Shown one piece after another: positions 1 to 33,800 of a stretch of DNA of 33,800 bases (the first letter of the stretch is position 1; each line of letters starts with the position of its first letter). A program made the translations under genes and the position numbers. The notes under the pieces were generated by a model, which had not been told where the DNA came from, made no database searches, and saw nothing but the letters and a program-made list of their open reading frames with translations. The DNA is from Limnohabitans sp. Rim8 (GTDB lineage Bacteria; Pseudomonadota; Gammaproteobacteria; Burkholderiales; Burkholderiaceae_C): NCBI RefSeq assembly GCF_945869175.1, contig NZ_CAMBNZ010000022.1:1-33800 (forward strand). The letters are read 5' to 3'.

Positions 1-2
1 CC

Positions 3-875
3 TTCGCCCTGGCGGTGTTCTTTTTGTTCAGCCGTGGCTTGCACCTGTCTGTGGAGTTCACCGGCGGCACTTTGATGGAGGTGAGCTACAGCCAACCCGC
101 TGACCTGCAAAAGGTGCGCGGCACCGTGGCGACGCTTGGGTTCAGCGAAGTGCAGGTGCAAAACTTTGGCTCGGCTCGCGATGTGATGATCCGACTGCCC
201 GCTCAAAAAGGGGTGAGTTCGGCCCAGCAAAGCGAAAAAGTCTTGTCGGCGCTGAAAGCCAACGACCCCGATGTGACCCTGCGCCGCACCGAGTTCGTAG
301 GCCCGCAAGTGGGAGATGAGTTGGCCGAAGACGGCCTCAAAGCCCTGGCCTTTGTGGTGATCGGCATCATGATTTATCTGGCCATTCGCTTTGAGTGGAA
401 GTTCGCCGTCTCGGCCATCATCGCCAACTTGCACGACGTGATCATCATCCTGGGCTTTTTTGCCTTCTTCCAGTGGGAGTTTTCGCTGGCGGTGCTGGCC
501 GCGGTGTTGGCGGTGCTGGGTTACTCGGTGAACGAGTCGGTGGTGATTTTTGACCGGATCCGCGAGAACTTCCGCCGCTACCGCAAGATGAACACCGTGG
601 AAATCATCGACAACGCGATCACCTCCACCATCAGCCGAACCATCATCACCCACGGCTCGACCCAGATCATGGTCTTGTCTATGCTGCTGTTTGGCGGCGA
701 GACCCTGCACTATTTCGCCATGGCGCTGACGATTGGCATTTGCTTTGGCATTTACTCGTCGGTGTTTGTGGCCGCCGCCATCGCCATGTGGTTGGGCTTG
801 CAGCGCGAAGATTTGATCAAGCCGCTCAAAAAAGACAACGACCCGAACGATGAAAATTCGGGCGCGGTCGTCTGA
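3..875 (+). CDS. secF: Protein translocase subunit SecF (3' part)
   Basis: SecF is an inner-membrane subunit of the SecDF complex, which uses the proton gradient to help SecYEG/SecA export proteins. The reading frame is open from the first bases of the window (codons F-A-L-A-V-F), so the true start lies upstream; the GTG at 15 is internal. What is visible begins at the end of TM1, followed by the FTGGTLMEV motif that opens the periplasmic P1-like domain. The family region VLGYSVNESVVIFDRIREN and five further hydrophobic segments follow. The last membrane region has THGSTQIM and FGGETLHYF, the form usual in Burkholderiales SecF. About 290 residues are present of a usual 310-320, so only a short N-terminus is missing. 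SecD would be expected just upstream. Identification is secure. Confidence 0.96.
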   Translation, partial: FALAVFFLFSRGLHLSVEFTGGTLMEVSYSQPADLQKVRGTVATLGFSEVQVQNFGSARDVMIRLPAQKGVSSAQQSEKVLSALKANDPDVTLRRTEFVGPQVGDELAEDGLKALAFVVIGIMIYLAIRFEWKFAVSAIIANLHDVIIILGFFAFFQWEFSLAVLAAVLAVLGYSVNESVVIFDRIRENFRRYRKMNTVEIIDNAITSTISRTIITHGSTQIMVLSMLLFGGETLHYFAMALTIGICFGIYSSVFVAAAIAMWLGLQREDLIKPLKKDNDPNDENSGAVV

Positions 876-890
876 CCGTCTGTGACCAGG

Positions 891-916
891 AAAGGGCCAC
901 TTGTGGCCCTTTTTTG
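891..916 (+). terminator. Rho-independent terminator after secF
   Basis: A perfect inverted repeat (AAAGGGCCAC at 891-900, GTGGCCCTTT at 903-912, effective loop of about 4 bases) runs directly into a T tract. It lies 16 bases after the secF stop. dprA converges from the other side and ends at 931; the minus-strand T run is weak, so the signal mainly serves secF. Confidence 0.85.
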
Positions 917-930
917 TGGCCCTGTTTCTT

Positions 931-2088
931 TCACGCCGAACCCAGTCGCTGAAACAGCCCCCCAGGCAAACGGCCCACTTGCCCGAGCAATTCCAGCTCC
1001 AGCAATTGGGCTTGCAGTTGGGCCGTGGGCAGTCCGCAGCGGGCTTGCAGCGCATCCAGGCTCACCGGGTCATGGCCGAGTGCGGTCAGCAGTTCGTCTT
1101 CGGGCAGGTCTGATGCAGTGGGCGACAAAGCCCGTGGCACCAGCGCCAAAGGCTCCGGCCATTGCAATTCCTCCAACACGTCTTGTGCAGACTCGACCAG
1201 TTTGGCACCTTGCTTGATGAGCAGGTGACAACCCTTGGACTGGGTGGCGTGGATCGAGCCCGGGATGGCCATCACGTCGCGGCCTTGCTCCAGCGCTTGT
1301 TTGGCGGTGATGAGGGAGCCCGACAGCAAGGCGGCTTCGACCACCAGCGTGGCTTGCGACAGGCCCGAGATCAGGCGGTTGCGGCGCGGGAAATTGGGGG
1401 CCAGGGGCGGCGTGCCCAAGGGGTACTCGCTGAGGATCACACCCCGCTGGGCAATCTGGTGGGCCAGATCGCGGTGCTGGCGCGGATAGACCCGATCGAG
1501 GCCTGTGCCCACCACGGCGATGGTGGGCAGCGTCGTGCCCGCTGCGCCGACAGCTGCCCCCAGCAAAGCCCCTTCATGGGCTGCACCATCGATCCCCAGG
1601 GCCAAACCCGAGGTGATGGTCAAACCGCTTGCGGCCAAGCTGCGAGCGAATTCGCGGGCATTGATGAGGCCTTGCGGGGTGGGGTTGCGGCTGCCCACCA
1701 TGGCCACGCAGCGCCCCATGTCCAGCTGACGCAGCGCCGCAATCTGCCCCAAGGCGTAAAGCATCAGGGGTGGGTCGGGAATTTCGAGCAAGGCGGCAGG
1801 GTAGTCGGGGTCCCCTAAGGTGACCAGTGCGCGAGCAATCGCCGGTTCGGGTGAGGCTTGCAACCAAAGCCAGGTCTCATCGCTCAAGGCCTGCCAGCCC
1901 TGAGGTGCTTCCAGCAGGGCTTGGGCTTGCGGGGCCGAAACCATGTGGCGCAAGGCGGCTTCGGTTTGTTCAAAAATGGCTTCGGGCTTGCCAAATGCGG
2001 CCAGCAAACGCCTGGCCGCATCAGGCCCAATGCCAGGCGTGAGCGCAAGGCGCAACCAAGCGCCCAGTTCTTCCGGGGTCTTCACCAT
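931..2088 (-). CDS. dprA: DNA-processing protein DprA (Smf)
   Basis: DprA binds incoming single-stranded DNA during natural transformation and loads RecA. Order of parts: an N-terminal SAM-like helical region (about 1-70), the Rossmann-like DprA core with VAMVGSRNPTPQG, SGLALGIDGAAHEGAL, GTGLDRVYPRQH, PNFPRRNRLISGLS and DVMAIPG, then a short winged-helix domain at the C-terminus (about 325-385). The frame is open further upstream, to 2214, but the extra 40 residues are low-complexity and match nothing in the family. A GGGAG sits 5 bases before the ATG at 2088, while the ATG at 2091 is too close to it, so I start at 2088 (385 aa). It is divergent from def with a 214-base gap, a common Burkholderiales arrangement. 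Its presence suggests, but does not prove, competence. Confidence 0.95.
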   Translation of the reverse strand: MVKTPEELGAWLRLALTPGIGPDAARRLLAAFGKPEAIFEQTEAALRHMVSAPQAQALLEAPQGWQALSDETWLWLQASPEPAIARALVTLGDPDYPAALLEIPDPPLMLYALGQIAALRQLDMGRCVAMVGSRNPTPQGLINAREFARSLAASGLTITSGLALGIDGAAHEGALLGAAVGAAGTTLPTIAVVGTGLDRVYPRQHRDLAHQIAQRGVILSEYPLGTPPLAPNFPRRNRLISGLSQATLVVEAALLSGSLITAKQALEQGRDVMAIPGSIHATQSKGCHLLIKQGAKLVESAQDVLEELQWPEPLALVPRALSPTASDLPEDELLTALGHDPVSLDALQARCGLPTAQLQAQLLELELLGQVGRLPGGLFQRLGSA

Positions 2089-2302
2089 CATGTCTCCCTG
2101 TGCAGCCTTGTTGGCTGTCTGTGCAGGCAATTGTGGTCCAAAGCCGGGGTGTTGAACAGGGTGGGGTCCCCAGCAGGGTGGTGGTGTTGATGAAGCGCTG
2201 GACTTGCCGCACACCCGGTTGCTTGCCCTCCAATGCCTGTGCCGGCAGGTGCATCGGAAATTGGGGACAATAGACGCTTGATTTCTTCATTGTGTTGACG
2301 CC

Positions 2303-2809
2303 ATGGCCTTGCTTCCGATCCTTTGCTACCCCGACCCCCGCCTCCACAAGGTGGCCAAACCCGTTCAAACCGTCGATAGCCGTGTGCACGCTTTGATCGA
2401 CGACATGTTGGAAACCATGTACGAAGCCAGTGGCATTGGCTTGGCGGCCACCCAGATCGACGTGCATGAGCGGCTGGTGGTGATTGACACCTCGGAAGAA
2501 CGAAACCAGCCCTTGGTGCTGATCAACCCCGAGATCACCTGGATGGGTGAGGAGCGGGTCAAGGGTGAAGAAGGTTGCCTGTCGGTGCCGGGCATTTACG
2601 ACGGCGTGGAGCGTGCCACCCGTGTGAAGGTCACCGCCCTCGACCGCGATGGCAGCAGCCTCAGCCTGGAGGCCGAAGGCATGTTGGCCATTTGCATTCA
2701 GCATGAGCTGGACCATTTGATGGGCAAGGTGTTTGTGGAATACCTCTCCCCCCTCAAGCAAGGCCGCATCAAGACCAAATTGGTCAAAGCCCAAAAAGCC
2801 GAGCGCTGA
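2303..2809 (+). CDS. def: Peptide deformylase
   Basis: This enzyme removes the formyl group from the N-terminal methionine of nascent proteins in the cytoplasm. All three family motifs are present: GIGLAATQ (residues 44-51), EGCLS (90-94) and HELDH (134-138). They supply the metal ligands Cys92, His134 and His138 and the catalytic Glu135. At 168 aa it has the normal length of a type 1 bacterial deformylase. It lies 7 bases before fmt, whose product adds the formyl group that Def removes; def-fmt pairing is widespread. The 2089-2302 gap to dprA must hold both promoters, but I see no convincing -35/-10 pair there, only a GACAAT-like element near 2266. Confidence 0.97.
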
Positions 2810-2816
2810 GCACGGC

Positions 2817-3782
2817 ATGCGACTGATTTTTGCGGGCACGCCCGAATTCGCCCGCGAAGCCATGGTGGCCTTGCACGCGGCGGGACACGACATCGTGTTG
2901 GTGCTGACCCAGCCCGACCGCCCCGCCGGGCGTGGCATGAAGCTGCAAGCCTCCCCTGTCAAGCAGTGGGCTGCGGACCATGCGGTGCCCGTGGCCCAGC
3001 CGCGCAGCTTGCGACTGGACGGCAAGTACCCCGAAGACGCAGCGGCTGCCCGCGAGCTTTTGCGCGCTGCTCAGGCGGACGTCATGATCGTGGCCGCCTA
3101 TGGCCTGATCTTGCCGCAGTGGACGCTGGACCTTCCGCCTCGTGGGTGCTTGAACATCCACGCTTCTCTTTTGCCGCGTTGGCGCGGTGCGGCGCCCATC
3201 CACCGGGCCATCGAGGCGGGGGACACCCAAACCGGCATCACCATCATGCAGATGGACGCGGGCCTTGACACCGGCGACATGCTGCTGCTGCGCCACGAGG
3301 CCATAGGACCGACCGACACCACCGCCACGTTGCACGACCGACTGGCGGCGCTGGGGGGCCAAGCCATTGTGCAAGCGCTGGCATCGCTCGATGCTTTGCC
3401 GCACGCGCCCCAGCCCAGCGAAGGGGTGAACTACGCCCACAAGATCGACAAGGCCGAAGCTGCACTCGACTGGTCCTTGAGCGCCGAGGCCCTGGCCCGG
3501 CGCATCCGTGCCTTTGACCCCTTCCCGGGCATGACCGTGCCTCTCACAACCGATACGTGTACCGAAAGCCTCAAGCTCTGGCATGCCGTGGCCGAGCCTT
3601 TGCCAAGCCCCGCCGAACCCGGCACGGTGGTGCACGCGGACGCCACAGGCGTGCGTGTGGCGTGTGGCCAAGGCCAGTTGTGCCTGACGCAATTGCAGCG
3701 ACCCGGTGGCAAGCGGATGGGCGCTGCCGATTTCCTGCGTGGCTGTCCGCTGCAGGTGGGCCAAAGGCTGGTGGTGGCCTGA
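2817..3782 (+). CDS. fmt: Methionyl-tRNA formyltransferase
   Basis: Fmt transfers a formyl group from 10-formyl-tetrahydrofolate to initiator Met-tRNA. The protein opens with the typical [12 protein letters not shown]. The catalytic region includes N113-I-H115, the [16 protein letters not shown] signature (118-131) and the GLDTGDM loop with its catalytic Asp near 151. A C-terminal OB-like tRNA-binding domain follows (about 215-321). The frame is open for 28 codons upstream, inside def, but the homologous N-terminus begins at the ATG at 2817, giving 321 aa, the usual size. Its stop overlaps the azlC start (TGATG at 3780-3784), so the two are probably translationally coupled. Confidence 0.96.
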
Positions 3783-4513
3783 TGTTTTTCCTCTCACGCC
3801 TTCACCGTCATCCCGCCTTCGTGCAAGGCATGCGCGAGGTATCACCCCAGTCGCCGGGCATCGCAGCCTGGGGCCTGATGACCGGTGTGGCCATGGTCAA
3901 GTCGGGCATGAGTGCGTTCGAAGCCGGCGCCATGACACTGCTGGTGTTCGCGGGCAGCTCACAGTTGGCGGCGATCCCGCTGATCGTGGCCGGTGCGCCT
4001 GCTTGGGTGATTTTGGCCACCGGTTTTTGCGTCAATTTGCGCTTTGTCGTGTTCAGCTTGCACCTGCGCCAGTTTTTGATCCACTTGCCGCGCTGGCAAC
4101 GCATGTGCCACGGTTACCTGACGACCGACATCAGCTATGTTTTGTTCGTTCGCAAGTACGACCACCCGGCCGAGACCGCCGAGGGGCGTTTGGAGCAGGA
4201 AGCCTATTTGGCGGGCAATGACTTTTTGAACTGGTCGTCCTGGATGGTGGCCAGTTTTGTCGGTATCGCGCTGGCCAACCTGATTCCGCCCAGCTGGGGT
4301 CTGGGCTTTGCGGGCATTTTGTGCCTGCTGGGCATCCAGTGCTCGCTGGCCAGTTCGCGCATGCGCATTTTGTCGGGGGCGGTGGCTGCGGCGGCGGCGG
4401 TGGCCGCCTACAGCCTTCCGCTCAAGCTCAACATCGTGGTGGCGATTGCCGTGGCGGTGATCTTGTGCCTGACGGTAGAAAAATTGCGCCCTGACCCCGG
4501 AGTGTCGGCATGA
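3782..4513 (+). CDS. azlC: AzlC family branched-chain amino acid exporter, large subunit
   Basis: This is an integral membrane protein of the AzlC/YgaZ family, the large subunit of a two-component exporter for branched-chain amino acids and analogues. It has 243 aa with an N-terminal cytoplasmic stretch, the family region GMREVSPQSPGIAAWGLMTG, LLVFAGSSQLAAIPLI and NLRFVVFSLHLRQF, a DFLNWSSWM segment, and a C-terminus almost wholly hydrophobic. The start is the ATG overlapping the fmt stop. The last four bases overlap azlD (ATGA). Coupling to def-fmt is positional and does not by itself imply a role in translation. Substrate range is not visible from sequence. Confidence 0.9.
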   Translation: MFFLSRLHRHPAFVQGMREVSPQSPGIAAWGLMTGVAMVKSGMSAFEAGAMTLLVFAGSSQLAAIPLIVAGAPAWVILATGFCVNLRFVVFSLHLRQFLIHLPRWQRMCHGYLTTDISYVLFVRKYDHPAETAEGRLEQEAYLAGNDFLNWSSWMVASFVGIALANLIPPSWGLGFAGILCLLGIQCSLASSRMRILSGAVAAAAAVAAYSLPLKLNIVVAIAVAVILCLTVEKLRPDPGVSA

Positions 4514-4857
4514 CCGCCCATTGGGGAGGCACCGACCTCTGGACCTTGGGCGTCATCGCCGGACTGGCACTGGTCACGGTGATCACCCGCAGTTTCTTTT
4601 TCATCTCGAGCCAAAGTTGGCAACTGCCGCACTGGGCGCAGCGCGGCTTGCAGTACGCGCCAATTGCAGCGATGTCGGCGGTGGTGATCCCGGAAATCAT
4701 CACCGTGCAAGGTGAGCTGGTCAGCACCTGGCAAGACGCACGGCTGTTTTCGGCCGTGGTCGGCGCGGGTGTTTATTTTTGGCGTCGTGATGTGTTTTTA
4801 ACCATCATCGCCGGCATGGCCGTGTATCTGCCTTTGCACTTGGGCTTGGGCTGGTAG
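4510..4857 (+). CDS. azlD: AzlD family branched-chain amino acid exporter, small subunit
   Basis: This is the small membrane partner of AzlC, 115 aa with about four hydrophobic segments. Family features are VTVITRSFFF near the N-terminus, the central LQYAPIAAMSAVVIPEI and a C-terminal DVFLTIIAGMAVYLPLH. It overlaps azlC by four bases (ATGA), the usual arrangement for this pair, so the two subunits are likely made in matched amounts. No terminator is visible in the 111 bases before pgk. Confidence 0.9.
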   Translation: MTAHWGGTDLWTLGVIAGLALVTVITRSFFFISSQSWQLPHWAQRGLQYAPIAAMSAVVIPEIITVQGELVSTWQDARLFSAVVGAGVYFWRRDVFLTIIAGMAVYLPLHLGLGW

Positions 4858-4968
4858 TTCTGGGCCTTTGTGGCCTTGTTTGAGGTTCGTACCGCTGCAG
4901 GTGTCAGCCTCTGTCAGAGCAGGCTTTTAAAATCAGAAGCCAATATTTTCCTTAATCGAGTCCCCTTC

Positions 4969-6174
4969 ATGAACGTCATCCGCTTTTCTGACCTGTGCGC
5001 CCAAGACCAAGTCCAAAACCAACGCGTGTTCATCCGCGCTGACTTGAACGTGCCACAAGCCGATGACGGCAGCATCACCGAAGACACCCGCATCCGCGCC
5101 AGCGTACCCTGCATCCAGATGGCCTTGGCCGCAGGGGCCGCCGTGATGGTGACCAGCCACCTGGGCCGCCCGACCGAGGGCGAGTTCAAACCCGAGGACT
5201 CGCTGGCCCCGGTGGCCAAGCGCCTGGGTGAGTTGCTTGGCCACCCTTTTGAAAATGGGGTGCCTTTGGTCGCCAATTGGGTGGACGGCGTGACCGTCGC
5301 CCCTCGCCAGGTGGTGTTGCTCGAGAACTGCCGCGTCAACCCCGGCGAGAAGAAAAACAACGAAGTGCTGGCCCGCAAGATGGCCGCGTTGTGCGACATC
5401 TACGTGAATGACGCCTTTGGCACCGCCCACCGCGCCGAAGGCACCACCTATGGCATCGCCCAGTTTGCGCCCATCGCTTGCGCGGGCCCCTTGCTGGCCG
5501 CCGAGATCGACGCCATCGGCAAGGCCTTGGCCAACCCGAAGCGCCCCTTGGCGGCCATCGTGGCAGGCAGCAAAGTCAGCACCAAGCTGACCATCTTGAA
5601 GAGCTTGTCGCAAAACGTGGACCAGCTGATTGTGGGCGGCGGCATTGCCAACACCTTCATGCTGGCGGCGGGATTGAAGATTGGCAAAAGCCTGGCCGAA
5701 GCCGACCTGGTGGACGAGGCCAAAGCGGTGATCGAGGCCATGAAGGCGCGTGGCGCTGAGGTGCCCATCCCGACCGATGTGGTGGTGGCCAAGACCTTTG
5801 CCGCCGACGCGGTGGCCACGGTGAAGAAAGCCACAGACGTGTCCGATGACGACATGATTTTGGACATTGGCCCCGAGACCGCGGCCAAACTGGCTGCCCA
5901 GCTCAAGCAGGCGGGCACGATTGTGTGGAACGGCCCGGTGGGCGTGTTCGAATTCGATCAGTTTGCCCATGGCACCCAAGTGATCGCCCAGGCGATTGCC
6001 GAATCCAGCGCCTTCAGCATTGCGGGCGGTGGCGACACGCTGGCGGCGATCGCCAAATACGGCATCGACCAGCAGATCGGCTACATCTCGACCGGTGGCG
6101 GCGCGTTTCTCGAAATCCTGGAGGGCAAGACTTTGCCTGCGTTCGAAATTTTGAGCCGACGCGCAGCAGCTTGA
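4969..6174 (+). CDS. pgk: Phosphoglycerate kinase
   Basis: Pgk makes ATP from 1,3-bisphosphoglycerate in glycolysis and runs the reverse reaction in gluconeogenesis or the Calvin cycle. Seen in order: [44 protein letters not shown], the hinge region [34 protein letters not shown], and the nucleotide-binding GGGDTLAAI and STGGGAFLE. The frame is open upstream to 4870, but homology begins at MNVIRFSDL (ATG at 4969), giving 401 aa. A TAAAAT element at 4928-4933, about 35 bases upstream of the start, is a possible -10 without a clear -35. A bidirectional terminator follows. Confidence 0.97.
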
Positions 6175-6229
6175 TTGCGCCTTGGGGGCTTTACCCCAAC
6201 AGGGCCATTTCCCAACAAAATGCCAACAA

Positions 6230-6254
6230 AAAACCCCGCAGTGCGGGGTTTTCT
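6230..6254. terminator. Bidirectional rho-independent terminator between pgk and the desaturase gene
   Basis: A perfect ten-pair stem (AAAACCCCGC at 6230-6239, GCGGGGTTTT at 6243-6252, loop AGT) has T-rich flanks on both strands: TTTTCTTT rightward and six T after the stem leftward. It sits between two convergent genes and can end both transcripts. Confidence 0.88.
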
Positions 6255-6273
6255 TTGAGGCATGAGACCCTGA

Positions 6274-7389
6274 TCAGGCTTGGGCCGCAGCAGGCAAGTT
6301 GGCGCGCACCGGGCTGGTCATATTGCCTTTGAAGTCGGTCCAGCATTCGCGTGTGAAGTCGTACATCTTGCAGTTCTTGGCGGTCTCGAAGTACCACTTC
6401 CAAGAGAAGGGTTGCACGATGATGCGACCGGGCAGCATCTCTTCGAGTTTGGCTTGGGCTTGTTTCAAGCGGTACAAGGGGATGCTCATGTCCACATGGT
6501 GGGCGGTGTGTTCCATGATGTGGTGCATCAGCGCACCGATGTTGAAGGGAAAGGTCAGGTGCACGGTGGTCGACACAAACGGCGCGGCCTTGGTCCAGGC
6601 GGCCTTGTTGTCGTGCCAAGAGACCTTGACGTGGGTGTGGTGCACATAGACCACAAAGCCGATCATGCTGTTCCAAAAGAAAAAGGGCACGGCAAAGCCC
6701 AGCAGAATTGACAAAACAACCGACTGGCCGGTGTACAGCGCGGCGGCGGCGATCGTGGCGATCCAGAAGGCAGCAAACAAGCTGACCAGCAGGCTGTCCT
6801 TGAAGAAGATCGGACGGCGGGTGGGCATGTGGGTCTTGTTGGGGAAGAACTCGCGCTTCCACCAGATCTCCACCATGTAATACAAACCTGGCGCCCAGCC
6901 GCTGCGGTAAGCGCGTTCGAGCAGTTTTTGCATGGGGTTCAGGGCGTCAAATTCGGCGGCCGTCAGCGGCGTCCAGACAAAATCCACGCCTTTGAGGTTG
7001 GTGTAGCCGTGGTGGACCACGTTGTGGCCAGTGTCCCATAAGCTGTAAGGGGTGAGCGAGGGCAAAAAGGCGATGCGGCCCAAGACTTTGTTGAGTTCGC
7101 GGTGCGGCGTGAGGCTTTGGTGGCAGGCGTCGTGGCCAATGATGAACAGGCGGCCGATCACAAAACCTGCAGCCAATGCACACAGCACCTTGGCCCACAT
7201 CGCATCCAGCGCGAGGGTGCCCGTGATGAGGCTGAAAAACAGAGCGTAGTCGAGGATCAAAAGCACAAAAGCCCTGAGGGTGCTGCGCTCGGACAAGGGG
7301 ATCAGCCACTCGCGCAAGGTTTTGCGGTGTGGCAGCGGCTGGTCCAGGGCAATGGGCTGGTCTGTGGTCTGTGGAGTCAGTGCGGTCAT
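6274..7389 (-). CDS. Membrane fatty acid desaturase (Delta12/DesA-like)
   Basis: This is a di-iron acyl-lipid desaturase of the inner membrane. The three histidine clusters are present: HDACH (about 107-111), HNVVHH (about 143-148) and HHIMEHTAHH in the C-terminal part (about 290-299). Between them lie two paired membrane regions. The GVDFVWTPLT stretch after box 2 is typical of the Delta12-like family. I start at the ATG at 7389 (371 aa) because the upstream extension to a TTG at 7452 looks non-coding. The gene sits alone on the minus strand between pgk and pyk and probably has its own promoter in 7390-7620. Position specificity of the double bond cannot be told. A likely role is membrane fluidity at low temperature, by inference. 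Confidence 0.88.
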   Translation of the reverse strand: MTALTPQTTDQPIALDQPLPHRKTLREWLIPLSERSTLRAFVLLILDYALFFSLITGTLALDAMWAKVLCALAAGFVIGRLFIIGHDACHQSLTPHRELNKVLGRIAFLPSLTPYSLWDTGHNVVHHGYTNLKGVDFVWTPLTAAEFDALNPMQKLLERAYRSGWAPGLYYMVEIWWKREFFPNKTHMPTRRPIFFKDSLLVSLFAAFWIATIAAAALYTGQSVVLSILLGFAVPFFFWNSMIGFVVYVHHTHVKVSWHDNKAAWTKAAPFVSTTVHLTFPFNIGALMHHIMEHTAHHVDMSIPLYRLKQAQAKLEEMLPGRIIVQPFSWKWYFETAKNCKMYDFTRECWTDFKGNMTSPVRANLPAAAQA

Positions 7390-7620
7390 AACGCTTTTCA
7401 ATAACTTGTTTGGTGTTGAGTTTAGTCGCCTGCCATCATCCTTGGATGACAAGGATCAATTGAGGGGCCCCCAAGGGGGGGAATCGGTGGACAGCGGGTG
7501 TCTGGTTCGCCTCCCATGCTTGGCCGCTGGGGGTTTGTGTTGAGGGAACTGGCTCAAAAGAAACCGTCATGTAACCGATTTCGTGTGAAAATTGAAATCA
7601 AATTACATGGAGACCTCCGA

Positions 7621-9054
7621 ATGCCCCGTCGCGCCACCAAGATTGTTGCCACTTTAGGCCCTGCTTCCAGCGATCCAGCCTTGCTGGAGGCCATGATTCG
7701 TGCGGGTGTGAACGTGGTGCGGCTGAACTTCAGCCACGGCAAAGCCCAGGACCACGTGGACCGGGCCCGTCTGGTGCGAGAAGCCTCGCAGCGGGCAGGC
7801 CGCGAAGTGGCCATCATGGCCGACTTGCAGGGCCCCAAAATCCGGGTGGGCAAGTTTGTTGACGGCAAAGTGATGCTCGAGCCCGGCATGCCGTTTGTGC
7901 TGGACGCCTCTCGCACCGAGTTGGGTGACTTGCAAGGCGTGGGCCTGGACTACAAAGAATTGCCACGCGACGTGAAGGCCGGCGATGTGCTCTTGCTCAA
8001 CGATGGTCTGATCGTGCTCACGGTGAACGCTGTCAAGGGTGAGCAGGTGCACACCACCGTCAAGCTCGGCGGTGAGTTGTCCAACAACAAAGGCATCAAC
8101 AAGCAAGGCGGTGGCTTGACGGCTCCCGCACTGACCGCCAAGGACATGGACGACATCAAGACCGCCATGAGCCTGTTGGCCGACTATGTGGCCGTGAGCT
8201 TCCCCAAAAACGCCACCGACATGGAAATGGCCCGCCAGCTGTGCAATGTGGCGGGTGCCGAATACGGCCACAAGCCGGGGCTGATCGCCAAGATCGAGCG
8301 CGCAGAAGCCATCCCGCACCTCGAAGCCATCCTCAAGGCCAGCGACGGCATCATGGTCGCCCGGGGTGATTTGGCTGTCGAAGTGGGCAATGCCGCAGTG
8401 CCTGCCCTGCAAAAACGCATGATCAAGTTGGCCAAGGTGCACGACAAGGTCGTCATCACCGCCACCCAGATGATGGAAAGCATGATCACCAACCCGGTGC
8501 CCACCCGTGCCGAGGTGTCTGACGTGGCCAACGCGGTGCTCGACGGCACCGATGCGGTGATGCTGAGCGCCGAAACCGCTGCGGGCAAATACCCGCTCGA
8601 AACCGTCGAAGAGATGGCCAAGATCTGCGAGGCGGCCGAAAGCGCCGAAGACGTGCAGCTCGACGCCGATTTCCGTGGCCAGTCGTTCAGCCGCATCGAT
8701 CAGTCGATTGCCATGGGTGCTTTGTTCACCGCGCACCACCTGGGTGCCAAAGCCATTGTGGCCATGACCGAATCGGGCTCCACCGCCTTGTGGATGAGCC
8801 GCCACCGCGTGCACATTCCCATTTATGCGCTGACCACCAAGCTGACGTCCCAGCGCAAGATGGCGTTGTACCGCAACGTGCGTCCGTTGCTCATGGACAC
8901 CAGCGCCGACCGCGACACCGCTTTGGCCGAGGCCGAAACCCACCTGAAAAACCGTGGCATCGTCGGCACGGGCGATGTCTACGCCATCACCTGCGGCGAG
9001 CCCATGGGTTCACCCGGGGGCACCAACATGCTGAAGATTTGCCAGGTCGCTTGA
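7621..9054 (+). CDS. pyk: Pyruvate kinase
   Basis: Pyk converts phosphoenolpyruvate and ADP to pyruvate and ATP, the last step of glycolysis. Motifs: KIVATLGPASSD at the N-terminus, VNVVRLNFSHG, DLQGPKIRVG, IAKIERAEAI, MVARGDLAVE (the usual third residue from the end is G; here LA instead of LG), TATQMMESM and DAVMLSAETAAGKYP. The C-terminal effector domain extends from about 360 to 477. A GGAG eight bases before the ATG at 7621 supports this start; 41 extra codons upstream are open but not homologous. Length 477 aa is normal. fba follows 129 bases downstream, with its own promoter-like block. Confidence 0.97.
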   Translation: MPRRATKIVATLGPASSDPALLEAMIRAGVNVVRLNFSHGKAQDHVDRARLVREASQRAGREVAIMADLQGPKIRVGKFVDGKVMLEPGMPFVLDASRTELGDLQGVGLDYKELPRDVKAGDVLLLNDGLIVLTVNAVKGEQVHTTVKLGGELSNNKGINKQGGGLTAPALTAKDMDDIKTAMSLLADYVAVSFPKNATDMEMARQLCNVAGAEYGHKPGLIAKIERAEAIPHLEAILKASDGIMVARGDLAVEVGNAAVPALQKRMIKLAKVHDKVVITATQMMESMITNPVPTRAEVSDVANAVLDGTDAVMLSAETAAGKYPLETVEEMAKICEAAESAEDVQLDADFRGQSFSRIDQSIAMGALFTAHHLGAKAIVAMTESGSTALWMSRHRVHIPIYALTTKLTSQRKMALYRNVRPLLMDTSADRDTALAEAETHLKNRGIVGTGDVYAITCGEPMGSPGGTNMLKICQVA

Positions 9055-9087
9055 ACCTGTGCAGCCCTGCGGGTCGGGGGCTTTCAG

Positions 9088-9115
9088 AGTTGCGTCAGGC
9101 CGAAACCTATAAAAT
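9088..9115 (+). promoter_or_regulatory. Promoter-like block upstream of fba, shared with purE
   Basis: The block AGTTGCGT, then CCGAAACCT, then A-TAAAAT ends 68 bases before the fba start. An almost identical block, also 28 bases long, lies before purE (12911-12938). A TTTCAG stands 5 bases upstream of the shared portion in this copy. TAAAAT is a good -10; a standard -35 at 17 bases is poor. Promoter function is inferred from position and repetition. Confidence 0.5.
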
Positions 9116-9183
9116 CTAGGCCAGTGACAGACCGGGTACATCCCGGCACATCTGAATTTTCAACATCCCGGGAAATCACCACC

Positions 9184-10248
9184 ATGGCACTCGTTTCAAT
9201 GCGCGAGCTGCTGGACCATGCGGCCGTCAACGGTTATGGCATTCCAGCGTTCAACGTCAACAACCTCGAGCAAGTCCAGGCCGTCATGACCGCGGCCGAT
9301 GAGGTCGGTGCGCCGGTCATCTTGCAGGCCAGCGCGGGTGCACGCAAATACGCGGGCGAACCCTTCATCAAGCATTTGATCCAAGCGGCCACCGAGCAGT
9401 GGCCCCATATTCCTCTGGTCATGCACCAAGACCATGGCCAAAGCCCGGCGGTGTGCCAAGGGGCGATCGATCTGGGCTTTTCGTCGGTGATGATGGATGG
9501 CTCTTTGCTGGAAGACGGCAAAACACCGGCTGACTTCGCTTACAACGTGGACGTGACCCGCCGCGTCGTCGAGATGGCGCACCTGCAAGGGGTGTCGGTC
9601 GAGGGCGAGTTGGGCTGTTTGGGCAATCTGGAAACGGGCGAAGCCGGTGAAGAAGATGGGATCGGTGCGGTGGGCAAGTTGGACCACAGCCAGATGCTGA
9701 CCGACCCCGAAGAAGCTGCTCAGTTCGTCAAGGCGACAGGTCTGGACGCTTTGGCCATCGCCATTGGCACCAGCCACGGTGCTTACAAATTCAGCCGCAA
9801 GCCCACGGGCGATATCTTGGCCATCTCGCGTGTGAAAGAAATCCACACCCGCATCCCCAACACCCATTTGGTGATGCATGGCTCGTCCAGCGTGCCTCAA
9901 GAGCTGCTGGCCATGATCAACCAGTACGGTGGCCAAATGAAGCAAACCTTCGGCGTGCCTGTCGAAGAAATCCAGGAAGCCATCAAGCACGGTGTGCGCA
10001 AGATCAACATCGACACCGACATCCGCTTGGCCATGACGGCGGCGGTGCGCAAATTCCTGTTTGAAAACCCCGACAAGTTCGACGCCCGCGAATGGCTCAA
10101 GCCAGCCCGTGAAGCGGCCAAGCAAATTTGCAAACAACGCTACCTGGAGTTCGGTTGCGAAGGCCAAGCCCCCAAGATCAAGGGTGACAACCTGCAGGTC
10201 GTGGCCGCACGCTATGCAAGGGGCGAATTGGCGCAAGTGGTGAACTGA
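9184..10248 (+). CDS. fba: Class II fructose-1,6-bisphosphate aldolase (Calvin-cycle subtype)
   Basis: This zinc-dependent enzyme interconverts fructose-1,6-bisphosphate with dihydroxyacetone phosphate and glyceraldehyde-3-phosphate. Visible motifs: [12 protein letters not shown] (19-30), MHQDHGQSP with catalytic Asp83 and zinc ligand His84, VEGELGCLG (139-147), GTSHGAYK with His198, [10 protein letters not shown] with His232 and [10 protein letters not shown]. At 354 aa it fits the Cbb/Fba long class II form found in proteobacteria. The ATG at 9184 is chosen because homology begins there; 20 upstream codons are open. No other Calvin-cycle gene is in the window, so the name fba is preferred to cbbA. 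A strong terminator follows. Confidence 0.96.
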
Positions 10249-10267
10249 GCCTGCGATGATTGAGCCG

Positions 10268-10303
10268 AAAGGCCCGTTGCCTGTTCAACGGGCCTTTTTC
10301 TTT
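10268..10303 (+). terminator. Rho-independent terminator after fba
   Basis: A perfect 12-pair stem (10268-10279 with 10286-10297, loop CCTGTT) is followed by T tracts interrupted by single C residues. It begins 20 bases after the fba stop and separates fba from purC. Confidence 0.9.
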
Positions 10304-10326
10304 TTCCTGATGCTTGATTGTTTGCC

Positions 10327-11235
10327 ATGACCTCTGCCCTTCACACCTCTGCCCTGACTTCTTTGCCCCTGCTGGCCCGCGGCAAGGTGCGCGACAACTA
10401 CGCGGTGGGCGAAGACCGCATCCTGATGGTGGCGTCCGACCGCATCAGCGCGTTTGACGTCATCATGGGCGAGCCCATTCCTGGCAAAGGCGTGTTGCTC
10501 ACGCAAATGGCCTTGTTCTGGTTTGACCAACTCGGACCCCAAGGCCTCAACATTTGCCCGATCCACCTCACGGGCGATGCCCCTGAAAGCGTGGTGAGCG
10601 CCGAAGAAGTGCCTCAGGTCACGGGCCGCTCCATGCTGGTCAAGCGTTTGAAGCCCATTCCGGTTGAGGCGGTGGTGCGGGGTTATTTGGCCGGCAGTGG
10701 TTGGAAGGAATACCAGGACCACCAGGCCGTGTGCGGTGTGCAATTGCCTGTAGGTCTGAAAAACGCCAGCCGCTTGCCTGAGCCCATTTACACACCAGCG
10801 GCCAAGGCCGCAGTGGGTGAGCATGACGAAAACATCACGTTTGAGCAAACGGTGGAGATGATCGGTGCCGATCTGGCCAGCCGCATTCGTGACATCAGCA
10901 TCCAGTTGTACAAGGCCGCACGGGACATCGCGGCCTCCAAAGGCATCATCATCGCCGACACCAAGTTCGAGTTTGGTTTGGACACCGACGGCACACTGGT
11001 GTTGATGGACGAGGTGTTGACGCCCGATTCTTCCCGTTACTGGCCTGCCGCCAGTTATGTGGAGGGGGCCAATCCGCCCAGCTACGACAAACAGTTTTTG
11101 CGCGACTGGCTCGAAACCGCTCAGGTCAAAGGCAAGCCTTGGGACAAAACGCCGCCTGCGCCCCGCTTGCCGCGCGAGGTGATCGAGAACACCTCAGCCA
11201 AGTACGAAGAAGCCATGAAAAAGCTGATGGCCTGA
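10327..11235 (+). CDS. purC: Phosphoribosylaminoimidazole-succinocarboxamide synthase (SAICAR synthase)
   Basis: PurC joins CAIR with aspartate, using ATP, to make SAICAR in de novo purine synthesis. Evidence: [19 protein letters not shown] at the N-terminus, [38 protein letters not shown] and [13 protein letters not shown]. At 302 aa it is the longer SAICAR synthase type seen in many proteobacteria. The ATG at 10327 is preferred over a TTG three codons earlier. It lies just after the fba terminator, so its promoter must be in 10298-10326 or it is read from upstream. The purE and purK products act immediately before it in the pathway. Confidence 0.95.
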
Positions 11236-11269
11236 GTTGGGGCCTGAGCCCATCCGGCGTTCAGACGAC

Positions 11270-11295
11270 AAAAAGGCGCTGCATGGCAGCGCCTT
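11270..11295 (-). terminator. Rho-independent terminator for the small membrane protein gene
   Basis: The stem GCAGCGCCTT/AAGGCGCTGC (11286-11295 with 11273-11282, loop of three) is followed on the minus strand by a run of five T. It lies 22 bases after the stop of the minus-strand gene and between convergent genes; the plus-strand T run is too weak to serve purC. Confidence 0.82.
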
Positions 11296-11316
11296 GGGCA
11301 TTGGGGATGGGGTGAA

Positions 11317-11676
11317 TCAGCCAGCGAAGGCCAGCAGGGTCATCGCGTCCATGAGCCAGGTGGTGCTGGCGACCAGCATGCTGGCGCTGGCCATTTTTCG
11401 GCCCCTTGGGTGAATTGCAGCCCCCCAGAAGGCGAACAGGCACGTCAATTCCAAGCTGCCCCTGAGCCAGAAGTAACGGCTGCTGCCCACCAAGCTGGCG
11501 GCTTCGGGGCTGATGAGCACCATATAGAGAAAAACGCCTTTGACCAGCCAGAGGGCAGCCCCGATATGCACAAGGTGTTGCCAGAGGCTGGCACCTGAAA
11601 GCGCAGCTCGCACTGGCGTGTTGCCGAGCAAGCATTGCAGCTCTTCAGGGGTGATCAGGGGTTCGGTGCGGGCCAT
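11317..11676 (-). CDS. Small membrane protein of unknown function
   Basis: I do not recognise a family. The 119-residue product begins with a polar stretch of about 28 residues (MARTEPLITPEELQCLL), then has three probable membrane segments at about 32-55, 68-88 and 98-118, with an arginine-rich HPRGRK loop between the second and third. The gene is supported as real by its own promoter-like elements upstream, a good terminator downstream and a consistent hydrophobic pattern. It lies alone between purC and the CnoX gene. A role in the membrane is all that can be said. Confidence 0.7.
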   Translation of the reverse strand: MARTEPLITPEELQCLLGNTPVRAALSGASLWQHLVHIGAALWLVKGVFLYMVLISPEAASLVGSSRYFWLRGSLELTCLFAFWGAAIHPRGRKMASASMLVASTTWLMDAMTLLAFAG

Positions 11677-11706
11677 GTTTAAAATGAATCACAAAGTGGT
11701 GCTTAA

Positions 11707-11736
11707 ATTTTAGACTTGCTCACCCCTGAGGTGCAA
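11707..11736 (-). promoter_or_regulatory. Sigma70-like promoter for the small membrane protein gene
   Basis: Read on the minus strand, TTGCAC (11731-11736) and TAAAAT (11707-11712) are 18 bases apart, and the -10 lies 30 bases before the ATG at 11676. The surrounding 190 bases are clearly AT-richer than the rest of the window. The inverted repeat TGTAA-N9-TTACA at 11775-11793 lies upstream of the -35. Confidence 0.45.
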
Positions 11737-11864
11737 TTGAAATCTGCCCAAATGACGGTAAATCCGTAAGTGTCTGTAACGACAAGTATTACAAAAACAA
11801 AGAAATTATCGTTTTTGATGATTCAAAATAGAGAATGAATCCTTCAGACTGTCCCCGGCCCATG

Positions 11865-11909
11865 AAAAAGGCCCGCCGATCTTGCGGCTCTGTGCAAGAT
11901 CGGCGGGCC
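11865..11909 (-). terminator. Strong rho-independent terminator after the CnoX gene
   Basis: A perfect 16-pair stem (11870-11885 with 11894-11909, 8-base loop) is followed on the minus strand by five T. It starts 20 bases after the stop of the minus-strand thioredoxin/TPR gene. It is the longest perfect hairpin in the window. Confidence 0.9.
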
Positions 11910-11929
11910 CAAGAGGTCCTTTCAGGATC

Positions 11930-12883
11930 TCAGTTGAGCATCATGCTCAGCTTGCGCCGGTAGCTGGAAATCATGGCCATGTGCGGGTCTTCTTGCATGG
12001 CGGCTTTGCCCATCAGCTCTATGCCGCCCGCAGATTTGCCGCTGGCGTCTGGCGTTTTGGGCTTGGGCGGTGTCATCAACTCCAGCAGGGCCACAAAGGT
12101 TTTGCGCGGGGCTTCCTCGTCCCACTTCTTGTCACGCATGATGATCTCCAGCAACTCATCCATCGCCGCTTCCCAATGGCCCATGGCGATCAACAGGCGG
12201 CTTTTGGCAAAACGGGCGTCAAAGTCTCGTTTGTTCTGGTCGATCAAGGCGTCAAACTGGGCCAAGTCCCATTGGCCGCGGGGGTCGGTGCTTACAAATT
12301 CCAGGGCCTTGAGCCACTGGGTTTGGGCTTCAAACCGCAAGGGCACGGGGATGCGGGCCATGGCCGGTGCCAGCAAGGCGGTGGCTTCTGCCAATTCGCC
12401 CAGGCCGATCAGCAGTTTGACCAGGTCGAATCGGGCGTCGTCGTTGCCGGGGTCGGTGGCCAGGGCTTGTTCCAAGGCGGCACGGGCGCTGTTTTCGTCT
12501 CCGGCTTGCAAGTGCTCTTGTGCCTCCAGCGCCGCAGCTTGTGCCTGCAAGGTTTCAACCGCTGGCAGGTGCTTGTCCAGAAATTGCTTGACCTGACCTT
12601 CGGGCAAAGCCCCCATGAAACCGTCGACGGGCTGGCCATTTTGGAGCAAAACGCAGGTGGGAAGACTTTTGATGCCAAAGGCTTGGGCCAGCTGTTGCTC
12701 TTCATCGGCGTTGATTTTGACCAGCTTGAAACGGCCTTCGTAAGCGACCTCCACCTTTTCGAGGACAGGGCCCAGCGATTTGCAGGGACCGCACCAAGCG
12801 GCCCAAAAGTCCACCAAGACGGGCGTGGTCATGGAGGCTTGGATGACCTCGGCTTCAAAGTTTTGTATCGTGACGTCCATCAT
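11930..12883 (-). CDS. cnoX: Thioredoxin-domain/TPR co-chaperone, CnoX (YbbN) family
   Basis: CnoX proteins combine a thioredoxin fold with tetratricopeptide-like helices; they hold unfolded proteins under oxidative stress and pass them to GroEL. Residues 1-110 are a thioredoxin domain with [19 protein letters not shown]; the rest is helical repeats (about 115-270), ending in the family-like [10 protein letters not shown]. The active site is CGPC, so a redox activity is plausible, unlike E. coli CnoX, which carries SQHC. The protein is 317 aa against about 284 in E. coli; the extra length is a low-complexity insert rich in Pro, Lys, Gly and Ala near 275-305. It is divergent from purE and monocistronic, with a strong terminator. 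Two adjacent ATG codons (12883, 12880) are possible starts. Confidence 0.88.
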
Positions 12884-12910
12884 GTTGGGCAGGGTTCCGG
12901 GTTGTGTTTC

Positions 12911-12938
12911 AGTTCCGTGCGGACCGAAACCTTAAAAT
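12911..12938 (+). promoter_or_regulatory. Promoter-like block upstream of purE, shared with fba
   Basis: AGTTCCGT, then CCGAAACCT, then TAAAAT matches the block before fba (9088-9115) at equal length; both copies are preceded by TTTCAG. It lies 26 bases before the purE ATG in the divergent gap with cnoX. TAAAAT is a credible -10; the -35 is unclear. Confidence 0.5.
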
Positions 12939-12964
12939 TCGACATTGATCACGAAAAGCACCCA

Positions 12965-13465
12965 ATGACTCATGCGCTCATCGGCGTCGTCATGGGTTCC
13001 AGCTCCGACTGGGACACCATGCAGCACGCAGTCCAGATTCTCCAACAGTTTGGTGTTGCTCACGACGCCCGCGTGGTTTCGGCCCACAGAATGCCGGACG
13101 ATATGTTCACTTACGCAGAGACCGCCGCTGCGAGAGGCTTGCGGGCCATCATTGCGGGGGCGGGCGGCGCAGCCCACCTGCCGGGCATGCTTGCGGCCAA
13201 AACCGTGGTGCCGGTGCTGGGCGTGCCCGTGCAGACCAAGGCCTTGTCGGGGATGGATTCCCTGCACAGCATCGTTCAAATGCCCAAGGGCGTGCCGGTG
13301 GCGACTTTTGCCATTGGTGCTGCGGGCGCGGCCAATGCGGCCCTGTTTGCGGTGGCCATGCTGGCCAACCACGACGCTGCGTTGCGTCAAAAACTCGAAG
13401 CGTTTCGCGCCGAACAAACCGCTGCGGCACGCGCCATGACTTTGCCACCCGTGGGCGGCGCATGA
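12965..13465 (+). CDS. purE: N5-carboxyaminoimidazole ribonucleotide mutase
   Basis: Class I PurE moves the carboxyl group of N5-CAIR to carbon 4, giving CAIR, in purine synthesis. The 166-residue protein has [13 protein letters not shown] (7-19), [11 protein letters not shown] with the catalytic His, [13 protein letters not shown] and [16 protein letters not shown]. The length and the SSSDW and SAHR motifs are typical of the bacterial mutase rather than the class II carboxylase. The frame stays open far upstream, but homology starts at the ATG at 12965. It overlaps purK by four bases (ATGA), so the two are translationally coupled, which suits consecutive enzymes with an unstable intermediate. 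Confidence 0.96.
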
Positions 13466-14631
13466 GCCGCGCCATTTTGCCGGGGTCCAATGTCCATGGT
13501 CAGATGGCCACCTTGGGCGTGATGGGCGGTGGCCAGCTGGGGCGCATGTTCGTGCACGCGGCGCAAACCATGGGTTACTTCACGGTGGTGCTTGACCCTG
13601 ATGCTGCCAGCCCCGCCGGTCTGGTGAGCCACCACCACATCCAGACGGACTACCTCGACGAGCAAGGGCTGGCCCAGCTGGTGCAACGCTGCGCGGCCAT
13701 CACCACCGAATTTGAAAACGTGCCCGCACCGGCCTTGCTGAGGCTGGGTGCCCACCGCCCGGTGGCCCCAGCTTCGCAAGCCGTGGCCATCGCGCAAGAC
13801 CGCGCCGCCGAGAAAGCCCACTTTGTGCGCTGTGGTGTGCCGGTTGCGCCGCATGCCGTCATCGAAACCGCTGAGCAGTTGAACGGCGTCACGGCGGATT
13901 TGCTGCCCGGCATCCTGAAAACGTCCCGCATGGGTTACGACGGCAAGGGCCAGATCCGCGTCAACACCCGCGAAGCGCTGGGGGCCGCATGGGCTGAGTT
14001 GAAGGGCGTGCCCTGCGTGCTCGAAAAAATGCTGTCCTTGCAGGCCGAGTGTTCGGTCATTGTGGCGCGAGGGGCCGACGGGCAGATGGTGAATTTTCCG
14101 GTGCAGCTGAACCTGCACCGCGAAGGTATTTTGGCCGTGACCAGCGTGTACGAAGGCGCAGTGCCTGCCGAGGTGGCCGCCCAAGCTGTCGCTGCGACAC
14201 GCGCGATTGCCGAAGGCCTTCACTATGTGGGCGTGCTCTGCGTGGAGTTTTTCATGCTCGAAGGCGGTCAGCTGGTGGTCAACGAAATGGCCCCCCGCCC
14301 GCACAACAGCGGCCACTACACCCTGAACGCTTGCGACCAGTCGCAGTTCGAACTGCAGGTGCGCACCTTGGCGGGTTTGCCACTGACGCAACCGCGCCAA
14401 CACTCGCCGTCGATCATGCTCAATTTGCTGGGCGATTTGTGGACCGCAGACGCCAGCCCCGCGTGGGACAAGGTGCTGGCGCTGCCTGGCACCCATTTGC
14501 ACCTGTATGGCAAGTTGTCGGCCCGCCCCGGCCGCAAGATGGGCCACCTGAACATCACCGGTGACACGCCAGAGGCTGTGCGGGCCACCGCCTTGCTGGC
14601 GGCCGCGCTGCTGGGCATGGCCGCTTTTTAA
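13462..14631 (+). CDS. purK: 5-(carboxyamino)imidazole ribonucleotide synthase
   Basis: PurK is an ATP-grasp enzyme that makes N5-CAIR from AIR, bicarbonate and ATP, feeding PurE. Seen: [17 protein letters not shown] (18-34), [27 protein letters not shown] with the ATP-binding glycines, [17 protein letters not shown], and the magnesium/active-site stretch [22 protein letters not shown]-terminal domain ends in GKMGHLNI-like sequence ([13 protein letters not shown]). At 389 aa it is slightly longer than E. coli PurK because of a 15-residue N-terminal lead. The start overlaps the purE stop. Confidence 0.96.
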
Positions 14632-14640
14632 AGACCCCTC

Positions 14641-15645
14641 ATGATCCTGAACGCTTCGGAAGCCGCCATCGTGCAGGCGGCGCAAGCTTTGCGAGACGGC
14701 CTGTTGGTCGGACTGCCCACCGAGACCGTTTATGGCTTGGCGGCCAACGCCACCGACGACGCGGCCGTGGCGCAAATTTTTGTGGCCAAAGGTCGCCCCG
14801 CCGAGCATCCACTGATCGTGCATGTGGCCAGCGAGGAACAAGTGCCCTTGTTTGCAGCGCAGGTGCCTGAGTTTGCGCAAGCGTTGATGGCCGCTTTTTG
14901 GCCCGGCCCACTCACCTTGATCTTGCCGCGCCTACCCGGTGTGGCCACCGCTTCGGCCGGAGGGCAAGGCTCCATCGGTTTGCGCTGCCCTTCTCACCCC
15001 GTGGCGCAAGCATTGCTTCAGACTTGCCTGGCGCTGGGCGTGCTGGGCGTTTCGGCCCCCAGTGCCAACCGCTTTGGTCGCGTCAGCCCGACCACGGCGG
15101 CGCATGTGCAGTCTGAGTTGGGCGCCGATTTGTTGATTCTGGACGGCGGTGACTGCGCTGTGGGCATCGAGTCCACCATCATCGACTGCACACGCGGCGA
15201 GCCGGTGCTGCTGCGCCCGGGGCACATCACGCGGGCACAAATTGAAACCGCTTGTGGACGAACGGTGTGGGGCAAAGATGCCCCACACGATGTGCTGGGT
15301 CAAGCCGCGCCACGCGCCTCGGGCACGCTCGAATCGCACTATGCGCCCCGCGCCAAAGTGCGCCTGATGACGGCATCTGACATCGTCCACAAATTGCAAG
15401 CACTGGGGCCACACGCCAACAACCTGGGGTTGTGGTCGGCCGAGCGTCCGACGGCTGATGAAGGCCTGGGCTCTGGTGTGCTGTGGCGTCAGCAAGCGGC
15501 CACAGCCGAGGAAGCTGCGCACGATGTGTTCAGTGTGCTGCGCGACCTGGATGCCCGTGGCGTGACGCAGATTTGGGTGCAACTGCCGCCCGACACGCCC
15601 GAGTGGGAGGGCGTGCGGGACAGGTTGCAGCGGGCCGCGGCTTGA
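14641..15645 (+). CDS. tsaC: L-threonylcarbamoyladenylate synthase (Sua5/TsaC type)
   Basis: This enzyme makes threonylcarbamoyl-AMP from threonine, bicarbonate and ATP, the first step of the t6A37 modification of tRNAs reading ANN codons. The YrdC domain (about 1-205) shows GLPTETVYGLAANA, KGRPAEHPLIVHV, FWPGPLTLIL, SIGLRCPSHP, SAPSANRFGRVSPT and VGIESTIIDCT. A further Sua5 C-terminal domain (about 235-334) follows the linker PRASGTLESHYAPRA, so this is the long two-domain form (334 aa), not the short TsaC. It is nine bases after purK and probably in the purEK operon. tsaB, for a later step, lies 4.3 kb on. It ends six bases from a convergent gene with no terminator visible between. Confidence 0.93.
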   Translation: MILNASEAAIVQAAQALRDGLLVGLPTETVYGLAANATDDAAVAQIFVAKGRPAEHPLIVHVASEEQVPLFAAQVPEFAQALMAAFWPGPLTLILPRLPGVATASAGGQGSIGLRCPSHPVAQALLQTCLALGVLGVSAPSANRFGRVSPTTAAHVQSELGADLLILDGGDCAVGIESTIIDCTRGEPVLLRPGHITRAQIETACGRTVWGKDAPHDVLGQAAPRASGTLESHYAPRAKVRLMTASDIVHKLQALGPHANNLGLWSAERPTADEGLGSGVLWRQQAATAEEAAHDVFSVLRDLDARGVTQIWVQLPPDTPEWEGVRDRLQRAAA

Positions 15646-15651
15646 GTCGAC

Positions 15652-16932
15652 TTACTTCACCAAGTCGAACAGGCCTTTGGCTTGTGCGTGGCAGAACGGT
15701 GGCTCATAACTGCCATGGTAATTGCTGTAGTAGGTGACGGCATTGGCTGGGGTCACTGGGCCATGAGTGGCCGCAATGTAAGGATCCACATCCACAGAGC
15801 TCACGTTTTTCAGACCTTTGTCGTCAAATGCTTTTTTCATGACGGCTTGGTGTACAGCCGGTGGGACGGTAGGATCGCCACTGCCGCCACACAGCATGAG
15901 TTGGGACTTGGGGGTCCAGTCCAACAAGTCGTTCTTTTTTGCGGCCAGGAAAGTGGCGTTGTTGGGGTTGGTCAGAATATCGCTGCTGAACGCTGGCTGG
16001 AACAAGGCATCGCGGGCTTCGTTGGGTGTTTCGCCTTTCATGCCCGGCAACTTGCCACTGGTGACCAGTGTGGTGTAGTTCAACGTGGGGCTGGGCAAAA
16101 GCGACTCGATGTAATCCGAGTAGGGGGCTTTGAAGGCGGTTTTGACGTCGCTGTATAAGTTGCCATAAATTTTCTGCCAAGCGGTGACCAGGTAAGGCAC
16201 AAAGAACTGATAACCCGCAATCGCATCGGGCAGTTTCATCGAACCCGACAGGTTGTAAGGTCCTGCCAAGTGTGCGCCCGCCACCACGTTGATCTCGGAG
16301 GACAAGCTCTTTTCAATCGCACGGTGCGCGGCCATGGAAGCGTGCCCCCCTTGCGAGTAGCCGGTCAGCATGACCTTGCCATTCAGGCTGGCCCCTTGCA
16401 AAGCCACGGCGTTGCGTGCGGCGCGAATCGAGTCAATCACCGAGGTGGCCTCGGAGTCTGCGTGCAGATAGGGGTGGAAGCTGTAGTTGGACTTGGCAAA
16501 TCCCAAATAGTCGGTGGCCACCACGGCATAGCCTTGGCTGGCGTACATGGCTGCCAGCAGGAAAGTTTCGCTGTCAGCAGGGTTGGCCAGTGTGCGGGGT
16601 TTTTGGACATCGGTGCCTTTGGCATAAGCCACCAAAGGTGCAGCGGCCGTGCAGTCGGCGCCCGAAGGTAGCAACAAAACCCCTGAGGCATTGGAGCTCT
16701 CACCCTTGACCCCGGGGGTCACGTAATTGAGAGAAACGACCTTGACGTCACATTTGGCTTTGCCACTCAAACCCACCAGTGGCCCACCGTCGAACTGGGC
16801 TTTGGTCAGGGTGCCCAGCAAGACGGGCGTATCGATCAATGCGCCGTGCGGAGCCTCACTCCCACCGCAAGCGGCGAGGAGGGCTGCGCCCAGAATCGAG
16901 ATGCCATATTTCATGGTTTTCATAGTTTTCAT
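15652..16932 (-). CDS. Secreted lipase-like alpha/beta-hydrolase lipoprotein
   Basis: A predicted lipoprotein exported and anchored by lipid. The N-terminus has a charged start, a hydrophobic core and the lipobox LAAC with Cys22. The hydrolase domain carries the nucleophile elbow GYSQGG (Ser193), a later GSGDPTVPP holding a likely catalytic Asp, and THGPVTPA holding the likely catalytic His, resembling secretory (LIP-type) lipases. The leader repeats MKT: three ATG codons are in frame at 16932, 16923 and 16914; a GGAG seven bases before the first favours 16932 (426 aa). Substrate may be a short-chain ester, a triglyceride or a polyester; none can be chosen from sequence. A palindrome overlaps the proposed promoter, so regulation is likely. 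Confidence 0.82.
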   Translation of the reverse strand: MKTMKTMKYGISILGAALLAACGGSEAPHGALIDTPVLLGTLTKAQFDGGPLVGLSGKAKCDVKVVSLNYVTPGVKGESSNASGVLLLPSGADCTAAAPLVAYAKGTDVQKPRTLANPADSETFLLAAMYASQGYAVVATDYLGFAKSNYSFHPYLHADSEATSVIDSIRAARNAVALQGASLNGKVMLTGYSQGGHASMAAHRAIEKSLSSEINVVAGAHLAGPYNLSGSMKLPDAIAGYQFFVPYLVTAWQKIYGNLYSDVKTAFKAPYSDYIESLLPSPTLNYTTLVTSGKLPGMKGETPNEARDALFQPAFSSDILTNPNNATFLAAKKNDLLDWTPKSQLMLCGGSGDPTVPPAVHQAVMKKAFDDKGLKNVSSVDVDPYIAATHGPVTPANAVTYYSNYHGSYEPPFCHAQAKGLFDLVK

Positions 16933-16952
16933 GGTTTGTCTCCATTGGAATT

Positions 16953-16978
16953 AAAAAAAGAACAAGCGTTCTTTTTTT
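16953..16978. promoter_or_regulatory. Operator-like palindrome upstream of the lipase gene
   Basis: Perfect 11-base arms AAAAAAAGAAC and GTTCTTTTTTT flank AAGC. The GAAC-N4-GTTC core is the size and form of many TetR-family operators. It overlaps the proposed -10 and start of transcription of the lipase gene. It could instead act as a weak terminator for the upstream SemiSWEET gene (74 bases after its stop), since T runs follow the stem, but only eight core bases include GC pairs. Confidence 0.5.
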
Positions 16979-17003
16979 ACTTTAGTCCAGTGAACCGATT
17001 CAA
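16974..17003 (-). promoter_or_regulatory. Possible promoter of the lipase-like gene
   Basis: On the minus strand TTGAAT (16998-17003) and TAAAAA (16974-16979) are separated by 18 bases; transcription would begin in the centre of the palindrome, 35-40 bases before the ATG. Both boxes deviate by two or more bases from consensus. Confidence 0.35.
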
Positions 17004-17051
17004 ACCATGGGGTATTCACCGATTTGTCATCGATATCAATTGAGCAATTAC

Positions 17052-17306
17052 TCAGCGATAGCGCAGCTTCATCACCAAAATCATCAGTGCCAAGCTGGTG
17101 GTGATGGTGTTGGCGATGATGATGGGCCAAGCGGTCAGCAAAATGCCATAGACGAGCCAAAGTGCCACGCCCACTGTGAACAGGCTGTACATGCTCAAAG
17201 AAATACCGCTCACGTCGCGGGTGCGGAAGGTGTGCCAGGCTTGGGGCACAAAGCTGGCGGTGGTCAGGATGGCGGCCAAAGAGCCGACCCAGTCGATCAA
17301 GTTCAT
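17052..17306 (-). CDS. SemiSWEET-type PQ-loop sugar transporter
   Basis: SemiSWEETs are three-helix membrane proteins that dimerise to move sugars passively. The 84-residue product, counted from the ATG at 17306, has three hydrophobic helices, the PQ-loop motif FVPQAWHTFRTRDVSGIS at the end of TM1, LWLVYG in TM2 and an IANTI motif in TM3 where family members carry the conserved Asn. The upstream frame adds 14 His/Pro-rich residues without homology, so the internal ATG is chosen. That ATG overlaps the dacB stop by four bases, giving translational coupling. Why a sugar transporter follows a murein peptidase is unclear; uptake of a cell-wall-derived sugar is only a guess. Confidence 0.85.
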   Translation of the reverse strand: MNLIDWVGSLAAILTTASFVPQAWHTFRTRDVSGISLSMYSLFTVGVALWLVYGILLTAWPIIIANTITTSLALMILVMKLRYR

Positions 17307-18898
17307 GGTGTGAGGGTGTGGGGAATGCGGGTGTCGCGCACGGTCCATTCCAGGAGTTGGTCAAGAGCCCCTCTGGCTTGATGGGCATTGGGGTGGTTCA
17401 AGACCGCCACCAGCGTGTAGCGTTGTCCGCTTTGTCCTTGCACATAGCCCGCGACCGAGACCACGTCGCGCAGCGAGCCGGTTTTGAGCCAGGCGTTCCC
17501 GATGACCGGAGACTGTGGGTGGCGGTCTTTGAGCCGGGCGGTGGTGCCATCCAAGCCGGCCAGCGACAAGGAGTTGACAAAGTGCTTGGCGTGCGGGCCT
17601 GCGTGGGCGGCTTGCAGCAGGGCCGTCAATGCGCGGGCTGTGCTGCGCTCTTGACGCGACAGGCCCGAGCCGTTCTCCATCACCGGCTCATCTGACCCGG
17701 TAAATCCGCTGCGCCACCATTGCGACAAGCGCAGTCGGGAGGCTTCAAAGCGGCCGGGGGCGCCCAGTTCACTGGACAGCGTCAGGTACAGCTGCTGGGC
17801 CATCACGTTGTTGGAGAACTTGTTGATGTCCTGGATGATATCGGACAGCGGCAAAGAAGGTGCTTCCACCAGCAACCGCGCTGATGGTGCAAGCGTGCCA
17901 TAACGGACTTGCCCGGTGAGTTGTCCTCCAGCAGACAGCCACATCGCACGCATGACACGCGGCGCATAGTTGTCCGGATCGGGATAAGCCACGGGCCATG
18001 CCCGTTCCCCGCAGCGCAAGGGGTAGCTGCCTGCAAACTTCACTTGCAAGGGTTGGCTGAAGTCGGCTTGCAGTTGGCGTCGCCAGTCGTTGCAAGGAGC
18101 TTGCGTGGCGGGCAGTTGAGCCGTCACAGTCAAGCCTGCCAGTGGCGGCTCAAAGCGCACTTGGGCTTGTCCACTCGCGGCATCGGGTGTGAATGTGTAG
18201 ACCACGGCCTTGAAGTTCAGCAGCAGGCCGTCTGGCGTCACGTTGTAGGGCCGCAGGGGCTCGTCGTCAAAGGGTTCGCTGCGCTCACGCACATCGAACA
18301 CGCTGCGGTCGAGCACGATGTCGCCGCGCACCTCGCGCACACCTGCGGCTTGCACTTGGGCCAGCAGGTCTTGCAGGCGCTCCACGACCAGTTTGGGGTC
18401 ACCGCTGCCGCGCACGATCAGGTGGCCCTGCAGCACGCCATCGCGCAGCGTGCCCTCGGTGTAGATGCGGTTGCGCCAGACATGGTCAGGCCCCAAGAGG
18501 CTGAGCCCGGCATAGGTGGTGAACAATTTGATGACCGAAGCCGGGTTCACGCTGGCATTCGCTTGGTGTGACAACTGGCGAGGTACGGTCGAGGCCGTGC
18601 TGTGGGGCAAGGGTGTGATGAGGACACTCAGGGCCGAAGGCGGCACTTGTGCTTGCTGAAGGGTTTGCAGCACTTGGCGCGGCAGTTTGCCGGATGTCAG
18701 GGTGTTGGTGGGTCTTGTGCCCTGGGTGTCTTGGGCTTTGGCAGGCCCAGCCAGCGCCATGCCTACTGTCAGAGCCAACCCCAGCCCCAGCAAGCCGCAC
18801 AGCATAAAACTGGGCGGGGTGCGATCCTCCCAAAGCAACCGCCTAAGCGTTTGGGCAAGGGCGCAGGCGCCTGGGTGCGAAATGCAAGAGAACAACAT
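17303..18898 (-). CDS. dacB: D-alanyl-D-alanine carboxypeptidase/endopeptidase, PBP4 type
   Basis: A periplasmic low-molecular-weight penicillin-binding protein (peptidase family S13) that trims or opens peptidoglycan cross-links. The catalytic motifs are S121-V-I-K124 (SxxK), S362-N-N364 (SxN) and K472-T-G474 (KTG), in family order with the large insert between the first two. The N-terminus has a hydrophobic signal segment ending GPAKA at residue 55. The start is uncertain: the ATG at 18898 gives a 31-residue lead before that segment (531 aa), while the ATG at 18805 would begin at it (500 aa); neither has a clear ribosome-binding site. It is divergent from the EamA gene and coupled to the SemiSWEET gene. 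Confidence 0.92.
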   Translation of the reverse strand: MLFSCISHPGACALAQTLRRLLWEDRTPPSFMLCGLLGLGLALTVGMALAGPAKAQDTQGTRPTNTLTSGKLPRQVLQTLQQAQVPPSALSVLITPLPHSTASTVPRQLSHQANASVNPASVIKLFTTYAGLSLLGPDHVWRNRIYTEGTLRDGVLQGHLIVRGSGDPKLVVERLQDLLAQVQAAGVREVRGDIVLDRSVFDVRERSEPFDDEPLRPYNVTPDGLLLNFKAVVYTFTPDAASGQAQVRFEPPLAGLTVTAQLPATQAPCNDWRRQLQADFSQPLQVKFAGSYPLRCGERAWPVAYPDPDNYAPRVMRAMWLSAGGQLTGQVRYGTLAPSARLLVEAPSLPLSDIIQDINKFSNNVMAQQLYLTLSSELGAPGRFEASRLRLSQWWRSGFTGSDEPVMENGSGLSRQERSTARALTALLQAAHAGPHAKHFVNSLSLAGLDGTTARLKDRHPQSPVIGNAWLKTGSLRDVVSVAGYVQGQSGQRYTLVAVLNHPNAHQARGALDQLLEWTVRDTRIPHTLTP

Positions 18899-18963
18899 CG
18901 TTGAAGTCTAACGGGGCGGATGGCGGTTGTGACTTACCGCTCGAAAGCGGGCAGCGGCCCCGT

Positions 18964-19944
18964 ATGATTGAACCCATGCGATTTTCTTCAAAAACCGTGG
19001 GCCTGGCTTCTGCGGTCATCACGGTGCTCATCTGGACCGGTTTCATTGTCATTGCACGCGCTTCGGCCTCTCGGGGTTTGCTGCCTTTGGACATCGTTCT
19101 GGCCCGCATTTTGGGAGCCAGTGCTGTTTTGTTGCCTTGGGCTTGGTGGTGGATGCGCCCGGCGCGTCTTGCAGGCCAAGCCACCGGTTCCTTGGGCGGC
19201 CTGTCGCCCTTGCCCTTGGGCCCCACTTTGCAAGCGGGCTTTTTGGGCGGCTTGCTTTATGCGGTCTTGGCTTACAACGGCTTCTTTTTTGCCCCTGCCT
19301 CACATGCTTCGGTGTTGTTGCCCGGCAGTTTGCCCCTGTGGACCACGCTGCTGGCCTGGTTGGTGTTGCGCGAAAAAGTCTCTTCGGCGCGTGCGCTGGG
19401 CCTGAGTTGCATTGTGTTGGGCGATGTGTTAGTGGGCGGTGCGAGCTTGCTCATGGCCTTTGAAGGGGGCGAGGTTTGGAAAGGTGATTTGCTGTTCATG
19501 ATCGCCGCCTGCTGTTGGGCGGGTTACAGCGTCACCGTGCGCCGCCATGGCTTGGACGCTGTGCGCGCCACCATGGCCATCACGGCGTTTGCATTTGTCA
19601 CTTTTGTGCCGCTTTATCTGGGCTTGATCGGCTTGGGCGTGTTGCCCACCCACTTGACGCAAGTGCCTTGGACCGAAATCCTGTTCCAAGTGGTTTTTCA
19701 GGGCGTGGGCTCGGTGGTCATCTCGGGCATCACCTTCACGCAAATGGTGCGCCACTACGGCCCGGTGCGTTCGACCATGATCACGGCTTTGGTGCCCGGT
19801 TTGTCCGCATTGGGCGCGGTGTGGTTTTTGGGCGAACCCCTGCACTGGAATTTGTTGGCGGGGCTGGCTTTGGTGACCGGTGGCATTTTGTTTGGCGTCC
19901 GGCAGATGCCAAAGCCTGAACCCAAAACCGGGGCCCCAGCATGA
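18964..19944 (+). CDS. EamA-family (DMT superfamily) transporter
   Basis: An inner-membrane permease with about ten hydrophobic segments arranged as two EamA repeats (about 12-155 and 170-310). Typical stretches are VITVLIWTGFIVIARAS in TM1, FFFAPASHASVLLPGSLPLW, and in the second half HYGPVRSTMITALVPGLSAL followed by FLGEPLHW. Members export amino acids, metabolites or drugs; the substrate is unknown here. Starts at 18964 and 18976 are both possible (the first gives 326 aa); the frame also extends to 18901. The last four bases overlap tsaB (ATGA), so they are coupled, although a functional link is not evident. Confidence 0.85.
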   Translation: MIEPMRFSSKTVGLASAVITVLIWTGFIVIARASASRGLLPLDIVLARILGASAVLLPWAWWWMRPARLAGQATGSLGGLSPLPLGPTLQAGFLGGLLYAVLAYNGFFFAPASHASVLLPGSLPLWTTLLAWLVLREKVSSARALGLSCIVLGDVLVGGASLLMAFEGGEVWKGDLLFMIAACCWAGYSVTVRRHGLDAVRATMAITAFAFVTFVPLYLGLIGLGVLPTHLTQVPWTEILFQVVFQGVGSVVISGITFTQMVRHYGPVRSTMITALVPGLSALGAVWFLGEPLHWNLLAGLALVTGGILFGVRQMPKPEPKTGAPA

Positions 19945-20768
19945 GCGCCGATTCAAAACCGCGTTGGCTGGCCTTTGACACCAGCACCGATGCGATGTCC
20001 TTGGCCGTGGCGTGTGGTGAGCAAGTTTGGACCCAAACTTTGCCTGGTGGTGCACGAGCCTCCAGCGGTTTGATTCCGGCGGTGCTGGCCATGCTGGCCG
20101 AGGCCGACATGCCTTTGACCTCGCTCGACGCCATCGTTTTCGGGCGTGGGCCGGGCTCGTTCACGGGCTTGCGCACGGCCTGTGCCGTGGCGCAGGGCTT
20201 GGCTTTTGGCGCCAATTTGCCGGTCTTGCCCATCGACACCTTGCTGGCCGTGGCGGAAGAAGCCCGTTGGGTTCAGGTGCAAGCGGGCGTTCTGGCCCCC
20301 GATGCCGAATTGACCGTGCTGGCGCTGTTGGATGCCCGCATGGACGAGGTGTACAGCGCGGCTTACCACTGGCAGCCAGCGCAGGGCGAGGGTCACTGGC
20401 AAGTGGCAGCGCCCTTGCAGGTCACTGCCCCCGAAAATATCCCAAGCCCAGAATCGTTGCTCTTGGCACAGGGCCAAGCCGTGTTGCTGGCAGGCAATGC
20501 ATTGGCGGCCTATGGTGAGCGTTTGTTGCCGACCAATCGGGCTGTGCCCTGGTGCGAGGCCTTGCCGACCGCCGCTGCACTTTTGCGCTTGGCGCCTGCC
20601 CTGTGGGCTCAGGGTTTGGCCGTGCCGGCCGATCAGGCCATGCCCCTGTACATCCGAGACAAGGTGGCCCACACCACCGCCGAGCGTGAGGTGATGAAGG
20701 CCCAGGCTTTGCATGACAAATCGCTGTTGGCGGGGACCGCCTTGTCCCCAGCCGCCAAACCGGCGTGA
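19941..20768 (+). CDS. tsaB: tRNA threonylcarbamoyladenosine biosynthesis protein TsaB
   Basis: TsaB is the bacterial partner of TsaD in the complex that transfers threonylcarbamoyl to adenosine 37 of tRNA. The 275-residue protein has the ASKHA-like N-terminus WLAFDTSTDAMSLAV, then the family signature FGRGPGSFTGLRTACAVAQG (about 69-88), and a less conserved second lobe. Length is normal (231-280 in proteobacteria). It overlaps the upstream transporter by four bases and touches rimI (TGATG), the common tsaB-rimI order. With tsaC at 14641, two t6A genes lie in the window; tsaD and tsaE are not here. Confidence 0.94.
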   Translation: MSADSKPRWLAFDTSTDAMSLAVACGEQVWTQTLPGGARASSGLIPAVLAMLAEADMPLTSLDAIVFGRGPGSFTGLRTACAVAQGLAFGANLPVLPIDTLLAVAEEARWVQVQAGVLAPDAELTVLALLDARMDEVYSAAYHWQPAQGEGHWQVAAPLQVTAPENIPSPESLLLAQGQAVLLAGNALAAYGERLLPTNRAVPWCEALPTAAALLRLAPALWAQGLAVPADQAMPLYIRDKVAHTTAEREVMKAQALHDKSLLAGTALSPAAKPA

Positions 20769-21274
20769 TGTTGACCATGATGTCTGCCCAGCCCGCCGCC
20801 CGCATACCGCCTTCAGAGCCAGAGCGCAACCGCGTCAACTTGGCGGCCATGACGCACGAGGACCTGGATGCGGTGCTCGCCATTGAGCAGAGCGCTTACA
20901 GCCACCCCTGGACGCGGGGCAACTTCAGCGATTCGCTCAACCCCCTCTTTGATGCCCAATGCCTCTGGCTGGATGGCGAGTTGTTGGGCTACTTTCTGGC
21001 CATGCGTGGGTTTGAAGAAATGCATTTGCTCAACATCACCGTGGCGCCTGCCCGCCAAGGGCAAGGTTGGGGCCGCATGATGCTGGACGCCTTGTCCTTG
21101 TGGTCACGCCATGAAGGCGCGCAATGGCTGTGGCTGGAGGTGCGCCAAAGCAATCTGCGGGCACTGAAGGTCTACGAGCGCTACGGCTTCAAGCAGATCA
21201 GTATCCGCAAGGATTACTATCCTGCAGGCCGCCAGCAGCGTGAGCACGCGGTGGTGATGAGTTTGAAACTGTGA
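20768..21274 (+). CDS. rimI: Ribosomal-protein-alanine N-acetyltransferase RimI
   Basis: A GNAT acetyltransferase that in E. coli acetylates the N-terminus of ribosomal protein S18. Evidence: AIEQSAYSHPWTRGNF in the N-terminal half, the acetyl-CoA-binding motif ARQGQGWGRMML, LEVRQSNLRALKVYERYGF and the closing KDYYPAG stretch, all typical of RimI. Start choice is open: the ATG at 20768 overlaps the tsaB stop by one base (168 aa); ATGs at 20777 and 20780 would shorten it slightly. The neighbour tsaB is its usual companion across bacteria. Confidence 0.92.
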   Translation: MLTMMSAQPAARIPPSEPERNRVNLAAMTHEDLDAVLAIEQSAYSHPWTRGNFSDSLNPLFDAQCLWLDGELLGYFLAMRGFEEMHLLNITVAPARQGQGWGRMMLDALSLWSRHEGAQWLWLEVRQSNLRALKVYERYGFKQISIRKDYYPAGRQQREHAVVMSLKL

Positions 21275-21282
21275 GCCTGAAC

Positions 21283-22113
21283 ATGAGCGACCCTACCCGA
21301 TTTGACTTGGACGACCGCCAACGCGCCATGCTGGCCGAGATGGGTGTGCGCGTGTGGTGGCCCAAGCGGACGGCCAACGGCGCGACCGACGAACAAACCC
21401 AAGTCCAGGCACTTGTCGAGGCAGCCACCGTGACGGCCATGGCAACGCCAGCACTGCCACCAGCCGCTCCAGCGCCCAAGCCAGCATTTGTGCCCTTGCC
21501 TGCGGCTGAGGTGTTGGCAGCAAAGCCTTTGACCCAGGGCGTGGAGCAAATGGATTGGGCCACACTCCAAGACACCGTGGCCACTTGCCAAGCGTGTGAT
21601 TTGTGCGCGCACCGCCAGCAAGCGGTGTTCGGTGTGGGGGATGTGCACGCCGATTGGATGGTCATTGGCGACCCGCAAGTTGAAGCCGATGGCCAACACG
21701 GCGAGCCTTTTGTCGGCCAAGCCAAGCCCTTGCTCGACAACATGCTCAAGGCGGTCGGTTTAAGTCGCGACACGAACGGCGAAGGGGGTGTTTACATCAC
21801 CAGCAGCCTCAAATGCCGCCTGCCCGGCAGCCGCAACCCCAGCCCGCAAGAGCTGGCGACTTGCACACCCTACTTGGCACGTCAAGTGGCTCTGGTCAAG
21901 CCCAAAGTGATGGTGGTGATGGGGCGGTTTTCGATCCAAGCCGTGCTGCAATCGAGCGAGCCGCTGGGCAAGCTGCGCGGCCAAGTGCACACTTTTCAAG
22001 GCGTGCCCGTGGTGGTGACTTACCACCCGGATGCGCTGCTGCGCAACCTGCCCGACAAAGCCAAGGCTTGGGCTGACTTGGTGTTGGCGCTGAAAGTGGT
22101 GCGGGGGCAGTAA
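21283..22113 (+). CDS. Divergent family-4 uracil-DNA glycosylase-like protein
   Basis: Family-4 UDGs carry a 4Fe-4S cluster and remove uracil from DNA. The 276-residue product has a Pro/Ala-rich N-terminal linker (about 40-85), the cluster cysteines Cys105 and Cys108 with neighbours Cys102 (CQACDLC pattern), and Cys178 and Cys194, separated by 15 residues as in the family. It also has EPFVGQAKPLLDNML and the late TYHPDALLRNLPDKAKAW. Odd: the catalytic motif usually written GEAPG reads GDPQV (129-133), the usual TNxxKCRPPxNR reads TSSLKCRLPGSR, so key Glu and Asn residues are changed. An alternative GTG start at 21271 overlaps the rimI stop. Location after rimI is standard for this gene in Burkholderiales. 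Catalytic activity is doubtful. Confidence 0.85.
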   Translation: MSDPTRFDLDDRQRAMLAEMGVRVWWPKRTANGATDEQTQVQALVEAATVTAMATPALPPAAPAPKPAFVPLPAAEVLAAKPLTQGVEQMDWATLQDTVATCQACDLCAHRQQAVFGVGDVHADWMVIGDPQVEADGQHGEPFVGQAKPLLDNMLKAVGLSRDTNGEGGVYITSSLKCRLPGSRNPSPQELATCTPYLARQVALVKPKVMVVMGRFSIQAVLQSSEPLGKLRGQVHTFQGVPVVVTYHPDALLRNLPDKAKAWADLVLALKVVRGQ

Positions 22114-22181
22114 ACCACGCTTGACCGGGTGTGTCGGGCCAGTCGCCGCCAAGTCAGCGATTGTTGTGGGGCTGCGCTACC

Positions 22182-23102
22182 ATGCAACTCATGACCTTGA
22201 GCCGACAACAAATCACGCTGCTGATCACGCTGACTTTGGTCTGGGGCTTTAACTGGCCCATGCTCAAGTTGGGCGTGAACCACTACCCGCCTTTGTCCTT
22301 TCGCAGTTTGAGCATGTGGATGGGGTTGCCCTTTCTGGCCTTGCTGCTGTACGTCAAAAAGGTCCCCTTCAAGATTCCGAAGGCCGATTGGAAAGAGCTC
22401 TTCATTTTGACCGTCACCAACATGCTGGTCTGGCACGTTCTGATCATGCTGGCGGTGCAAAGCCTCTCCAGTGGCCGATCGGCCATCTTGGGCTACACCA
22501 TGCCGATTTTTTCCGCCATGATCGGTGTCTTGGGGTTCGGGGCCGTTCTGCGCTGGCGGGGCTGGTTGGGCGTGGGGTGCGCGGCTTTTGGGGTGGTGCT
22601 GTTGCTTTGGCATGAATTGAGTGCCATCACTGGCAAACCACTGGGCGTGGTGCTGGGGCTGGTGGCTGCAGCGTTTTGGGGTTTGGGCACGCAGCAAATT
22701 CGCCACACCCGCATCCAGGCACCGACTTTGGCTCTGGTGTTCTGGATGACCTGCATGAGCAGCGTGCTCATGAGTGTTCTGGCTTTTGTTTTTGAGCGCG
22801 ACATTTGGGGACCGCCGCCCGACATGGCCTGGGTTGCCATCGTGTACAACGCCTTTGGCGTGTTTGTGTTTGCTCAAGCTGCCTGGCTTTCGCTGGCGCG
22901 CAACTTGCCGCCGCTGGCCTCCACACTGAGTGTGATGTTCATTCCGGTGTTGGGCGTTTTCAGCGGGGCCTACTTCCTCAACGAAGACTTGCATTGGCAA
23001 GACTGGGCCGCCATCGTGCTGATCGTGCTGGCCATTGCTTCGGTGTTGTGGCCCGAGAGCAGACCCCCTGCACCGGCCCGTCAAGCGGCGGCCGATGCCT
23101 GA
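22182..23102 (+). CDS. EamA-family (DMT superfamily) transporter
   Basis: A second ten-helix drug/metabolite-type permease, 306 aa from the ATG at 22182 (another at 22191). TM1 holds LTLVWGFNWPMLKLGVNHYP, a form typical of EamA exporters. The second repeat ends with LASTLSVMFIPVLGVFSGAY and FLNEDLHWQDW. It is not a close copy of the transporter at 18964: the TM1 and loop sequences differ throughout. The amidase gene starts seven bases after its stop, so the two are probably co-transcribed; export of an amidase product or of excess amino acid is a possible but untested link. Confidence 0.85.
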   Translation: MQLMTLSRQQITLLITLTLVWGFNWPMLKLGVNHYPPLSFRSLSMWMGLPFLALLLYVKKVPFKIPKADWKELFILTVTNMLVWHVLIMLAVQSLSSGRSAILGYTMPIFSAMIGVLGFGAVLRWRGWLGVGCAAFGVVLLLWHELSAITGKPLGVVLGLVAAAFWGLGTQQIRHTRIQAPTLALVFWMTCMSSVLMSVLAFVFERDIWGPPPDMAWVAIVYNAFGVFVFAQAAWLSLARNLPPLASTLSVMFIPVLGVFSGAYFLNEDLHWQDWAAIVLIVLAIASVLWPESRPPAPARQAAADA

Positions 23103-23108
23103 TTGAGC

Positions 23109-24428
23109 ATGAACCAAGACCTGACCCTGTTGAATGCCGCCGCCTTGCAGCAGGTTTATGCGCAAGGCCTCACCGACCCTGTGGCCGTCACCCATGCGCA
23201 CCTGGTGCGCATCGCACAGCGCAACCCCGCACTTCAGGCCTTTGTGCATGTGTGTGAAGACTTGGCCTTGCAACAAGCCCAGGCCAGTGCGCAGCGCTGG
23301 GCCCATGGGCAGCCGCTGGGGCCGTTGGATGGTGTGACGATGGCCCTGAAGGACAACGTGGATGTGGTCGGCATGCCATGCACGGCGGGCACGGCTGCCT
23401 ATGCACAGCGCATGCCAACGCAGGATGCACCGATCTACCAACGCCTGCGCGATGCCGGCATGGTCTTGCTGGGTAAGCTCAACATGCACGAAGCCGCCTT
23501 GGGGGCCACCACCGACAACCCCGTCTATGGCCGTTGCATGAACCCCTTGCGCGAGGGGTTCACGCCGGGCGGTTCGAGCGGTGGCTCTGCCGCTGCCCTG
23601 GCTGACCACCTGTGCACCATCGCTGTGGGCACCGACACCATGGGCTCGGTCCGTATACCGGCCGCTTATTGCGGCGTCATGGGCATGATCCCTACGCGCA
23701 CGCGCATGGCCATGGACGGCATCGTGCCCCTGAGTCCCACCCTGGATGTGGCGGGTCCATTGGCCCGCAGCGGTCATGACCTCGCGCAAGCCATGGCTTG
23801 CTTATTGGGCATCAGCCGACCACCCGCTGCGCAAGGCGGCGCGTGGCGCGGTTTGCGCGTGGGTATCCTGCCGCAGACGAGTGAGGTGGAAATGGCGCCG
23901 GCTGTGCAGCAAGCCTGGCAGGCCACACAGCAGCGCCTGCAGTCGCAAGGTGCGCAGGTGCAAACCGTGCGCTGGCCCGACTGGTCCCCAAGCCGTCACC
24001 GTTTGCATGCCTTGCTCATGAGCGAGTGGGAGGGTGCGCAATATTGGCTCAATGCCTTGGGCCCCGAGTTGCCGGGCTTGAGTGCTGGCTTGCAGAAAAT
24101 GCTGCGCTACGGTGCCCGGCTTGGCCCTGAAAAGCGGCAAGCCAGCCAGGCGGCGATCGACGGCTTGCGCGCGCAGGCTGGGGCGTTGTTGATGGGTATC
24201 GACGCCCTGCTCTTGCCCACCACGCCGCACACCAGTTTTGCCCACACGGAAGCTGCACCCGCCAGCCAGGCCGATTGGGCGTGCTTGGCCAATATGCTGG
24301 GAGCTCCCGCTTTGTCCTTTCCTTGCCCCACCGATGGTTTGCCGGTGTCGTGCCAGTTGCTGGCCGCACCCGGTCAGGACGAGCGCTTGCTCGCGCTGGC
24401 CTGTGCGCTCGACACGTTCTGGGATTGA
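23109..24428 (+). CDS. Amidase-signature family hydrolase
   Basis: A cytoplasmic amidase (439 aa) of the amidase-signature family, which uses a Ser-cisSer-Lys triad. Seen: GVTMALKDNVDVVGMPC with the catalytic Lys, TPGGSSGGSAAALADHL with the cis-Ser, and VGTDTMGSVRIPAAYCGVMG with the nucleophile Ser (the usual residue before GS is Gly; here Met). Lack of GatB and GatC nearby and the shorter length argue against GatA. Substrate unknown: carbamoyl acids, half-amides and aryl amides are all possible. The 3' end overlaps the convergent PrpD-family gene by 55 bases. It starts seven bases after an EamA transporter. Confidence 0.88.
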   Translation: MNQDLTLLNAAALQQVYAQGLTDPVAVTHAHLVRIAQRNPALQAFVHVCEDLALQQAQASAQRWAHGQPLGPLDGVTMALKDNVDVVGMPCTAGTAAYAQRMPTQDAPIYQRLRDAGMVLLGKLNMHEAALGATTDNPVYGRCMNPLREGFTPGGSSGGSAAALADHLCTIAVGTDTMGSVRIPAAYCGVMGMIPTRTRMAMDGIVPLSPTLDVAGPLARSGHDLAQAMACLLGISRPPAAQGGAWRGLRVGILPQTSEVEMAPAVQQAWQATQQRLQSQGAQVQTVRWPDWSPSRHRLHALLMSEWEGAQYWLNALGPELPGLSAGLQKMLRYGARLGPEKRQASQAAIDGLRAQAGALLMGIDALLLPTTPHTSFAHTEAAPASQADWACLANMLGAPALSFPCPTDGLPVSCQLLAAPGQDERLLALACALDTFWD

Positions 24429-25795
24429 CGCCAGGTTTGCAAGCTGTCCCACAAAGGCCCCAAGGCCTGGGCCCTTGGCAGTGCCTGAACCAGACCGATG
24501 AGCTGCTCGGCCCGCGCCACACTCCAGCCACTGGCGTGCAGCAATTGCGCCGCTTTGGCCTGCACTTGGTCAGGACTTAAGGGGTTTTCCGGGTCGCCTA
24601 AAACGTTGACCACTTCACTGTTGTGGTGATGACCGTTGGCCATTTGCAGGTGCAACCGTGCACCAAAGCTTTGCGGGTAAGCTTGGTCCTGAGCAGGCCC
24701 GCACACCAGCGTGACCCTGCCGCGCAACGCGGCGCATAAAGGGTCTGCCAGGGCCGCTGGCGCGGTGGCCTCCAGCCCAAACCCGCCATGGCCCAAGGTC
24801 CAGGCCACACCATGCTGCAAACTGAACTTGCCTTGCAGGGCCGTTTGGGGATGGGGCTGGTCTGCAAATGACAGCGCCACGCCATAGGTCTCTAGGCGGA
24901 TCTGGGCAATCTGATCGGGATCGATCCCTTGGTTGTGCAACTGCAGCGCACACTCGATGGCGGGGTGGACATGCCTGCAAGCGGGCCAAGGCTTGAAGCT
25001 GACCTCGTGCACACGCCAGGCGCGCTCGGCAGAGGTTTGCAGCATTGCTTGCGCCCGGAGCGCGTCAAGATTGCCTGCAGTGGCCTTCAACCAACCCAGA
25101 GGGCCTTCCAAGATGGACAAGGGGCCAGTCATGCCCGCCGCCGCCATGTCGGCCGCCACCAGGCCCGCTTGGGCGCTGTGGCCTGCGGCCATCTGCTTGG
25201 CCCAGCCCGGCTCGAGTCGGCATTGCCAGACGCCTGCAGACTGCATGCCGGCCAAGGCCAGGGCATGTTGCGTCTTTTGGGTGTCGAGCTTGAGCAAACG
25301 GGCGCAGGCCATGGCGCTGGCAAAGACACCCGTGGTGGCGGTGCTGTACCAGTGGGCGTAATGTGAGGGCCCACTGAGCAGTCCGAGCACGATCGCGGTT
25401 TCGTAGCCCACCACCAACGCATCGAGCAAAGCTTCTGCGCTGGCGTTTTCACGCTGGGCCATGGCCATCGCCGCTGGCACGACGGTGTCGCCCGGGTGCA
25501 CCACGGCTTCGCGGTGCACATCGTCCAATTCGTTGCAACTGCCCAAGGCGCCATGCCAGCGGGCCGCTTCTGTGGCCTGCAAGCCAGGGTGACCACACAC
25601 CCAAACGGGGCCGGGCGCTTGTGCTTTCGCCCATTGCCTCAACACCGCACCCAGTTCGGTCGTTTGCCCCAAGTGCGCGCAGCCCAGCCAGTCGATCAGG
25701 TGCAAGGCTGCGCGTTCACGGTCGGGCCCATGCACCGGTCTGCGCAAAGCCGCCACCAGCCATTCGCTCCACGGCGTTGGGGTGGTATCGCTCAT
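24374..25795 (-). CDS. MmgE/PrpD family protein
   Basis: The MmgE/PrpD fold includes 2-methylcitrate dehydratase, cis-aconitate decarboxylase and iminodisuccinate epimerase. This 473-residue member has the helical domain with AARWHGALGSCNELDDVHRE and VHPGDTVVPAAMAMAQ (about 80-115), WQCRLEPGWAKQMAAGHSAQ with the conserved Lys-x5-His-like stretch, and SFKPWPACRHVHPAIE. None of the usual prp genes (prpB, prpC, acnD) is near, so methylcitrate metabolism is unlikely. The start touches the stop of the enoyl-CoA hydratase gene (TGATG) and it is the last gene of the leftward cluster. Its end overlaps the amidase. The reaction cannot be assigned. Confidence 0.88.
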   Translation of the reverse strand: MSDTTPTPWSEWLVAALRRPVHGPDRERAALHLIDWLGCAHLGQTTELGAVLRQWAKAQAPGPVWVCGHPGLQATEAARWHGALGSCNELDDVHREAVVHPGDTVVPAAMAMAQRENASAEALLDALVVGYETAIVLGLLSGPSHYAHWYSTATTGVFASAMACARLLKLDTQKTQHALALAGMQSAGVWQCRLEPGWAKQMAAGHSAQAGLVAADMAAAGMTGPLSILEGPLGWLKATAGNLDALRAQAMLQTSAERAWRVHEVSFKPWPACRHVHPAIECALQLHNQGIDPDQIAQIRLETYGVALSFADQPHPQTALQGKFSLQHGVAWTLGHGGFGLEATAPAALADPLCAALRGRVTLVCGPAQDQAYPQSFGARLHLQMANGHHHNSEVVNVLGDPENPLSPDQVQAKAAQLLHASGWSVARAEQLIGLVQALPRAQALGPLWDSLQTWRQSQNVSSAQASASKRSS

Positions 25796-26601
25796 CACCG
25801 GCCCTTGAAGCGGGGCGGCCTTTTTTCATTGAAGGCCAACACGCCTTCGCGCCGATCTTCACTGTCCACCAGCTGGTTGTAGGCCTCGATTTCAAACCGG
25901 AAAGCGGTGCGCAATTCCATTTGGCCACCGTAGCGGATGGACTTTTTGACCTGCCGTACCGACAGCGGGGCGTTGCGTGCCAGGGTTTGCGCTGTGCGCA
26001 GGGCCAAGCCCAAGAGCTGCTCGGGTTCGATGACCTGGTTGACCATGCCCCAATCCAGCGCCTGCTGGGCGGTGAAGGCTTGGCCCGTCATGATGAGTTC
26101 TTTGGCCCTGCGGTCACCGATGGCCCGAGGCAGGTTTTGCGTGCCGCCCATGCCGGGCATGATGCCCAGCGTGACCTCGGGCAAAGCAAAACGTGCGCTG
26201 CTGCTGGCGTAAATGAAATCGCAGCACAGGGCCAACTCCAGACCGCCGCCATAGGCGTGGCCATTGACGGCTGCGATCACGGGCAACGGTAAATCCACCA
26301 AGGCCCAGGACACACGCTCAAAAATTTCATGCTGGTGGGTCCATTGCGCACGCGTCATGCCATTGCGCTCTTTGAGGTCGCCCCCTGCACAGAAAATTTT
26401 CGGACCTGCGCCAGTCAACACCACACAGCGGACGCCGTGTGGATCGTCTGTCAGGCGCTGCCACAGGTCCAGCAGTTCCTGGCCCATGCGCGTGTTGATG
26501 GCGTTGCCCACATCGGGGCGGTTCAGGGTGACTTGCAGAACACCATCGGCGTGGTGTTCCAGCAGCAGTGTCTCTGGGGCTTGCAGCAGGTCCATGGACA
26601 T
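25795..26601 (-). CDS. Enoyl-CoA hydratase/isomerase family protein (crotonase fold)
   Basis: A 268-residue crotonase-type enzyme likely to hydrate an enoyl-CoA in the cluster pathway. Seen: VTLNRPDVGNAINTRM, the oxyanion-hole region KIFCAGGDLKE, AAVNGHAYGGGLELALCCDF with the first catalytic Glu, and FALPEVTLGIMPGMGGTQNL with the second catalytic Glu. Both glutamates needed for hydration are therefore present, unlike the second crotonase-like gene at 30950. It lies 15 bases after the SDR gene and is joined to the PrpD gene by TGATG, so the three form one transcription unit. A second in-frame ATG occurs at 26595. Confidence 0.92.
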   Translation of the reverse strand: MSMDLLQAPETLLLEHHADGVLQVTLNRPDVGNAINTRMGQELLDLWQRLTDDPHGVRCVVLTGAGPKIFCAGGDLKERNGMTRAQWTHQHEIFERVSWALVDLPLPVIAAVNGHAYGGGLELALCCDFIYASSSARFALPEVTLGIMPGMGGTQNLPRAIGDRRAKELIMTGQAFTAQQALDWGMVNQVIEPEQLLGLALRTAQTLARNAPLSVRQVKKSIRYGGQMELRTAFRFEIEAYNQLVDSEDRREGVLAFNEKRPPRFKGR

Positions 26602-26616
26602 CGAGGCCTTTGAATT

Positions 26617-27393
26617 TCAATTCGGAGCGTATTGCTGCCCACCGTCGACGTGCAGGACCGTGCCGCTCAGATAGCCACACACAGGGGATGAACAATGAAC
26701 AGCCAAGCGTGCAATTTCGTCAGGTTCGGCCAAACGGCCAAACGGCAATTTCTGTGTCATCTCCAGCCAGCGCGATGCATCGCCGAGTTTGCTGGCCGCT
26801 TGTTGCTTGAGAACACCTTCAATGCGGTCGCTGCGGGTCGGGGAGGGGTTGATGCCGAACACACGCACACCCTTGCGCACACTGCCCCCACCAATGCCTT
26901 GCGTGAACGAGATCAACGCACCGTTGGCCGCAGAGCCACAGATGTATTCGTAACGCGATGCAGCCCCGGCCATGCCGATGATGTTGCAAATCACGCCTTG
27001 TCCGCGTGATTCCATCGCCCCCAAATAAAGTCGGGTGAGATTGATGTAGCTGAACAGTTTGAGCTCCCAAGAAGCACGCCACGCGTCTTCGGCGATGTCA
27101 TGGATGCTGCCCCCCGGAATGGCGCCTGCGTTATTGACCAGGATGTCCGCCGAAGGAAACAGGTTGAACAAAGCGCGGTCTGAGCCAGGTTGCGACAAAT
27201 CGATTTCTGCGACGGCAGGGGCAGGCAAGCCCGCCTTGGCAAAAGCGTCCAGAGCGGCGTCCAGGTTGCTGCGCTGACGCGACACCAGCACCGGTTGGGC
27301 ACCTTCACGGGCAAAGTTCAAGGCAATGGCCAGACCGATGCCTTTGGAGCCACCGGTGACGATGACTTGTTTTTGATCGAGTTCGAGGTTCAT
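26617..27393 (-). CDS. Short-chain dehydrogenase-like protein with altered active site
   Basis: A 258-residue Rossmann-fold protein of the SDR family. The cofactor loop TGGSKGIG (13-20), SRQ at the end of the second strand, ILVNNAG (84-90) and the C-terminal FGRLAEPDEIARLAV plus SGTVLHVDGGQ are typical. At the catalytic place, where YxxxK is expected, the sequence reads GSAAN (153-157), and the preceding Ser position falls in NIIGMAG. A tyrosine lies three residues before GSAAN. NAD(P) binding looks intact, but normal carbonyl reduction is doubtful; a binding role or a different chemistry is possible. The ATG at 27393 is chosen because homology starts there. A perfect palindrome lies just upstream, and the hydratase gene follows after 15 bases. 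Confidence 0.87.
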   Translation of the reverse strand: MNLELDQKQVIVTGGSKGIGLAIALNFAREGAQPVLVSRQRSNLDAALDAFAKAGLPAPAVAEIDLSQPGSDRALFNLFPSADILVNNAGAIPGGSIHDIAEDAWRASWELKLFSYINLTRLYLGAMESRGQGVICNIIGMAGAASRYEYICGSAANGALISFTQGIGGGSVRKGVRVFGINPSPTRSDRIEGVLKQQAASKLGDASRWLEMTQKLPFGRLAEPDEIARLAVHCSSPVCGYLSGTVLHVDGGQQYAPN

Positions 27394-27455
27394 GGCAGAG
27401 GCCTGCAAATGGGGCAAGGCGATGCACTGGCCCGGGTTTCAAAATCTAGGCAAAG

Positions 27456-27475
27456 GCTTGGTTTGCAAACCAAGC
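27456..27475. promoter_or_regulatory. Perfect 20-base palindrome between the PuuE-like and SDR genes
   Basis: GCTTGGTTTG followed by its exact complement CAAACCAAGC, no mismatch, in the 90-base gap of an otherwise tightly packed gene series. On the minus strand it is followed by a possible -10 (TAGATT), not by a T tract, so an operator for an internal promoter before the SDR gene is more likely than a terminator. Confidence 0.55.
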
Positions 27476-27483
27476 ACGCCCCA

Positions 27484-28368
27484 TCAAGCGCCAGGTGCGG
27501 GCACCTGTGCGGTGTACCAGTCGGCAATTTGCCCTCCGTTCATGAAGCACACCTGGGGCGACTTCATCAACAAGTCCAGCATGCGTTCAAAGCTGGCAAA
27601 GCGGTGGGGCACACCGATCAGGTGCGGGTGCAGCCCAATGGCCAACACGCGGGGGTGTGTGGCTGCTTCACGTTCAAACAAGGCCAGGGTACGTGCCAGG
27701 CGTTCGTACATCTCGTCGCTAGTGTGTTTTTCGATGGCGTAAACGATCGAGTCGTTGATTTCCAGGTTGTAGGGCAGGGCCAGCAAAGGGCCGTTGCGCG
27801 TTTGCATCCAACTGGGCACATCGTCCACCACCCAATCAAACACATAATCCACGCCCTGCTTTTTCAGCAACTCGGGCGTGTCGTGCGTTTCACGCAAACC
27901 GGGACTGAGCCACCCTCTGGGGCGCTGGCCCGTGAAGCGCTCGATCATGTCCAAGCTCATGGCGATCAGCGATTCTTCGGACTCACCTTGGTTGTGGTTC
28001 AGGCTTTTTTGGTGCACCCCGTGGCCAATGAATTCCCAGCTTGCATCGTGCATGGCTTGCGTGGCTTGGGGGTAAGCATTGATGACGCCCGCATTGAAAC
28101 TGGTGGAGGCGGGCAGCCTCCGGTCCTGAATGGCCCGCAGGATGCGCGGCAGTCCAGCCCGCATGCCGTAGTCGGCCCAGCTGAAGTTGGGCACATCGGG
28201 CACCGTCTCTTTGCCGTGCGGTGGCGTGATGATGGTGCGCGGCATGCTCGACTCGAACTGCCAGTGCTCCACGTTCACCACCAAGTGCACCATGATGGCC
28301 CCACCAGGCGCAGCCTTGAGGGATGGGCCATCGTTGGAGAAGCGGTAAGGAATGCGGGGGTTGGCCAT
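27484..28368 (-). CDS. PuuE-like polysaccharide-deacetylase-family hydrolase
   Basis: A 294-residue NodB-fold protein closest in form to the PuuE/allantoinase-like branch, whose members open cyclic amides rather than remove acetyl groups from sugar polymers. Seen: MVHLVVNVEHWQFES where deacetylases have TFDD, FIGHGVHQKSL in place of the HxxxH motif, RPRGWLSPGLRETHDTPELL and LAIGLHPHLIGVPHR. The usual metal-binding Asp is thus missing. There is no signal peptide, which fits a cytoplasmic small-molecule hydrolase. The ATG at 28368 follows the ABC ATPase stop after one base, so it is tied to the importer. A cyclic imide, ureide or other ring amide is a reasonable but unproven substrate. Confidence 0.82.
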   Translation of the reverse strand: MANPRIPYRFSNDGPSLKAAPGGAIMVHLVVNVEHWQFESSMPRTIITPPHGKETVPDVPNFSWADYGMRAGLPRILRAIQDRRLPASTSFNAGVINAYPQATQAMHDASWEFIGHGVHQKSLNHNQGESEESLIAMSLDMIERFTGQRPRGWLSPGLRETHDTPELLKKQGVDYVFDWVVDDVPSWMQTRNGPLLALPYNLEINDSIVYAIEKHTSDEMYERLARTLALFEREAATHPRVLAIGLHPHLIGVPHRFASFERMLDLLMKSPQVCFMNGGQIADWYTAQVPAPGA

Positions 28369-28369
28369 G

Positions 28370-29119
28370 TCAGTGTCGAATGAGGTTGAGGATGTCGAGC
28401 TTGAGCGATGCAAAGGTTTCGCTGGCCGTGTCGGCCACGGTGCGAGGACGTGCCAGGGGCACGTTGATCTTGGTTTGAATGCGACCCGGGCGGGCCGACA
28501 TCACGTAAACCGTGCTGGCCAAAAAAATCGCTTCGTCGATGTCGTGCGTGACAAAGATGATGGTGGGCTTGAGCTGTTGCCACACATTGAGCAGCAGCTC
28601 CTGCATGGTCAAACGGGTTTGGGCATCCAGTGCACCAAAGGGCTCGTCCATCAGTAACACGCGTGAGCCCAGCGTCAGGATGCGTGCGATGCCCACGCGC
28701 TGGCGCATGCCGCCCGACAGTTGCACCGGCAAATGGTTCTTGAAATCGCTCAGGCCCACGATCTTGATCATTTCGTGGGCACGGTCTTCGTACTCGCTGC
28801 GCGCCATGCCCTGCACCTTGGGGCCGAAAATCACGTTGTCCCAGACACTCAGCCAGGGAAACAATGCGGCTTCCTGGAAAACCACGCCGCGGTCAGGACC
28901 AGGTGCGCTGACAACACCCCCATTGACCAACAACTGTCCCGCTGTGGGCTGCTCAAACCCAGCAATGAGGTTCAGCAAGGTGGATTTGCCGCAGCCTGAA
29001 GGCCCCAGCAAGGCCACCAACTCCCCTGGAGCGACCTGCAATTGGATGTCTTCCAGGGCCTTGACGGGCGTGCTGCCCGGGTAGGTCTTGTAAAGGTTTT
29101 TAATGGAAATATCGGACAT
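28370..29119 (-). CDS. ABC transporter ATP-binding protein (sulfonate/nitrate/taurine type)
   Basis: The cytoplasmic ATPase of an importer of the SsuB/TauB/NrtD group, 249 aa. Walker A is GPSGCGKST (39-47), the Q-loop VVFQEAALFPWL (79-90), the signature LSGGMRQ (134-140), Walker B VLLMDEPFGALD (154-165) and the switch His192 in FVTHDIDEA. The length and the ALFPW after the Q-loop are typical of this group. It lies eight bases after the permease gene and one base before the PuuE-like gene. The family cannot reveal the substrate, since members carry sulfonates, nitrate, cyanate, pyrimidine precursors and aromatic acids. Confidence 0.93.
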   Translation of the reverse strand: MSDISIKNLYKTYPGSTPVKALEDIQLQVAPGELVALLGPSGCGKSTLLNLIAGFEQPTAGQLLVNGGVVSAPGPDRGVVFQEAALFPWLSVWDNVIFGPKVQGMARSEYEDRAHEMIKIVGLSDFKNHLPVQLSGGMRQRVGIARILTLGSRVLLMDEPFGALDAQTRLTMQELLLNVWQQLKPTIIFVTHDIDEAIFLASTVYVMSARPGRIQTKINVPLARPRTVADTASETFASLKLDILNLIRH

Positions 29120-29127
29120 GGTGTTTC

Positions 29128-29934
29128 TTAATGGCTTTGCAGCATGCGCCAGACCAAAACCCTGCTTTCAATGAAAACGATCAGGCGATCACTCAAAAAA
29201 CCCATGATGCCGATCGACACCATGTCGGCCAGCACGATGTCCATGCGCCCCACGTAATAGGCGTCCCACAGCACGTAGCCCAGACCGGACTTGACGGCCA
29301 CCATCTCGGAGACGATCACGGCCGTCCACGAAATGCCCAGACCAATGCGCAAGCCGGTGAAGATGGAGGGCATGGCCGCGGGCAGTACCACGCGGTACAG
29401 CAATTGCCTGCGACTGGCACCCATCATCAGGGCCGCGCGCACCAGGTTGCGCTCGACATCGCGCGCGCCTTGCGTGGTGTTGACCACAATCGCGTAAAAG
29501 CCGCCCAAAAAGATCAGGAAGATGGCCCCCATGTCCCGAATGCCGAACAGGGCAATCGAAAACGGCAACCAGGCCGTGATTGGGATCGGGCGCAAGCTCT
29601 GGATGAGTGGGTCAAACAGTTGCTGAACCAAACGGCTCCAACCGATCAGCAAACCCAAAGGGACACCGACCAGAGCCGCCAGGAAAAAGCCCTGCGCCAC
29701 CCGCATCGAGGAGTACTGGACGTTGGACACCCAAGAGCCCAGATAAGGGTTCAGGCCCATGCCGGGTGAGCCAAAAATCCAGCCGTGCCAGCCTTCCAAA
29801 ACCAGCACGGGGGTGGGCAGGATGCCGGCCATGCCTGGCTTGCTGCCGGCGATCTGCCAGATGACCAGAACCACCGCTGGCACCAACAGGCCAAGCACTG
29901 TCCGACGAAGGGTATCGAGAGAAGCGTTTGCCAT
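29128..29934 (-). CDS. ABC transporter permease (SsuC/TauC type)
   Basis: An inner-membrane permease of 268 aa with six hydrophobic segments. The EAA-like loop that docks the ATPase is visible as ALMMGASRRQLLYRVVLPAAMPS, preceded by NTTQGARDVERNLVR, both typical of the SsuC/TauC group. The N-terminal segment LGLLVPAVVLVIWQIAG is TM1. It lies between the binding-protein gene (15 bases upstream) and the ATPase gene (eight bases downstream), completing the importer. Confidence 0.93.
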   Translation of the reverse strand: MANASLDTLRRTVLGLLVPAVVLVIWQIAGSKPGMAGILPTPVLVLEGWHGWIFGSPGMGLNPYLGSWVSNVQYSSMRVAQGFFLAALVGVPLGLLIGWSRLVQQLFDPLIQSLRPIPITAWLPFSIALFGIRDMGAIFLIFLGGFYAIVVNTTQGARDVERNLVRAALMMGASRRQLLYRVVLPAAMPSIFTGLRIGLGISWTAVIVSEMVAVKSGLGYVLWDAYYVGRMDIVLADMVSIGIMGFLSDRLIVFIESRVLVWRMLQSH

Positions 29935-29949
29935 GAAGGTGCTGCCTGA

Positions 29950-30927
29950 TTATTTCTTGAGTTCCACGACCATCGAGTCGTCGTAAAGGGCGGCTGCTTC
30001 CTTGGTCACGTCTTTTTGCACAATGCCTTGCTTGAAGGCAGCTTCAGCCAAGCGCGAAACTTGTTCTTTGGTCAGCACGCCACCGAGCTTGATGATCTTG
30101 GCCGACTCTTTGGTCACATTGAGTGGCAAGCCGGTGTACTTGGAGTAAGCATCGGCAAACACATCCTTGTTCTTGCTCAGGGTTTCTTCGGCCTTGAGAT
30201 AAGCCCAGAGGAAGCGGCGAACCAGTTCTTTCTTTTGTGTCATGGCTTCGCCAGAGGCGGCCAGCATGCCCAGCTCGGCGCCCACAGCACGCGATTGGCT
30301 GTACTCCAGTTTTTGCGAGAAGTAGGCATCGCCTTCTGCCACAGCCTGTGACTCAAAGGGCTCCCACAACACCATGGCATCGATGTCGCCGCGCTTCATC
30401 GCCTGCACAAAAGCGGTGCCGCCACCTTGCACGTTCACGGGGGTGAACGAGTTGTAGGGGATGTTTCTCTCGATCAAGGTCATGGCCCACTGGAACCAGA
30501 CGGCTGAGCCAGGGGCAATGGCAATCTTCTTGCCTGCAATGTCGCCCCAGTCATCGATCTTCACGCCTTTGCGCACCACCAGGTATTTGGGCGAGCTGCC
30601 CACACCCGTCAGGCCCACCAGGTTTTTGCTGCCTTGCCCGGCCACGATGGCCAAGTCACCCGCGCCCACGGCCGACACATCGACCGAGTTGGACAGCAAG
30701 GCGGTGCGGGCATCGGCGTAGCGCACAAATTCTGCGCGCTTGACTTCGATGTTCATTTTCTTGAGTTCTTCTTCGACCAAGAGCATGGGTGAGAGGTGGC
30801 CCACTTTGACGTAGCCGACAGTCAATGTGGCTTTGTCTTTGAGGGGGGCGGGCGCCGGGCCCAGTGCCAAGGCTATGCCGGTCGAGACCGACAGCGCAAA
30901 GCCGATGAGGGAAGTCAAAAGTTTCAT
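29950..30927 (-). CDS. ABC transporter substrate-binding protein (SsuA/TauA/NMT1 type)
   Basis: The periplasmic receptor of the importer, 325 aa. The first 22 residues (MKLLTSLIGFALSVSTGIAL and ALG) are a signal peptide; the mature domain starts with the family strand TLTVGYVKVGHLSPMLLVEE. Later stretches KIAIAPGSAVWFQWAM, NVQGGGTAFVQAMKRGDIDA and MVLWEPFESQA are typical of two-lobed SsuA/NMT1-like proteins. A GGAG seven bases before the ATG at 30927 fixes the start; the frame is open upstream. It lies 22 bases after the frameshifted hydratase-like gene. Ligand not inferable. Confidence 0.92.
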   Translation of the reverse strand: MKLLTSLIGFALSVSTGIALALGPAPAPLKDKATLTVGYVKVGHLSPMLLVEEELKKMNIEVKRAEFVRYADARTALLSNSVDVSAVGAGDLAIVAGQGSKNLVGLTGVGSSPKYLVVRKGVKIDDWGDIAGKKIAIAPGSAVWFQWAMTLIERNIPYNSFTPVNVQGGGTAFVQAMKRGDIDAMVLWEPFESQAVAEGDAYFSQKLEYSQSRAVGAELGMLAASGEAMTQKKELVRRFLWAYLKAEETLSKNKDVFADAYSKYTGLPLNVTKESAKIIKLGGVLTKEQVSRLAEAAFKQGIVQKDVTKEAAALYDDSMVVELKK

Positions 30928-30949
30928 CTGAATACTCCTGGGTTGGTGG

Positions 30950-31730
30950 TTATTGACCGGTGAACTGAGGGGAACGCTTTTGTGCGAAAGCCAGTCTGCC
31001 TCCCGCATAATGGTTGCTTTTGAAAGACGCGTCGATGGCGGTTTTCACTGATGTCATGTCTTTTTCGTCTTCTGCCAGGGCCACCAAGGTTTTCTTGGGA
31101 GCCTGGATGGTCAAGGGCGCATTGTCTGCAATCTCATAGGCCAAGGCGGTGCAGTGGGCAAACACATCCTCAACCACTGCAAGGACCATGCCCATGGCCT
31201 GTGCGCTGGCGGCGTCATAGACGCGGGTGGTAAAGAAAGCCTCTGCTGTGGCCTGCGGCCCCAGTTTGTTCAAAATGCTTTGCATGTTCTCGCAGTCATA
31301 ACCCAGGCCCATACAGGCCGCAGGCATGCGAAAACGCGAATGCGGTGTGGCGTAACGCATGTCACAGCTCAAGGCCAGGCCCAGCCCGCCGCCATAGCAA
31401 ATACCACTGATGGCCGCGATCACCGGCACGCGGCAGCGAAATACCGATTGCTGGGTGCGTCTGACCATGTCGTTGTAATGGGCCACCGAGGCCGCCGAGT
31501 TGCGCTGTGTTTCGAACTCGCTGATGTTGGCGCCTGACACAAAGCACTTCTCGCCCGCGCCGCGCAACACACATACACGCACGCACCTCTGGGCGGCAGT
31601 CAATCTCCTCAAAGGCCGCCAGCAAGGCCGTCCACATGGACAGGCTCATCGCGTTGTGCCGGGTCACGTCGTCGATCGTGACCTGTGCCACATGGCCTTG
31701 CAGGTTCAGATCGATGCAGCCCTCGCTCAT
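30950..31730 (-). pseudogene. Enoyl-CoA hydratase-like gene broken by a frameshift
   Basis: Two reading frames together give one crotonase-fold protein of about 258 residues. The first 50 residues (from the ATG at 31730, with HVAQVTIDDVTRHNAMSLS) are in one frame. From about 31577 the homology continues in another frame (VCVLRGAGEKCFVSGANISE, then YGGGLGLALSCDM and MPAACMGLGYD). The switch sits on a doubled GCGT (minus strand); removing one copy gives E-V-R-V-C-V-L-R-G-A-G. Even repaired, the two usual catalytic Glu residues read Gly and Ala. The start overlaps the CoA-transferase stop (ATGA). It may be a recent pseudogene, a reversible slip or a sequencing error; an internal start at 31612 would give a 220-residue fragment. 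Confidence 0.83.
31577..31586. repeat. Short tandem repeat at the frameshift site
   Basis: ACGCACGCAC on the plus strand, two and a half copies of a four-base unit, next to an alternating purine/pyrimidine stretch. One extra unit explains the reading-frame change exactly. Confidence 0.75.
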
Positions 31731-32923
31731 ACAACGCCCCGGGCGTGAAAGCCTTCAATGTCCGCAGCCGAAAACCCCAGATCTTGCAACACCTCGTCGG
31801 TGTGTTCGCCCCAGCCGGGTGCCGGGGCCACCACCTTGGAGGGCGTGCGGCTGAGCACCACGGGTTGGGTGATGAAATGCATGTCCTTGCCAAACTGAGT
31901 GGGCAATGTGGTGGTGACCTGCAGGTGCTTGACCTGCTCATCTTCGAACACCTGCGGCACCGTGTAGACCGGCCCTGCAGGCACGCCGGCCTGGTTGAGC
32001 AACGAGACCCATTGGTGCACGGTTTTCTTTGGAAACTCTTGGGCGATCAACCGGTTCAGGCGCTCCCTGTTCTGTACACGCAGCGGCTCCGTCACAAACT
32101 CTGGGTCTTGGTACCAATCGGGTTTTTGCAGCACTTCGCAAAAGCGTTTCCAGTTGCCTTCGCCCGAAGCACCCAAATTGAAACAGCCATCGCTGGCCTC
32201 GAACAAGCCCATGGGCGAGCTGGTGGGGTGGTTGTTGCCCACTTGCACCGGCACATCGTTGTCGTTCAGGTAGCGCGCCATCTGGAAATCCATCATGGCA
32301 ATTTGCGAATGCAGCAAGGAGCTTTGCACCCACTGGCCCTGGCCTGACGTCTCGCGTTCGATCAAGGCCACCAAAATGCCAATGGCGCAGTACAGCCCTG
32401 CGCTCAGGTCGGCCACAGCCAAGCCGGCCCGAATGGGGCCGTGCTCAGGCTCGCCCGTCACGCTCATCAACCCACCCATGCCCTGAATGATTTGGTCAAA
32501 GCCAGGTCGCCAGGCATAAGGACCATCCTGCCCAAAGCCGGAAATACTGGCCAAAATGATGCGCGGGTTGAGGGCCTTGAGCGACTGGTAATCCAGCCCC
32601 AGCCGGTCTTTCACATCTGGACGCCAGTTTTCCACCACCACATCGGCCTGGACAATCATGCACTTGAGGATGTCCATCGCGCCCTCTTTTTTGAGGTTGA
32701 GCGTCATCGACCGTTTGTTGCGGTTGATGTTCTGAAAATCCCCCCCCTTGCGGTTGGCGGCAAACATCGCTTCATTCGGGTCCACCCCTTCAGGGGGCTC
32801 CACGCGCACCACATCGGCACCAAAATCGGTCAAGATCCGCACGCAATTGGGGCCAGCGCGAACGCGGGACAAGTCGATGACTTTGAAGCGTGAAAGTGCA
32901 GGAGAAGCTTGAATTTTGGGCAT
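31727..32923 (-). CDS. CaiB/BaiF family (family III) CoA-transferase
   Basis: Family III CoA-transferases move CoA between carboxylic acids, typically activating the substrate of a catabolic pathway. The 398-residue protein has the N-terminal FKVIDLSRVRAGPNCVRILTDFGADVVRVE with a typical acceptor-fold start (usual VLAGP reads VRAGP), NINRNKRSMTLNLK, and GLAVADLSAGLYCAIGILVAL, where Asp172 is the expected nucleophile. It is the first gene of the leftward cluster, divergent from gntR across 117 bases that hold AT-rich palindromic sequence. Its stop overlaps the next gene. Candidate acids include dicarboxylates such as itaconate or mesaconate, by family precedent only. Confidence 0.92.
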   Translation of the reverse strand: MPKIQASPALSRFKVIDLSRVRAGPNCVRILTDFGADVVRVEPPEGVDPNEAMFAANRKGGDFQNINRNKRSMTLNLKKEGAMDILKCMIVQADVVVENWRPDVKDRLGLDYQSLKALNPRIILASISGFGQDGPYAWRPGFDQIIQGMGGLMSVTGEPEHGPIRAGLAVADLSAGLYCAIGILVALIERETSGQGQWVQSSLLHSQIAMMDFQMARYLNDNDVPVQVGNNHPTSSPMGLFEASDGCFNLGASGEGNWKRFCEVLQKPDWYQDPEFVTEPLRVQNRERLNRLIAQEFPKKTVHQWVSLLNQAGVPAGPVYTVPQVFEDEQVKHLQVTTTLPTQFGKDMHFITQPVVLSRTPSKVVAPAPGWGEHTDEVLQDLGFSAADIEGFHARGVV

Positions 32924-32964
32924 AAATCAGGTGTCATGGGACTTTAAAAACAAAATTAATCCCC

Positions 32965-32978
32965 ATAAATATATTTAT
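32965..32978. promoter_or_regulatory. AT palindrome in the caiB/gntR divergent region
   Basis: ATAAATATATTTAT is self-complementary over 14 bases, in the 117-base AT-rich gap between the CoA-transferase and gntR genes. A second element, CTGTATGCAA (32988-32997), matches eight of ten bases of the TTGTATACAA form bound by several GntR/FCD regulators. Either could be the binding site of the adjacent regulator. Confidence 0.4.
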
Positions 32979-33040
32979 AGTCCATAACTGTATGCAAAGC
33001 AATATGACAAAATATCGGTGTTTGCCCTTAGAAGAACCCC

Positions 33041-33706
33041 ATGAAAGTCAGCGATCAAATCCGTTTGCACTTGGAAGAAGCCATTTCCAAAGGTGATTTG
33101 CTGCCTGGGGACCCGATCGATGAAGTGGCTTTGTCCGAGCGTTTTGGTGTATCTAAAACACCGATTCGCGAGGCGCTCATCCAGTTGCAGGCCCAAGGCT
33201 GGGTCGGCAACATGCCCCGGGGCGGCAGCACCGTGGCCAAGATGAATTTGCAGCAACTGCTTAGCCTCTGGGAGCTTTTGGCCGAACTGGAGGCTGTGGC
33301 GGTGCGACTGGCCTGCGAGCGCATGCCTGAGGAAGACCTGCAAAAGTTGTTTGTATTGCACGAAGAAAGCCGTTTGGTGGCCGGGGCCGAGGACCTGCAG
33401 GGTTGGCAAAAGCTCAATTTGGCGTTTCATGAGCTCATTTATCAAGGCACACGCAACCCGTTTTTACGGCAAGAAGTCTTGCGCATCCGTTTTCGCACAG
33501 GCGTTTACCGCCGCCACGCCTTCGGTGCCTTGGGCCGTTTGCAGGCCTCGTTTGAGCAGCATGAACTGATTGTTCAGGCGCTGCACGCGCGCGATGCCGA
33601 TGCGGCCGTTGTGTCGATGCGTGACCACATGCGCCCAGGGCGGGATGCCAAAAGTTTGAACGACTTCATCCTCAATTTGCCCACAGATTTGCTGGCATCG
33701 CAGTGA
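33041..33706 (+). CDS. GntR family transcriptional regulator, FCD (FadR-type) subfamily
   Basis: A 221-residue DNA-binding regulator. Residues 1-68 form the winged helix (EVALSERFGVSKTPIREALIQ is the recognition part, GNMPRGGSTVAK the wing). Residues 75-215 form the all-helical FCD ligand domain, with the probable metal or ligand residues Asn126/His130 (N replaces the usual Asp), His174 and His196. It is divergent from the CoA-transferase gene, the classic position for control of a catabolic cluster, usually as a repressor released by a pathway carboxylic acid. The ATG at 33041 is preceded by a weak AGAAG. Confidence 0.93.
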   Translation: MKVSDQIRLHLEEAISKGDLLPGDPIDEVALSERFGVSKTPIREALIQLQAQGWVGNMPRGGSTVAKMNLQQLLSLWELLAELEAVAVRLACERMPEEDLQKLFVLHEESRLVAGAEDLQGWQKLNLAFHELIYQGTRNPFLRQEVLRIRFRTGVYRRHAFGALGRLQASFEQHELIVQALHARDADAAVVSMRDHMRPGRDAKSLNDFILNLPTDLLASQ

Positions 33707-33729
33707 AGCGCCGCGCGTGGGGTGCCGCT

Positions 33730-33735
33730 TAAAAT
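33730..33735 (+). promoter_or_regulatory. Possible -10 element of pyrF
   Basis: TAAAAT lies only six bases before the pyrF ATG. If it is the -10, transcription would start at or near the ATG and the message would be nearly leaderless. No good -35 is visible. Confidence 0.3.
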
Positions 33736-33741
33736 CTTGCC

Positions 33742-33800
33742 ATGACCTTTCTCGACATGCTGCGCGCCGCCGAGCGCCAAAACGGCTCCATGCTTTGCGT
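33742..33800 (+). CDS. pyrF: Orotidine 5'-phosphate decarboxylase (first 20 codons)
   Basis: The last 59 bases encode MTFLDMLRAAERQNGSMLC and the first two bases of a Val codon, matching the N-terminus of the long PyrF type found in Burkholderiales (MTF-D-LR-A---N-S-LCVGLDP). PyrF removes CO2 from OMP to make UMP in pyrimidine synthesis. The gene runs off the window. It is too short for most gene finders, and the call rests on these residues alone, 35 bases after gntR. Confidence 0.75.
   Translation, partial: MTFLDMLRAAERQNGSMLC

Follow-up and report, generated by a model that had tools for sequence, protein, structure and literature searches.

A conserved operon of Limnohabitans sp. Rim8 that may import and degrade a small nitrogen heterocycle

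Which compound would be handled by an ABC importer, a cyclic amidohydrolase, an amidase and several CoA enzymes encoded side by side is the question raised by a locus in Limnohabitans sp. Rim8. The window, i.e., the whole stretch of 33,800 nt that was analysed, comprises positions 1 to 33,800 of contig NZ_CAMBNZ010000022.1 (assembly GCF_945869175.1, forward strand). Open reading frames and family searches in the window gave nine leftward genes, with a divergent GntR/FCD regulator gene at one end and a convergent amidase gene at the other. With preferred start codons, successive leftward genes are separated by -4, 22, 15, 8, 1, 90, 15, and -4 bases, 117 bases lie between the first of them and the divergent GntR gene, and the amidase frame overlaps the end of the PrpD frame by 55 bases. 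No description of this operon was found in the open-licence literature. The reading preferred here, tentatively and at slightly less than an even chance, is an inducible operon by which the cell takes up and degrades a single small nitrogen heterocycle, likeliest a cyclic imide or lactam whose backbone is that of a substituted four-carbon dicarboxylate. Families, conserved linkage, and the conserved palindrome described below come from computation, as does the finding that some relatives have recruited methylsuccinate/itaconate-type enzymes; the substrate and all reactions we infer.

Gene frames and regulator

A preliminary description of the window had named the same frames and families, and ORF calls as well as Pfam and NCBIfam searches found them again in place, apart from the first crotonase, which needs a correction. 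This gene, encoding the crotonase-fold protein EchA (30950..31730, minus strand), is split between two frames: the one starting at 31730 stops at 31362, and the remainder is read in a second one, which is open from 31612, with the ECH_1 match (2.3e-32) on the C-terminal piece. In relatives, EchA is a single open frame, of 257–260 aa in most. The broken frame would fit an operon that is decaying and non-functional in its own genome, as would the missing dehydrogenase gene between the SDR and EchB genes. We consider this unlikely, since the remaining eight genes of the operon have open frames and are 71–99% identical to their homologues across loci L042–L055, the dehydrogenase gene is missing in 8 and present in 4 of the 12 Limnohabitans-type loci with an SDR–EchB stretch, and a single assembly cannot separate a mutation in EchA from a sequencing or assembly error. 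Besides the broken frame, the palindrome, the acyl-CoA dehydrogenase of relatives, and a second locus in the genome were absent from the preliminary description.

The regulator (33041..33706, plus strand; Pfam FCD 4.5e-27, GntR 5.3e-16) faces a palindrome, CCATAAATATATTTATAG (32963..32980). The consensus, at up to two mismatches, was present at 19 of 37 GntR loci vs none of 370 control stretches, its 15-base core has a single occurrence in the Rim8 assembly, and many Betaproteobacteria have kept the palindrome between the divergent genes. It is probably the operator through which the GntR regulator would act.

Conservation of the gene set

Conservation was assessed on the 46 full-flank loci among 81 PuuE-like loci (L031 and 80 retained from 127 confirmed). 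Left out were the remaining 35, in which the PuuE-like gene had a flank shorter than 6.5 kb upstream or 5 kb downstream, and the counts refer to relatives of common ancestry and hence not to independent events. Six core genes (CoA-transferase, EchA, the three importer genes, and the PuuE-like hydrolase) occurred together in 41/46, an amidase gene stood at the front or at the window's place in 43/46, and core plus amidase were found in 40/46. Taken singly, the CoA-transferase as well as binding protein, permease, and ATPase were each present in 44 of these relatives, an EchA homologue in 43, the SDR in 38, PrpD in 13, and EchB in 12. The regulator gene was of GntR type in 28 and of LysR type in 13. 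An acyl-CoA dehydrogenase gene was present in 18/46, itaconyl-CoA-hydratase-like (Ich-like) genes in 8/46, and citramalyl-CoA-lyase-like (Ccl-like) genes in 4/46; that the latter two are confined to a minority counts against the preferred reading.

Controls were 23 hand-picked loci of any flank length (three below 15 kb) with PuuE homologues at most about 53% identical; L036, of 4 kb, and L134, which lacked annotation, were excluded. The CoA-transferase threshold was passed by one of them (L178, 256 bits), an amidase threshold by two (L037, L180), the ATPase threshold by three, and the TctC threshold by six. Locus L181 (PuuE homologue 44% identical) was kept out of the controls; if it were included, 1/24 would hold CaiB, ACAD, Ich-like, and EchA homologues. 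There are relatives in which the importer is swapped and the enzymes are nevertheless kept together, and at L181 the PuuE-like, CaiB, dehydrogenase, Ich-like, and EchA homologues lie beside a different importer. The preliminary description had proposed a single regulated pathway and suggested a search for co-occurrence in other genomes: the genes proved to be linked rather than scattered, and co-occurrence, the operator-like palindrome, and the importer-swapping relatives support this proposal well, while its interpretation as a whole is borne out in part.

The neighbours of PuuE paralogues vary and comprise Bug/TctC proteins as well as, at some loci, apparent molybdenum-hydroxylase and flavin monooxygenase genes (named by eye from sequence). 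Naming the substrate from these neighbours was abandoned, as the varied genes give no single answer.

Importer and amide-hydrolysing front end

In the preferred reading, a nitrogen heterocycle would be taken up by the ABC importer, which consists of a binding protein of NMT1/SsuA type (29950..30927, minus strand; NMT1_2 5.8e-10; TIGR01728 8.1e-28, below its cut-off), a permease (29128..29934, minus strand; Pfam BPD_transp_1 1e-24), and an ATPase (28370..29119, minus strand; Pfam ABC_tran 2.6e-34). The nearest solved relatives of the binding protein are nitrate, taurine, and sulfonate binders (5.9e-06 to 0.0059), which were not informative about the ligand.

The ring may then be opened to a half-amide by the PuuE-like cyclic amidohydrolase (27484..28368, minus strand, with its ORF opening upstream at 28413; PF01522 2.8e-10). 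Its match to the PuuE model TIGR03212 (2.4e-36) reached 125.3 bits with a cut-off of 424.6, so that it is not assigned as PuuE allantoinase, a point against the preferred reading. In its predicted model (pLDDT 79.7, residues 57–77 poor) the fold is closer to the PuuE type (3cl6 E 1.9e-20, 3qbu 6.8e-16) than to classical polysaccharide deacetylases (1e-07 or weaker). PuuE allantoinase (PDB 1z7a, 3cl6) thus shares the fold and provides the nearest solved relatives by sequence; differences are an identity of about 25% in the fold alignment, the score below the model cut-off, and an operon without purine genes. PuuE-fold enzymes open cyclic amides or imides (PMC3084791, PMC9304392).

The short-chain dehydrogenase/reductase (SDR; 26617..27393, minus strand; NF004779 322.9 bits, above its cut-off of 261) may oxidise a hydroxylactam to the imide before ring opening, and the convergent amidase-signature enzyme (23103..24428, plus strand; Pfam PF01425 1.9e-88) would release ammonia from the half-amide to give a 2-substituted succinate of methylsuccinate or mesaconate type. 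A comparable order of SDR (HxnW), PuuE/PgdA-fold imidase (HxnM) as ring opener, and amidase (HxnN) is described for the nicotinate pathway of Aspergillus nidulans (PMC9304392); that pathway, likened by description and not by sequence, is fungal, and its product there is hydroxyglutarate without CoA chemistry. FAD monooxygenase genes adjoin some relatives of the operon, a further likeness to the fungal pathway. Riboflavin or lumichrome breakdown was rejected, as no such enzymes appear in the accessible parts of the literature on that breakdown.

CoA enzymes and the proposed fate of the acid

The CoA ester would be made by the CaiB-type enzyme (31727..32923, minus strand), a family III CoA-transferase on the basis of PF02515, which matches across the whole protein (3.9e-117; 391.9 bits, positions 1–366 of 366). 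Its best NCBIfam match was succinate-glutarate CoA-transferase (322.6 bits, cut-off 750), and among solved structures it matched formyl-CoA transferase 10uh (4.1e-74) and the benzylsuccinate CoA-transferase subunits 9fn0 (5.9e-39). In the benzylsuccinate (bbs) pathway, a family III CoA-transferase, a dehydrogenase, a hydratase, and an SDR act on a substituted succinate, the same set of families as here. A larger alkyl- or aryl-succinate could hence be degraded by these enzymes, with EchA or EchB cleaving in place of thiolase, which would employ EchA, EchB, and the SDR. This appears improbable to us, given that CaiB is closer to other enzymes such as 10uh, that the operon has one CoA-transferase gene vs two subunits and no thiolase, and that the clade of the dehydrogenase points to methylsuccinyl-CoA. 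The amide-hydrolysing front end also sets the operon apart from the bbs pathway.

This acyl-CoA dehydrogenase, encoded in the operon of some relatives, would oxidise the CoA ester; in Rim8 its nearest homologue lies at the second locus. In a quick tree, with long branches flagged and the characterised Mcd sequence not in the comparison, it falls into the same clade as dehydrogenases beside itaconyl-CoA hydratase, and Ich, CaiB, or PrpD homologues were close by at 27 of its 29 nearest loci outside PuuE operons (30 loci read of 64 matched places). Its second NCBIfam match was glutaryl-CoA dehydrogenase (220.1 bits, cut-off 470). Together with the best match of CaiB, this is consistent with a straight-chain route, in which glutarimide or a six-membered lactam would yield glutarate, activated by CaiB, oxidised by the acyl-CoA dehydrogenase to crotonyl-CoA, hydrated by EchB, and converted by the SDR to acetoacetyl-CoA. 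EchB (25795..26601, minus strand; ECH_1 4.9e-73), an enoyl-CoA hydratase, has both catalytic glutamates in its translation, assigned by what we take to be the crotonase motif, and both EchB and the SDR would find a role. Nevertheless, this route is unlikely in our estimate: both matches fall well short of their cut-offs, the dehydrogenase belongs with those that adjoin Ich and PrpD homologues, and the Ich-like and lyase-like genes of relatives would be left without a role.

Under the preferred reading, oxidation would be followed by hydration and a cleavage of citramalyl-CoA-lyase type to central metabolites. Against it, Ich, Mcd (acyl-CoA dehydrogenase), and Ccl (lyase) genes were not found in the window by Pfam and NCBIfam searches. 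An Ich-like gene (8khg 2.7e-67), a dehydrogenase gene (68%), CaiB, and PrpD lie side by side on another contig of the genome (C23), but the best lyase homologue in the genome scored 143 bits with a cut-off of 375. The itaconate/methylsuccinate degradation cluster ich-mcd-mmgE-ict-ccl is known from Cupriavidus necator and Pseudomonas aeruginosa (PMC12290011). It shares with the operon the CoA-transferase and the MmgE/PrpD protein, and some operon relatives add a dehydrogenase of the Ich-linked clade, an Ich-like hydratase, and a RipC-like lyase. The operon differs by its own amide-hydrolysing front end, importer, GntR operator, and EchA, and a five-gene itaconate cluster in the window was rejected for the missing Ich, Mcd, and Ccl. 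Locus L168 has a deacetylase-family gene close to an Ich-ACAD-CaiB-lyase-PrpD set but was not taken as support, because adjoining deaminase and amidohydrolase genes suggest purine breakdown.

The MmgE/PrpD protein of the window (24374..25798, minus strand; Pfam PF03972 4.5e-50, PF19305 9.1e-33) likewise departs from that cluster. Compared with methylsuccinate isomerase (paper numbering; positions transferred to the C23 protein by residue spacing, not taken from the P. aeruginosa sequence), it keeps Glu91, His102, Tyr148, Lys202, and Lys266 and carries Ser for His88 and Tyr for His152, which does not support it as methylsuccinate isomerase. His88 was missing in 22/22 PrpD rows from PuuE loci, a further point against the preferred reading, while 4/4 C23-type proteins keep all seven residues. 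In the more speculative reading given below, the variant of the operon, which has Ser or Asn in place of His88, might take the half-amide rather than the diacid as its substrate.

EchA also weighs against the preferred reading, as a core gene without a step in the scheme. At the catalytic positions of enoyl-CoA hydratase, which we take to be glutamates 144 and 164 of the rat enzyme, the EchA rows compared have Ala or Gly in second place, and Glu in first place is confined to those from Alphaproteobacteria; an ordinary hydratase is not supported. A fold search named no fitting function among the 50 best matches. EchA resembles methylmalonyl-CoA decarboxylase in the missing glutamates, matches it (1ef8) at 1.6e-21, and keeps a Tyr in FRMP(A/G)AR(L/M)GLGY. 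As PuuE acts on a ureide, a pyrimidine-like ureide might undergo ring opening and deamidation, and CaiB would then activate the resulting malonate-type acid for decarboxylation by EchA. We hold this to be very unlikely, since 1ef8 ranks far down the list behind other crotonases and is outside the 50 best by fold, and the dehydrogenase, Ich-like, and lyase-like genes would get no role.

Import, amide opening, CoA activation, and degradation, as proposed in the preliminary description, correspond to a coherent conserved set of genes, with each reaction deduced from families; the order from import via ring opening and deamidation to CoA activation rests on family membership and the near-constant amidase. 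The dicarboxylic end point of that description is strengthened by the methylsuccinate/itaconate-type CoA enzymes which some relatives have recruited, and imide, lactam, and ureide would all be candidates for the substrate. The operon would join cyclic amide hydrolysis to the CoA chemistry of branched C5 dicarboxylates. More speculatively, and rather doubtful at present, a widespread and so far undescribed proteobacterial pathway could mineralise branched cyclic imides or lactams via imide hydrolysis, half-amide hydrolysis, and methylsuccinyl/mesaconyl-CoA, e.g., methylsuccinimide or methylmaleimide-type fragments as from the pyrrole rings of chlorophyll or haem, and thereby provide methylsuccinate in nature. 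Where methylsuccinate in the environment comes from was unclear until recently, and itaconate reduction is the source now known (PMC12290011); the operon offers a second, testable candidate. It is conserved across Beta- and Alphaproteobacteria and recurrent in freshwater Limnohabitans, and its substrate may therefore be a common dissolved nitrogen compound so far unlinked to these genes. Culturable owners among the operon records are Limnohabitans, Azospirillum, and Variovorax.

Gene order and conservation of the operon

The nine leftward genes of the operon span 32923 down to 24374 in the window and encode, in order, a family III CoA-transferase (CaiB), a crotonase (EchA), an NMT1/SsuA-type binding protein, a permease, an ATPase, a PuuE-like hydrolase, an SDR, an enoyl-CoA hydratase (EchB), and an MmgE/PrpD protein. 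A GntR/FCD regulator gene is divergent from the operon (from 33041), and a convergent amidase ORF shares the final 55 bases of the PrpD ORF. The families agreed with the preliminary description, which missed that EchA is interrupted: the frame from 31730 differs from the frame encoding the remainder, with the changeover in a GT-rich run near 31560–31590. EchA is a single open frame at that place in relatives, and the break in the one assembly at hand (2.77 Mb, 137 contigs, 90% complete) may be a mutation or an assembly error.

Species-level genomes were scanned with the PuuE-like protein (134 stretches matched, 127 confirmed, 80 kept), and the closest named relatives at the locus were Limnohabitans. 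Together with locus L031, 81 loci were obtained, 46 of which had enough flank on both sides (full-flank set). The co-occurrence of these families in other genomes, named in the preliminary description as a check on its single-pathway reading, was borne out: the six core genes (CaiB, EchA, the three importer genes, PuuE-like) were kept together in 41 of the 46 full-flank loci and accompanied by an amidase in 40, counts that are non-independent as the loci share common ancestry. Individually, CaiB was found in 44, EchA in 43, the SDR in 38, binding protein, permease, and ATPase in 44 each, and an amidase of either kind in 43; the regulator was GntR-type in 28 and LysR-type in 13. Owners included Limnohabitans, Polaromonas, Caballeronia, Achromobacter, and Parapusillimonas as well as Azospirillum, Azorhizobium, Bosea, and Enterovirga records. 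In 23 control loci around less similar PuuE homologues, EchA, acyl-CoA dehydrogenase, itaconyl-CoA hydratase (Ich)-like, and SDR proteins were all at zero over threshold, a CoA-transferase occurred in one and an amidase in two; locus L181 (PuuE homologue 44% identical, same CoA enzymes as the operon) was left out of these controls. The operon genes very probably serve a single pathway. The operon is a known kind of object, i.e., a regulated catabolic operon, and a printed description of its gene combination was not found in open-licence papers.

The PuuE alignment, searched at an E-value of 1e-100, matched 8 of 398 genomes sampled across the phylum and, within the order, 23 of 399 (own genome included), and several of the matches read were paralogues with other neighbours. 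Two other genomes of the genus had no PuuE-like match at 1e-30, so the distribution is patchy. In six loci (L071, L073, L064, L065, L079, L080), genes for a cupin and another SDR lay between the EchA and permease genes, and the orientation of the binding-protein gene was reversed. An EamA-type transporter ORF (22131–23102, named from its homology group) adjoins the amidase, with a homologue near the operon in 11 of the 46 relatives.

Proposed ring opening and amide hydrolysis

The structure model of the PuuE-like protein had the PuuE fold, and its closest solved relatives by sequence were PuuE-type proteins. According to PMC3084791 and PMC9304392, PuuE is a ring opener for a small cyclic amide and HxnM of Aspergillus nidulans for a cyclic imide; HxnM shows similarity to a cyclic imide hydrolase homologue of P. 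putida. A second PuuE-like gene (about 40% identical) on contig C77 of the same genome (8447–11987) neighbours both an amidase gene and one of TctC/Bug type. The fold and relatives, the near-constant amidase, and the C77 pair fit ring opening followed by half-amide hydrolysis. HxnW produces the imide opened by HxnM (PMC9304392); the operon SDR, sited behind the PuuE-like gene, is reminiscent of HxnW, and an imide-making role for it is a guess. Ring opening, deamidation, and CoA activation by the operon are, taken together, reasonably probable.

Some full-flank loci contained an extra module, made up of a maleate-isomerase-like protein (14 loci) and a FAD monooxygenase of the PnpA and HspB kinship (13; both in 12). 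The module may point to an N-heterocycle, aromatic or unsaturated, upstream of the pathway and to citraconate/mesaconate-type isomerisation as an alternative entry to the same CoA esters. Both genes co-travel with a Bug protein gene beside the operon in L066 (168–3164), L072 (11704–14786), and L084 (14619–17704).

Possible link to methylsuccinate-type acids

An acyl-CoA dehydrogenase is absent from the window and was present somewhere in 18 of the 46 full-flank loci, often between SDR and EchB. Some relatives' operons also encode proteins matching the solved itaconyl-CoA hydratase 8khg (2.8e-55) and the citramalyl-CoA lyase (Ccl) RipC (188.3 bits vs. a cut-off of 375); comparison with characterised C. 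necator and P. aeruginosa enzymes was limited to the solved hydratase found by search. Thirty loci were read around the closest homologues of the relatives' dehydrogenase, one being a PuuE operon; Ich, CaiB, or PrpD homologues occurred within 1.5-kb flanks in 27 of the other 29, and none in L142 and L160. Of the 37 PuuE-locus dehydrogenases placed in a quick tree, 27 formed a clade adjoining the Ich/CaiB/PrpD-linked dehydrogenases (five label changes vs. 23.9 in shuffles), and those outside it lay elsewhere, three on the Ich-linked side. Gonner et al. (PMC12290011) demonstrated methylsuccinyl-C4-CoA dehydrogenase and methylsuccinate isomerase to be encoded beside itaconate enzymes in such a cluster. 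Contig C23 of the same genome (5808–10507) has Ich-like, dehydrogenase, CaiB, and PrpD genes of this itaconate/methylsuccinate type side by side (Ich-like protein vs. 8khg, 2.7e-67; dehydrogenase 68% identical), and contig C42 a weak lyase homologue (143 bits). On a Comamonadaceae plasmid (L168, 4053–13574; not counted as support), Ich-like, dehydrogenase, CoA-transferase, lyase, and MmgE/PrpD genes lie near a polysaccharide-deacetylase-family gene.

Several results stand against the scheme. Ich-like and Ccl-like genes occurred in a minority of full-flank relatives. PrpD of the PuuE loci is not supported as a methylsuccinate isomerase, as the full isomerase residue set is missing: Ser or Asn replaces His88 in 22 of 22 rows and Tyr replaces His152 in 16 of 22; C23-type PrpD proteins kept all seven isomerase residues (4/4). 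In EchA, the motif FRMP(A/G)AR(L/M)GLGY is retained and the second catalytic glutamate is absent, making an ordinary hydratase unlikely; EchA has no clear step in the proposed scheme. A product of methylsuccinate type is put forward tentatively, as somewhat doubtful, and the whole reading (import of a cyclic imide or lactam, ring opening, deamidation, and a CoA route via a methylsuccinate-type acid) as close to evenly balanced, leaning slightly to the negative.

Palindrome in the divergent gap

A palindrome close to CTATAAATATATTTATAG lies in the divergent gap (32963–32980, one mismatch) and is read from sequence as a putative operator. Among the 37 GntR-carrying loci, it was found at up to two mismatches in 19, nine of these being near-identical Limnohabitans-type loci; the remaining 18 had three to six mismatches. 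In 370 stretches of 260 bases picked at random from these loci, the number of mismatches was never below six. The 15-base core occurred once in the own assembly, in the divergent gap. The Variovorax plasmid locus L132 had a second copy (7486–7503); the gene for a cyclase-family hydrolase (7689–8693) lies about 185 bases downstream of this copy and may hence belong to the regulon.
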